A stretch of 64,000 nt of DNA. It comes from Mitsuaria sp. PDC51. Lineage in GTDB: Bacteria; Pseudomonadota; Gammaproteobacteria; Burkholderiales; Burkholderiaceae_C. The notes beneath the pieces are model-generated. The model made no database searches and was not told the DNA's origin. It saw nothing but the letters and a program-made list of their open reading frames with translations. The translations under genes were made by a program, and so were the position numbers. Every line of letters starts with the position of its first letter. Positions within the stretch are counted from its first letter, which is position 1. The stretch spans positions 1,860,001-1,924,000 of the forward strand of contig NZ_FOZE01000001.1 in the NCBI RefSeq assembly GCF_900113225.1, in the 5' to 3' direction. Below, piece after piece: positions 1 to 64,000 of this stretch.

Positions 1-2
1 AC

Positions 3-338
3 GACGCCGGCGACCAGTTGCTGGAGACGGTGGCGAGGCGACTGCTGGCCCACATCCGGCCGCTGGACACGGCGGCGCGCCTGGGCGGGGACGAGTTCGT
101 GCTGGTGCTGACCTGCGTGGACGGCGACGACTGGCGGCCGGTGCTGGCGCGCGTCGTCGATGCCATCGGCGAGCCGGTGGCGCTGAGTTCCGGCGCGATC
201 GTCGCGGTGGGCGCGACCGTCGGCGTCGCGGTGTTCTCGCCCGACGACACGACCGGCGCGCAGGAGCTCATCGAGCGCGCGGACCACGAGATGCTGCGCG
301 GCAAGCGCGACGGCAAGGGACGGGTGGTGGCGGGCTGA
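3..338 (+). CDS. Diguanylate cyclase, C-terminal part of GGDEF domain (5' truncated by window)
   Basis: The reading frame is open from the window edge, so the gene starts upstream. What remains is most of a GGDEF domain: the stretch DAGDQLLETVARRL, then ARLGGDEFVLVL with an intact GGDEF signature, and the family's closing pattern AHEML-like (here DHEMLRGKRDGKGR). This domain makes cyclic di-GMP from two GTP. The intact signature suggests an active enzyme. The sensory part lies outside the window, so the input signal is unknown. The gene ends shortly before a convergent small gene. No RxxD inhibitory site can be judged in this fragment. Confidence 0.9.
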   Translation, partial: DAGDQLLETVARRLLAHIRPLDTAARLGGDEFVLVLTCVDGDDWRPVLARVVDAIGEPVALSSGAIVAVGATVGVAVFSPDDTTGAQELIERADHEMLRGKRDGKGRVVAG

Positions 339-376
339 GGCGGGGAGGGCCAGCGGGCGGTGGTGGGCGCCGCGCC

Positions 377-754
377 TCAGGCCGGCGGCGCGATGGCCGT
401 CGCCTTGGACCACACGGCCCGCCAACCGGCCTCGTGGCGCTCGTAGACGTCCATGTGCCAGCAGTCGACGACCTTGCCGGAAGGAAAGCTCAGGCGCGCG
501 CGATAGCGCAGCACCGCCAGGTCCGCCGAGGCACGCACCTGCAGGTCGTCCATCTCCCAGCCCGTGTAGAACGGCGCCTCGGCGATGCGGGCGAGGTACT
601 CGGCCCGCGGGAAGACCCGGCCGGCGGGCGTGATCAATTCGTACCCGGGCGCGTGCAGCGCCTCGATCGTGGCCAGGTCACGGTCGACGATGGCGCGCGT
701 GCGGCGGGTTTCCAGCGCGAGGAAAAGGTCCAGCGGGTCGGCGGTGGCAGTCAT
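377..754 (-). CDS. NTF2-like / SnoaL-type protein (DUF4440 family)
   Basis: A 125-residue protein with the pattern of the nuclear transport factor 2 (NTF2-like) superfamily. An N-terminal helix (LALETRRTRAIVDRDLATIE) leads to LHAPGYELITPAGRVFPRAEY, then beta strands ending in YERHEAGWRAVWSKAT. Members form cone-shaped pockets and act as small-molecule enzymes or stress-related ligand binders. No specific substrate can be assigned. I chose the ATG giving MTATADP because the domain starts there; longer upstream readings are Arg/Ser-rich and look non-coding. It is divergent from the following CFA-type gene, with 142 bases between the two starts. Confidence 0.75.
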   Translation of the reverse strand: MTATADPLDLFLALETRRTRAIVDRDLATIEALHAPGYELITPAGRVFPRAEYLARIAEAPFYTGWEMDDLQVRASADLAVLRYRARLSFPSGKVVDCWHMDVYERHEAGWRAVWSKATAIAPPA

Positions 755-838
755 GCGGCGCGATGCTAATGCGCGAGCGTCGCGGTCGCCAGCCGCGCGG
801 CGGCCCCCGCGACCGGGCGTCGCGCCCGCGCGCACCGG

Positions 839-868
839 AGATCCAAGTCGCCCGGCCCGGCGTACAAG
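839..868 (+). promoter_or_regulatory. Predicted ECF sigma promoter for the CFA/DUF1295 operon
   Basis: AGATCC, an 18-base spacer and TACAAG lie 28 bases before the ATG of the first CFA-type gene. The same layout (nGATCC, exactly 18 bases, TA[CT][AC]AG) occurs before the FAD oxidase operon and before the sigma gene itself. The -35 element resembles the TGATCC core I recall for the Rhodobacter RpoE-ChrR regulon. Assignment to the ECF factor encoded here is inference from this threefold match. Confidence 0.7.
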
Positions 869-896
869 CGGCAGACCAATCCCCGAAGGGCATGCC

Positions 897-1958
897 ATGG
901 CGCCTGCAATTTCCTCGATCGCCGTCCGGCTCGCCGAGCGCGGCTTGCTGCCTGAGGCCGCGGTGCGGCTGGGCATCCGGCGCCTGCTGCGCCTGCGGCT
1001 CGACGAGGCGCACCACCAGGACCCCGAGGCGGCGGCCGCGCTGACGCAGGACTTCCTGGCCGGGCTGCGCGCCGCGCCGCTGGCGGTGCTGCCGGAGCAG
1101 GCCAACGCGCAGCATTACGAGCTGCCGCCCGCGCTGTTCGAGGCCATGCTGGGACCGCGGCGCAAGTACAGCTGCTGCTGGTGGCCCGAAGGCGTCGACA
1201 CGCTGGCGGCGGCCGAGGAGGCGGCGCTGGCGGAAACCGCGGCGCGCGCCGGGCTCGCCGATGGACAGACGATCCTGGAGCTGGGCTGCGGCTGGGGCTC
1301 GCTGAGCCTGTGGATGGCGCAGCACCTGCCGGCGGCGCAGATCCTGGCGGTGTCGAACTCGGCCTCGCAGCGGGCCTTCATCGAAGCGCAGGCGCTGCGG
1401 CTGGGCCTGCGCAACCTGCAGGTGCAGACGGCCGACTTCTCGTCCTGGGGCGAGGACGGCCAGTTCGACCGGCGCTTCGACCGGATCGTGTCGGTCGAGA
1501 TGTTCGAGCACCTGCGCAACTGGCCGCGCGCCTTCCGCAAGGTGTCGAACTGGTTGCGCGACGATGGCCGCTTCTTCCTGCATGTCTTCGCGCATCGCGA
1601 GGCGCCCTATGCCTTCGAGGTCCGCGATGACACCGACTGGATGAGCCGCCACTTTTTCTCCGGCGGCATGATGCCCAGCGACGACCTGGCCTTGCTCTGC
1701 CAGGACGACCTGGCGCTGCAGCAGCGCTGGCGCTGGGACGGCCGCCATTACGCGCGCACCGCGGCGGCCTGGCTGGAACGCCTGGACGCGCACCGGGCCG
1801 AGCTGATGCCGCTCTTCGAGCGCGTCTACGGCCCTGCCGACGCCACCATGTGGTGGCAGCGCTGGCGGCTCTTCTTGCTCTCGGTCGAGGAACTGTTCGC
1901 CTACGACAAGGGGCAACAGTGGTGGGTCAGCCACTACCTCTTCGCGCCTCGGCGCTGA
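897..1958 (+). CDS. CFA-synthase-family SAM-dependent methyltransferase
   Basis: A 353-residue member of the cyclopropane-fatty-acyl-phospholipid synthase / mycolic acid methyltransferase family, expected to methylate unsaturated acyl chains of membrane lipids. The lead-in NAQHYELPPALFEAMLG (residues 70-86) is followed by YSCCWW and the SAM-binding motif ILELGCGWGSLSLWM (126-140). VEMFEH and a C-terminal WWQRWRLFLLSVEELF also fit the family. The start is set by the ATG 22 bases or so after the expected transcript start. It heads an operon with DUF1295, DUF6134 and DUF2177 genes, and has an ECF-type promoter. This makes it likely part of the oxidative or singlet-oxygen membrane response. The exact product (cyclopropane, methyl branch or furan precursor) cannot be told from sequence. 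Confidence 0.85.
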   Translation: MAPAISSIAVRLAERGLLPEAAVRLGIRRLLRLRLDEAHHQDPEAAAALTQDFLAGLRAAPLAVLPEQANAQHYELPPALFEAMLGPRRKYSCCWWPEGVDTLAAAEEAALAETAARAGLADGQTILELGCGWGSLSLWMAQHLPAAQILAVSNSASQRAFIEAQALRLGLRNLQVQTADFSSWGEDGQFDRRFDRIVSVEMFEHLRNWPRAFRKVSNWLRDDGRFFLHVFAHREAPYAFEVRDDTDWMSRHFFSGGMMPSDDLALLCQDDLALQQRWRWDGRHYARTAAAWLERLDAHRAELMPLFERVYGPADATMWWQRWRLFLLSVEELFAYDKGQQWWVSHYLFAPRR

Positions 1959-1966
1959 GGGCGGGG

Positions 1967-2782
1967 ATGGACATGGCGCCTTCCGCTGTCGAACTCGCCG
2001 TCGCGGCCGGCATCGGCCTGTCGATCGCCGTCGCCATCGCGCTGCCCACCTGGCTGGTGAGCCTCACGCGGCGCGACGCGAGCCTGGCCGACCGCGTGTG
2101 GTCGGCTTTCATCACCGCGCCGGCGGCCTGCTATGTCGTCAGCCTCGGCGGTGATGCCCGGGCGCAGGTGATGCTGGCGATCACGCTGGTCTGGGCGCTG
2201 CGGCTCGGTGTCCATGTCACCGTGCGGAACTGGGGTCATGGCGAGGACCCGCGCTACCAGGCCATCCGCGCGCGCAACCAGCCCGGCTTCGGGCTCAAGA
2301 GCCTGTGGCTGGTGTTCCTGCTGCAGGCGGTGCTCGGCTGGGTCGTGTCCTGGCCGATGCTCGCGGCCAGCGGTGGCGACCGGTCGGTGTGGTCCGCGTG
2401 GGACACGGTCGGCGCCATGCTGGCCGGGGGCGGCCTGCTCATCGAGGCGATCGCCGACGCTCAGCTCAGCCGCTTCCGCCGCGCGCCGGGGCACCGCGAC
2501 CGTGTGCTCGACAGCGGGCTGTGGCGCTATTCGCGGCATCCCAATTACTTCGGCGAAAGCTGCGTGTGGTGGGGGCTGGGGCTGATGGCCGTATCGGCGG
2601 GTGGAACCACCGCGGCCTGGTGCCTCGCATCGCCGGTGCTGATGACGGTGCTGCTGCTCAAGGTCAGCGGCGTGACGCTGCTCGAGCAGGACATCGGTGA
2701 GCGGCGTCCCGCCTATCGCGACTACATCGCCCGCACCAGCGCCTTCATCCCGTGGCCACCGAAACGGAGCGGCGCTCGATGA
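1967..2782 (+). CDS. DUF1295 membrane protein (steroid 5-alpha-reductase-like fold)
   Basis: A 271-residue polytopic membrane protein of the DUF1295 family. Several hydrophobic segments are seen (residues ~8-28, 42-60, 105-135, 145-160, 215-240). The family's hallmark is the C-terminal SGLWRYSRHPNYFGE followed by WWGLGL and the YRDYIARTSAFIPWPPK tail. This fold is shared with isoprenylcysteine methyltransferases and steroid reductases, so a reductase or methyl-transfer step on a lipid is plausible but unproven. It starts 8 bases after the CFA-type gene, and its stop codon overlaps the next start in an ATGA, so it is translationally coupled in both directions. Confidence 0.85.
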   Translation: MDMAPSAVELAVAAGIGLSIAVAIALPTWLVSLTRRDASLADRVWSAFITAPAACYVVSLGGDARAQVMLAITLVWALRLGVHVTVRNWGHGEDPRYQAIRARNQPGFGLKSLWLVFLLQAVLGWVVSWPMLAASGGDRSVWSAWDTVGAMLAGGGLLIEAIADAQLSRFRRAPGHRDRVLDSGLWRYSRHPNYFGESCVWWGLGLMAVSAGGTTAAWCLASPVLMTVLLLKVSGVTLLEQDIGERRPAYRDYIARTSAFIPWPPKRSGAR

Positions 2783-3591
2783 GGGCGGGCCGAACGCTCG
2801 TGCCGAGGCTCGGCCTGCGCGTCGCCGTCCTTGCGGCCGCCTGGATTGGCGGCGCCGCGATCGGCGCCGATGGCGCGCCCGGTGCAGACGGCGCGTCGGC
2901 GTCGGGCGCTGTCGCGACGCCCACGCCTCGAGGGGCCGACGCGCGCACGACCGCGAGCGGCGCCTGGGACTTTGAAGTCCGCCTCGACGGCAAGCCGATC
3001 GGCACCCATCGCTTCGTCGTCGAGGGCGAGCCCGGGGGCCGTACCGTGCGGAGCCTCGCCCGCTTCGACGTGAAGCTGCTCGGCCTCACGGTCTTCCGCT
3101 ACCGCCACGAGGCCAGCGAGCGCTGGCGCGGTGATTGCCTGCAGGCGATCCAGAGCCGCACCGACGATGACGGCAAGCCGGTGGAGGTCAACAAGACCTT
3201 CAATGCGCGAGGGCCGTCGACCGCATCGCCATCGTCGCAGGCTCCGTCGGCATCGACATCGGCATCGGCATCGGCCGTCGCCGAGTCGGACTGCCTGATG
3301 AGCTACGCCTACTGGCATCCGGCGCTGGTGCGGCAGCAGCGCCTGCTGAATCCGCAGACGGGCGAAATCGACGAGGTCCGCATCGAGCGCCTGCCCGATG
3401 CCTCGCTTGCGGTGGCCGGCCGCGAGGTCGAGGCGATGCGCTGGCGCCTCACCGCCACGCCGCCCGCCGCCGCCGGCAAGCCCGCGCAGCGCCAGCAGCT
3501 GACACTGTGGCGAGACCGGTCCGATGGCCGCTGGATCGGGCTCGATGCGGTGGTCAAGGGCGGGCGGGTGCTGAGCTATCGGCTGCCGTGA
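2779..3591 (+). CDS. DUF6134-like exported protein
   Basis: A 270-residue protein with a basic N-terminus and hydrophobic stretch (residues ~12-30) that looks like a signal peptide. A low-complexity Ala/Gly region follows. The body has the pattern WDFEVRLDGKPIGTHRFVVEG, then RSLARFDVKLLGLTVFRYRH and ERWRGDCLQAIQSRTDDDG, which I recognise as the DUF6134 type found in proteobacterial lipid-stress clusters. An internal Ser/Ala-rich insert lies near residues 147-168. The chosen ATG overlaps the stop of DUF1295 (ATGA); starting earlier would remove the clean signal peptide. Function is unknown. An export or envelope role in the same pathway is inferred from the operon. Confidence 0.65.
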   Translation: MRAGRTLVPRLGLRVAVLAAAWIGGAAIGADGAPGADGASASGAVATPTPRGADARTTASGAWDFEVRLDGKPIGTHRFVVEGEPGGRTVRSLARFDVKLLGLTVFRYRHEASERWRGDCLQAIQSRTDDDGKPVEVNKTFNARGPSTASPSSQAPSASTSASASAVAESDCLMSYAYWHPALVRQQRLLNPQTGEIDEVRIERLPDASLAVAGREVEAMRWRLTATPPAAAGKPAQRQQLTLWRDRSDGRWIGLDAVVKGGRVLSYRLP

Positions 3592-3612
3592 ACCAACCCC
3601 CAGGAGATCGCG

Positions 3613-4092
3613 ATGAATGCATCGACCACGACGACTCACCCGCTGCCTGCCGCCGCGCCCGCCTGGCGCTGGCCGCTGGCCTACCTCGCGACGCTGGTCG
3701 TCTTCCTGGCGATGGATGCCGTCTGGCTCGGCACCATGACCGCCGCGCTCTACCAGCCGGCCATCGGTCACCTGATGGCCGCCACCGTCGACTGGCGCGC
3801 GGTGGCGATCTTCTATCCGCTGTTCGTCGCCGGGCTGGTGCATTTCGCGGTCGCGCCCGCGCTGCGGGGCGGCCGTCCGCGGCTCGCGTTCGCGCAGGGC
3901 GCCTGCTTCGGCTTCCTGGCCTACGCGACCTACGACTTCACCAACCAGGCCACGCTGCGCGACTGGCCCTGGTTCATCACCGTCATCGACCTGGCGTGGG
4001 GCGCCGTCGTCAGCGGCGCGTCGTCCGGCGTCGCCGCGCTGGTGACAGCCGCCCTCACATCCCGACGAGCGACCCGAACCACCGGGCGATGA
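3613..4092 (+). CDS. DUF2177 family membrane protein
   Basis: A 159-residue membrane protein with four predicted helices (residues ~20-40, 62-80, 95-112, 125-148). Family-typical stretches include VVFLAMDAVWLGTM, IFYPLFVAGLVHFAV and FLAYATYDFTNQATL. The polar DxxW and YDFTN motifs sit inside or next to membrane segments. AGGAG at about 10 bases upstream gives a good ribosome site. It is the last gene of the CFA/DUF1295 operon, and its 3' end runs 38 bases into the 3' end of the convergent anti-sigma gene. DUF2177 genes often sit beside ECF sigma/ChrR pairs, which fits the context here. Biochemical role unknown. Confidence 0.85.
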   Translation: MNASTTTTHPLPAAAPAWRWPLAYLATLVVFLAMDAVWLGTMTAALYQPAIGHLMAATVDWRAVAIFYPLFVAGLVHFAVAPALRGGRPRLAFAQGACFGFLAYATYDFTNQATLRDWPWFITVIDLAWGAVVSGASSGVAALVTAALTSRRATRTTGR

Positions 4093-4744
4093 AGCCGTCG
4101 AAATGCAGCCGGCCGTCGACAGCGGCCACGCAGATGCATTCGCTGCCTTCCTGCACCACCGGCTGATGGTGGACCTCGCCGTCGGCCAGGTCGAAGTCGC
4201 CCGGGCCGAACAGCGCGCGCCCGTCGTGGAACCGGCCGTAGATGACCTGCGTCAGCTCGGTCCCGCGGTGCGTGTGCGGCGGCAGGTACTTGCCGGGCCC
4301 GATACGCAGCAGGAAGACATTGGCCTGCGGCGCGCCGGGCACGCTGACCTTGCTCCAGCGCATGCCCGGGCCGATCCAGCGCCAGCGCGTCGCGCTGCAG
4401 TCGGCCAGCGCCCGCGGCCACACCGCGCCGGTCGGCAGCGGCGGCGGCGCCGGCACCTTGCGGGGAATGGCCGCCCCGTCCGCGCCGGCCACGGCCTCGA
4501 TCGCGTCCATCGCGTCGATCCGCGCGAACGCCTGCGCCAGCGCGTCATCGCGCATCGGCGCGGCCGCTTCCTCCTCGATCAGCGCCCCGCCGACCGCCCG
4601 CAGCATCGCCACCCGCTCGCGGCAGGCGGCGCACAGCTCCAGATGGATTTCCGTCACCAGCCGGATGCCCGTGGGCAGCGTGCCCGCGGCCAGCGACAGC
4701 AACAGCTCGTCGGCGGGGTGATGGTGGATGTCGGGCGGGCGCAT
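4055..4744 (-). CDS. chrR: ChrR-family anti-sigma factor (zinc domain plus cupin)
   Basis: A 229-residue protein. The N-terminal zinc-binding anti-sigma domain has H34-xxx-C38-xx-C41, with extra histidines at 7-9. This matches the ligand set I recall for Rhodobacter ChrR. The C-terminal cupin domain (about 100-215) contains PPHTHRGTELTQVIYGRF and the late H of VHHQPV, a plausible metal site needed for sensing. The protein would hold the ECF sigma factor inactive until singlet oxygen or organic peroxide appears. It lies 99 bases downstream of the sigma gene, more than the usual overlap in such pairs, and has no strong ribosome site. Its tail overlaps the convergent DUF2177 gene. Confidence 0.88.
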   Translation of the reverse strand: MRPPDIHHHPADELLLSLAAGTLPTGIRLVTEIHLELCAACRERVAMLRAVGGALIEEEAAAPMRDDALAQAFARIDAMDAIEAVAGADGAAIPRKVPAPPPLPTGAVWPRALADCSATRWRWIGPGMRWSKVSVPGAPQANVFLLRIGPGKYLPPHTHRGTELTQVIYGRFHDGRALFGPGDFDLADGEVHHQPVVQEGSECICVAAVDGRLHFDGFIARWFGSLVGM

Positions 4745-4843
4745 GGTCGGGCGGTCAGAAGGGGAAGGGCGGTGATTGGTGATGGCTGGCGTGATGGGAA
4801 CGGTGTGGCGTGATTGATGGGGCGAGGCGATCGCGCGGGCGGC

Positions 4844-5530
4844 TCAGGGATCCAGCAGCCGGCGCAGGTGCGCCACCGCCAGCCGGATGCGCGATTTCAC
4901 CGTGCCCAGCGGCAATCCCAGTTCCGAGGCGATCCGCGCATGCGGTTCGTCCTCGTAGAAGGACAGCCGCAGCACCTGCGCCTGCTCCGGCGGCAGGCGC
5001 GACAGCGCCTCCCGGATCCGCTGGCCCTGGCGCGCGGCGTCGGCGTGGTCGGCCACGTCGGGCTGGTCGGCCTGGAGGCGGTCAAACTCGAAACACTCGT
5101 CGCCGGCGCCGTCCAGCAGGTGGCGCCGCGCGGCATCGATGCGCAGGCGGCGCCCGATGGTGAAGATCCAGGTCGACACCGCCGCCTGCGCCGGATCGAA
5201 CATCGCCGCCTTGCGCCACACCGTCACCAGCGTGTCCTGCGCCAGTTCCTCGGCGGCGGCGTCGCTGCTGCCGGTGCGCATCAGGTAGCTCTTGAGCCGC
5301 GGCGCGAAATGCGAGAACAGCCGGCCGAAGGCCTCCCGATCGTGCTGCTCGGCGACGCGACGCATCAGCGCCGCCCAGTCCGGCTCGGACGGCGGGGGCG
5401 CGGACCGGCGGTCCGGATCGAGCGGGACGATCTTCAAGTGGCGGGCTTTCGGCAAGGCGGACGGGGACGCCGCCTCGCCCGGCGGGGAGGCCGGGGCGGA
5501 GGTCGGATCGTCGCGATGCGGGGTACCCAT
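4844..5530 (-). CDS. rpoE: ECF sigma factor, RpoE/ChrR-controlled type
   Basis: A 228-residue reading with sigma region 2 at about 57-135 (FGRLFSHFAPRLKSYLMR, AEELAQDTLVTVWRKA, WIFTIGRRLRIDAAR) and region 4 at about 172-226 (LSRLPPEQAQVLRLSFYE, IASELGLPLGTVKSRIRLA). This is the ECF layout, with no region 1 or 3. The first 50 residues are Pro/Ser/Ala-rich and not needed for the fold. The ATG lies only 5 bases after a good self-type -10 element. The message is therefore either leaderless or begins at a later start; a TTG at 5437 is one candidate. It is followed by chrR, and its own promoter supports autoregulation. Confidence 0.88.
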   Translation of the reverse strand: MGTPHRDDPTSAPASPPGEAASPSALPKARHLKIVPLDPDRRSAPPPSEPDWAALMRRVAEQHDREAFGRLFSHFAPRLKSYLMRTGSSDAAAEELAQDTLVTVWRKAAMFDPAQAAVSTWIFTIGRRLRIDAARRHLLDGAGDECFEFDRLQADQPDVADHADAARQGQRIREALSRLPPEQAQVLRLSFYEDEPHARIASELGLPLGTVKSRIRLAVAHLRRLLDP

Positions 5531-5535
5531 GGACC

Positions 5536-5565
5536 CTGATACGCGACGGACGGCGGGTCGGATCA
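5536..5565 (-). promoter_or_regulatory. Predicted autoregulatory ECF promoter of the sigma gene
   Basis: Reading the minus strand: TGATCC, an 18-base spacer, then TATCAG. This is the best match of the three to the TGATCC-type -35. Transcription would begin at or within a base or two of the annotated ATG. Spacing is identical to the two operon promoters on the plus strand. Confidence 0.7.
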
Positions 5566-5646
5566 TCGCCGGGTCGGGCCTCCGACGCCATGCGGGCGAC
5601 CCTCGCCCGGCCGAGGCCGCGCCCGGAGGGTCGGTTCGCGGGCCGG

Positions 5647-5676
5647 CGATCCAAATCCGATCGGTTCGCGTACAAG
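5647..5676 (+). promoter_or_regulatory. Predicted ECF sigma promoter for the FAD oxidase/DUF1365/CFA operon
   Basis: CGATCC, 18 bases, TACAAG, followed by CG. The -10 region with its flanks (cgTACAAGCG) is identical over ten bases to the promoter before the first CFA-type gene, although the spacers differ. It sits 22 bases before the ATG of the FAD-dependent gene, back-to-back with the sigma promoter on the other strand. Confidence 0.7.
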
Positions 5677-5698
5677 CGCCAAACCCCAGGACGCGACG

Positions 5699-7108
5699 AT
5701 GCCCGGCCCAGACCCCCTCCCGCCCGACTTCCCCAGCCCCCCGGACGGCCGTCCGCTGCGCATCGCCGTCGTCGGCGCCGGCATCTCGGGGCTGTCCTGC
5801 GCCTGGCTGCTGTCGGGGCGCCACGACGTCCAGGTCTTCGAGGCCGACGGTCGCATCGGCGGCCACAGCCACACGGTCGACGCGCCGGACCGGGGCGCGA
5901 GCGTGCCGGTGGACACCGGCTTCATCGTCTACAACGAGCCGGCCTATCCCAACCTGAGCGCGCTGTTCCACCACCTGGCGGTGCCGACGCGCGCGTCGGA
6001 CATGTCCTTCGCGGTGAGCCTGGACGGCGGCGCGCTGGAATACGCCGGCACCGACCTGAATGGCCTCTTCGCCCAGCGCGCCAACCTGCTGCGTCCGCGC
6101 TTCTGGTCGATGCTGCGCGACCTGCTGCGCTTCTACCGGGAAGCCCCGCGCGACGCCCAGGCCAGCGGCGACCTGGCGCTGGACGACTACCTCGACGCGC
6201 GCGGCTACGGCCGCGCGTTCCGCGACGACCACCTCTATCCGATGGGCGCCGCGATCTGGTCCTCGACGGCCGCCGACATCGGCCGTTATCCGGTGGCCGC
6301 CTTCGTCCGCTTCTGCGAGAACCACGGCCTGCTGCGGGTCAGCGGGCGGCCGGTGTGGCGCACCGTCGAGGGCGGCAGCCGCGAGTACGTGCGACGCCTG
6401 ACGCAGTCCTTCGCCGACCGCATCCACCGCGACGAGCCGGTCATCGCCGTCGCGCGCGAGCCGGACGGCGTGCGCCTGCGCACCCGGCGCGGCGCCTGGA
6501 CCGCGCCCTTCGACCACGTCGTGCTGGCCATGCACGCGGACCAGTCGCTGCGCATGCTGCTCGCCCCCAGCGCCGCCGAGCGGCGCCTGCTCGGGGCCAT
6601 TCCCTACACGCGCAACCTGGCCGTGCTGCACCGCGATCCGGCGCTGATGCCGCGCCGCCGGGCGGTCTGGTCGAGCTGGAACTACCTCGCCTCGCGCCAA
6701 GGTGAAAGCGGGCAGGTGGCGCCGACGGTGACCTACTGGATGAACCGGCTGCAGCCGCACCTGCCGCAGGGGCCGGATGCGCAACCGCTGTTCGTGACGC
6801 TGAATCCGGCCGTCCCGCCGCATCCCGATCACCTGCTGCGCACCGAGGTCTACGAGCACCCGCGCTTCGACGCGGCTGGCATCGCCGCGCAGCGCGAGCT
6901 CTGGTCGCTGCAGGGCCGGCAGCGCACCTGGTTCTGCGGTGCCTGGTTCGGATCGGGCTTCCACGAGGATGGCCTGCAGGCGGGCCTGGCGGTGGCCGAG
7001 GCGCTGGGCGGCGTGCGCCGGCCCTGGTCGGTGCCGGACGAATCCGGCCGCATCCACCTGCCGCGCGGCGCGGCCGGGCTGGCCGACCGGGCCGGGGTGG
7101 TGGCATGA
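5699..7108 (+). CDS. FAD/NAD(P)-binding amine-oxidase-family oxidoreductase
   Basis: A 469-residue flavoprotein. The dinucleotide-binding motif IAVVGAGISGLSCAWLL sits at residues 22-38, followed by the GG-doublet region RIGGHSHTVD. Near the C-terminus, WFCGAWFGSGFHEDGLQAGLAVAEAL closes the FAD site. It belongs to the amine oxidase / phytoene-desaturase-like group that accompanies DUF1365 and CFA genes in many proteobacteria. It may act as a desaturase or oxidase on modified acyl chains, as proposed for the Rhodobacter furan fatty acid genes; this is inference. AGGA precedes the ATG by about 8 bases. The stop overlaps the next start in an ATGA. Confidence 0.85.
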   Translation: MPGPDPLPPDFPSPPDGRPLRIAVVGAGISGLSCAWLLSGRHDVQVFEADGRIGGHSHTVDAPDRGASVPVDTGFIVYNEPAYPNLSALFHHLAVPTRASDMSFAVSLDGGALEYAGTDLNGLFAQRANLLRPRFWSMLRDLLRFYREAPRDAQASGDLALDDYLDARGYGRAFRDDHLYPMGAAIWSSTAADIGRYPVAAFVRFCENHGLLRVSGRPVWRTVEGGSREYVRRLTQSFADRIHRDEPVIAVAREPDGVRLRTRRGAWTAPFDHVVLAMHADQSLRMLLAPSAAERRLLGAIPYTRNLAVLHRDPALMPRRRAVWSSWNYLASRQGESGQVAPTVTYWMNRLQPHLPQGPDAQPLFVTLNPAVPPHPDHLLRTEVYEHPRFDAAGIAAQRELWSLQGRQRTWFCGAWFGSGFHEDGLQAGLAVAEALGGVRRPWSVPDESGRIHLPRGAAGLADRAGVVA

Positions 7109-7941
7109 GCGCACTAGACGGCGCGAGCGCCCCGGGCGCCTCCGCGCTCTACCTCGGCCGGGTGATGCACCAGCGGCTGCGACCGCTGCGTCATCGGCTG
7201 AGCTATCGGATGTTCTCGCTGCTGCTGGACCTGGACGAGTTGCCGGCGCTCGATGCGCGGCTGCGCTGGTTCTCGCTGGGGCGGTTCAACCTCTTCAGCT
7301 TCCGTCCGTCGGACCACGGCGACGGCCGCGCCGGCGACGTGGCCGGGCTGCGCGCGTGGATCGATGCGCAGCTCGCGGCGGCCGGCCTGCCCGCCGGTGG
7401 CGCAGTCCGGCTGCTGACGATGCCGCGCCTGCTCGGCTACGCCTTCAATCCGCTGAGCGTGTGGTTCTGCGACGCGCCGGACGGCACGCCGCTGGCGATC
7501 CTCTACGAGGTCAACAACACCTTCGGCCAACGGCACAGCTACCTGATCGAAGTCGATCCGGCCCAGCGCGCCGCGCCGCTGATCGAGCAACGCAGCGACA
7601 AACGGCTGTACGTGTCGCCCTTCCTCGGCATGGCGCTGCACTACCGCTTCCGCATCGAGCCGCCGCGCGAGTCGATGTCCATCGGCGTCAGCGTGCATGA
7701 GACCGACGGCGCCGCGGTGCTGCATGCCCGGCTCGACGCGCACCGCGCGCCGCTGACCGACGCCCGGTTGCTGCGATTGCTCGTCGCCTATCCGCTGCTG
7801 ACGCTGAAGGTCGTCGCCGGCATCCATTGGGAGGCGCTGCGGCTGTGGCTCAAGGGCGCGCGGCTGCATGAACGGCCCGCCGCGCCGGCCTCGCCGCTGA
7901 CCGTGGTGCGGCGGGACGACGTTCCTTCGTCCCTGCCATGA
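7105..7941 (+). CDS. DUF1365 family protein
   Basis: A 278-residue protein matching DUF1365 over its length. ALYLGRVMHQRLRPLRHRLSY opens the domain; LLTMPRLLGYAFNPLSVWFC and LYEVNNTFGQRHSYL are the family's most conserved stretches; FLGMALHYRF lies near residue 175. It always travels with the FAD oxidoreductase and CFA-type genes, so it probably acts on the same lipid substrate, but no activity is established to my knowledge. It is coupled by ATGA overlaps at both ends, which argues for balanced synthesis of all three products. Confidence 0.85.
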   Translation: MSALDGASAPGASALYLGRVMHQRLRPLRHRLSYRMFSLLLDLDELPALDARLRWFSLGRFNLFSFRPSDHGDGRAGDVAGLRAWIDAQLAAAGLPAGGAVRLLTMPRLLGYAFNPLSVWFCDAPDGTPLAILYEVNNTFGQRHSYLIEVDPAQRAAPLIEQRSDKRLYVSPFLGMALHYRFRIEPPRESMSIGVSVHETDGAAVLHARLDAHRAPLTDARLLRLLVAYPLLTLKVVAGIHWEALRLWLKGARLHERPAAPASPLTVVRRDDVPSSLP

Positions 7942-16774: not shown

Positions 16775-16998
16775 GCAAGTCTCCTGATTGAGAAGTGGAA
16801 TGCCTGGATGAAGTGGCCCGACACAACACCAAAGCAGGACCACCATAGGACCCGATGCAGACCAATACAAGCTAAACAACGGTAACGGCCGTGGCTGAAA
16901 ATCTTTGAGCTTTCGTTTCGGGCGAAGGAATTATCATGAACGCCCAGAGTCTTGCTCTCTGAGCGAAGGCTACAGTGCAACCCAGCCGCCGCCCCACC

Positions 16999-17973
16999 AT
17001 GCGCCTCGACCTCACCACCCTGAACCTCGTGTTGGCGATCGAACAGACCCGCTCCATCACCCGCGGGGCCGAGCGCGAACATCTGGCGCTGGCCGCGGCC
17101 AGCAAGCGGATTTCCGACCTGGAAACCCGGCTGGGCGTGCAGCTCTTCGAGCGCCGCGCCCGCGGCGTCGAGCCCACCGAGGCCTGCCGGGCGCTGGTCC
17201 GCCACATCCGCTCGCTGCATGCGTCGCTGCACGCGCTGGAGAGCGAGGTCGTCGAATTCGCCCGCGGCATCAAGGGCCACCTGCGCATCGCCGCCAACGC
17301 CGGCGCGATCGCCGAGGCGCTGCCGCCCGACCTGGCCGCGTTCTCCCAGGCCCATCCGCAGATCCGCATCAGCCTCGAGGACCAGACCAGCGCCGAAGTC
17401 CAGGCCGCCGTGGCCGAAGGCCGCGCCGACGTGGGCGTCTTCACGACGCCGCTGCTGGACAACCGGCTGCAGACCTGGTCCTACCGCACCGGCCGGCTGG
17501 CGGTGCTGGTGCCGGCGGCGCACGAGCTGGCGGGGCGCGAGTCGGTCAGCTTCGACGACCTGCTGGATCACGACCTCGTCGGCCTGCACAGCGGGGCCGC
17601 GGCGCAGGAACTCATGATGCAGGAGGCCATGACCCGCGGTCGCACGCTGAAGGCGCGGCTGCAGGTGCGCGGCTTCGATGCGATCGCCCAGCTGGTCGAG
17701 GCCGGCATGGGCGTCGCGGTGCTGCCGGACGCTCCGGCGCGCCGTTTCGCCCAGGTCTTCGATGTCCGCCGGCTGGCGCTCGATGAAGCCTGGGCCCAGC
17801 GCGACTACGTGCTGGGCGTGGCCCGCCAGGAGCGGCTGCCCACCGTCGTGCAGCGCTTCGTCGACGCGCTGTGCCCGGCGGCCCGGGGCGAAGCGTCCGC
17901 CTCGACCCCGGCCTCTACCCCGGCCTCGCCCGCGACCTCGTCGACCCCCGTTTCCAAGGGCGCTTCCCGGTGA
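16999..17973 (+). CDS. LysR-family transcriptional regulator
   Basis: A 324-residue LysR-type regulator. The N-terminal winged helix-turn-helix is LNLVLAIEQTRSITRGAERE, LALAAASKRISDLETRLG, LFERRARGVEPT. The effector domain starts near residue 90 (GHLRIAANAGAIAEALPPDL) and includes VFTTPLLDNRLQTW. The tail beyond 300 is Ser/Pro/Thr-rich and disordered. The ATG (MRLDLTTL) is preferred over a GTG 24 bases earlier, because the family begins there. It sits 33 bases before leuC on the same strand and is divergent from the LPMO gene, so it may control leuCDB, the LPMO, or both. The LysR-leuC arrangement is common in Burkholderiales (recollection). Confidence 0.88.
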   Translation: MRLDLTTLNLVLAIEQTRSITRGAEREHLALAAASKRISDLETRLGVQLFERRARGVEPTEACRALVRHIRSLHASLHALESEVVEFARGIKGHLRIAANAGAIAEALPPDLAAFSQAHPQIRISLEDQTSAEVQAAVAEGRADVGVFTTPLLDNRLQTWSYRTGRLAVLVPAAHELAGRESVSFDDLLDHDLVGLHSGAAAQELMMQEAMTRGRTLKARLQVRGFDAIAQLVEAGMGVAVLPDAPARRFAQVFDVRRLALDEAWAQRDYVLGVARQERLPTVVQRFVDALCPAARGEASASTPASTPASPATSSTPVSKGASR

Positions 17974-18006
17974 AGCGCCATTCCTGAAGTGATGGAGAGC
18001 CATCCC

Positions 18007-19443
18007 ATGACCGCCAACATCGCCAACGCTGGTGCGCCACGCACCCTCTACGACAAGCTCTGGGACGAGCACGTGGTGCACGCCGAGGAGGACGGCACCG
18101 CCGTCCTGTACATCGACCGCCACCTGGTCCACGAAGTCACCAGCCCGCAGGCCTTCGAGGGCCTGGACCTGGCCGGCCGCAAGGTCTGGCGCCTGTCGGC
18201 CAACCTGGCCGTCAGCGACCACAACGTCCCCACCACGGACCGCAGCCAGGGCATCGCCGACCCGGTCTCGCGGCTGCAGGTCGACACGCTGGACAAGAAC
18301 TGCGACCGCTTCGGCATCACGCAGTTCAAGATGAGCGACAAGCGCCAGGGCATCGTCCACGTGATCGGCCCGGAGCAGGGCGCCACGCTGCCCGGCATGA
18401 CCGTCGTCTGCGGCGACAGCCACACCTCGACCCATGGCGCCTTCGGCGCGCTGGCGCATGGCATCGGCACCTCCGAGGTCGAGCACGTGCTGGCCACGCA
18501 GACGCTGCTGGCCAAGAAGGCAAAGAACCTGCTGATCAAGGTCGAGGGCCAGGTCATGCCCGGCGTCGGCGCCAAGGACATCGTGCTGGCCATCATCGGC
18601 CGCATCGGTACCGCCGGCGGCACGGGCTACACCATCGAGTTCGCCGGCAGCGCCATCCGCGCGCTGTCGATGGAAGGCCGCATGACCGTCTGCAACATGG
18701 CGATCGAGGCGGGCGCGCGCGCCGGCCTGATCGCCGTCGACGACACGACGATCCAGTACGTCAAGGGCCGTCCGTTCACGCCCACCGGCGTCGAGTGGGA
18801 CCAGGCCGTTCAGTACTGGCGCACGCTGCATTCCGATCCGGGCGCGACCTTCGATGCGGTCGTCGAGCTGGACGCGACGCAGATCCGCCCGCAGGTGACC
18901 TGGGGCACCTCGCCCGAGATGGTCCTGTCCATCGAGGATCGCGTGCCCGATCCCGACAAGGAGAAGGACGCCGTCAAGCGCGGCGCCATCGAGCGCGCGC
19001 TGCAATACATGGCGCTGGAGCCCAACAAGGCGATCAACGACATCCGCATCGACAAGGTCTTCATCGGCAGCTGCACCAACAGCCGCATCGAGGACATGCG
19101 CGAGGCCGCGGCCGTGGTCAAGCGCCTGGGCGGCCGCGTGGCCAGCAACGTCAAGCTGGCGCTGGTGGTGCCGGGCTCCGGCCTGGTGAGGGCGCAGGCC
19201 GAGGCCGAAGGGCTGGACCAGATCTTCAAGGCCGCGGGCTTCGAATGGCGCGAGCCGGGCTGCTCGATGTGCCTGGCGATGAACGCCGACCGGCTCGAGC
19301 CGGGCGAGCGCTGCGCCTCGACCAGCAACCGCAACTTCGAAGGCCGGCAGGGTGCCGGCGGCCGCACTCACCTCGTCAGCCCCGCGATGGCCGCCGCCGC
19401 CGCGATGGAGGGCCACTTCGTCGACGTGCGACGCCTGGCCTGA
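18007..19443 (+). CDS. leuC: 3-isopropylmalate dehydratase large subunit
   Basis: A 478-residue aconitase-family enzyme that isomerises 2- to 3-isopropylmalate in leucine synthesis, acting with Leu[13 protein letters not shown] opens it. [30 protein letters not shown], and the iron-sulfur cluster cysteines in [12 protein letters not shown] and [13 protein letters not shown] are all present. GGAGAG lies 7 bases before the ATG; earlier in-frame starts lack one. Slightly longer than the Escherichia coli protein (466). leuD follows after 23 bases. Confidence 0.97.
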
Positions 19444-19466
19444 GCGCCCGGACGCAGGAGCAACAC

Positions 19467-20117
19467 ATGGACAAGTTCACCGTGCACAAGGGCCTCGTGG
19501 CCCCGATGGATCGCGAGAACGTCGACACCGACGCGATCATCCCCAAGCAATTCCTGAAGTCGATCAAGCGCGGCGGCTTCGGCCCCAATCTCTTCGACGA
19601 GTGGCGCTATCTCGACCACGGCGAGCCGGGCCAGGATCCGGCCTCGCGCAAGCCCAACCCGGACTTCGTGCTGAATCAGCCGCGCTACCAGGGCGCCTCG
19701 ATCCTGATCGCGCGCGGCAACTTCGGCTGCGGCTCCAGCCGCGAGCACGCGCCCTGGGCGCTGCAGCAGTACGGCTTCCGCGCGCTGATCGCGCCCAGCT
19801 TCGCCGACATCTTCTTCAACAACACCTTCAAGAACGGCGTCCTGCCGATCGTGCTGCCCGAGAGCCAGGTCGCACGCCTGTTCGACGAGGTCTTCGCCTT
19901 CCCGGGCTACCAACTGACCGTGGACCTGGAGCGCCAGGTCGTCGTCAAGCCCGATGGCGAGGAGTTGCCCTTCGACGTGCAACCATTCCGCAAGTACTGC
20001 CTGCTCAACGGCTTCGACGACATCGGCCTGACGCTGCGTCACGCCGACAAGATCAAGGCCTTCGAGGCCGAACGCATCGCCACCAAGCCGTGGCTCAACA
20101 ACCGAATTACTCGCTGA
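19467..20117 (+). CDS. leuD: 3-isopropylmalate dehydratase small subunit
   Basis: A 216-residue partner of LeuC. It has the [17 protein letters not shown] motif near residue 15, [18 protein letters not shown] (the substrate-binding loop) near 83, and [18 protein letters not shown]. Full length for the family. GGAG precedes the ATG by 7 bases. Lies between leuC and leuB in one operon, 7 bases before leuB. Confidence 0.97.
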
Positions 20118-20124
20118 GGACCCC

Positions 20125-21243
20125 ATGAAGATCGCAGTCCTGCCCGGTGATGGCATCGGCACCGAAATCGTCGCGGAGGCCGTCAAGGTCCTGAAGGTCC
20201 TGGACCTGCCGCTGGAGATGGAAAGCGCGCCCGTCGGCGGCGCCGCCTACGAGGCCGCCGGTCATCCGCTGCCCGAGGCCACGCTCAAGCTGGCGCTGGC
20301 GGCGGACGCGGTGCTGTTCGGCGCCGTCGGCGACTGGAAGTACGACAAGCTCGAGCGCGCGCTGCGCCCCGAGCAGGCGATCCTGGGCCTGCGCAAGGCG
20401 CTGGGCCTGTTCGCCAACTTCCGCCCGGCGATCTGCTATGAGCAGCTGACCCATGCGTCCAGCCTCAAGCCGGAACTCGTCGCGGGCCTGGATATCCTGA
20501 TCATCCGCGAGCTCACCGGCGACATCTATTTCGGTCAGCCGCGCGGCCGCCGCACCGCCGTCGATGGCCACTTCCCCGGCAGCGAGGAAGCCTTCGACAC
20601 GATGCGCTACTCGCGTCCCGAGATCGAGCGCATCGCCCACGTCGCCTTCCAGGCCGCGCGCAAGCGCAATCGCAAGGTGACCTCCGTCGACAAGGCCAAC
20701 GTGCTGGAGACCTTCCAGTTCTGGAAGGATGTCGTGACCGAGGTCCACCAGCAGTACCCGGACGTCGAGCTCGAGCACATGTACGTCGACAACGCCGCGA
20801 TGCAGCTGGTCAAGGCGCCCAAGAAGTTCGACGTCGTCGTCACCGGCAACATGTTCGGCGACATCCTGTCGGACGAGGCGGCCATGCTGACCGGCTCGAT
20901 CGGCATGCTGCCCAGTGCCTCGTTGGACAAGAACAACAAAGGCCTGTACGAACCGAGTCATGGCAGCGCGCCAGACATAGCAGGAAAGGGGATTGCCAAT
21001 CCGCTCGCTACAATCCTGTCCGCTGCCATGATGCTCAAGTTCTCCCTCAACCAGCCCGAAGCCGCCGCTCGCATCGAGTCGGCGGTTCAGTCCGTGCTGG
21101 CCCAGGGTCTGCGTACCGCGGACATCTGGAGCGAGGGCACCCAGAAGGTGAGCACGCGCGAGATGGGTGATGCCGTCGTCGCCGCCATTGCGTCCAGCAA
21201 GGGCACGACCACCATTACCACGACCAAAACCATCAAGAGCTAG
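20125..21243 (+). CDS. leuB: 3-isopropylmalate dehydrogenase
   Basis: A 372-residue NAD-dependent decarboxylating dehydrogenase, the third step unique to leucine synthesis. [20 protein letters not shown] opens it. [49 protein letters not shown] (the Mg-binding aspartates) and [20 protein letters not shown] cover the active site. The last 20 residues are a Thr/Lys-rich tail ([16 protein letters not shown]), longer than usual. The stop is followed by a set of inverted repeats before asd. Confidence 0.97.
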
Positions 21244-21269
21244 TCCGCTCCGGTTCGTCTCGCCCCCAC

Positions 21270-21354
21270 TCACAAACCCGGCGAAGCGAGCCGGGCAGGC
21301 TCCTCAGGGTTTGTGACGGTGTTTGGGCGACATGCCCGGCCAGCAGTGCCGGGC
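21270..21354 (+). repeat. Nested inverted repeats between leuB and asd
   Basis: TCACAAACCC (21270-21279) pairs perfectly with GGGTTTGTGA (21307-21316). Inside it CCCGGC pairs with GCCGGG (21277-21295), competing for the same bases. A separate hairpin, GCCCGGC with GCCGGGC (21334-21340 and 21348-21354), ends 17 bases before the asd ATG. No T-tract follows. Could be a leader RNA, a processing site or a weak terminator. Confidence 0.6.
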
Positions 21355-21371
21355 CTCTTCAAGGAACGCAA

Positions 21372-22502
21372 ATGACGACTTTGGTTGGACTGGTGGGTTG
21401 GCGCGGCATGGTCGGCTCCGTGCTGATGGACCGCATGGCGCAGGAGCGCGATTTCGACCTGATCGAGCCGCTGTTCTTCAGCACCTCGAACGCCGGCGGC
21501 ACCGCTCCGTCGTTCGCGAAGAACGAGACCGCGCTGCAGAGCGCCTTCGACATCGAGCAGCTCAAGCGCTGCGAGATCATCATCACCTGCCAGGGTGGCG
21601 ACTACACGAACGAGGTCTACCCCAAGCTGCGCGCCGCGGGTTGGAACGGCCACTGGATCGACGCCGCGTCCTCGCTGCGCATGGCCGACAACGCCGTGAT
21701 CGTGCTGGACCCGGTCAACATGCCGGTGATCAAGAACGCGCTGGCCAAGGGCGGCAAGGACTGGATCGGCGGCAACTGCACCGTCAGCTGCATGCTGATG
21801 GGCGTGGGCGCGCTGTACAAGGCGGGCCTGGTCGAGTGGATGTCCACGCAGACCTACCAGGCGGCCTCGGGCGGCGGCGCGCAGCACATGCGCGAGCTGC
21901 TGACCCAGTACGGCACGCTCAACGCCGCCGTGCGTCCGCTGCTGGACGACCCCAAGAGCGCCATCCTCGAGATCGACCGCCAGGTCATCGCCAAGCAGCG
22001 TTCGCTGTCGGCCGAGGAAACCGCCAATTTCGGCGTGCCGCTGGGCGGCTCGCTGATCCCGTGGATCGACAAGGACCTGGGCAACGGCACCTCCAAGGAA
22101 GAGTGGAAGGGCATGGCCGAGACCAACAAGATCCTCGGCCAGGGCGAAGGCTTCGGCTCGCCGGCCGTGCCGGTCGACGGCTTCTGCGTGCGCGTGGGCG
22201 CGATGCGCTGCCACTCGCAGGCGCTGACCTTCAAGCTGAAGAAGGATGTGCCGCTGGCCGACATCGAGGCCATGATCGCCGCCGACAACGAGTGGGTGAA
22301 GGTCGTCCCCAACACCCGCGAGGCCACGATCAAGGACCTGACGCCCGTGGCCGTGACCGGCACGATGACCATCCCGGTGGGCCGCCTGCGCAAGCTGGCG
22401 ATGGGCCCGGACTACCTCGGCGCGTTCACGATCGGTGACCAGTTGCTGTGGGGCGCGGCGGAGCCGCTGCGCCGGATGCTGAGGATCCTGCTGGATCGCT
22501 GA
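21372..22502 (+). CDS. asd: Aspartate-semialdehyde dehydrogenase
   Basis: A 376-residue enzyme reducing aspartyl phosphate to aspartate semialdehyde, the branch point to lysine, threonine and methionine. The NADP loop [17 protein letters not shown] is at residues 6-22, the catalytic cysteine is in [12 protein letters not shown] (near 135), and [14 protein letters not shown] follows. [19 protein letters not shown] carries the catalytic histidine. Length matches the Gram-negative E. coli type. AAGGAA lies 7 bases before the ATG. A strong terminator follows, so it ends the leu-asd unit. Confidence 0.97.
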
Positions 22503-22515
22503 GCCAGGGGTCGGG

Positions 22516-22543
22516 AAGCGGTGGCGTGCCACCGCTTTTTTTC
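22516..22543 (+). terminator. Rho-independent terminator after asd
   Basis: AAGCGGTGG pairs with CCACCGCTT around a CGTG loop, followed by seven T residues. A strong intrinsic terminator. Confidence 0.92.
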
Positions 22544-22622
22544 GCTCCGATGAGGGAAAGCGAGCACGGCGCTCGCGTTGCCTTCTAGCGACAAGGCCGT
22601 AACCACCTGTGAATCGAGGCTG

Positions 22623-22645
22623 GCTCATGGATGTTATTCATGAGC
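22623..22645. repeat. Short dyad in the asd-fimV intergenic region
   Basis: GCTCATG and CATGAGC are separated by nine AT-rich bases, within a stretch (about 22,600-22,700) that is clearly less GC-rich than the genes. The 295 bases between asd and fimV hold no gene that I can see. They probably carry the fimV promoter, and this dyad could be an operator or simple chance. Confidence 0.35.
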
Positions 22646-22797
22646 TACCTCAGCAACGATGCGTATATGCTTGCCACCGTTGTGATTTTCTACCGCGGGA
22701 TGGGCAGGGAGCCTGCGCGGCGCATGAGTCGCACAACAACAATACGTCATGACGAGCGGTCCTCCGGGTGGGCCGCTTTGTTGCTTTGGGGGACGCC

Positions 22798-25500
22798 TTG
22801 AAAAAACATGCGAGCGCATATGCGCGTTTTGCGCTGAGCCAGGTGGCCGCGGTCACCGCGTTGGGACTGGCGGCGGGCTCCGCCTGGGGTCTGGGACTGG
22901 GGAAACTGACGGTCCAGTCGGCGCTCGGCGAAACGCTGCGCGCCGAGATCGACGTCAGCAGCCTGAGCCCTGAAGAGGCGAGTTCGCTGAAGCTGCGCGT
23001 CGCGCCGCCGGAGTCCTATCGCGCCTCGGGCCTGGACTACAACGCGGTGCTGGCCAACACGCAGGTGCAGTTGGCCCGCCGCTCCGACGGACGCCCCTAC
23101 CTGCGCCTGTCCAGCGACCGCGCGGTGCAGGAGCCCTTCGTCGACGTCATCCTCGAGCTGAACTGGTCCAGCGGCCGCCTGACCCGCGAGTTCACGCTGC
23201 TGTTCGATCCGCCGAGCAACAACGTCGCGCGTCCCGCCGAACCGACCACCTCGCCGGTGATCTCGGCCCCGGCGCCGTCGCCGGCGACCGCGCGCACGCA
23301 GGCGCCGGTGTCTTCCGCGCCGGCCACCCCGGTCAACCAGCCGCCCGCGCCGGCCGTGACCGCGCGCACGCCGCGTCCGGCACCGGCCCCGTCCGCAGCC
23401 CCGGCCGCTCCGGCGCCGGCCACGGACGCATCCGAATACACCGTCAAGCCGGGCGACACGCTGTCGCGCATCGCCTCGCGCACCCAGCCCGCGGGCGTGT
23501 CGCTGGACCAGATGCTGGTCGGCCTGTACCGCAGCAACCCCGACGCCTTCATCGGCCAGAACATGAACCGGCTGAAGTCCGGCGCGGTGCTGTCGGTGCC
23601 GGGCAGCGAGTCGGTCCAGTCGATCACGCCGCAGGAGGCACGCCGCGTCATCCAGGCGCAGAGCAGTGACTTCGGCGGTTACCGCCAGCGCCTGGCCGAA
23701 GCCGCGCCGACGCTCAAGCCCGACGAGAACGCCCGCCAGGCCAAGGGCTCGGTGCAGGCGGCCGTCGAGGACCGCAAGCCGGCGACCTCCGCCACGCCCG
23801 ACAAGCTGACCTTGAGCAAGCCCAACGTCGCCACCGGCGGCGAGGCCAAGGTGTCCAAGGACACCGAGAAGAAGGACTCGGCGGCGCGCGTCGCCGAACT
23901 GACGCGCAACGTCGAGGAGCTGAAGAAGCTCTCCGCCGCCGCGAAGCCGTCCGCGCCGACGGCGACCGCCGCCGCACCGGCCCCCGCGCCCGCTCCGGCG
24001 CCTGCTCCCGCGCCAGCACCCGCCCCGGTGGTGACGCCGCCGGTGAGCGTGGCCGCGAACGTGCCGCCCGCTTCGGAAGCGCCTGCCGCCGCGTCCGCGC
24101 CGGCCTCGGCCGCCGTGGCCGAAGCGCCGGCCTCGCGTCCGGTCGCCGCGTCGGCGCCGCGCGCCGTGCCCGCGCCGCACGCGGAACCGGAGGAGCCCAG
24201 CTTCCTGGACTCGCTCGGCGACTACCTGCCCGCGCTGGTCGCGGCACTGGCGGTGATCGCCGGCGGCATCGGCTACAACCGCTGGCGCGCCCGCCGCGAC
24301 GCGGCTTCCCGCTCGGAGACCGCCTTCGCCGAGAGCCGGCTGGCGCCGGATTCTTTTTTCGGCCATAGCGGCGGCCAGCGCGTCGACACCCGTGACGCGT
24401 CGACCACCGGCCAGTCGTCGATGAGCTACTCGCTGAGCCAGCTTGACGCGATCGGCGACGTGGACCCGGTCGCCGAGGCCGATGTCTACCTGGCCTACGG
24501 CCGCGACCTGCAGGCCGAGGAAATCCTGAAGGAAGCGCTGCGCGCCAATCCCGAACGCCTGGCCATCCGCCTGAAGCTGCTCGAGGTCTACGGCAAGCGC
24601 CGCGACATCAAGGGCTTCGAGCAACTGGCCGTGCAGCTCTACGCCGAGACCAAGGGGCAGGGCGAGGACTGGACCAAGGTGCAGGAACTCGGCCGCCAGG
24701 TCGATCCGGAGAATCCGCTGTACCAGCCCGGCGGCGCGCCGACGATGTTCGAGAGCGACGATGAGCGCCCCGAGCCGATGAACGCCAGCACGCTGCCCGC
24801 CGCGGGCCTCGCGCACCCGGGCAGCGGCGCGATCGCCCGCGCCGCAGCGGCCGCCGCGGCCGCCGCGCCGCGCGACAGCGGTCCGTCCAGCCTGATGGAT
24901 CTGGACCTCGACCTGGACCTGGCGTCGCCGCCCGCACCGGCACCGGCCATGGCCGCCACGCAGGCGCTGCCGTCGTCCGCCAGCCAGGCGCCGATGAACA
25001 TGGATCTGGACCTGAGCACGCCGCCGGCGGCGCCGGCCCCGTCCAATGCCCGCGAGCTGGAGTTCGACCTCGGTGACCTGGACGACCTGGACGACCTGGG
25101 CGGCGCGCCGGCCCCGGCGCCCGCGCACGATCCGTCGTCGCTGGACTTCGACCTGTCGAGCATCGACCTGGACCTGCCGTCCGACGCGCCGGCGAGCCCT
25201 GGGAAGTCGGGCCAGTCGTTCGAGACCCAGGACATCGCCTCGATCGACCTGCCGGCCCTGGACGCGCTGCCGGACACCCGGCCGACCCCGGACACGATGA
25301 GCCTGGATGACCTGGGCGTCGACCTGGACAGCATCGACCCGAACGACGACGAGGCGCTGCAGCGTCAGCTGGAGCTGGCCGAGGAGTTCCGCCAGATCGG
25401 CGATACCGAAGGCGCGCGCGACGTGCTGCAGGAGCTGGTCGGCAAGGCCTCCGGTCCGGTGCGCGATCGCGCTCAGCAGATGCTGGACCAGCTTCGCTAA
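22798..25500 (+). CDS. fimV: FimV pilus/polarity hub protein
   Basis: A 900-residue inner-membrane protein needed for type IV pilus assembly and polar organisation in relatives. A TTG start with GGGGGA 5 bases upstream gives MKKHASAYARFALSQVAAV, a signal peptide; a GTG 30 bases earlier does not. Then comes the FimV N-terminal domain (LGKLTVQSALGETLRAEIDV), a LysM peptidoglycan-binding motif near 214-260 (YTVKPGDTLSRIASR), Pro/Ala linkers, a transmembrane helix near 475-495, TPR-like helices (550-640), acidic DLDLD repeats, and the C-terminal FimV domain from about 848 (NDDEALQRQLELAEEFRQIG). Strong terminator after it. Confidence 0.93.
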   Translation: MKKHASAYARFALSQVAAVTALGLAAGSAWGLGLGKLTVQSALGETLRAEIDVSSLSPEEASSLKLRVAPPESYRASGLDYNAVLANTQVQLARRSDGRPYLRLSSDRAVQEPFVDVILELNWSSGRLTREFTLLFDPPSNNVARPAEPTTSPVISAPAPSPATARTQAPVSSAPATPVNQPPAPAVTARTPRPAPAPSAAPAAPAPATDASEYTVKPGDTLSRIASRTQPAGVSLDQMLVGLYRSNPDAFIGQNMNRLKSGAVLSVPGSESVQSITPQEARRVIQAQSSDFGGYRQRLAEAAPTLKPDENARQAKGSVQAAVEDRKPATSATPDKLTLSKPNVATGGEAKVSKDTEKKDSAARVAELTRNVEELKKLSAAAKPSAPTATAAAPAPAPAPAPAPAPAPAPVVTPPVSVAANVPPASEAPAAASAPASAAVAEAPASRPVAASAPRAVPAPHAEPEEPSFLDSLGDYLPALVAALAVIAGGIGYNRWRARRDAASRSETAFAESRLAPDSFFGHSGGQRVDTRDASTTGQSSMSYSLSQLDAIGDVDPVAEADVYLAYGRDLQAEEILKEALRANPERLAIRLKLLEVYGKRRDIKGFEQLAVQLYAETKGQGEDWTKVQELGRQVDPENPLYQPGGAPTMFESDDERPEPMNASTLPAAGLAHPGSGAIARAAAAAAAAAPRDSGPSSLMDLDLDLDLASPPAPAPAMAATQALPSSASQAPMNMDLDLSTPPAAPAPSNARELEFDLGDLDDLDDLGGAPAPAPAHDPSSLDFDLSSIDLDLPSDAPASPGKSGQSFETQDIASIDLPALDALPDTRPTPDTMSLDDLGVDLDSIDPNDDEALQRQLELAEEFRQIGDTEGARDVLQELVGKASGPVRDRAQQMLDQLR

Positions 25501-25519
25501 ACTGCGGCCGGTTCACGAC

Positions 25520-25554
25520 AAGGCGCTCGGCCTGGCCGGGCGCCTTTTCTTTTT
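25520..25554 (+). terminator. Rho-independent terminator after fimV
   Basis: AAGGCGC pairs with GCGCCTT around a 13-base loop, with a TTTTCTTTTT tail. Confidence 0.88.
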
Positions 25555-25584
25555 GGCGGCTTCCTTTCGAGTTCGGAGACCTGC

Positions 25585-26367
25585 ATGCGCGTGGCGCTGG
25601 GCGTGAGTTATCGCGGCGAGGCCTACAAGGGCTGGCAGAGCCAGCCCGGCGGCGGCACGGTGCAGGACGCGCTGGAAGCGGCGCTGGCGCAGTTCGTCGC
25701 GCAACCGATCCGCACCATCTGCGCCGGCCGCACCGACACCGGCGTCCATGGGCTCAACCAGGTGGTCCACTTCGATTCGCCGGTGGCGCGCGAAGCCTTC
25801 TCCTGGGTGCGCGGCGTCAACCGCTACCTGCCGCGCGACATCGCGATCCAATGGGCCGCCTTTCCCGGCGAGGACTTCCATGCGCGCAACTGGGCGCGCG
25901 GCCGCCGCTACTGGTTCCTGCTGCTGGAGTCCAACGTGCGCCCGTCCATCCAGGCCGGCGGGGTGGGGTGGACCTTCCGCCCGCTGGATGGCGAGGCGAT
26001 GCGCGACGCGGCCTCGCGCCTGGTCGGCGAGCATGACTTCAGCTCCTTCCGCTCGTCGGAGTGCCAGGCCGCCTCGCCGGTGAAGATCCTGCACGGCATC
26101 CGCATCGAGAAGCGCGGCGCCTACTGGCGCTTCGAGTTCGATGGCATCGCCTTCCTGCATCACATGATCCGCAACATCATGGGCTGCCTGGTCGCGGTCG
26201 GTGCCGGACAGAAGCCGCCCGCGTGGATGGACGAGGTGCTGGCGGCGCGCTCGCGCGACGCGGCGGCGCCGACCTTCCCGCCCGACGGGCTGTACTTCGT
26301 CGGCCCGACCTACGACGACCACCTGAACCTGCCGCGGCACACCGCCGCGATGGACTGGTTGCCGTGA
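25585..26367 (+). CDS. truA: tRNA pseudouridine(38-40) synthase
   Basis: A 260-residue enzyme that makes pseudouridine at positions 38-40 of the tRNA anticodon arm. The catalytic aspartate is D51 in CAGRTDTGVHGLNQVVHF. GVNRYLPRDIAI, DFHARNWARGRRY and HHMIRNIMGCLVAVGAG are the other conserved elements. The stretch after RRYWFLLLESNVRPSIQAG departs from the more usual YRYLIYN form but keeps its place. The location between fimV and trpF is the one I expect in Burkholderiales. Confidence 0.96.
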   Translation: MRVALGVSYRGEAYKGWQSQPGGGTVQDALEAALAQFVAQPIRTICAGRTDTGVHGLNQVVHFDSPVAREAFSWVRGVNRYLPRDIAIQWAAFPGEDFHARNWARGRRYWFLLLESNVRPSIQAGGVGWTFRPLDGEAMRDAASRLVGEHDFSSFRSSECQAASPVKILHGIRIEKRGAYWRFEFDGIAFLHHMIRNIMGCLVAVGAGQKPPAWMDEVLAARSRDAAAPTFPPDGLYFVGPTYDDHLNLPRHTAAMDWLP

Positions 26368-26410
26368 GCGGAGGCCTCGCCGTCCGAGAACCTGCCTAGA
26401 CTGGCGTCCC

Positions 26411-27046
26411 ATGAGCCGAACCCGAATCAAGATCTGCGGCCTGACCCGCGAAGCCGATGTCGATGCCGCCGTCGAGGCCGGCGCCGACGCGATCGGTCTG
26501 GTGTTCTACGAGAAGAGCCCGCGCGCCGTGAGCATCGCGCGCGCCGCCGAGCTGGCGCGGCGCCTGCCGCCGTTCGTGACGCCGGTGGGCCTGTTCGTCA
26601 ACGCCGCGCCCGCGGCGATCGAGGCGGCGCTGGCCGCGATCCCGACGCTGACGCTGCAGTTTCACGGCGACGAGTCGCCCGAGGACTGCGACCGCTGGTC
26701 GCGCCCCTATCTGCGCGCGGCGCGCATGGCGCCGGGCTTCGATTTGCTAGACTTCGCGACTCGTTTCTCCCGCGCCCAGGCCGTGCTGGTCGACGCCTTC
26801 GTCGACGGCTACGGTGGAGGCGGAAAGGTCTTCGATTGGTCACTGCTGCCTCCAAGCGTTCCCTCTCCGGTCGTTTTGTCTGGTGGGTTGAGTGCAGCCA
26901 ACGTGATCGATGGCGTGCGGCAGGTCCGGCCCTGGGCCGTTGACGTCAGCTCCGGCGTGGAGGCCGCCAAGGGCCTCAAGGACGCCGTGAAGATCCGCCA
27001 GTTCTGCGATGCCGTGCGCGAGGCCGACCGCCTGAAGTCGGCCTGA
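26411..27046 (+). CDS. trpF: Phosphoribosylanthranilate isomerase
   Basis: A 211-residue TIM-barrel enzyme for the third committed step of tryptophan synthesis. The general base cysteine is in [16 protein letters not shown] (residue 9). [20 protein letters not shown] holds the general acid Asp, and [14 protein letters not shown] and [16 protein letters not shown] bind phosphate. A standalone gene (not fused to trpC), first of a trpF-trpB-trpA unit. No leader peptide with tandem Trp codons was seen ahead of it. Confidence 0.96.
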
Positions 27047-27090
27047 TTCCGCTTCGAAGCGCGCGCGGGCATCCTCATAGAGGACCCCTC

Positions 27091-28406
<1,316 letters not shown>

Positions 28407-28410
<4 letters not shown>

Positions 28411-29204
28411 GCCGCATCCAGGCCACGTTCGAGCGGCTGGCCGCCGCGGGCCGCAAGGCGCTGATTCCCTACGTCACCGCCGGCGATCCGTATGCCGACG
28501 TGACGGTCGAGCTGATGCTGGCGATGGCCCAGGCCGGCGCCGACGTCATCGAGCTGGGGGTGCCGTTCTCCGATCCGATGGCCGACGGCCCGGTGATCCA
28601 GAAGGCCAGCGAACGCGCGCTGGCCAAGGGCATCACGCTGGCACGCGTGCTGGAGATGGTGCGCGAGTTCCGTCGCCAGGACGACGCGACGCCGGTCGTG
28701 CTGATGGGCTACGCCAATCCGGTGGAGCGCTTCGGCCTGGAGCGCTTCGTCACCGAGGCCAAGGCGGCCGGCGTCGATGGCGTGCTGGTGGTCGACTATC
28801 CGCCCGAGGAGTGCGAGGCCTTCGCCACCGCGCTCAAGGCCAAGGGACTGGATCCGATCTTCCTGCTGGCGCCGACTTCCACCGACGAGCGCGTCGAGCG
28901 TCTGGGCCGGCTGGCCAGCGGCTACGTCTACTACGTCTCGCTCAAGGGGGTGACCGGCGCCGGCCACCTGGACACCGGCGCCGTCGCCGACGCGATGCCG
29001 CGCCTGCGCCGGCATGTGAAGGTGCCGCTGGGCGTGGGTTTCGGCATCCGTGACGGGGCGACGGCCGCCGCCGTGGCCCGGCATGCGGACGCGGTGGTGA
29101 TCGGTTCGGCCCTGGTTCAGCTGATCGAGGTGCAATCCAGGGATAATGTCGCGATCCAGGCTGCGGCCTTCATCCGAGACATCCGCGCCGCGCTGGACGC
29201 CTGA
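28407..29204 (+). CDS. trpA: Tryptophan synthase alpha subunit
   Basis: A 265-residue TIM barrel that cleaves indole-glycerol phosphate to indole. The catalytic Glu is in [19 protein letters not shown] (near residue 50) and the Asp in [10 protein letters not shown]-like [27 protein letters not shown] and GVGFGIRDG close the phosphate site. GGGAGG lies 6 bases before the ATG, inside the trpB end. A hairpin follows before accD. Confidence 0.97.
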
Positions 29205-29233
29205 GCGGGGCAATCTGCCCCGCTTTCGCGTTT
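29204..29233 (+). terminator. Hairpin between trpA and accD, possible weak terminator
   Basis: AGCGGGGCA pairs with TGCCCCGCT around ATC; it begins at the last base of the trpA stop. The tail is TTCGCGTTT, too GC-rich for a strong terminator, so it may only attenuate read-through into accD. Confidence 0.55.
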
Positions 29234-29256
29234 CGCGACAGACATAGGAGCCCGCC

Positions 29257-30129
29257 ATGAGTTGGCTTGAGAAACTTCTTCCGCCCAAGATCCAGCAGAC
29301 CGACCCCGACCAGCGCCGCACGGTGCCGGAAGGCTTGTGGATCAAGTGCCCGTCCTGCGAGACGGTGCTCTACAAGACCGACCTCGAGCAGAACGTCAAC
29401 GTCTGCCCGAAGTGCGGCCACCACCACCGCATCGGCGCCCGCGCCCGCCTGGACGCGTTCCTGGACGGGGAAGGGCGCTACGAGGTCGGCCAGGAGGTGC
29501 TGCCGGTCGACGCGCTGAAGTTCAAGGACAGCAAGAAGTATCCCGACCGCCTCAAGGAAGCGTTGGAGAACACCGGCGAGACCGACGCGCTGGTCGTCAT
29601 GGGCGGCGCGGTGATGAGCATCCCGGTCGTCGCCGCCTGCTTCGAGTTCGACTTCATGGGCGGCTCGATGGGCTCCGTGGTCGGCGAACGCTTCGCGCGC
29701 GGCGTCGAGACCGCGCTGGAGCAGAAGACCCCCTTCATCTGCTTCACCGCCACCGGCGGCGCGCGGATGCAGGAAGGCCTGCTCTCGCTGATGCAGATGG
29801 CCAAGACCAACGCGGCGCTGACGCGCCTGGCCAAGGCCAAGCTCCCCTACATCAGCGTGCTGACCGACCCGACGATGGGCGGCGTCTCGGCGAGCTTCGC
29901 GTTCGTCGGCGACATCGTCATCGCCGAGCCCAAGGCGCTGATCGGCTTCGCGGGCCCGCGCGTGATCGAGAACACCGTGCGCGAGAAGCTGCCCGCCGGC
30001 TTCCAGCGCGCTGAGTTCCTGATGGAGAAGGGCGCGATCGACATGATCGTGGACCGCCGCAAGCTGCGCGAGGTCGTGGCCCGCAACCTGGCCATCCTGC
30101 AGCGCCAGAGCGCCGACGCGGTCGCCTGA
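29257..30129 (+). CDS. accD: Acetyl-CoA carboxylase carboxyltransferase subunit beta
   Basis: A 290-residue subunit that, with AccA, moves the carboxyl group from biotin to acetyl-CoA to make malonyl-CoA. The N-terminal zinc ribbon is C31-xx-C34 and C50-xx-C53. The crotonase-like body contains [39 protein letters not shown] and [16 protein letters not shown]. Position after trpA and before folC is the standard gammaproteobacterial and betaproteobacterial order. Confidence 0.97.
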
Positions 30130-30171
30130 CGGCGCGCCGCCGAACCGCCCGCGGCGGTTCCGGTCCTCAGC

Positions 30172-30207
30172 ACGGCCAGACCCCTCCCGGTCTGGCCGTC
30201 TTCATTT
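30172..30207 (+). terminator. Hairpin terminator after accD
   Basis: ACGGCCAGACC pairs perfectly with GGTCTGGCCGT around CCTCCC, then CTTCATTT. The stem is strong; the T-tract is interrupted. folC starts 18 bases later. Confidence 0.7.
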
Positions 30208-30224
30208 GAGCCTTGGACATTCCG

Positions 30225-31604
30225 ATGACTTCTTCCCCGAACGACCTGTCGATCCCGCAACTGGCCCCGGGCGGCGACGCCCAGCCGGTGCTGGAGGCGT
30301 GGCTGTCGCGCTGCGAGCGGCTGCATCCCAAGGAGATCGACATGACGCTGGCCCGGGTCGCCGAGGTGCGCGACCGGCTGGGCCTGCGCTTCGGCGCGGA
30401 CACGCCCGTCGTCATGGTCGCCGGCACCAACGGCAAGGGCTCGACCTGCGCGATGCTGGAGAGCATCGCGCTGCAGGCCGGCTACCGCGTCGGCCTCTAC
30501 ATCAAGCCGCACCTGGTGCACTTCCAGGAGCGCTGCCGCGTCGGCGGGGCGCCGGTGGATGCCGCGTCGCTGCTGCCGCATTTCGAGGCCGTCGAGCGCG
30601 CGCGCGGCGAGTTGACCCTGACCTATTTCGAGTTCACGACGCTCGCGATCCTGCACCGCCTGGCCGCGGAGCCGCTGGACCTGGTGATCCTGGAGGTCGG
30701 CCTGGGCGGGCGGCTGGACGCGGTCAACGCGATCGATGCCGACTGCAGCGTCATCACCAGCATCGACCTGGACCACACCGAGTACCTGGGTCCGGACCGC
30801 GAATCGGTCGGCCGCGAGAAGGCGCACATCATGCGGCCGGGCAAGCCGGTGATCGTCTCCGACCCGATGCCGCCCGCCTCGATCGCCGCGCATGCGGCCT
30901 CGATCGGGGCCGACCTGCGCCAGCTGGGCCACGATTTCACCTATTCGGGCGACCGGCAGCAGTGGCAGTGGGCGGGGCGCTCGCGCCGCTACAGCGGCAT
31001 GTCGTATCCGGCGCTGCGTGGCGTGAACCAGCTGCTGAATGCCTCCGGCGTGCTGGCCGTGTTCGAGGCGCTGTACGAGCGGCTGCCGATCTCCGCCCAG
31101 GCGGTACGCGCCGGCCTGGCGCTGGTGGAGCTGCCGGGGCGCTTCCAGGTGATCCCGGGCTCGCCGATGCTGGTGCTGGACGTGGCGCACAACCCGCACG
31201 CGGTGGCGGCGCTGGCGCAGAACCTGGACCAGATGGGCTTCTACCCGCGCACCCGCGCGGTGTTCGGCGCGATGGCCGACAAGGACCTGGCCAACATCCT
31301 GGCGCGGATCTCGCCGCTGATCGATCACTGGCACTTCTGCGACCTGCCGATCGCCCGTGCGGCGAGCGCCCAGGCGCTCCAGCAGCGCTTCGACGAGGCC
31401 CGCGCCGCCAGCGCGCTGCAGACGCCGAAGGAAGTGGGCAGTTCTCTGCATCCGGACCCCGCGTCGGCGCTGGCCGCCGCGGCGGCCGAGGCGGACCCCG
31501 CTGATAGAATTTTGGTCTTTGGTTCGTTCTTCACCGTGGGCGGCATCCTCAAGCACGGCATCCCGAGATTGGGCGGCGGCGTCCAGCCGGAAGCCGCGCC
31601 CTGA
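30225..31604 (+). CDS. folC: Bifunctional folylpolyglutamate/dihydrofolate synthase
   Basis: A 459-residue Mur-ligase-family enzyme that adds glutamate to dihydropteroate and folates. The ATP loop is VVMVAGTNGKGSTCAMLESI (near residue 65), followed by LYIKPHLVHFQERCRV. LEVGLGGRLDAVNAIDADCS and DLDHTEYLG are the metal and folate region; LDVAHNPHAVAALA begins the C-terminal domain. ATG chosen over a TTG 12 bases earlier. It continues toward the SPOR and cvpA genes on the same strand. Confidence 0.95.
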   Translation: MTSSPNDLSIPQLAPGGDAQPVLEAWLSRCERLHPKEIDMTLARVAEVRDRLGLRFGADTPVVMVAGTNGKGSTCAMLESIALQAGYRVGLYIKPHLVHFQERCRVGGAPVDAASLLPHFEAVERARGELTLTYFEFTTLAILHRLAAEPLDLVILEVGLGGRLDAVNAIDADCSVITSIDLDHTEYLGPDRESVGREKAHIMRPGKPVIVSDPMPPASIAAHAASIGADLRQLGHDFTYSGDRQQWQWAGRSRRYSGMSYPALRGVNQLLNASGVLAVFEALYERLPISAQAVRAGLALVELPGRFQVIPGSPMLVLDVAHNPHAVAALAQNLDQMGFYPRTRAVFGAMADKDLANILARISPLIDHWHFCDLPIARAASAQALQQRFDEARAASALQTPKEVGSSLHPDPASALAAAAAEADPADRILVFGSFFTVGGILKHGIPRLGGGVQPEAAP

Positions 31605-31756
31605 GGGACCGCCCATGCCGCGCCAACCGCGCGTTGAACGCGTCGCAACGCTGCATTCGAATCTGTCGCGATTGAAGTCGGCGGCCCTGTCCGCAGATGC
31701 GCCAGGGCCGCTTTCCGCTCCGGGGCGGCGCGGCACCAACCAGGTCTTCCGAGTAC

Positions 31757-32743
31757 ATGGGATTTCTTTCCTTCCTGAAGCGCGGCGAAGCGAATGAGGC
31801 CGGCGACCGCGGTGCCGAGCGGGGGCGCGCCGGCGACGGTGGCCGTGGCCGTGCCCGCGGTGGCGCCGAGGCGGTGGACGACGTCCAGCAACTGCGCCTG
31901 CGGGCCCGGCGGCGCCTGATCGGTGCGGCGGTGCTGGTGGGGGTGGCGGTGATCGTGTTCCCGCTGCTGTTCGAGACCCAGCCCCGCCCCATCCCGGTGG
32001 ACCTGCCGATCGACATCCCGCGCAAGGACGGCGCCGCGCCGCTGAACATCCCGGCGCCGACCGCCCAGACCGCGCGTCCCCCGGCCGCCGATGGCGATGC
32101 CGGTCGCGGCATCATCACCGAGTCCGCCGAGCAGGCCGCCGCCGACCGCGCGGTGCCGCCGCCCCAGACCGCGACGCCGGAGCAGCAGGTCGCGCAGGCG
32201 ATGCCGCCGACGCGCATGGCGACGCAGCCCGACGAACGCGCCACGATGGCCGAACCGGCACGCCCGGCGCGCGTCGAGCCCAAGCCGGAGTCCAGACCCG
32301 ACACGCGGGCCGAGTCCAAGCCTGAAAGCAGCAAGCCCGAAAGCAGCAAGCCGGAGCGCAAGCCCGAGCCGAAGCCCGAGGCCAAGCCGGAGCGCAAGCC
32401 CGAAGCCAAGCCCGAATCGAAGCCCGACACCCGGTCGGCCGACGCCGCCCGCGCGCAGGCCTTGCTGGAAGGCCGGTCCGCGTCGGACCGCAAGCCCGAT
32501 GCCGCCGCCGGCGGCGGGCGCTTCATCGTCCAGGTGGGTGCTTACGCCGACGGCAAGGCCGCCCAGGACGTGCGCGCCAAGGTCGAGCGGCTCGGGTTGA
32601 AGACCTACACGCAGGCGGTCGAGACCGCCGACGGCAAGCGCATCCGCGTGCGGGTGGGGCCGTTCAATTCGCGGGACGAGGCGGACAAGGTCGCGGCGAA
32701 GGTGCGCGGCGGTGGTCTCTCCTCGGCCGTGCTGACGCTCTGA
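31757..32743 (+). CDS. SPOR-domain protein, DedD-like
   Basis: A 328-residue bitopic inner-membrane protein. A cytoplasmic basic start is followed by one transmembrane helix (about 56-75, LIGAAVLVGVAVIVFPLLF). A long Pro/Ala/Lys/Glu linker holds a run of KPE/KPES units. The C-terminal SPOR domain (RFIVQVGAYADGKAAQDVRA, RIRVRVGPFNSRDEADKVAA) binds denuded glycan at the division septum. The ATG giving MGFLSFLKRGE is used, since the family starts with this short pattern. The place between folC and cvpA is where dedD lies in E. coli. Confidence 0.88.
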   Translation: MGFLSFLKRGEANEAGDRGAERGRAGDGGRGRARGGAEAVDDVQQLRLRARRRLIGAAVLVGVAVIVFPLLFETQPRPIPVDLPIDIPRKDGAAPLNIPAPTAQTARPPAADGDAGRGIITESAEQAAADRAVPPPQTATPEQQVAQAMPPTRMATQPDERATMAEPARPARVEPKPESRPDTRAESKPESSKPESSKPERKPEPKPEAKPERKPEAKPESKPDTRSADAARAQALLEGRSASDRKPDAAAGGGRFIVQVGAYADGKAAQDVRAKVERLGLKTYTQAVETADGKRIRVRVGPFNSRDEADKVAAKVRGGGLSSAVLTL

Positions 32744-32826
32744 CGGGCCGGCACGGAGACCAGGACGATGCCCGGCCATGAACGCTTCGCGCCCCGATCG
32801 CCAGTTGCCCGTCGCGGAGCACCGCG

Positions 32827-33315
32827 ATGAACTGGGTCGACATCGCGCTGCTGAGCCTGCTGGCGATCTCGGTGCTGCTGGGCGCCTGGCGCGGCCTGGT
32901 GTTCGAGCTGATGACGATCGCCGGCTGGGGCGTGGCCTACCTGGCCTCGCCCTTCGTCGCCCCGTTCATCGAGCGCTTCATCCCGCCGGAGAAGGTCGGC
33001 CCGGCGCTGATCCATGCGCTGGGACTGGTGCTGGGCTTCATCCTCGTCCTGCTGGTGTGGGGCCTGGGCGCGAAGCTGGTCCGGGCGCTGATTCACGCGA
33101 CGCCGCTGGGCGTGATCGACCGGCTCGGCGGCGCGGCCTTCGGCGTGCTGCGCGCGGTGCTGCTGGCGCTGCTGGCCACCGTCATCGTCGGCATGACACC
33201 GGCGGTGCGCTCGCAAGCCTGGACCGAATCGCAGGCCGCGCCCTGGCTGCAGGCGGCGCTGACGCAGCTGCGGCCGCTGTTGCCGGCGGCGCTGCACGAC
33301 TACATTCCGGCCTGA
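32827..33315 (+). CDS. cvpA: CvpA family membrane protein
   Basis: A 162-residue inner-membrane protein with four hydrophobic segments. It opens with NWVDIALLSLLAISVLLGAW and has LVFELMTIAGWGVAYLAS typical of CvpA (colicin V production protein). GVIDRLGGAAFGVLRAVLL is the conserved third segment. Its exact function is unresolved. It precedes purF by 60 bases, as in E. coli. Confidence 0.94.
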   Translation: MNWVDIALLSLLAISVLLGAWRGLVFELMTIAGWGVAYLASPFVAPFIERFIPPEKVGPALIHALGLVLGFILVLLVWGLGAKLVRALIHATPLGVIDRLGGAAFGVLRAVLLALLATVIVGMTPAVRSQAWTESQAAPWLQAALTQLRPLLPAALHDYIPA

Positions 33316-33375
33316 GCGTCACGAGCGCCCGGGTCTTCGCTTTCCTCCCGTTTCCAGAGCTTTGAAGGACCTCCC

Positions 33376-34887
33376 ATGTGCGGCATCGTCGGTGTGATTT
33401 CCAAGGCGCCGGTCAACCAGCTGATCTATGACGCGCTGCTGCTGCTGCAGCACCGCGGCCAGGACGCGGCCGGCATCGTCACGATGCAGGGCCACAAGTG
33501 CTTCATGCACAAGGCGCGCGGCATGGTGCGCGACGTCTTCCGCACCCGCAACATGCGCGCGCTGCCCGGCAACGTGGGCCTGGGCCAGGTCCGCTACCCG
33601 ACCGCCGGCAATGCCTACTCCGAGGAAGAGGCCCAGCCGTTCTACGTCAACGCGCCCTACGGCATCGTGCTGGTCCACAACGGCAACCTGACCAACGCGC
33701 ATGCGCTGAAGGACGAGCTGTTCGAGGTCGATCGCCGCCACATCAACACCGAGAGCGACACCGAGGTGCTGATCAACGTGCTGGCGCACGAGCTGGAGAT
33801 GGCCGGCCGCGACCTGCCGCTGACGCCGGCGCAGATCTTCAAGGCCGTGGGCACGGTGCACAAGCGCATCAAGGGCTCCTACGGCGTGATCGCGCTGATC
33901 GCCGGCCATGGCCTGCTCGCCTTCCGCGATCCCTATGGCATCCGGCCGTTGTGCTTCGGCCAGTCGGGCGACGGCGAGGTGATGGTGGCCAGCGAGAGCG
34001 TCGCGCTCGAGGGCACCGGTCACACGCTGACGCGCGACCTCGCGCCCGGCGAGGCCCTGTTCATCGACACCAGCGGCACCATTCACACGCAGCAGTGCGC
34101 GGAGCACCCGACGCTGAACCCCTGCATGTTCGAGTTCGTCTACCTGGCGCGCCCGGACTCGGTGATGGACGGCATCTCGGTCTACCAGGCGCGCCTCAAC
34201 ATGGGCGAGACGCTGGCCCAGCGCCTGATCTCGACGATCCCGCCCAGCGAGATCGACGTCGTCATCCCGATCCCGGAATCGAGCCGCCCGTCGGCGATGC
34301 AACTCGCGCACCGCATCGGCAAGCCGTACCGCGAGGGCTTCGTCAAGAACCGCTACGTCGGCCGGACCTTCATCATGCCGGGCCAGTCCACGCGCAAGAA
34401 GTCGGTGCGCCAGAAGCTCAACGCGATCGGCCTGGAGTTCAAGGGCCGCAACGTGCTGCTGGTCGACGATTCCATCGTGCGCGGCACGACCTCCAAGGAG
34501 ATCGTCCAGATGGCCCGCGAGGCCGGTGCCAACAAGGTCTACCTGGCCTCGGCCGCGCCGCCGGTGCGCTTCCCCAACGTCTACGGCATCGACATGCCGA
34601 CGAAGGAGGAGTTGATCGCCCATGGCCGCTCGATCGAGGAGATCCGCCAGTTCATCGGCGCCGATGCGCTGATCTACCAGGACGTCGACGCGATGAAACG
34701 CGTCGTCGCCCAGCTGCGTCCGGGTCTGAACGGCTTCGAGGCCTCCTGCTTCGACGGCCAGTACATCACCGGCGACGTGTCGGCCGAGGACTTCGCGACG
34801 CTGCAGGCGCAGCGCAAGTCGCAGCCCGAGGAGGAGGACCTGCCGGCGCGCAGCCGCCTCGCGCTGCAGAGCGGCGGAGACCAGTGA
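33376..34887 (+). CDS. purF: Amidophosphoribosyltransferase
   Basis: A 503-residue enzyme for the first step of purine synthesis. Cys2 ([10 protein letters not shown]) is the glutaminase nucleophile; [12 protein letters not shown] and [16 protein letters not shown] follow. The PRPP loop is [20 protein letters not shown] near residue 360. Full length. The stop shares one base with the metZ start (TGATG), so the two are translationally coupled. Confidence 0.98.
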
Positions 34888-36131
34888 TGGCCAACGAAAA
34901 GCAAGGGGGCATCCCGCGCGTGGACCTGCCGGCCGACGCGCGCCTGGACACGCTCGCGGTCCGCGAGGGCCTGCCGCCGTCGCCCTGGGGCGAGAACTCC
35001 GAGGCGCTGTACCTGACCAGCTCCTTCGTGCATCCGGACGCGGCCACCGCCGCGCGCCGCTTCGCCAACGAGGAGGAGGCCTTCGTCTACAGCCGCTTCT
35101 CCAATCCGACGGTGATGATGATGGAGCGCCGGCTCGCGGCGCTGGAGGGCACCGAGGCCTGCATCGCGACGTCCTCGGGCATGTCCGCGATCATGCTGCT
35201 CGTGATGGGCCTGCTGAAGGCCGGCGATCACGTCGTGTGCTCGCGCTCGGTCTTCGGCTCGACGATCAAGCTGCTGCAGGGCGAGTTCGGCAAGTTCGGC
35301 GTCCAGACGACCTTCGTCTCGCAGACCGACCTGACGGAATGGAAGAACGCGCTGCAGCCCAACACCAGGCTGCTGTTCGCCGAGACCCCGACCAATCCGC
35401 TGACCGAGGTCTGCGATGTCGCCGCGCTGGCGGACATCGCGCACGGCCACGGTGCGCTGCTCGCGGTCGACAACTGCTTCGCATCCCCCGCGCTGCAGCA
35501 GCCGGCGAAGATGGGCGCGGACTTCATCATCCACTCCGGCACCAAGTACCTCGATGGCCAGGGCCGCGTGATCGCCGGCGCGATCTGCGCGTCGTCGAAA
35601 CATGTGGACGAGGTGTTCACGCCGGTGATGCGTTCGGTGGGCATGTCGCTCTCGCCGTTCAACGCCTGGGTCGTGCTCAAGGGCATGGAGACGCTGTCGG
35701 TGCGCATGAAGGCGCAGACCGCCAGCGCCGCGCGGCTGGCCGAATGGCTGGAGGCCCATCCCGGCGTCGAGCGCGTCTATTACCCGGGCCTGAAGTCGCA
35801 CCCGCAGCATGAGCTCGCGATGCGCCAGCAAGGCGGGCAGGGCGGGGCGGTGGTGTCCTTCATCGTCAAGGGCGGCGCCCGGGCGGCCGAGGACGGTGGT
35901 CGCGCCGCCGCCTTCCACGTGATCGACCAGACACGCATCTGCTCCATCACCGCCAACCTGGGCGACACCAAGACCACCATCACCCATCCGGCCAGCACCT
36001 CGCACGGCCGGCTCACCGAGCCGCAACGCCAGGCGGCCGGCATCACGCAGGGGCTGATCCGCGTCGCGGTGGGCCTCGAAGACATCGAAGACATCAAGGC
36101 CGACCTGGCCCGTGGTTTGAACTCGCTATGA
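34887..36131 (+). CDS. metZ: O-succinylhomoserine sulfhydrylase
   Basis: A 414-residue PLP enzyme of the Cys/Met metabolism family, making homocysteine directly from O-succinylhomoserine and sulfide. [20 protein letters not shown] (near 62) and the PLP lysine in [14 protein letters not shown] (near 211) are clear; [22 protein letters not shown] ends the C-terminal domain. The purF-metZ pairing is typical of beta- and gammaproteobacteria such as Pseudomonas, which supports metZ over metB. Its stop overlaps gltX (ATGA). Confidence 0.93.
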
Positions 36132-37519
36132 CCTCTCCCATCCGCACCCGCATCGCGCCGTCGCCGACGGGCTTCCTGCACCTGGGCACGGCCCGCACCG
36201 CGCTGTTCTCGTGGGCCTATGCGCGTCACCACGGCGGCGAATTCGTGCTGCGCATCGAGGACACCGATGTCGCGCGTTCGACGCAGGATTCGGTCGACCA
36301 GATCCTGGCGTCGATGAAGTGGCTGGGCCTCGACTACGACGAGGGCCCGGTCTATCAGATGCAGCGCCTGGAGCGCTACCACGCGGTGATCGAGCAGATG
36401 ATCGCCGCGGGCACCGCCTATCGCTGTTACTGCTCGCCCGAAGAGCTGGCCGCGATGAAGGCCGGCCAGGAAGCGCGCGGCGAGAAGCGCCGCTACGACG
36501 GCACCTGGCGCCCGGAGCCAGGCAAGACGCTGCCGGTGATCCCGGCCGGCGTGTCGCCGGTGGTCCGATTCAAGAATCCGATCGACGGCGATGTCAGCTG
36601 GGACGACCTGGTCAAGGGCACCATCACGATCAACAACCGCGAGATCGACGACCTGATCCTGTTGCGTCCGGACGGCGTGCCGACCTACAACTTCGCGGTG
36701 GTGGTCGACGATTGGGACATGAAGATCACCCATGTCTTCCGCGGCGACGAGCACATCAACAACACGCCCTGGCAGATCAACCTGTTCAATGCGCTGGGCG
36801 CACCTTTGCCGGCCTTCGGGCACATCCCGGTGATCCTGGGCGATGACGGGCTGAAGCTGTCCAAGCGCCGCGGCGCAGTCAGCGTGACCGCCTACGAGGA
36901 CAACGGTTATCTGCCCGAGGCGATGCTGAACTACCTGTCGCGCCTGGGCTGGAGCCACGGCGACGACGAGCTGTTCTCGCGCGAGCAGCTGGTGTCGTGG
37001 TTCGACGGCAGTCACATTTCCAAGAGCCCCGCGCAGTGGGACCCGGCCAAGCTGGAATGGGTCAATGCGCATTACATCAAGCTGGCCGATGACGCCCGTC
37101 TGGCGGAACTGGTGAGCGCTCAACTGGCCAAGCGCGGCCTGACCGCGCCGCAGCGGCTGGAGGCGATGTGCGGCCTGTTCAAGGACCGCTGCAGCACGAC
37201 GGTCGCGCTGGCGGACTGGCTGGCGATGTACGTGTCGCCGGTGACGCCCAGCGAGGCCGACCGCGTGCAGCACTTGACCGACGCGGTCAAGCCGGCCGTG
37301 CTCGCGTTCGCCGACAAGCTCGAGGCGCTGGCCAGCTGGGACAAGGCTTCCATCAGCGCCGCCATCAAGGAAACGATCGCGGCGCACGGCCTGAAGATGC
37401 CGCAACTGGCCATCCCGGTGCGCGTGCTGGCCTGCGGCCGCGCGCAGACGCCGTCGGTCGATGCGGTGCTGGAACTCTTCGACAAAGAAATTTTGTTGAA
37501 CCGCTTGCGTTCCGTTTAA
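36128..37519 (+). CDS. gltX: Glutamyl-tRNA synthetase
   Basis: A 463-residue class I synthetase. The HIGH-type motif is [18 protein letters not shown] (near residue 9), and the KMSKS-type motif is [12 protein letters not shown]. The C-terminal anticodon-binding half runs from about 330 on. The discriminating form (tRNA-Glu only) or a second glutamyl-/glutaminyl synthetase elsewhere cannot be judged here. The gene sits directly before a cluster that contains two tRNA-Glu genes. Its 3' end overlaps the predicted tRNA promoter. Confidence 0.97.
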
Positions 37520-37534
37520 AACTCGTTCTATACT
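37505..37534 (+). promoter_or_regulatory. Sigma-70-type promoter of the tRNA cluster
   Basis: TTGCGT, 18 bases, TATACT. The -35 lies inside the last codons of gltX. Transcription would start about 125 bases before the first tRNA-Ala, giving a leader that contains a strong hairpin. Confidence 0.65.
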
Positions 37535-37598
37535 CTCGTTCTCGCTTGAACAGCGCGTTGTTCGAAACGAACTTCGAAGCAGCAGACGGCGAATCAAA

Positions 37599-37620
37599 TC
37601 GGGGAGCGCGAGCTCCCCGA
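37599..37620 (+). repeat. Perfect hairpin in the tRNA leader
   Basis: TCGGGGAGC pairs with GCTCCCCGA around GCGA, a stable tetraloop stem with no T-tract. Likely a processing or antitermination element of the tRNA precursor rather than a terminator. Confidence 0.6.
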
Positions 37621-37664
37621 TGAGATTCAAAGGCAGCTGAATCGAATCGGTTCGAATCCCCAAA

Positions 37665-37740
<76 letters not shown>

Positions 37741-37782
37741 AACTTCGGTTTGCGTGGCGCGCGGTTCAAGGAAGAAGGTTCA

Positions 37783-37858
37783 GTCCCCTTCGTCTAGAGG
37801 CCTAGGACACCACCCTTTCACGGTGATTACAGGGGTTCGAATCCCCTAGGGGACGCCA
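37783..37858 (+). tRNA. tRNA-Glu(TTC), first copy
   Basis: 76 bases with encoded CCA. Acceptor GTCCCCT pairs with AGGGGAC. Anticodon loop CTTTCAC gives TTC. T-arm GGTTCGAATCC. Begins 42 bases after the tRNA-Ala. Confidence 0.97.
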
Positions 37859-37920
37859 AGTTTTCGAGCTTGGTTACTGACTGAGATTGAACGCGAAATC
37901 GAAAATTCTTCGGAACTCGA

Positions 37921-37948
37921 TTTGAGCGTTGTCAAAATCAGGTATAGT
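37921..37948 (+). promoter_or_regulatory. Possible internal promoter before the first tRNA-Asp
   Basis: TTTGAG, 16 bases, TATAGT in the AT-rich 181-base spacer between tRNA-Glu and tRNA-Asp. The -10 is good and the -35 poor; a second start for the distal tRNAs is possible. Confidence 0.35.
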
Positions 37949-38039
37949 AACGAAATCGACGCAGAGAAGCGATCAAGTCATTGATCGAATCAAAGCGAGA
38001 CCAGTTTGATGCGAAGGAATCGAAAGATTCTGAGTATCT

Positions 38040-38116
38040 GGAGTGGTAGTTCAGTTGGTTAGAATACCGGCCTGTCACGCCGGGGGTCGCGGGTTCGAGC
38101 CCCGTCCACTCCGCCA
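38040..38116 (+). tRNA. tRNA-Asp(GTC), first copy
   Basis: 77 bases with encoded CCA. Acceptor GGAGTGG pairs with CCACTCC. Anticodon loop CTGTCAC gives GTC, with stem CCGGC/GCCGG. T-arm GGGTTCGAGCCC. Confidence 0.97.
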
Positions 38117-38163
38117 ACACAGTTGAGGCTCGGGCAGCGTACCGATTCGATGCGTCAGCATTC

Positions 38164-38239
<76 letters not shown>

Positions 38240-38298
38240 GATTTCTTGGGAGTCTGGGTTGCCGGTACGCATTGACCGAGTCACAGCAAGAAGGTTCA

Positions 38299-38374
38299 GT
38301 CCCCTTCGTCTAGAGGCCTAGGACACCACCCTTTCACGGTGATTACAGGGGTTCGAATCCCCTAGGGGACGCCA
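38299..38374 (+). tRNA. tRNA-Glu(TTC), second copy
   Basis: Identical over 76 bases to the first copy. The spacer before it shares AAGAAGGTTCA with the spacer of the first block, evidence of block duplication. Confidence 0.97.
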
Positions 38375-38476
38375 AGTTTGACAAGGCTTGGCTGCATCGC
38401 GGTTCCGAATGGATCCGTTGGCTCGCAGCGAAACTTGTTCGCGAACGATATCGACGCGCTCAACAGCGTCGTATCT

Positions 38477-38553
38477 GGAGTGGTAGTTCAGTTGGTTAGA
38501 ATACCGGCCTGTCACGCCGGGGGTCGCGGGTTCGAGCCCCGTCCACTCCGCCA
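38477..38553 (+). tRNA. tRNA-Asp(GTC), second copy
   Basis: Identical over 77 bases to the first copy, preceded by the same GTATCTGG-like flank. Last tRNA of the cluster; a terminator follows after 6 bases. Confidence 0.97.
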
Positions 38554-38559
38554 ATATTG

Positions 38560-38597
38560 AAACCCTGTCGATGCAAGTCGGCAGGGTTTTTTCTTTT
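38560..38597 (+). terminator. Rho-independent terminator of the tRNA cluster
   Basis: AAACCCTG pairs with CAGGGTTT around 14 bases, followed by TTTTCTTTT. Ends the six-tRNA transcript. Confidence 0.9.
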
Positions 38598-38646
38598 GCC
38601 CGTTCCGGTCTCATTCCGGTTAAGGCGGGCCACGCCTGCGGAGTAT

Positions 38647-38952
38647 TCAGAAGTCCGGATACTCGCGCTTGCGCTGGGCGGTATAACTCCACCAATCTCT
38701 GGGCGAGGCACCATTCATGAAATCGACGGCCGCCATATAGGTATCCAGCACGCAGGGATCGTGGCGCTTGCCGGTCAGTTTGCAAATCCGCTGATAGAGC
38801 GCAAATGCATCGGCGCCGATGAGATCCGCGGGCTGCCGAATCCCCATCGATTCCAAATCCCGAACCATCGCAGGACCGATGTTGGGAATTTGCCGCAGCG
38901 TGAGGCATTCAGCGGCCGAAGCCGCTTTCGTGTGCGTCTTTCGCGCAGCCAT
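38647..38952 (-). CDS. Helix-hairpin-helix protein, Cdd1 family
   Basis: A 101-residue protein matching the Cdd1 ('pathogenicity locus') family. A helix-hairpin-helix element, LRQIPNIGPAMVRDLESMGI (residues 19-38), leads to DLIGADAFALYQRICKLTG and the family signature HDPCVLDTYMAAVDFMNG. Such proteins may bind DNA non-specifically; none has a settled function that I know of. It lies 17 bases downstream of lexA on the same strand and may therefore be co-transcribed and SOS-inducible. Confidence 0.82.
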   Translation of the reverse strand: MAARKTHTKAASAAECLTLRQIPNIGPAMVRDLESMGIRQPADLIGADAFALYQRICKLTGKRHDPCVLDTYMAAVDFMNGASPRDWWSYTAQRKREYPDF

Positions 38953-38969
38953 GCGGCACTCGTACCCGC

Positions 38970-39647
38970 TCAGTGAAACCCGCCGGAGCGGATCAATCCG
39001 ACGGCCAAGCCTTCGATGGCGAACTGCTCATCCGGCGTGACCTCGATCGGGGCGAAATCGGCGTTCTCCGGGAGAAGTCGGATGCCGTCCGGATGGCGTT
39101 GGAAGCGCTTCACGGTGACCTCGTCACCCAGGCGCGCGACGACGACTTGGCCGTTGCGCGCTTCGCTGATCTTCTTCACGGCGAGCAGGTCGCCGTCCAT
39201 GATGCCGATGTCCTTCATGCTCATGCCTTTCACGCGCAGCAGGAAGTCCGGCGCCTTCGAGAACATCGAGGGGTCGACGCTATAGTGCTGCTCCACATGT
39301 TCCTCGGCGAGGATGGGCGCGCCGGCAGCGACCCGGCCGACCAGCGGCAGCGTCAGTTGCGCCAGGCTGGCCAGCGGCAGGGCGAACTGGCTGTGCTCCC
39401 GGGCGCGGTTGACCTGGCGCAGCGCGGTCGACGGCAGGCGGATGCCGCGCGCGGTGCCCCCCACCAGTTCGATGACGCCCTTGCGGGCGAGCGCTTGCAG
39501 GTGTTCCTCGGCGGCGTTCGCGGACTTGAAGCCGAGTTGCTGCGCGATCTCGGCGCGCGTGGGCGGCGAGCCGGTGCTCTCGATGCTGTCGCGGACCAGA
39601 TCGAAGATCTGTTGTTGGCGGGCGGTGAGTTTGGGCGGTGTATCCAC
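38970..39647 (-). CDS. lexA: LexA SOS repressor
   Basis: A 225-residue repressor/protease. The N-terminal winged helix is [35 protein letters not shown]. The self-cleavage bond is Ala108-Gly109 (VGRVAAGAP), and the catalytic pair is Ser143 (VKGMSMKD) and Lys180 (EVTVKRF). The GTG start giving MDTPPKLT is chosen to match relatives; a GTG six bases earlier is closer to an AAAGG. A CTGG...ACAG SOS box lies about 90 bases upstream, consistent with autoregulation. Cdd1-family gene downstream. Confidence 0.96.
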
Positions 39648-39734
39648 GAGCACAGGCCTTTATTCCATGGAGGACTGGTTGGAATGCAAAACGGCTTCGA
39701 GGGTTCGAAAGCCGCCTGAGAATCCATCCAGCAT

Positions 39735-39750
39735 CTGGATTTTTATACAG
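39735..39750. promoter_or_regulatory. LexA-binding SOS box between lexA and the asparaginase gene
   Basis: CTGGATTTTTATACAG: CTG, ten AT-rich bases, CAG, close to the CTGT-N8-ACAG consensus with one deviation. A second, weaker CTG-N10-CAG (39716-39731) lies 3 bases away, recalling the double box of E. coli lexA. The strong box touches the asparaginase ribosome site. Confidence 0.75.
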
Positions 39751-39761
39751 GAGACGACAAA

Positions 39762-40694
39762 TTGCAAAGCGCGCCCCAGACCCTCGTGATCATCGGCACC
39801 GGCGGGACGATCGCCGGCGCCTCCGGCACCGCCACGGACAACGTCGGCTACAAGGCGGGTTCGCTGTCGGTGGGGTCGCTGGTGAAGGCGGTCCCGGCGC
39901 TCGCGGCGAGGTCGCTGGAGGCTGAACAGCTGGCCCAGCTCGACAGCAAGGACATGGATCACGCCACCTGGGCGCGGCTGGCGAAGCGGGTGCGGGAGCA
40001 CCTGGACCGGCCCGAGGTCCGCGGCGTGGTGATCACGCACGGCACCGACACGCTGGAAGAGACCGCCTATCTGCTGCAGCGCGTGCTGGCGCCGGAGAAG
40101 CCGGTCGTGCTGACCGCCGCGATGCGGCCGGCGACCGCCATCCAGGCGGATGGTCCGCAGAACCTGCTGGACGCCGTGGCCGTTGCCGAGAGCGAAGGCG
40201 TGCGAGGCGTCATCGCCGTCGTGGCGGGGCAGGTCTGGTCCGGGCTCGAGCTGCGCAAGACGCACAGCTACCGGCTCGACGCCTTCGAGGCCGGGCCTGA
40301 CGCCGGGCCGCTGGCCGTGGTGGAGGAGGGCGTCGTGCGGCGCTTCCGCGATTGGCCGGGGGGCGAGGCGCTCGGCGCGGCGCTGTTGCCGGAGGACGCG
40401 ACCCAGTGGCCCTGGGTGGAGGTGCTCGCCAGCCATGCGGGCGCCGATGCGCGGTCGCTCGAAGCCTGGCGAGCGGCCGGTCTCCAGGGGCTGGTGCTGG
40501 CGTGCACGGGCAACGGCACGGTGAATCAGGTGCTCGAGGCGCCGGTGCGCGCGCTCAAGGAGGCCGGCGTGCCAGTGTGGCGGACGACGCGGTGCGCGCA
40601 GGGACGCATCGTGGGCGCCGGCGATGAGCCCGCCGCCGCGCTGTCGCCGTGGGCGGCGCGTGTCGAGTTGATGCTCAGCCTGCTGCAACGCTGA
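39762..40694 (+). CDS. Asparaginase (type I/II asparaginase family)
   Basis: A 310-residue enzyme hydrolysing asparagine to aspartate and ammonia. The nucleophile threonine is in IIGTGGTIAGASG (residue 13 region). The second catalytic set is VVITHGTDTLEETAYLL near residue 90, and AAMRPATAIQADGPQNLLDA follows. No signal peptide, so cytoplasmic. The TTG start is supported by AGGAGA 7 bases upstream and lack of a better codon. It is divergent from lexA, and its ribosome site abuts the SOS box, so LexA may repress it. Confidence 0.9.
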   Translation: MQSAPQTLVIIGTGGTIAGASGTATDNVGYKAGSLSVGSLVKAVPALAARSLEAEQLAQLDSKDMDHATWARLAKRVREHLDRPEVRGVVITHGTDTLEETAYLLQRVLAPEKPVVLTAAMRPATAIQADGPQNLLDAVAVAESEGVRGVIAVVAGQVWSGLELRKTHSYRLDAFEAGPDAGPLAVVEEGVVRRFRDWPGGEALGAALLPEDATQWPWVEVLASHAGADARSLEAWRAAGLQGLVLACTGNGTVNQVLEAPVRALKEAGVPVWRTTRCAQGRIVGAGDEPAAALSPWAARVELMLSLLQR

Positions 40695-40762
40695 ACCACA
40701 GCCGTCGCGAGTGGCTTCGTCAGTCGCGACGGAGCGAAGCGTCGACGGCTGGACCCATGAAT

Positions 40763-40797
40763 GAAAAAGCGCCGGCATGACCGGCGCTTTTCTTTGT
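40763..40797. terminator. Bidirectional Rho-independent terminator
   Basis: AAAAGCGCCGG pairs with CCGGCGCTTTT around CATGA, with A-rich and T-rich flanks. It serves the asparaginase gene from the left and ohr from the right. Confidence 0.88.
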
Positions 40798-40832
40798 GCT
40801 CGATCCGGTGGTGACCGGGCGCCGCGGAAGGC

Positions 40833-41267
40833 TTAGACGATCGTCAGCGTGACGTCGACGTTGCCGCGGGTGGCGTTCGAGTAGGGGCAGACCTCGTGGG
40901 CATCGGCCACCAGCTTTTCCAGCTGCGCGCGGTCCATGCCCGGCACCGAGATCTTCATCGCCACGGCGATGCCGAAGGCGCCCGGCTTGTTGGCGTGCGG
41001 GCCGATGCCGACTTCGCTGGTGATCGAGACTTCGGCCGGCAGGGCGACCTTGTTGCGGGCCGAGACGGCCTTCATCGCGCCGATGAAGCAGGCGGAATAG
41101 CCTGCGGCGAACAGCTGTTCCGGGTTGGTGCCGGCGCCGTCGTCGCCGCCCAGCGCCTTGGGCGTGGACAGCTGGACCTTCAGGCGGTCGTCGGACGATT
41201 GCGCGGTGCCGGAGCGGCCGCCGGTGGCGGTGGCGGTGGCGGTGTAGAGGGCTTTTTCGATGGCCAT
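40833..41267 (-). CDS. ohr: Organic hydroperoxide resistance protein
   Basis: A 144-residue thiol peroxidase that reduces fatty-acid and other organic hydroperoxides. The reactive cysteines are C60 (LFAAGYSACFIGAMK) and C127 (AHEVCPYSNATRGN). The N-terminal ALYTATATATGGRSG is typical. It lies 39 bases downstream of ohrR on the same strand, so both are probably driven from the palindromic operator before ohrR. Confidence 0.96.
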   Translation of the reverse strand: MAIEKALYTATATATGGRSGTAQSSDDRLKVQLSTPKALGGDDGAGTNPEQLFAAGYSACFIGAMKAVSARNKVALPAEVSITSEVGIGPHANKPGAFGIAVAMKISVPGMDRAQLEKLVADAHEVCPYSNATRGNVDVTLTIV

Positions 41268-41306
41268 GTGGGGCTCCTTGGTGGTGAGGGGAAAGAACGC
41301 TTGGGG

Positions 41307-41882
41307 TCAGGGGTTGCCGTCCTCGCCGTCGCTCTCCGTGAGCGCGGCGGGATCGGCGGCGGAATCTGCGGCGAGGTGGGTCAGCAGGTTGGTGCGCAAG
41401 GCCTGCAGACGGCGTGTCAGCGATTCGAGCTCGGCCGGCCCGCAGGCGCTGGCGCAGGCCAGTTGCTCGGGAATGCCTACCGCCTGATCGCGCAGTGCGC
41501 GGCCAGCGGCGGTCAGATGGATTTCGACGCGGCGCTCGTCGCCGCGGGCGCGCTGGCGCTCGATCAGCGCGCTGGCCTCGAGCCGCTTCAGCAGCGGCGT
41601 GAGCGTGCCGGAATCCAGGCTCAGACGCTGTCCCAGCTCCGAGACGCCCAGGCCCTCCGTCTCCCACAGCACCAGCATCACCAGGTATTGCGGGTAGGTC
41701 AGGCCCAGCGGCGCCAGCAGCGGCTTGTAGAGCTTGGTCATCGCCAGCGAGGTCGAATACAGCGCGAAGCAGAGCTGAACGTCCAGCTTCAGCCAGTCGG
41801 TGCCGGCGGGCATCGAGGGCTGGCCACCAGCGGTGCTGACGGCGGCAGCGTCCTTTTGGCTGGGAGGGATCGTCTTCGGCAT
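41307..41882 (-). CDS. ohrR: OhrR organic-peroxide-sensing MarR-family repressor
   Basis: A 191-residue MarR-type repressor. The peroxide-sensing cysteine is C38 in LDVQLCFALYSTSLAM. The winged helix is LSLDSGTLTPLLKRLEASAL followed by RARGDERRVEIHLT. A 28-residue Ala/Pro-rich N-terminus and a 25-residue acidic tail extend the usual 150-residue core. The ATG giving MPKTIPP is used. A perfect palindrome 22 bases upstream is its likely operator. Confidence 0.93.
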   Translation of the reverse strand: MPKTIPPSQKDAAAVSTAGGQPSMPAGTDWLKLDVQLCFALYSTSLAMTKLYKPLLAPLGLTYPQYLVMLVLWETEGLGVSELGQRLSLDSGTLTPLLKRLEASALIERQRARGDERRVEIHLTAAGRALRDQAVGIPEQLACASACGPAELESLTRRLQALRTNLLTHLAADSAADPAALTESDGEDGNP

Positions 41883-41903
41883 GGGATGAAATGTAGCGAG
41901 CAA

Positions 41904-41923
41904 TTCAATTGCACACAATTGAA
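41904..41923. promoter_or_regulatory. OhrR operator
   Basis: TTCAATTG, CACA, CAATTGAA: an eight-base perfect inverted repeat, AT-rich, just before ohrR. It resembles known OhrR boxes built on AATTG/CAATT. Expected to control ohrR-ohr. Confidence 0.78.
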
Positions 41924-42063
41924 ATGGTCTTTGTCCGCTGTTGAGGCGAACTATCGATGCCTGGGGCGAGCGCCGCCAGCACGGAAAAAGGGGACGCGAA
42001 GGAGCCCCACCCGTCCGAAGCCACCTATTCGACGCCACCCGTTCGAAGGTCTCGGTGATATCA

Positions 42064-42088
42064 CCCTCTTCCGCGTTGCGGGAGAGGG
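42064..42088. repeat. REP-like palindromic element
   Basis: CCCTCTTCCGC pairs with GCGGGAGAGGG (one mismatch) around a three-base loop, followed by AGGGGTGAGGG. This looks like the dispersed palindromes common in high-GC Proteobacteria. It lies in a 296-base gap between ohrR and the ABC-F gene in which no coding gene is seen. Confidence 0.55.
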
Positions 42089-42178
42089 AGGGGTGAGGGC
42101 AAAGCCCTGCGCAGATCGCTGAGCCTTTCCCCGCAGCCCTTCACGCGACAGGTGAGGGGCATGACAGGGTGCGAGCGC

Positions 42179-44196
42179 TCAGCCTGCGGATTGAATCGCG
42201 TCGACTTGCTCGCTCAGTTCCAGCCAGCGCATCTCGGCTTCGTCGATCTCATCGCCGATGGCCTTCAGCCGCTTGCCTGCGTCGGCGATCTGCGCGGGCG
42301 TCTGGCCGGGGTTGGAGAGCTGCGCTTCCAGCGCTGCGCGTTCCTCCGCCCAGGCCTTCATCTTCGCGTCGATCTGCTCCATCTCCTTGCGCAGCGGGCG
42401 CGTCTGCTCATTGAGCTTCTGGCGGGCCTGGCCGCTGAGCTTGCGGTCCTCGCGCTTGACGGGCGAGGGCGCGGGCGCCGCGGCGGGTGGAGGCGCGACG
42501 GCCGGGGCCGGTGCAGCTGCAACGGGCGGTGCCTCAGCCTTGCCAGTGGCCCGCGCCTCGCGAATCGCCTGCTTGGCCTGTTCCTTCGCCAGCTTCGCGG
42601 CCTCCTTGGACTGCTCCAGCAGCCAGCGCTGGTAATCGTCGAGGTCGCCATCGAAGGGCGCGAGCTTGCCGTCGGCCACCAGCCAGAACTCGTCGCAGAC
42701 CTCGCGCAGCAGCGCGCGGTCGTGGCTGACCAGCATGACGGTGCCTTCGAACTCGTTGAGCGCCATCGACAGCGCCTCGCGCGTCTGCAGGTCCAGGTGG
42801 TTGGTCGGTTCGTCCAGCAGCAGCAGGTTGGGGCGCTGCCACACCAGCATCGCCAGCACCAGCCGCGCCTTCTCGCCGCCGGACAGGCTGCCGACCTCCT
42901 GGTTCACCATGTCGCCGACGAAGCGGAACTGGCCCAGGAAGTCGCGCAGTTCCTGCTCGCGCGCATTCGGGCTGACCTCCTTGGTCAGCCGGATCATGTG
43001 CATCAGCGGCCCCTCGTCGGGTCGCAGCACGTCCATCTCCTGCTGCGCGAAGTAGCCGATCGACAGGCCCTTGCCCTCGGTGATCGTGCCGCCCATCGCG
43101 CGCTGCATGCGCGCCACCGTCTTCACGAAGGTCGACTTGCCCTGGCCGTTCGCGCCCAGGATGCCGAAGCGCTGGCCCGCCAGCACGGAGCGGTCGATGC
43201 CGCGCACGATGACCTTCTCGCCCTCGTCCGTGTCGTAGCCCACGGACACGGTGTCGAACATCAGCATCGGATTCGGAAGGTTCAGCGGCTCGCGGAACTC
43301 GAAGCTGAAGTCCGACGCGGTGAGCACCGGCGCCAGCTTCTCCATGCGTTCCAGCGCCTTCACGCGGCTCTGCGCCTGCTTGGCCTTGGAGGCCTTGGCC
43401 TTGAAGCGGTCGATGAACTTCTGCAGGTGCGCCATGCGCTCCTGCTGCTTGTCGAAGGCCTGCTGCTGCTGGAGCATGCGCTCGGCGCGCATCGACTCGA
43501 AGGCGGTGTAGTTGCCGCCGTAGCGATGCAGCTTCGCATCGTCCAGATGGAGCGTGACCTTGGTGATCGCGTCCAGGAATTCGCGGTCGTGGCTGATGAT
43601 GATCAGCGTGCCTTCATAGCGCTGCAGCCAGGCTTCCAGCCAGACCAGGGCGTCCAGGTCCAGGTGGTTGGTGGGCTCGTCCAGCAGCATCAGGTCGGAC
43701 GGGCACATCAGCGCGCGCGCCAGCTGCAGCCGCATGCGCCAGCCGCCGGAGAAGCTGTTCACCGGCGCATCGACCTGCGTGCCCTTGAAGCCCAGGCCCA
43801 TCAGCAACGCCTGCGCGCGGGCCGGGGCGTCGAGGCTGCCGGCGTCCATCAGCTGCGCGTAGGCATCGGCGATCGCATGGCCGTCATCGGCCGCTTCCGC
43901 GTCGGCCAGCGCCTGGCGGGCGGCCATCAGCCGGATGTCGCCCTCGAGCACGAACTCGGTGGCCGGCATGTCGGTCTCGGGCATGTGCTGGGCGACCTCG
44001 GCCAGCGCCCAGTGGCGCGGAATCTCGACGTCGCCCTTGTCGCTGTGCAGCCGGTCGGTCAGGAGCGCGAAGAGGCTGGACTTGCCCGCGCCGTTGCGTC
44101 CGACCAGGCCGACCTTCTCGCCGGGCTGCAGCACGACGCTCGCATCGTCCAGGACGACCTTGGTGCCGCGGCGCAGCACCACGTTGCGCAAGGTGA

Positions 44197-44200
<4 letters not shown>
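42179..44200 (-). CDS. ABC-F family ATPase (YheS-like)
   Basis: A 673-residue protein with two ABC domains and no membrane segments, hence ABC-F. First Walker A GRNGAGKSSLF (34-44), signature NSFSGGWRMRLQLARAL, Walker B LMLLDEPTNHLDLDAL. The linker is FKAKASKAKQAQSRVKALER. Second Walker A is ILGANGQGKST, signature GSLSGGEKARLVLAML. After about 545 come a Pro/Ala stretch and a C-terminal coiled coil (EMEQIDAKMKAWAEERAALE). Members act on the ribosome during stalled translation. The layout and linker fit YheS; Uup is the alternative. Last gene of the run, overlapping prmB by ATGA. Confidence 0.9.
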
Positions 44201-47425
<3,225 letters not shown>

Positions 47426-47468
47426 CTCCGTCCCTTCCAAAGCGGATAGTTCGTTTTACCAAGCGGAG

Positions 47469-47531
47469 CCCTGAGGCTGGCTCTGCCAGGCTCAGGGGCT
47501 CGCCCCCTCTTGAGGGGGCCGGCGAAGCCGG
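47469..47531. repeat. Three consecutive hairpins between dapD and pilU
   Basis: CCCTGAG/CTCAGGG (47469-47497, with CTGG/CCAG nested), GCCCCCTC/GAGGGGGC (from 47502), and CCGGC/GCCGG (47519-47531), then GGGGGTGGG. The middle and last parts resemble the dispersed GC-rich palindromes of Burkholderiales. May stabilise or partially end the dapD transcript. Confidence 0.5.
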
Positions 47532-47548
47532 TAGGGGGTGGGCCCGAT

Positions 47549-48367
47549 TCAGGCGCGCAGCAGTTCGTTGATGGAGGTCTTGGCGCGTGTGCCGGCGTCG
47601 ACCTTCTTCACGATGATCGCGGCGTACAGGCTGTACTTGTCGTTCTTGGGCAGGCTGCCGCTGATGACGACCGAGCCGGCCGGCACGCGGCCGTAGGAGA
47701 CGGTGTCGGTCTCGCGGTCGTAGATCGGGGTGCTCTGGCCGATGTACACGCCCATCGAGATCACCGAGTTCTCCTCGACGATCACGCCTTCGACGATCTC
47801 GGAGCGGGCGCCGATGAAGCAGTTGTCCTCGATGATGGTCGGGTTGGCCTGCAGCGGCTCCAGCACGCCACCGATGCCCACGCCACCGGACAGGTGGACG
47901 TTTTTGCCGATCTGGGCGCAGGAACCGACGGTGGCCCAGGTGTCCACCATCGTGCCCTCGTCGACGTAGGCGCCGATGTTCACGTACGACGGCATCAGCA
48001 CCACGTTCTTCGCCATGAAGCTGCCACGGCGGGCCACGGCCGGCGGCACCACGCGCACGCCGGTGGCGCGCAGTGCCTCGTCGCTCATGCCGCCGAACTT
48101 GGTCGGGACCTTGTCGAAGAAAGTCATGTCGCCGGCGCCCATCTGGCGGTTGTCGTTCAGGCGGAAGGACAGCAGCACGGCCTTCTTGACCCACTGGTGC
48201 ACGGTCCACTCGCCGACGGCCTTGCGCTCGGCCACGCGCAGCGTGCCGGCGTCCAGGCGGGCCAGGACCTCGTCCACGGCGGCGCGGACTTCCGGGCTGT
48301 TGGCCGAGGTCAGGTTGGCGCGGCCTTCCCAGGCCAGGTCGATGATGGATTGCAGGTCTTGCGTCAT
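47549..48367 (-). CDS. dapD: Tetrahydrodipicolinate N-succinyltransferase
   Basis: A 272-residue left-handed beta-helix enzyme that succinylates tetrahydrodipicolinate using succinyl-CoA. The hexapeptide-repeat region includes [40 protein letters not shown] and [20 protein letters not shown]. The family length is 274. It lies between dapC and pilU and confirms the succinylase branch of lysine synthesis. Confidence 0.97.
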
Positions 48368-48448
48368 GGTGGGGATCTCGAGGATTCGATCGATTCGGGT
48401 CGGTGGGACACGTCCGGCGGCACGCGCGGTGCCGCGCGGCGGGACGGA

Positions 48449-49723
48449 TCAGGCGGAGGTCTTGAGTTGCTTCGCGAAGGAGACGATGCGGTGGGCGGCT
48501 TCCAGGCATTCGGCCTGTCCGGCCACCAGCGCCAGGCGGATGCGGCCGGCGCCCGGGTTGAGGCCGTGGGCGTCGCGGGCCAGCAGGCTGCCGGGCAGAA
48601 CGCCGACATTGTATTGAGCGAGCAAGCCCTGGGCGAAGCCAATATCGTTACCGTCTGGCACCGCCGCCCACAGGTAGAAACCCGCGTCGGGCAGGGCCAC
48701 GTCCAGCACCTGCGCCAGCAGCGGCGTGACGGCTGCGAACTTGGCGCGGTACTGCGCGCGGTTCTCGATCACGTGGGCTTCGTCGTTCCAGGCGGCGATG
48801 CTGGCGGCCTGGATCAGCGGGCTCATCGCCGAGCCGTGGTAAGTGCGATAGAGCAGGAAGCGCTTGATCCAGGCGGCGTCGCCGGCGACGAAGCCCGAGC
48901 GCATGCCCGGCACGTTGGAGCGCTTGGACAGGCTGGTGAAGGCGATCAGGTTGCGGAAGTCCGGCCGGCCGAGCTGGACCGCGGCCTGCAGGCCCGACAG
49001 CGGCGCGGCGTCGGGTCCATCGCGGAAATAGATCTCGGAGTAGCACTCGTCCGACGCGATCACGAAGCCATGCCGGTCGCTGAGTTCGAACAGCGTCTTC
49101 CACTCGGGCAGCGGCATCACCGCGCCGGTCGGATTGCCCGGCGAGCAGACGTAGAGCAGCTGCGTGCGGGCCCAGGTGGCGTCGTCGATCTGCGACCAGT
49201 CGGCGGCGAAGTTGCGCGCCGGGTCGGAGTTCGCGAAGGCGGGCGTGGCGCCGGCCAGCAGCGCGGCGCCTTCGTAGATTTGATAGAACGGATTCGGGCA
49301 GACGACGGTCGCGCCCGGGCGGCTCGGATCGATCACGACCTGCGCCAGTGCGAACAGCGCTTCCCGCGAACCGTTGACCGGCAGGATCTGCGTGGCCGGA
49401 TCCAGGCTCAGCGCGTAGCGGCGCTGCAGCCAGCCCGCGATGGCCTCGCGCAGCTTGGGCTCGCCGGCCGTGGCGGGGTAGCTGGACAGGCCCTTCAGGT
49501 TGGCCATCAGCGCGTCCTCGACCAGCTTGGGTGCCGGGTGCTTGGGCTCGCCGATGCCCAGCGAGATCGGGCGGTAATCGGGGTTGGGGACGATGCCCTG
49601 GGTCAGGGTGCGCAGGCGCTCGAAGGGATAGGGGTTCAGGAGCGCCAATCGCGGGTTGACCGGGGGAGGGGCCGCGGGATCGGCCAGGGGCGAGGCGGGG
49701 GACGTGCTCATGCGCGGAATCAT
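48449..49723 (-). CDS. dapC: Succinyldiaminopimelate transaminase
   Basis: A 424-residue PLP aminotransferase of fold type I. Motifs: LGIGEPKHPAPKLVEDALMA near residue 75, VCPNPFYQIYEGAALLAGA, VCSPGNPTGAVMPL, SDECYSEIYF, and the PLP lysine in AFTSLSKRSNVPGMRSGF. An AAGGG 7 bases before the first ATG supports that start; an ATG 12 bases on (MSTSPA) is possible. DapC rather than ArgD is favoured by its place beside dapD and dapE. Confidence 0.92.
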   Translation of the reverse strand: MIPRMSTSPASPLADPAAPPPVNPRLALLNPYPFERLRTLTQGIVPNPDYRPISLGIGEPKHPAPKLVEDALMANLKGLSSYPATAGEPKLREAIAGWLQRRYALSLDPATQILPVNGSREALFALAQVVIDPSRPGATVVCPNPFYQIYEGAALLAGATPAFANSDPARNFAADWSQIDDATWARTQLLYVCSPGNPTGAVMPLPEWKTLFELSDRHGFVIASDECYSEIYFRDGPDAAPLSGLQAAVQLGRPDFRNLIAFTSLSKRSNVPGMRSGFVAGDAAWIKRFLLYRTYHGSAMSPLIQAASIAAWNDEAHVIENRAQYRAKFAAVTPLLAQVLDVALPDAGFYLWAAVPDGNDIGFAQGLLAQYNVGVLPGSLLARDAHGLNPGAGRIRLALVAGQAECLEAAHRIVSFAKQLKTSA

Positions 49724-49775
49724 AGGCGGGCCCTTCGCGGCGGCCGTACTCGGCTGGACAACGCTGGGTTGACGC

Positions 49776-50201
49776 TCAGAGCGAGCCTCGGCAGCCGGGC
49801 GCGCCGCAGCGGCAGGGCAGGCGGCCCTCGTGGTGGGTCACGCCGTAGTCGACGGTGATCTCGTCGCCGGGGCGCAGGTCCTCGGTCGCGAAGAAGCTGA
49901 CCTCGCCGTCCTCGACCTGGATGCGGGCGTTGGGCCGGCAGCTGTGGTTGGTGAAGCGCATCGCGTCCTGCGAGCGGCTGGCGTCGATCGCCCGCGCCGG
50001 CGAGAGTTCCACCAGCATCAGCCGGCGGCTCTCCTGCGCGCGGCGCCGGGCCTCGGCCACGGTGATCGATTCGCCGGTCAGCAAGCCCAGCCGCGTGCCG
50101 GCCGGGATGTCCTCGGCGGCGAACACGCCGTAGCCGTCGATGCGGCTGCGCTTGAGCGCGACCGCGACGAACTGCGTGGCGCTGTCGTAGGCGAGGGCCA
50201 T
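49776..50201 (-). CDS. SET-domain protein lysine methyltransferase
   Basis: A 141-residue protein that is almost only a SET domain with a post-SET motif. It shows SRIDGYGVFAAEDIPAGTRL (19-38), the SAM/knot motif RFTNHSCRPNAR (82-93) and GDEITVDYG with catalytic-type Y119. The post-SET C130-x-C132-xxxx-C137 would bind zinc with C88. Such small SET proteins occur in many bacteria and methylate protein lysines, but the target here is unknown. It lies 34 bases downstream of queF and 52 upstream of dapC, probably in one transcript. Confidence 0.9.
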   Translation of the reverse strand: MALAYDSATQFVAVALKRSRIDGYGVFAAEDIPAGTRLGLLTGESITVAEARRRAQESRRLMLVELSPARAIDASRSQDAMRFTNHSCRPNARIQVEDGEVSFFATEDLRPGDEITVDYGVTHHEGRLPCRCGAPGCRGSL

Positions 50202-50235
50202 CCGGCGGGAGCTGGTGCGGGATGCGAGGCGCGGA

Positions 50236-50763
50236 TCAGCGCAGCAGGCCGGTCTCGAAGCCGTGCGCCGGCAGGTCCACCGCCGGCAGCGGCTTCCAGC
50301 CCTTCTTGCGGTGCTCGGCCACGACGTTGGTGTAGATGCCGCCGCGCACGTACCACTTGGCGGTGATGCGGATGAAGCGCGGATTGGTCACCTTCACGAT
50401 GTCCTCGAGGATGGTGTTGGTCACCTTCTCGTGGAACGCGCCTTCGTCGCGGTAGCTCCAGAAGTACATCTTCAGGCTCTTGAGCTCGACGCAGTACTGG
50501 TCCGCGATCATGTCGATCGTGAAGTGCGCGAAGTCCGGCTGGCCCGTCAGCGGGCAGTGGCAGGTGAACTCTGGGATCTGGAACTGGATGACGTAGTCGC
50601 GCTCCGGGGCCGGGTTGGGGAAGACGTGGATCTCCTTGCTGGGCCGGCTGGGCGGGTTGGGCGGCATCTCGCGCATCTTGGGCGCGACGGCGGGTTTGGC
50701 GGTCGGTTTGGCGGCCTTGGCGCCGGCCTTGGCGGCCGGCTTGGCGGAGGGATTCTTGGCCAT
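50236..50763 (-). CDS. queF: NADPH-dependent 7-cyano-7-deazaguanine reductase
   Basis: A 175-residue enzyme of the short (YkvM-like) class that reduces preQ0 to preQ1 for queuosine tRNA modification. The catalytic cysteine and aspartate are in [16 protein letters not shown] (C70, D77), followed by [20 protein letters not shown]. The first 30 residues are an Ala/Lys/Pro repeat ([18 protein letters not shown]) not needed for the fold. It heads the minus-strand run and is divergent from smc. Confidence 0.93.
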
Positions 50764-50894
50764 GGGGCTGGGGAAAAGACGAAGGGCGCGATGGTATCAT
50801 CCGCCGCGAACCGGACGCCCCTTCAAGGGGCGTTTCCACAATCAAATCAAAGACTTGGCTCACATTCCGGGCAGGTCATGGTTCGAACGTCTCG

Positions 50895-53800
50895 ATGCGA
50901 CTGAACTCGATCAAGCTCTCGGGCTTCAAGTCCTTTGCCGATCCGACGAACTTCCAGCTGCCCGGCCAGTTGGTCGGCGTGGTCGGCCCCAACGGCTGCG
51001 GCAAGTCCAACATCATGGATGCGGTGCGCTGGGTGCTGGGCGAAAGCAAGGCCAGCGAACTGCGTGGCGAGTCCATGCAGGACGTGATCTTCAACGGCTC
51101 GGGCAACCGCAAGCCGGCCAGCCGCTCGAGCGTGGAACTGGTGTTCGACAACACCAGCGCGAGAGCCGGCGGCCAGTGGAACCAGTTCACCGAGATCGCC
51201 GTCAAGCGCGTGCTGACGCGTGACGGCACGTCCAGCTACTTCATCAACAACCAGCCGGTGCGCCGGCGCGACGTGCAGGACGTGTTCCTGGGCACCGGCC
51301 TGGGCCCGCGCGCGTACGCCATCATCGGCCAGGGCACGATCAGCCGGATCATCGAATCCAAGCCCGAGGAACTGCGCATGTTCCTCGAGGAAGCCGCCGG
51401 CGTCTCCAAGTACAAGGAGCGCCGCCGCGAGACCGAGAACCGCCTCAAGGACACGCGCGAGAACCTGACGCGCGTCGAGGACATCCTCCGGGAGCTCAAC
51501 AGCAACCTCGAGAAGCTGGAGCGCCAGGCCGAGGTCGCCGCGAATTACCGCCACCTGCAGGACCAGGGCACGCTGAAGCTGCACCAGCTGTGGTTCCTGA
51601 AGCACCGCGACGCGGCCGGCGAGGCCGCGCGGGTGAAGACCGAGCATGCGGAGGCGGTCAACGCGCTCGAGGCCAAGATGGCCGAGCTCCGCCAGCTCGA
51701 GGCCGAACTCGAGACCATCCGCCAGGCCCATTACGGCGCCGGCGACGAGCTGCATGCCGCGCAGGGCCGCATGGCCGAGGCGCAGATGGAGGTCAGCCGG
51801 CTCGAGGAGCGCATCCGCTATGTCGTCGAAGGGCGCCAGCGGCTGGAGCAGCGGCTGGTCGAGCTGCAGGCGCAGAACCAGCAGTGGCAGGAGCGCGCCG
51901 AGCAGGCGCAGCTGGAACTGGACGACGTCGCCACCCAGATCGCGCAGGCCGAGGAGCAGAGCGAGATCCTCGCCGCCCAGGCCGAAGACCAGGCGATGAA
52001 GCTGCCCGAGGTCGAGGACCAGGTGCGCGCCGCGCAGGCGCGCGCCAACGAGCAGCGCACGCAGGTCACGCAGGTGCAGCAGCAGATCCAGGTGCTGGCG
52101 GCGGAAAGCCGCAGCGTCGACGAGCAGCTCAAGGGCCTGCGCGGCCGCCGCGAGCGCCTGGCGCAGGAACGCCAGGGCCTGGCCGCGCCGCAGCACGACA
52201 AGCTCGATGAGGTGAAGCGGCTGTCCGTCGCCGCCGACGAGCAGCAGGCGGTGGCCGACGCGCGGCTGGCGGAACTGGCCGAGGCCGCGCCCGCCGCCGA
52301 CGAGGCGCGCCAGCAGGCCCAGCAGGAATCGCAGCAGCAGGCCGCGAAGCTGACCGACATCGTCGCGCGCCTGACCGCGCTGCGGGCGCTGCAGGAGAAG
52401 GTGCAGACCGAGGGCAAGCTCAAGCCCTGGCTGGCCAAGCACGGCCTGCAGGACATCAAGGGCCTGTGGACGCAGCTGCACATCACGCCCGGCTGGGAGA
52501 ACGCGCTCGAGGCGGCGATGCGCGAGCGCATGGGCGCGCTGTCGGTGGGCCGGCTGGAGACGGTGCAGGCCTTCGCGTCCGATCCGCCACCGGCGCGACT
52601 GGCGTTCTACTCGCTGCCCAGCGGCGACATCGCCAACACGCACCGCGCGCTGCCGCCGCTGACCGACCAGCTCAAGCTGGAGTCCAGCGGCCTGAAGGCG
52701 CTGATGAACGACTGGCTCGAGGGCATCTACACCGCGGAGTCCATCGCGGACGCGCTGGCGCAGCGCCCCAAGCTCAGCCACGGCGAACTCATCATGACCC
52801 GCGAGGGCCACGCGGTGAGCCAGTTCGCGGTCAGCTTCTACGCGCCGGACTCCGAAACCGCCGGCCTGCTGGCGCGCGCGCAGGAGATCGAGAACCTGGA
52901 GCGCGAGCAGCGCGCGCAGACGCTGATCGCCGACGAGTCGCGCGCCCAGGCGGTCCGCGCCGAGGCCGTCTACACCGATGCGTCGCAGCGCCTGGCGGTG
53001 GTGCGGCGCGAAGCCTCCGAGACGCAGGCCCGTGCCCATCAACTGCAGGTCGAGCTGCTGCGCCTGGCGCAGCAGACCGAGGCCGCCGTCGCGCGCCGCA
53101 CGCAGCTCGATGACGAGCTGGGCGAGATCGACGCGCAGACCGAAGCGCTGATGGAGCGCCGCATGGAGGGCGAGGCGCGCTTCGAGGAATTGGACCTGCA
53201 GCTCGCGGCGACGCAGGAAAAGCACGCCGAGCTCGACGAGTCGGTGATCAACGCCGAGCGCAAGCTGACCGAGGCGCGCGAGCATCAGCGCGTGCTGGAG
53301 CGGCGCGCGCAGGAGGCGGTGTTCAGCGCCCGCGCGCTGGCGGCCAAGCGCGGCGAGCTGCAGCGCAGCATCGAGACCTCGCGCCAGCAGGTGCAGGTCA
53401 ACGAGCAGACGGTGCAGAACATGGCGCAGGAGCGCGCCGAACTGGACGACGCCGCGGCGCAGGCCGGGCTGCAGGACGCGCTGGCGCTGAAGATGGAGCG
53501 CGAGCAGGCGCTGGCCCTCGTGCGCGCCAACTACGACGACCTCAGCCAGCGCCTCAAGCGCAGCGAGGAGCAGCGCATGACGATCGAGCGCGCGCTCGAT
53601 CCGCTGCGCGAGCGCATCACCCGGCTGCAGCTCGACGAGCAGGCCGCCGCGCTGGGCGGTCAGCAGTTCATGGAGCAGCTGGTGGCGCAGAACGTCGACC
53701 TCGAGGCGCTGGCCAAGGGCATCGAGGAAGGCGGCGTGAAGCTGTACGGGCTGCAGGGCGAGATCGACCGCATCAACCGCGACATCGCGGCGCTGGGCGC

Positions 53801-54407
53801 GGTGAACCTGGCGGCGCTGGACGAGCTGGGCGCCGCGCGCGAGCGCAAGACCTTCCTGGACTCGCAGTTCGCCGACCTGACCAGCGCAATCACCACGCTG
53901 GAGGACGCGATCCACAAGATCGACCTGGAGACCCGCGACCTGCTGGGCTCCACCTTCAACCAGGTCAACGAGCATTTCGGCCGCATGTTCCCGAGCCTCT
54001 TCGGCGGCGGCCAGGCCAAGCTGGTCATGACCGGCGACGAGATCCTGGATGCCGGCGTGCAGGTGATGGCGCAGCCGCCGGGCAAGAAGAACTCGACCAT
54101 CCATCTGCTGTCGGGCGGCGAGAAGGCGCTGACGGCGATCGCGCTGGTGTTCGCGATCTTCCAGCTGAATCCGGCGCCGTTCTGCCTGCTGGACGAGGTC
54201 GACGCGCCGCTGGACGACGCCAACACCGAGCGCTACGCGCGGCTGGTGTCGGAGATGAGCAAGATCACGCAGTTCCTGTTCATCTCCCACAACAAGATCG
54301 CGATGGAGATGGCCAAGCAGCTGATCGGCGTGACGATGCAGGAGCAGGGCGTGTCGCGCATCGTGGCGGTGGACATGGAATCCGCGCTGGCGATGGCCGA
54401 GCAATGA
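50895..54407 (+). CDS. smc: Chromosome segregation protein SMC
   Basis: An 1170-residue condensin ATPase. Walker A is VVGPNGCGKSNIMDAVRW (from residue 29). Long coiled coils run about 165-495, the hinge is about 500-650 (LKPWLAKHGLQDIKGLW, FYSLPSGDIANTHRALPPL), and the second coiled coil about 670-1000. The signature IHLLSGGEKALTAIALVFA is near 1070, followed by Walker B FCLLDEVDAPLDDANTERY. The ribosome site is weak. A perfect hairpin (ACGCCCC/GGGGCGT, 50815-50833) sits in its leader. zipA follows after 67 bases. Confidence 0.97.
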   Translation: MRLNSIKLSGFKSFADPTNFQLPGQLVGVVGPNGCGKSNIMDAVRWVLGESKASELRGESMQDVIFNGSGNRKPASRSSVELVFDNTSARAGGQWNQFTEIAVKRVLTRDGTSSYFINNQPVRRRDVQDVFLGTGLGPRAYAIIGQGTISRIIESKPEELRMFLEEAAGVSKYKERRRETENRLKDTRENLTRVEDILRELNSNLEKLERQAEVAANYRHLQDQGTLKLHQLWFLKHRDAAGEAARVKTEHAEAVNALEAKMAELRQLEAELETIRQAHYGAGDELHAAQGRMAEAQMEVSRLEERIRYVVEGRQRLEQRLVELQAQNQQWQERAEQAQLELDDVATQIAQAEEQSEILAAQAEDQAMKLPEVEDQVRAAQARANEQRTQVTQVQQQIQVLAAESRSVDEQLKGLRGRRERLAQERQGLAAPQHDKLDEVKRLSVAADEQQAVADARLAELAEAAPAADEARQQAQQESQQQAAKLTDIVARLTALRALQEKVQTEGKLKPWLAKHGLQDIKGLWTQLHITPGWENALEAAMRERMGALSVGRLETVQAFASDPPPARLAFYSLPSGDIANTHRALPPLTDQLKLESSGLKALMNDWLEGIYTAESIADALAQRPKLSHGELIMTREGHAVSQFAVSFYAPDSETAGLLARAQEIENLEREQRAQTLIADESRAQAVRAEAVYTDASQRLAVVRREASETQARAHQLQVELLRLAQQTEAAVARRTQLDDELGEIDAQTEALMERRMEGEARFEELDLQLAATQEKHAELDESVINAERKLTEAREHQRVLERRAQEAVFSARALAAKRGELQRSIETSRQQVQVNEQTVQNMAQERAELDDAAAQAGLQDALALKMEREQALALVRANYDDLSQRLKRSEEQRMTIERALDPLRERITRLQLDEQAAALGGQQFMEQLVAQNVDLEALAKGIEEGGVKLYGLQGEIDRINRDIAALGAVNLAALDELGAARERKTFLDSQFADLTSAITTLEDAIHKIDLETRDLLGSTFNQVNEHFGRMFPSLFGGGQAKLVMTGDEILDAGVQVMAQPPGKKNSTIHLLSGGEKALTAIALVFAIFQLNPAPFCLLDEVDAPLDDANTERYARLVSEMSKITQFLFISHNKIAMEMAKQLIGVTMQEQGVSRIVAVDMESALAMAEQ

Positions 54408-54474
54408 GGATGACGACGGTGATCGCGGCGCCTGTGGGGCACGAGGCGCGCGAGGCCGCAGGAGCAAACGAGCG

Positions 54475-55578
54475 ATGACGACGGACTGGAACCTGACGAC
54501 GCTGTTGGCCGCGCTGGGCGGCGTGGTGCTGGTGGGGCTGCTGGCGCAGGGCTGGTGGAGCGCGCGCAAGGCGGGGCCGCGACGCGCGGAGCCGCTCGCG
54601 CCGGTGGGCGACCGTCAGGAGCCCAGCCTGGGTGCCGGCGGTGCCGCGCCGGGCCAGGCGCCGGTGACGCTGGACGGCGCCGCCGACGGGGAGCCGCTGC
54701 CGGACCTGCGGACGCTGGACGAGACCGTCCCGGCGGTGGCCCGCACGCGCAAGGCCTCGACCCGCATCGATGCGCTGATCGACGCGATCGCGACGCTGGC
54801 GCCGGACTCGCCGGTGAGCGGCGAGATGGCGCTGTCGCACCTGCCGGGCAGCCGACGCGCCGGGACCAAGCCCTTCCAGATCGAGGGCTTGAACGCGGAC
54901 AGCGGCGAGTGGGAGCTGCCGCATCCGGGCCAGCGCTACGGCGAGTTCCAGGCGGGGCTGCAGATGGCCAACCGCAGCGGCGCGCTCAACGAGATCGAGT
55001 ACTCGGAGTTCGTGCAGAAGATCCAGGGTTTCGCGGACGGCATCGGCGCGATGCCGGAGTTCCCCGACATGCTGGACGTGGTGGCGCGGTCGCGCGAGCT
55101 CGACCAGTTCGCGGCCAGCCACGACGCGCAGCTGGCGATCGTGCTGCGCGCCCGGGGCGCGGCCTGGACGCTGGGCTTCGTGCAGCAGGGCGCGCTGCGC
55201 CACGGCTTCGTGCCGGGCGCGATGCCGGGCCGGCTGGTGCTGCCGTCGGCCGAGGAGGGCGCGCCGCCGCTGCTGACGCTCAACTTCGATGCGCAGGCGG
55301 CGCTGGCGGACGATCCGCAGGCCTCGTCGCTGCGTGAGCTGACGCTGTCGCTGGACGTGCTGCAGACGCCAGAGGCGCTGGAGCCCTTCGCGACCTGGCA
55401 GGAGTCGGCGCGCAACCTGGCGCGCGACTTCGAGGCCGACATCTGCGACGACCGCAACCAGGTCCTGAACTTGCATGCGTTCCAGTCCATCGGGCAGGAA
55501 CTGGCGGAGCTCTACAAGTCGCTGGCCGCGCGCGACCTCGCGGCAGGCAGTCCGGTGGCGCGGCGGCTGTTCAGCTGA
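54475..55578 (+). CDS. zipA: Cell division protein ZipA homologue
   Basis: A 367-residue protein with one N-terminal membrane helix (about 8-27, LTTLLAALGGVVLVGLLAQG). A Pro/Ala/Arg-rich linker of about 100 residues leads to a ZipA C-terminal domain that binds FtsZ (LEPLLDELDAV-like residues are replaced by more diverged sequence; ALNEIEYSEFVQKIQGFADG, MLDVVARSRELDQFAA and LTLSLDVLQTPEALEPFATW are seen). The order smc-zipA supports the call. The next gene is not ligA, which is where I would expect it. A terminator-like hairpin follows. Confidence 0.8.
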   Translation: MTTDWNLTTLLAALGGVVLVGLLAQGWWSARKAGPRRAEPLAPVGDRQEPSLGAGGAAPGQAPVTLDGAADGEPLPDLRTLDETVPAVARTRKASTRIDALIDAIATLAPDSPVSGEMALSHLPGSRRAGTKPFQIEGLNADSGEWELPHPGQRYGEFQAGLQMANRSGALNEIEYSEFVQKIQGFADGIGAMPEFPDMLDVVARSRELDQFAASHDAQLAIVLRARGAAWTLGFVQQGALRHGFVPGAMPGRLVLPSAEEGAPPLLTLNFDAQAALADDPQASSLRELTLSLDVLQTPEALEPFATWQESARNLARDFEADICDDRNQVLNLHAFQSIGQELAELYKSLAARDLAAGSPVARRLFS

Positions 55579-55605
55579 TGCCGGCGGTTCTCGCCGACGA
55601 CGAAG

Positions 55606-55630
55606 ACGGGCGCCCTCGGGCGCCCGTTTG
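55606..55630 (+). terminator. Hairpin terminator after zipA
   Basis: ACGGGCGCC pairs with GGCGCCCGT around CTCG, then TTTG. Strong stem, short T-tract. Confidence 0.65.
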
Positions 55631-55784
55631 CATGGGAGCGCCGCATGGCGGCGTCGCGCACAAGTTCGAGTGGGCGTGACTGCGCGTTCTTCTAGGCATG
55701 GACTCGGTTGGCAGGGATTTCGGTCATCGTGTGACGGACGCGCGATCGGCACAGTGGTGGACCTCTGTGTTGATGGACGCGGCC

Positions 55785-55802
55785 TCGGTAACGAGGTACC
55801 GA
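55785..55802. promoter_or_regulatory. Candidate autoregulatory operator of the toxin-antitoxin pair
   Basis: TCGGTA, ACGAGG, TACCGA: a six-base perfect inverted repeat. It overlaps CCTCG-GTAA-CGAGG and lies 40 bases before the antitoxin ATG. Such dyads are typical autorepression sites in toxin-antitoxin operons. The 264 bases between zipA and the antitoxin hold no other gene. Confidence 0.45.
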
Positions 55803-55842
55803 TGACGAAGTGATCGAAACTCTTGACCCTCGAGCCGTTTCA

Positions 55843-56364
55843 ATGTCGAAGCCCGCCAGCACGATGCCCGGGATCGATGCCTTGGCCTTTCCGAGTGATC
55901 CTGCGCCGGAAGTCAATGCGCATGTCTTCATACTTGCTACGACGTTCGGGTCGAAAGCGCAACTGGCGGCCTTGCTCCAGGTGAGCCCGGCGACGGTCGA
56001 GCAGATGGACCGGGACCGGCAACTGTTCAGCTTCGTCAGCCGATCCAAGCGATATCGGCTGTATGGCCTCTATCAGGCATTGCCGGAGGTGGCCGGTGCG
56101 CCGCTGAAGGCCATCCTTGCCCGCTTCTACGGGGCCATTGATGCCAGGCAGACGTGGATGACGGAGCAGCACTTCGCCTCCTTCTTCAGGGCACCCAACA
56201 ACATGCTGGCGTGGGCGACGCCATTGGAAGTGTTGTTGGGACATCGGCTGTACGACGCGCCGATCGAGCAGGAAGCCGCATGGCTGTATGCACAGGACGC
56301 TTCCTGCCGCCTTCGCGCCGTGCTCGGCGCGGCGCACGACGAACTGATGCATCGGAGGAACTGA
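55843..56364 (+). CDS. Putative antitoxin of a RES toxin-antitoxin pair
   Basis: A 173-residue protein. Residues about 36-60 (GSKAQLAALLQVSPATVEQM) look like a helix-turn-helix. The C-terminal half ends with WATPLEVLLGHRLYDAPIEQEAAWL, which echoes the 'NPLxLLxG' element of Xre/MbcA/ParS toxin-binding domains but is too diverged for a firm match. The stop shares a base with the RES toxin start (TGATG). A GTG 33 bases upstream is an alternative start. GC near 60% in sampled lines against about 70% around, pointing to acquisition by transfer. Call rests mainly on the coupled RES gene. Confidence 0.6.
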   Translation: MSKPASTMPGIDALAFPSDPAPEVNAHVFILATTFGSKAQLAALLQVSPATVEQMDRDRQLFSFVSRSKRYRLYGLYQALPEVAGAPLKAILARFYGAIDARQTWMTEQHFASFFRAPNNMLAWATPLEVLLGHRLYDAPIEQEAAWLYAQDASCRLRAVLGAAHDELMHRRN

Positions 56365-57047
56365 TGGACGACGTCCAAGTGCCCGTGCGCGTGCCGCCGT
56401 TCCGTGGGCAGGAACTCCAATTGGAACTTCTCGATGCGGGGACGGTCACGCTGTTGCGGTCCTATCAGCACCCCAACGCAGATTGGGAGCCTCCACCTGT
56501 TGAGTTCCGTACCAACCGAGTCGATCCCCCGCCAGGGCACGGTGAGTCCTTCGCCGTCATGTACACGTCGACCAACATTCAATCGAGCGCAATGGAGGTC
56601 CGCGCGCTGTTCTGGGACGCGGATGACGATCGCTTCTACTGGGACGAAGATGCGGCCTCCAAGTTCCATGTGGTGAGGTTCTCACCGGGACGACCGGCGA
56701 TCTTCATCCCTATCGACGGGCGAAATCGTGCGGCGTTCCGTCTTCAGGGAAAGCTGGAACCCAGCTACGAATCGACCCGTTGGATCGCCTTGGAGCTATA
56801 TCGCCGATACGGGCATCTCGTCCACGGCATCAGCTACGAGTCCTTCCACCGTCATCAGTTGGGTCGCGTGTATGCGATCTGGCATTCGCGCAAGGATGAT
56901 CTGGACCTCTCGGCCAGCGCGGAGCGACCTCTGCTCACCGAAGATGCGGAGTTTCTGGCCTTTCTGGCGGCCCACCCTTTCATCGACCTGCTGCGAACGG
57001 GCCCGACCCCGAACCCGCAAGGGAATCCGGCACTCGCCGCGGCCTAG
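56364..57047 (+). CDS. RES-domain toxin
   Basis: A 227-residue protein with the RES-domain pattern: TVTLLRSYQHPN with R32, FAVMYTSTNIQSSAMEVRAL with E78, and GHLVHGISYESFHR with S160. RES toxins such as MbcT and ParT attack NAD+ or ADP-ribosylate a nucleotide-synthesis enzyme, using Arg, Glu and Ser. The three residues named are assigned by eye. GGAGG lies 7 bases before the ATG. The reading frame is lower in GC than its neighbours, and its stop overlaps the stop of the convergent phosphoribosyltransferase by four bases. Confidence 0.72.
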   Translation: MDDVQVPVRVPPFRGQELQLELLDAGTVTLLRSYQHPNADWEPPPVEFRTNRVDPPPGHGESFAVMYTSTNIQSSAMEVRALFWDADDDRFYWDEDAASKFHVVRFSPGRPAIFIPIDGRNRAAFRLQGKLEPSYESTRWIALELYRRYGHLVHGISYESFHRHQLGRVYAIWHSRKDDLDLSASAERPLLTEDAEFLAFLAAHPFIDLLRTGPTPNPQGNPALAAA

Positions 57048-57796
57048 GTCTTTGCCATGGCCCGGCATTCCGCCGAGTTGGCCAGCAAGCGCCGCACCTC
57101 GTCATCGGTGGTCTGCTCGAAAGTCTCGTACCACTGCCCGACCGAGCGGAAGCGCTCCGGCGTCTGCCCGCAGACGACCTCGTCCGCGTCCTGCGAGATC
57201 AGGTGGCAGGTTTCAGCCGCCGAGACCGGCACCGCCACCACGATGCGTGCCGGTTGCAGGTCGCGCAGCGCCTGCACCCCCGCGCGCATCGTGGCCCCGG
57301 TGGCCATGCCGTCGTCGACCAGGATCACCTGCCGCCCCTCGATCGCGGGCATCGGCCGGTCGCCGCGGTAGAGCCGCTCGCGCCGGTGCAGCTCACGCAT
57401 CTCCGCCCGCGTGACGATGTCGATGGCCGAGTAGCTGATCGCCAGCTGCTGGATCACCTGCGTGTTGAGCACCCGCACGTCCCCCGACGCGATCGCGCCC
57501 ATCGCGTACTCGGGCTGGCCGGGCAGGCCGAGCTTGCGCACCACCAGGATGTCGAGCGGCGCGTCCAGCGCCCGCGCGATCTCCGCCGCCACCGGCACGC
57601 CACCGCGCGGCAGCGCCAGCACCGTCACGTCGTCCCGGTGCGCATAGGCGGCCAGCCGCAGCGCCAGTTCGCGTCCCGCGTCGCGCCGGTCAGCGAAGCG
57701 ACGCCCCGCGGCCGTCGACGGCGCGGCATGCGTCGCCGCATCGGGCATCTCGGGGGACGGGCGGACAGGCAGCATGGCGTGGGTCTCCGGGGTCAT
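57044..57796 (-). CDS. Phosphoribosyltransferase-family protein
   Basis: A 250-residue protein whose core (40-235) is a type I phosphoribosyltransferase fold. VLALPRGGVPVAAEIARALD precedes LVVRKLGLPGQPEYAMGAIA, and the PRPP loop is VILVDDGMATGATM (157-170). This group of orphan enzymes often sits next to stress or DNA-repair genes; its substrate is unknown. The first 30 residues are disordered; an ATG at MLPVRP would shorten it by seven. Divergent from Ku and convergent with the RES toxin. Confidence 0.82.
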   Translation of the reverse strand: MTPETHAMLPVRPSPEMPDAATHAAPSTAAGRRFADRRDAGRELALRLAAYAHRDDVTVLALPRGGVPVAAEIARALDAPLDILVVRKLGLPGQPEYAMGAIASGDVRVLNTQVIQQLAISYSAIDIVTRAEMRELHRRERLYRGDRPMPAIEGRQVILVDDGMATGATMRAGVQALRDLQPARIVVAVPVSAAETCHLISQDADEVVCGQTPERFRSVGQWYETFEQTTDDEVRRLLANSAECRAMAKT

Positions 57797-57924
57797 GGTG
57801 GTCTCGCAGGGACGCTGTTTCCATCCCCAGTTCAGAGCAAGCCGGGTGCCCGCCGCGGCCCGCCGGCTCGGGCGCGTCATTTGCCGCTCCGGCATTCCCA
57901 GGACGCTGCCCCGCCGAGGTCCCC

Positions 57925-58920
57925 ATGCCGTCTCGAAGCTCTTCCTCCACGACCCGCACCACTCGCAAGGCGCCGCCGCGTGCGTCCGGTCGCTCCGGCG
58001 CGGGCGCGCGCCGCACGCGTGCCTCCAATGCCGACCATGCCGCGCACGGCAAGTCCTCCGGACGCGGCGCGGCGCGCGGCGACAGCGACGACGCGCCGGC
58101 CGCCCGGCGAGCGATCTGGAAGGGCGCCATCAGCTTCGGCCTGCTGCACGTGCCGGTGTCGCTGTATCCCGCCTCGCGCGACCAGCGCGTCGACTTCGAC
58201 TGGCTGGACAAGCGCAGCATGGATCCGGTCGGCTACAAGCGCATCAACAAGCGCACCGGCAAGGACATCGACAAGACGCAGATCGTCAAGGGCGTGAAGC
58301 AGGACAACGGCGATTACGTCCTGGTCTCCGACGACGAGATCCGCAAGGCCTATCCCACCACCACGCAGACCATCGAGATCGAGACCTTCGTGCCGGCCAC
58401 GCAGGTGTCCTTCGTCTACCTGGAGAAGCCGTACTACCTCGAGCCCATCGGCAAGTCCGGCAAGGTCTACGCGCTGCTGCGCGAGGCGATGTCGGACGCC
58501 GGCCTGATCGCGATCGCGCGGCTGGTGATCCACAGCAAGGAGCACCTGGCCGCGCTGCTGCCCGCCGGACCGGCGCTGATGATCGGCATGCTGCGCTGGG
58601 CCAACGAGATCCGCCCCTGCGACGACCTGAACCTGCCCGCCGAAGGCAAGTCCGCGCACGGCTTCAAGCCCAGCGAGCTGCAGATGGCCCGGCAGCTGAT
58701 CGACGAGATGAGCAGCGACTGGCATCCCGAGGACTACCACGACGAGTTCACCGCCGCGATCCGCGAACTGATCGCGCGCAAGGTCGAGGAGGGCGAGACC
58801 GAGACCGTCACGCCGCTCGAGGCCGCGCCCGAGGCGGGCGAGGAGGGCGGCAACGTCGTCGACCTGACCGAGCTGCTCAAGCGCAGCCTGGGTGGCAAGT
58901 CCAGGAAGAAGTCGGCCTGA
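57925..58920 (+). CDS. ku: Ku protein of non-homologous end joining
   Basis: A 331-residue protein. About 62 basic, Ser/Thr/Arg-rich residues precede the Ku core, which starts at RRAIWKGAISFGLLHVPVSL and contains MDPVGYKRINKRTGKDI, YLEKPYYLEPIGKSGKVYAL and EMSSDWHPEDYHDEFTAAIR. A short basic tail (GGKSRKKSA) ends it. Ku binds broken DNA ends and recruits LigD, whose gene starts 18 bases later. The N-terminal extension is unusual and may add DNA contact. A downstream start is possible, but none has a better ribosome site. Confidence 0.94.
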   Translation: MPSRSSSSTTRTTRKAPPRASGRSGAGARRTRASNADHAAHGKSSGRGAARGDSDDAPAARRAIWKGAISFGLLHVPVSLYPASRDQRVDFDWLDKRSMDPVGYKRINKRTGKDIDKTQIVKGVKQDNGDYVLVSDDEIRKAYPTTTQTIEIETFVPATQVSFVYLEKPYYLEPIGKSGKVYALLREAMSDAGLIAIARLVIHSKEHLAALLPAGPALMIGMLRWANEIRPCDDLNLPAEGKSAHGFKPSELQMARQLIDEMSSDWHPEDYHDEFTAAIRELIARKVEEGETETVTPLEAAPEAGEEGGNVVDLTELLKRSLGGKSRKKSA

Positions 58921-58938
58921 GGCCGGCGCCGATCCGCC

Positions 58939-61650
58939 ATGCCCAGCGCCACCCGCCAGGACCCACTGTCCCGCTACCGCCAGAAGCGGGACTTCCGCAT
59001 CACGCCCGAGCCGGACGACGCACCGGACGAGGCGCCGGCCGCGCCGGCGCGTGCCGCCCGCGGCCGGCGAAGCGGCACCGCCCCGCGCCGCGCGACGCGA
59101 CCACAGGCGCTGTCCTTCGTCATCCAGAAGCACTGGGCCAGTCACCTGCATTACGACTTCCGGTTGGAACTCGACGGCGTGCTGCTGAGCTGGGCCGTGC
59201 CCAAGGGACCGTCCTACGACCCCAAGGAGCGCCGCATGGCGATCCATGTCGAGGACCATCCGCTGTCCTACGGCGGCTTCGAGGGCACCATCCCGCCGCG
59301 GCAGTACGGCGCCGGCGAGGTCATCGTCTGGGACAACGGCACCTGGGAGCCCGAGGGCGATCCGGCGCAGGGCCTGCGCGAAGGCAAGCTGGTCTTCCGC
59401 CTGCATGGACAGAAGCTGGCGGGGCTGTGGCAGCTGGTGCGGACCTCCCGCGATGCCGCCAAGCGCGAGCAATGGCTGCTGATCAAGAAGCACGACGGCC
59501 GCGAGCGCGCGCATGCGGACTACGACGTCACCCTCGCGCTGCCCGACAGCGTGATCCAGCATCCGCTGGGGCTGATCGAGGAGCGCGAGGCCGGTGAAGA
59601 GGACGCGGCCGCCGTCACCCCGGACCTGAGCCGCGCGCGCAAGGCGCGGTTGCCGGCCGAGTTGCCGCCGCAGCTCGCGACGCTGGTGAGCGCCACGCCG
59701 CCCGGCGAATGGATCGCCGAGGCCAAGTTCGACGGTTACCGCCTGATGGCGCGGGTCGACAAGGGCAAGGTGCGCCTGATCACCCGCGGCGGCAACGACT
59801 GGACCGATCGCCTGGGCACGCTGGCCGAGGCCGTCGCCGGCCTGGGGCTGGACAACGGCTGGCTCGACGGCGAGATCGTCGTGCTGCGCGACGACGGCGC
59901 CCCCGACTTCAACCTGCTGCAGAACGCGATCGGCCATCCGAAGCGCCGCGCGCAGGCGGACCTCGTCTACTTCCTCTTCGACGTGCCCTTCCTCAACGGC
60001 CACGACCTGCGCGAGGTGCCGCTGCGGGACCGCCGCGCGGTGCTGCGCGCGCTGATGGCCGAGCAGGAGGACGGGCCGTTGCGCTTCAGCGAGGACTTCG
60101 CGGTGCCGCCCGAGGAGATGCTGGCCGCGGCCTGCCAGATGCGGCTCGAGGGGCTGATCCTGAAGCGCCCCGACAGCAGTTACGTGTCCGCGCGCAGCGA
60201 CGCCTGGATCAAGCTGAAGTGCCAGCAGCGGCAGGAGTTCGTCGTCGTCGGCTTCACCGACCGGTCCGACGGCGCGAAGGCGCTCGGCAGCCTGCTGCTG
60301 GGCTACTACGAGGGCCGCGCGCTGCGGTATGCGGGGCGCGTGGGCACGGGCTGGTCGCTCAAGCTCGCCGGCGAGCTGCACGGGCAGTTGGCGGCGCTCG
60401 AGGTCAAGCAGCCGCATTTCGACGAGGCCACGATCGCCCGCAGCCATTGGGCCAAGCTCAGCGGCCGCAGCGGCGGCGTGGCCCGGTGGGTGAAACCGAC
60501 GGTGGTGGTCGAGGTCGCCTTCGCCGAGTGGACGCCGGACGGGCATGTCCGTCACGCCTCGTTCCAGGGCGTGCGCGTGGACAAGGCGCCGCGCGACGTG
60601 GGTCGCGAATCGGCGAAGCCCGCCGACGAGGTCAAGCCCGCGCCGGCGGCCAAGGGCGCGAAGGCGGGCAAGTCGGACGCGGCGAGCGCGGCCGGGAAGG
60701 CACCGAAGGCCGCGAAGGCGGAGAGCGCGGACAAGGCGGAGAAGCCGAGCCGATCGGCGCAGGCCGCCAAGCGCGCTTCCCCAACAGCGAAGGACCAGCG
60801 GTCGGCCGCCGCCGCGCCATCGGGCCAGCTGCGCATCACGCATCCGGACCGGGTGATCGATCCCTCCACCGGCCACACGAAGATCGAACTGGTCCGCTAC
60901 TACGAGAGCGTCATCGAATGGATGCAGCCGCATCTGGGCCGCCGGCCGGTGGCGATCGTGCGGGCGCCGGACGGCATCGAGGGCCAGCTGTTCTTCCAGA
61001 AGCATGTCGAGGGCGACGAGCTCATCGTGATCCCCGACGCCGCGGCGCTGATGCAGATGACGCAGATGAACGCGATCGAGTTCCACACCTGGAACGCGCA
61101 GGACGACCGGCTCGACCGCGCGGACCGGCTCATCGTCGACCTCGATCCCGGCGAGGGCGTGGCCTTCGGCGCGGTGGTGGAGGCGGCGCGCATCACCCGC
61201 GCGCTGCTCAAGGAACTGGGCCTGCTGAGCTGGCTCAAGACCAGCGGCGGCAAGGGGCTGCACGTGGTGGTGCCGCTCGACCGGCGCCACGACCACGCCA
61301 CGGTGAAGGCCTTCAGCCAGGCCGTCGTGCGTCACCTGGCCGAGACCTTCCCGAAGAAGTTCTCGGCCAAGAGCGGCCCGCGCAACCGCATCGGCAAGAT
61401 CTTTCCCGACTACCTGCGCAACGGGGAAGGGCAGACCACCGCCTGCGCCTTCTCGGCCCGCGCGCGGCCCGGCCTGGGCGTGTCGATGCCGATCGACTGG
61501 GACGAGCTGGGCGAGCTCAAGCGCGCCGACCACTGGACCATCGCCAATGCGCGCGACCGGCTCAGCTTCCAGAAGCAGGATCCCTGGCAGGACTACTGGG
61601 GCGCGCGGCAGACGCTGACACGCGGCCTCAAGCTGCTGGGACTGCCCTGA
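58939..61650 (+). CDS. ligD: Multifunctional DNA ligase D
   Basis: A 903-residue end-joining enzyme in the order phosphoesterase, ligase, polymerase, as in Pseudomonas LigD. Phosphoesterase (about 55-200): H65, H71, D73 and H107 keep the spacing of the Pseudomonas residues H42, H48, D50 and H84. Ligase: adenylated K263 in EAKFDGYRLM, then the OB fold to about 545. An Ala/Lys linker (about 555-630) leads to the primase-like polymerase (LRITHPDRVIDPSTG, catalytic DLDPGEG, KTSGGKGLHVVVPL). With Ku it repairs double-strand breaks, mainly outside replication. Its last 23 bases overlap the convergent kinase gene. Confidence 0.96.
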   Translation: MPSATRQDPLSRYRQKRDFRITPEPDDAPDEAPAAPARAARGRRSGTAPRRATRPQALSFVIQKHWASHLHYDFRLELDGVLLSWAVPKGPSYDPKERRMAIHVEDHPLSYGGFEGTIPPRQYGAGEVIVWDNGTWEPEGDPAQGLREGKLVFRLHGQKLAGLWQLVRTSRDAAKREQWLLIKKHDGRERAHADYDVTLALPDSVIQHPLGLIEEREAGEEDAAAVTPDLSRARKARLPAELPPQLATLVSATPPGEWIAEAKFDGYRLMARVDKGKVRLITRGGNDWTDRLGTLAEAVAGLGLDNGWLDGEIVVLRDDGAPDFNLLQNAIGHPKRRAQADLVYFLFDVPFLNGHDLREVPLRDRRAVLRALMAEQEDGPLRFSEDFAVPPEEMLAAACQMRLEGLILKRPDSSYVSARSDAWIKLKCQQRQEFVVVGFTDRSDGAKALGSLLLGYYEGRALRYAGRVGTGWSLKLAGELHGQLAALEVKQPHFDEATIARSHWAKLSGRSGGVARWVKPTVVVEVAFAEWTPDGHVRHASFQGVRVDKAPRDVGRESAKPADEVKPAPAAKGAKAGKSDAASAAGKAPKAAKAESADKAEKPSRSAQAAKRASPTAKDQRSAAAAPSGQLRITHPDRVIDPSTGHTKIELVRYYESVIEWMQPHLGRRPVAIVRAPDGIEGQLFFQKHVEGDELIVIPDAAALMQMTQMNAIEFHTWNAQDDRLDRADRLIVDLDPGEGVAFGAVVEAARITRALLKELGLLSWLKTSGGKGLHVVVPLDRRHDHATVKAFSQAVVRHLAETFPKKFSAKSGPRNRIGKIFPDYLRNGEGQTTACAFSARARPGLGVSMPIDWDELGELKRADHWTIANARDRLSFQKQDPWQDYWGARQTLTRGLKLLGLP

Positions 61651-64000
61651 GCGCCTTGGCGTCCATCAGCGGCAGGCGCAGCTCGAAGCGGGCGCCGGTG
61701 CCGCTGCCTTCGCTGTGCACGCCGACCTGGCCGCCATGCATGCCGATCAGCTGCTTGACCAGCGACAGGCCGATGCCCAGCCCGCCCTGCGAGCGATCGA
61801 GGGTGCGGTCGCCCTGGACGAACAGGTCGAACATGGTGAGCTGCAGGCTGGGCGGGATGCCGATGCCGTCGTCGCTGACGGTGATCAGCGCCTGGCCCGG
61901 GGCGCCGTCGCGGCCGCGCTCCTCGCGCAGCGAGAGCTCGATGCGGCCCAGCGGGTCGGTGTACTTGGCCGCGTTGGTCAGCAGGTTCGCCACGCACTGG
62001 ATCAAGCGGGCCTGGTCGCCCCAGACCCGCAGCGGCGGGCCGCCGAGCGTCACCGAGAACCGGTGCTGGCGCTCCCGCATCAGCGGCTCCACCGTCTCCA
62101 CCGCCTGGGCGATGACCTCCGGCAGCAGCACCGGCCCAAGCTGCAGTTCCACCCGGCCCTGGGTGATGCGCGACACGTCCAGCAGGTCGTCGACCAGCCG
62201 GGTCAGCGTTTCGACCTGCCGCCGGATGATGTCGACCATCTTGCGCGAGCGTTCGTCCGGCAGGCCCAGCCGGCTCAGCACGTCGCCGGCGCTGCGGATC
62301 GGCGCGATCGGGTTGCGCAGCTCATGGGCCAGCATCGCCAGGAACTGGTCCTTCTGGCGGTCCGCCGCCTCCAGCCGCCGCCGCGCCCTCAGGTGGGCGG
62401 AGATCTCGCGGTAGTAGCAGACGACGCCCGGCGCGCCGCTGGCCAGCGGGATGCGGCTGATCTGCCACTCGTAGGCCTCGGTCACGCCCAGGTCGCTGCG
62501 CTCCTGCACGAACTCCGGCGTGTGGTAGGGCTCGCCGGTCTCCAGGGTGCGCTGGAACAGCGCCAGGATCTGGTCGGCCAGCGGGTGGCCCCACTGGCGC
62601 TCGACCTGCGCATCGAAGCGCGAGCCGATCAGGTCCGGCGGATCGCCGAAGGTGGCGCGCGCGGTCGGATTGGCCTCGCGGATGCGCAGCGCGGTGCCGT
62701 CGTGCTCGACCAGGAAGACGCCCATCGGCGCGGCGTTGAGCAGGGTCTCGAACTGCGCCGTCCGCAGCCGGAAGGCCGCTTCCGCCGCCTGCCGCATCCG
62801 GCGCAGTTCCAGCAGCGCGCCCAGCCGCGCGAGCAACTCGCGGGCCGAGAAGGGTTTGATCATGTAGTCGTCGGCGCCGGCATCCAGGCCCTCGATGCGG
62901 GCGTCCTCGCCGGCCCGGGCCGACAGCAGCACCACCGGCACGCCGCCCAGCCGCGCGTCGCCGCGCAGCGCGGCCAGCAGCGCCAGGCCGTCGAGCTTCG
63001 GCATCATGACGTCGCTGAGGACCAGGTCCGGCGACTCGCGTCGCGCCGCCTCCAGCGCCTCCAGGCCGTCGGCCGCCAGTTCCACCGCGTAGCAGGGCGA
63101 CAGCAGGTCGCGCAGGTAGGCCCGCATGTCGGCGTTGTCGTCGGCCACGATCACCCGCGCGCCGAAGGTCGCCGCGAAACGTGGGTCGGCCGAGGCCCAA
63201 CCGCCCGCCTGGACGCGGCCCGGTTCGCCTTCGCCCACCGGCTCGGGCGCCGGGAGCCAGCGCAACGCCTCTTCCACGAAAGCGCGAGCGCCAGTCGTGG
63301 TGGCCGCGCCCGTGGTAATGGCGGTGGCAGCAGCGGCTGCAGTGGTGGCGGCATTGGCGGTGGCATTGGCGCCGGTCGTGGTGGCCGCCGCGGCGACGGG
63401 GAGCGGCGCCGATCCGCCCGCCCGCGCCGGCGATGCGGGCTGCCGGCCCAGCGGCAGCAGCACGCGGAACAGCGAGCCTTCGCCCTGCACGCTGGAGGCC
63501 TCGATCCGTCCGCCGTGCAGCTTGACCAGCTCCTGCACCAGCGCCAGGCCGATGCCGGAGCCCTCGTGGGTGCGGCCCTCGGCGCCGGCGACGCGATGGA
63601 AGCGCTCGAAGACCCGCGGCAATTCCTCCGCGGGAATGCCGGCGCCGGTGTCCGCGACCTCCAGCACCGCGAGCCGCGGGTCATGGCCCTGGCCGCGCAG
63701 GCGCACCGTGACCTGCCCGCGCAGGGTGAACTTGAAGGCGTTGGACAGCAGGTTCAGGACGATCTTTTCCCACATCTCGCGGTCGACCCAGGCCGCCTGG
63801 TCCAGCGGCGCGCAGTCGACCTCGAAGTCCAGGCCGGCGCGTTCCATGGCGGAGCGGAAGGTGCTCGCCAGGTCGCGCGTCAGCGCCGCCAGGTCGGTGG
63901 CCTCGAAGCGCGCCAGCGCGCGGCCGGCCTCGATCCGGGAGAAGTCCAGCAGCGTGTTCACCAGGCGTTGCAGGCGCGACGCGTTGCGCAGCACCAGGGC
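61628..64000 (-). CDS. Hybrid sensor histidine kinase (5' end beyond window)
   Basis: An open frame of some 790 codons that continues past the right edge. From the N-terminal side it has the end of a HisKA dimerisation helix (RLQRLVNTLLDFSRIEAGRA), a HATPase domain (NLLSNAFKFTLRGQ, ADTGAGIPAEELPRVFERF, GSGIGLALVQELV) and an Ala/Thr-rich linker. Then come a receiver domain (VIVADDNADMRAYLRDLLS, DLVLSDVMMPKLDGL with the phosphate-accepting Asp), a PAS-like region, and a second HisKA (FLAMLAHELRNPIAPIRS, with its His) and HATPase (DDGIGIPPSLQLTMFDLFVQ). Two kinase cores in one chain suggest a phosphorelay. The sensor part is not visible. Confidence 0.9.
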   Translation of the reverse strand, partial: ALVLRNASRLQRLVNTLLDFSRIEAGRALARFEATDLAALTRDLASTFRSAMERAGLDFEVDCAPLDQAAWVDREMWEKIVLNLLSNAFKFTLRGQVTVRLRGQGHDPRLAVLEVADTGAGIPAEELPRVFERFHRVAGAEGRTHEGSGIGLALVQELVKLHGGRIEASSVQGEGSLFRVLLPLGRQPASPARAGGSAPLPVAAAATTTGANATANAATTAAAAATAITTGAATTTGARAFVEEALRWLPAPEPVGEGEPGRVQAGGWASADPRFAATFGARVIVADDNADMRAYLRDLLSPCYAVELAADGLEALEAARRESPDLVLSDVMMPKLDGLALLAALRGDARLGGVPVVLLSARAGEDARIEGLDAGADDYMIKPFSARELLARLGALLELRRMRQAAEAAFRLRTAQFETLLNAAPMGVFLVEHDGTALRIREANPTARATFGDPPDLIGSRFDAQVERQWGHPLADQILALFQRTLETGEPYHTPEFVQERSDLGVTEAYEWQISRIPLASGAPGVVCYYREISAHLRARRRLEAADRQKDQFLAMLAHELRNPIAPIRSAGDVLSRLGLPDERSRKMVDIIRRQVETLTRLVDDLLDVSRITQGRVELQLGPVLLPEVIAQAVETVEPLMRERQHRFSVTLGGPPLRVWGDQARLIQCVANLLTNAAKYTDPLGRIELSLREERGRDGAPGQALITVSDDGIGIPPSLQLTMFDLFVQGDRTLDRSQGGLGIGLSLVKQLIGMHGGQVGVHSEGSGTGARFELRLPLMDAKALRAVPAA

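Follow-up and report, generated by a model that had tools for sequence, protein, structure and literature searches.

A candidate RpoE-ChrR (ECF11) stress-response locus with two lipid operons under one promoter code in a Roseateles-type betaproteobacterium

Promoters and genes of the locus

Which sigma factor reads a promoter pattern that precedes two lipid operons and an ECF sigma gene, and which genes does it control? The first-pass annotation had described GATCC-N18-TA[CT][AC]AG as occurring exactly three times in the window (the whole 64 kb stretch of DNA analyzed), only 5' of these three units. This was confirmed: the sites are at 840-868 (+), 5564-5536 (-) and 5648-5676 (+), and no other match was detected in the window. 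In 100 dinucleotide shuffles the mean was 0.01 matches, and no shuffle had three. The form GATCC-N16-CGTA also fits all three sites (3 in the window versus 0.16 expected). The -10 regions of the two operons are indeed identical, and the identity covers 11 bases (GCGTACAAGCG) rather than the 10 initially given. The distance from the G of GATCC to the ATG is 57 and 51 bases for the operons and 34 bases for the sigma gene. With operon limits set from gene spacing, the three local promoters precede nine genes in all, provided that each operon is one transcript. The features are as follows.

839..868, + strand: predicted operon 1 promoter of the ECF11 (RpoE-ChrR) type, AGATCC-N16-CGTACAAG
897..1958, + strand: P1, SAM-dependent methyltransferase (CMAS superfamily) and candidate furan fatty acid methylase of the FufM type
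1967..2782, + strand: P2, DUF1295 membrane protein, weakly similar to steroid 5-alpha-reductase (E=4e-4)
2779..3591, + strand: P3, DUF6134 protein (Pfam)
3613..4092, + strand: P4, DUF2177 membrane protein (Pfam)
4055..4744, - strand: P5, zinc anti-sigma factor of the ChrR family, carrying HxxxCxxC and cupin HxHxxxE motifs
4844..5530, - strand: P6, ECF sigma factor of the RpoE (ECF11) type, start at 5530, probably leaderless
5536..5565, - strand: predicted autoregulatory sigma promoter, TGATCC-N16-CGTATCAG, with the ATG 5 nt past the hexamer
5647..5676, + strand: predicted ECF11 promoter of operon 2, CGATCC-N16-CGTACAAG
5699..7108, + strand: P7, FAD-dependent protein resembling amine oxidases, assigned to the UfaD type from its family and gene order
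7105..7941, + strand: P8, DUF1365 protein, UfaO-type (UfaO contains DUF1365)
7938..9278, + strand: P9, methyltransferase resembling cyclopropane fatty acid synthase, assigned to the UfaM/CfaS type from its family and gene order
9345..9941, + strand: GAF-domain protein, possible last gene of operon 2, adjoining the operon in 5/15 compared loci

R. sphaeroides RpoE (PDB 2q1z_A, E=1.4e-44) was the best of the six PDB sequences matched by P6. P5 scored 178.9 bits against TIGR02451 (cut-off 124.5) and matched R. sphaeroides ChrR (PDB 2z2s_B, E=2.6e-38); its two motifs read HLELCAAC (zinc) and HTHRGTE (cupin). Judged by gene families and their order, operon 2 corresponds to ufaD-ufaO-ufaM, which are genes for furan fatty acids, and the core ECF11 targets, i.e., the UfaD/RSP1091, UfaO/RSP1090 and CfaS/UfaM types, are present at the locus. 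The UniProt entries of the reference proteins are Q3IYV7 (UfaD), Q3IYV8 (UfaO), Q3J4I7 (UfaM) and Q6NBA4 (FufM).

Comparison with known RpoE-ChrR systems

The motif corresponds to a known promoter. The ChIP-seq consensus reported for P. syringae, TGATCC-N16-CGTA, is the published RpoE-ChrR promoter (PMC5507510), and the same code is described for the RpoE2 promoters of Shewanella. The R. sphaeroides RpoE-ChrR system (ECF11) resembles the present locus in its sigma and ChrR homologs, promoter code and lipid targets, and ufa-type genes adjoin rpoE-chrR in both. However, here the ufaM-type gene joins the ufaD- and ufaO-type genes in one operon, and the operon with the FufM-like and DUF1295 genes is additional. 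In P. syringae (PSPTO_1043/1042), which shares the consensus, FAD, RSP1090-type and cfa genes are reported under this code and a ChIP-seq peak 5' of the sigma gene suggests autoregulation, but this gene set is located behind phrB, apart from the sigma gene (PMC5507510). The RpoE2-ChrR system of S. oneidensis is described as autoregulated with the same promoter code. One of its reported targets, SO_4169, a deoxyribodipyrimidine photolyase-related protein, resembles a distal target found here, whereas pgpD-hemH2 and a Lon-domain gene are extra members of that regulon; no P1-type operon was seen in the available portion of its account. In R. palustris, RPA2571-2569 have the FAD-DUF1365-CFA order of operon 2, but fufM (RPA0924) is at a separate site, whereas here the candidate FufM gene and operon 2 share one locus and one promoter code. 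Thus, the motif, the core targets and autoregulation are already known from published work on RpoE-ChrR in Rhodobacter, Pseudomonas and Shewanella.

We assign the locus, with a probability of about 0.9, as a putative RpoE-ChrR (ECF11) singlet-oxygen/organic-peroxide response locus of a Roseateles-type betaproteobacterium, including the furan-lipid feedback proposed below. Comparison across genomes and loci (see below) supports the first-pass view that the three sites share one ECF-sigma promoter signature, that the sigma gene is autoregulated and that the sigma factor also controls the two lipid operons; the transcription starts and the inducer in this organism are inferred. ChrR would hold the sigma factor until singlet oxygen or organic peroxide led to ChrR turnover, a step demonstrated in R. 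sphaeroides and presumed here, and the free sigma factor would then act at TGATCC-N16-CGTA promoters. It would raise its own gene, the furan fatty acid operon (ufaD-ufaO-ufaM type), the second lipid operon (FufM-like methylase, DUF1295, DUF6134 and DUF2177) and two distal genes, one encoding a photolyase-related and the other a fasciclin protein. Because furan fatty acids are required for ChrR turnover in R. sphaeroides, according to a review, the sigma factor and the lipid operons may form a positive loop. The singlet-oxygen sigma response, described in alpha- and gammaproteobacteria, would then also operate in a genus of betaproteobacteria, where every promoter has footprint support. The locus is a place to study a possible feedback of furan lipids on ChrR, the roles of DUF1295 and the FufM-like enzyme, and any preference for a leaderless sigma message under stress.

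Operon 1 and furan fatty acid synthesis

The initial label of P1 as a CFA synthase is doubtful. The best solved relative of P1 is coclaurine N-methyltransferase, which aligned over nearly the full length and scored well above CFA synthases. We take the plant protein LIME1 to be coclaurine N-methyltransferase-like, the same as P1. LIME1 is 38% identical to FufM, hence its name AtFUFM1. P1 may be a FufM-type methylase, the two being linked through these third proteins (the LIME1 likeness and the coclaurine N-methyltransferase match). It is possible that operon 1 lies outside furan lipid synthesis and that P1 and the DUF1295 protein make another co-regulated product, e.g., an N-methylated or reduced lipid. 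N-methyltransferases are the nearest solved relatives of P1, and Pfam gives no chemistry for DUF1295, DUF6134 and DUF2177; on the other hand, in addition to the similarity of FufM and LIME1, all three ufa-type genes occurred with P1 in 47/80 loci; among the 48 loci that span 18 kb or more, the count was 34. A count of DUF1295 distances (15/80 loci) was left out as unreliable, since partial alignments shift the starts.

Start of the sigma gene and upstream palindrome

The sigma mRNA is probably leaderless, with transcription starting at the start codon itself, because the ATG is located 4–5 bases past the -10 hexamer. This spacing was found in all 14 genus genomes that have the sigma gene and in 10/12 outside loci. 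The N-terminus is M-G in 14/14 genus sigma proteins and MGxxRRD in nine of them. It is unlikely that the true start is further 3', behind an ordinary leader of ~100 bases, and that the ATG beside the -10 element is coincidental. Such a start would agree with the alignment to the solved R. sphaeroides RpoE, which begins at residue 49, with the different lengths of the N-terminal extension among species, and with outside loci L241 and L289, which have no ATG at this position (L294 is ambiguous), but the recurrent spacing and the conserved N-terminus argue against it. Over its initial 101 bases, the sigma message folded barely better than shuffled sequences (z -1.16). Among the literature matches listed, there was no report of a leaderless ChrR-linked sigma gene, the start predicted here.

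A palindrome was also detected upstream of the sigma promoter.

5594..5608, no strand: GGGCGA-CCC-TCGCCC, centered 35.5 bp 5' of the sigma -35 element and ~71 bases 5' of the ATG

Palindromes with arms of 5–8 bp in the same register were present in 9/14 genus genomes, and 0/500 shuffles equaled this. It is possible that the palindrome provides a second regulatory input. A role as an sigma mRNA hairpin is unlikely because it is upstream of both inferred transcription starts. Its use as a common genome-wide element was not supported: over 16 genus genomes it occurred at 61 places versus 43 for the reversed control, with a larger excess in G005 (10 versus 4) and G009 (10 versus 3). A wider proposal, which we offer tentatively, is that in Burkholderiales leaderless transcription of the ECF11 sigma gene has become fixed, with the autoregulated promoter placing the transcription start on the ATG; that within the genus a second regulator acts at the palindrome; and that one promoter code serves the dimethyl furan fatty acid pathway in full (UfaM, UfaD and UfaO types and the FufM-like enzyme with DUF1295) from one locus, so that the sigma factor would control the lipids that release it.

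Conservation of the motif and its association with ChrR

All three promoters were conserved in 14/14 genus genomes containing the sigma gene. The operon 1 motif was found 5' of the orthologous gene in each of these genomes and also in G018; the operon 2 promoter had the GATCC form in 10 and the AATCC form in the remaining 4. We further checked 80 loci with P1 and found the motif 5' of P1 in 16/16 loci with ChrR versus 2/64 without; four of the 16 (L213-L216) are apparently from genus genomes already compared. The Fisher p value of ~6e-15 is uncorrected for relatedness and, as the compared sequences are related, it overstates independence, as do the shuffle values. One exception, L223, has the motif and no local ChrR, and its genome contains two full ChrR genes elsewhere, one of which is in a locus (L302) without the motif. 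The other, L217, has the motif in a genome with weak ChrR matches only. ChrR above the cut-off was found in none of the 14 motif-less genomes tested, five of which had weak matches below it. The shuffle expectations and the co-occurrence with ChrR across loci rule out chance occurrence of the motif. That the motif is used by another ECF sigma factor, the local one being nearby by chance, is very improbable: the genome has three or more further ECF sigma genes (30–31% identity) and a second ECF sigma gene in G005, G007 and G009 has a promoter of identical type, but the motif follows ChrR across taxa and equals the published RpoE-ChrR consensus.

Genome-wide reach of the regulon

The regulon had been described as complete and local, which does not hold: this genome has two further motif promoters at a distance of ~140 kb, 5' of the photolyase-related and fasciclin genes. 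Their -10 elements, TATATC and TAAGAC, were missed by the narrow -10 of the first-pass pattern. A genome scan with that pattern gave six matches: the three local ones and three others, one inside a called gene, one overlapping a called gene start and one without a called downstream start. Of 15 motif matches in this genome, five are intergenic and just 5' of genes (3 local, 2 distal) and 10 are within genes.

Genus genomes lacking the sigma gene also keep TGATCC-N16-CGTA matches: three in G014 and two in G015 (control 1 in each). Both G015 matches are 17 and 38 bases 5' of called starts, so a single match before a gene is little proof. Across the genus, 30 of 55 further sites were outside called genes, and so were 3/5 in G014 and G015. 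We count only the fasciclin, photolyase-related and second-sigma sites among them as targets. In a Pfam scan of ten genes behind such sites, PrkA, metallo-lactamase and permease sites looked paired, in G003 and G008 only. Confinement of the regulon to the window is ruled out by the distal promoters and by targets in relatives, in which lipocalin is an additional motif target. The fasciclin promoter was conserved in 6/6 genus genomes having this gene at >80% identity.

RpoE-ChrR locus and its promoters

Gene families were assigned by Pfam and NCBIfam scans. The features considered here are as follows.

897-4092, plus strand: operon 1, genes P1 to P4
P1: CMAS-superfamily methyltransferase
P2: DUF1295 protein
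P3: DUF6134 protein
P4: DUF2177 protein
4055-4744, minus strand: P5, ChrR-family anti-sigma factor (score above the curated cut-off)
4844-5530, minus strand: P6, ECF sigma factor
5699-9278, plus strand: operon 2, genes P7 to P9
P7: FAD amine-oxidase-like protein
P8: DUF1365 protein
P9: CFA synthase-like protein
Promoter motif upstream of P1 (897)
Promoter motif upstream of the FAD gene (5699)
Promoter motif upstream of the minus-strand sigma gene (start 5530)
5594-5608: palindrome GGGCGA-N3-TCGCCC, centre 35.5 bp upstream of the sigma -35
C6:2005238 and C6:2006995: distal motif sites, outside the window, ~140 kb from the sigma gene

P6 and P5 matched the solved structures 2q1z (RpoE, E=1.4e-44) and 2z2s (ChrR, E=2.6e-38), which we take to be the R. 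sphaeroides proteins, and P5 retained both the HxxxCxxC and the cupin HxHxxxE motifs. There is good support for placing this betaproteobacterial locus in the RpoE-ChrR (ECF11) regulon family as a new member. The first-pass annotation had proposed a promoter shared by the sigma gene and the two operons, and this was confirmed: GATCC-N18-TA[CT][AC]AG occurred in the window only at the three named places (3 versus a mean of 0.01 in 100 shuffles), and the published form, GATCC-N16-CGTA, found the same three sites, with 0.16 expected. The -10 identity of the two operons was also present, extending over 11 bases rather than the ten described. A small minus-strand ORF (window 377-754), which had no NCBIfam match, is divergent from operon 1 and has a common upstream region with it.

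The promoter code is identical to those of P. syringae PSPTO_1043 and Shewanella RpoE2. The P. syringae report describes PSPTO_1043 as an RpoE-ChrR orthologue with the ChIP-seq consensus TGATCC-N16-CGTA and with sites upstream of the sigma gene and of a phrB operon that contains FAD, RSP1090-type and cfa genes (PMC5507510). Shewanella RpoE2 promoters are reported to have the same form, and their targets include a photolyase-related gene (PMC4336711). According to a review, an RpoE-ChrR core regulon occurs across bacteria, and ChrR turnover under singlet oxygen requires its furan fatty acid genes (PMC6852236).

Conservation and distribution of the motif

An orthologue of the sigma factor was detected in 14 of 16 genomes of the genus, all 14 of which had the strict motif upstream of both the sigma gene and P1; the autoregulation suggested earlier stands. 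In the same 14 genomes, the FAD-gene promoter had GATCC in 10 and AATCC with unchanged spacing in 4. In G018, which belongs to a different genus of the family, the three sites read TGATCT, AATCC and TGATCC, and no other comparably close sigma factor was found among 20 same-family genomes searched. Isolated TGATCC-N16-CGTA matches were also present in the two sigma-less genomes of the genus, G014 (3, control 1) and G015 (2, control 1). Both G015 matches were located 17 and 38 bases upstream of called starts, and a lone match should therefore be read with caution.

A scan with the P1 alignment confirmed at least 578 relatives, the best 80 of which were kept as loci. Judged by the named P1 relatives, the genus belongs to the Roseateles/Pelomonas group. 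Among these 80, the motif was found within 200 bases upstream of P1 in all 16 loci holding ChrR and upstream of P1 in 2 of the 64 without a local ChrR (Fisher p 6e-15, computed as if loci were unrelated; four of the 16, L213-L216, may repeat genus genomes already compared). We also searched for ChrR in 18 hand-picked genomes, 4 with the motif and 14 without. ChrR exceeded the cut-off in three of the four motif-bearing genomes, two previously known and one new (that of locus L223, with two full ChrR genes away from the P1 locus, one of which, L302, had no motif nearby); the fragmentary assembly of L217 gave weak matches only. None of the 14 motif-less genomes had ChrR over the cut-off, and five had weak matches. 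These counts indicate that the lipid genes occur widely in the absence of the sigma factor and that the motif accompanies the sigma factor. At two further loci (L293, position 923; L294, position 877), extra motifs preceded short ORFs resembling the DUF2177-type gene, which suggests that this gene may have its own promoter in some genera.

Furan lipid genes

The genes of operon 2 (FAD, DUF1365, CFA-type) are arranged as in R. palustris RPA2571-2570-2569, which are ufaD-ufaO-ufaM; DUF1365 is reported in UfaO (PMC7380195). The closest solved structure to P1 was coclaurine N-methyltransferase 6gkv (E=2e-67, residues 11-349 of 353), compared with E=3e-26 for a CFA synthase structure. The plant protein LIME1 is presumably a member of the coclaurine N-methyltransferase-like family. 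LIME1 is 38% identical to FufM (PMC10940516), the enzyme responsible for the second methylation of furan acids (PMC7380195). By this indirect link, P1 is a candidate FufM-like enzyme. All three ufa-type genes accompanied P1 in 47 of the best 80 loci; among the 48 loci that were at least 18 kb long, 34 had this set. In L222, L231, L236 and L255, P1 and the ufa-type genes were consecutive on the same strand and a separate motif before the FAD gene was not found, which fits one pathway.

Distal regulon members

The local regulon had been described as complete, which was not borne out, since two more gene-preceding motif sites were located ~140 kb from the sigma gene. GATCC-N16-CGTA had 15 matches in the window's own genome; 10 were inside called genes and five (three local, two distal) were intergenic, just upstream of gene starts. 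Because 54 of 87 motif-bearing ChIP-seq peaks in P. syringae were reported within coding regions (PMC5507510), the motif alone does not define a target. One distal site was located 78 bases upstream of a fasciclin-domain gene and the other 98 bases upstream of a photolyase-related gene (PF04244); each having its own motif, both (L127, G000:C6:2003200-2009000) are likely distal regulon members. Genes were called with a codon-usage script that had these loci as its training set and was compared visually with the genes of the window. Fasciclin orthologues with >80% identity were present in 6 of 16 genus genomes, all with the motif. The photolyase-related gene was present in 11 of 16: the motif was directly upstream in three (G000, G010, G004), the gene followed a motif-bearing lipocalin gene in three (G001, G003, G012), and no motif was found in five (G008, plus G006, G009, G014 and G015, which have 63-65% homologues). 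Close lipocalin orthologues occurred in five genomes, four with the motif, and none was found in the window's genome. In G003 (L173), TGATCC-N16-CGTA was also seen upstream of a gene for a PrkA-type kinase, and in G008 (L195) a long gene was preceded by a similar site; together they may mark a lineage-specific target.

The sigma promoter and start codon

The palindrome upstream of the sigma promoter had 5-8 bp arms in the same register in 9 of the 14 genus genomes (one offset by 1 bp), was imperfect in two and absent in three. The observed mean pairing was reached by none of 500 single-base shuffles, with genomes treated as unrelated. Genome-wide, the palindrome was little commoner than its control (61 versus 43 places in 16 genomes). 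Its distance to the sigma promoter is fixed, whereas different genomes have it at different distances from the FAD promoter. A second regulator of the sigma promoter may bind there.

In all 14 genus genomes, an ATG located 5 bases (12 genomes) or 4 bases (2) past the -10 hexamer coincides with the expected transcription start and opens the sigma frame; the distance from the operon promoters to their genes varies. All 14 proteins begin with M-G, and 9 with MGxxRRD. From this arrangement we infer that the sigma mRNA is probably leaderless. G018 has the ATG at 5 bases and a second in-frame ATG 6 bases further upstream. Outside the genus, the layout was present in 10 of 12 loci and absent from L241 and L289 (both labelled Gammaproteobacteria); the arrangement at L294 was ambiguous. 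The ten include L230, labelled Moraxellaceae, so the layout may not be confined to betaproteobacteria. A second ECF sigma gene in G005, G007 and G009 (L104, L177, L183) also has a TGATCC-N16-CGTA promoter, with an ATG 5 bases past the hexamer. At L295 position 479, in the genome of L222 (Ramlibacter), a motif is followed by an ATG 4 bases past the hexamer and a 197-residue ORF, possibly a DUF6134-type gene with another leaderless-type layout.
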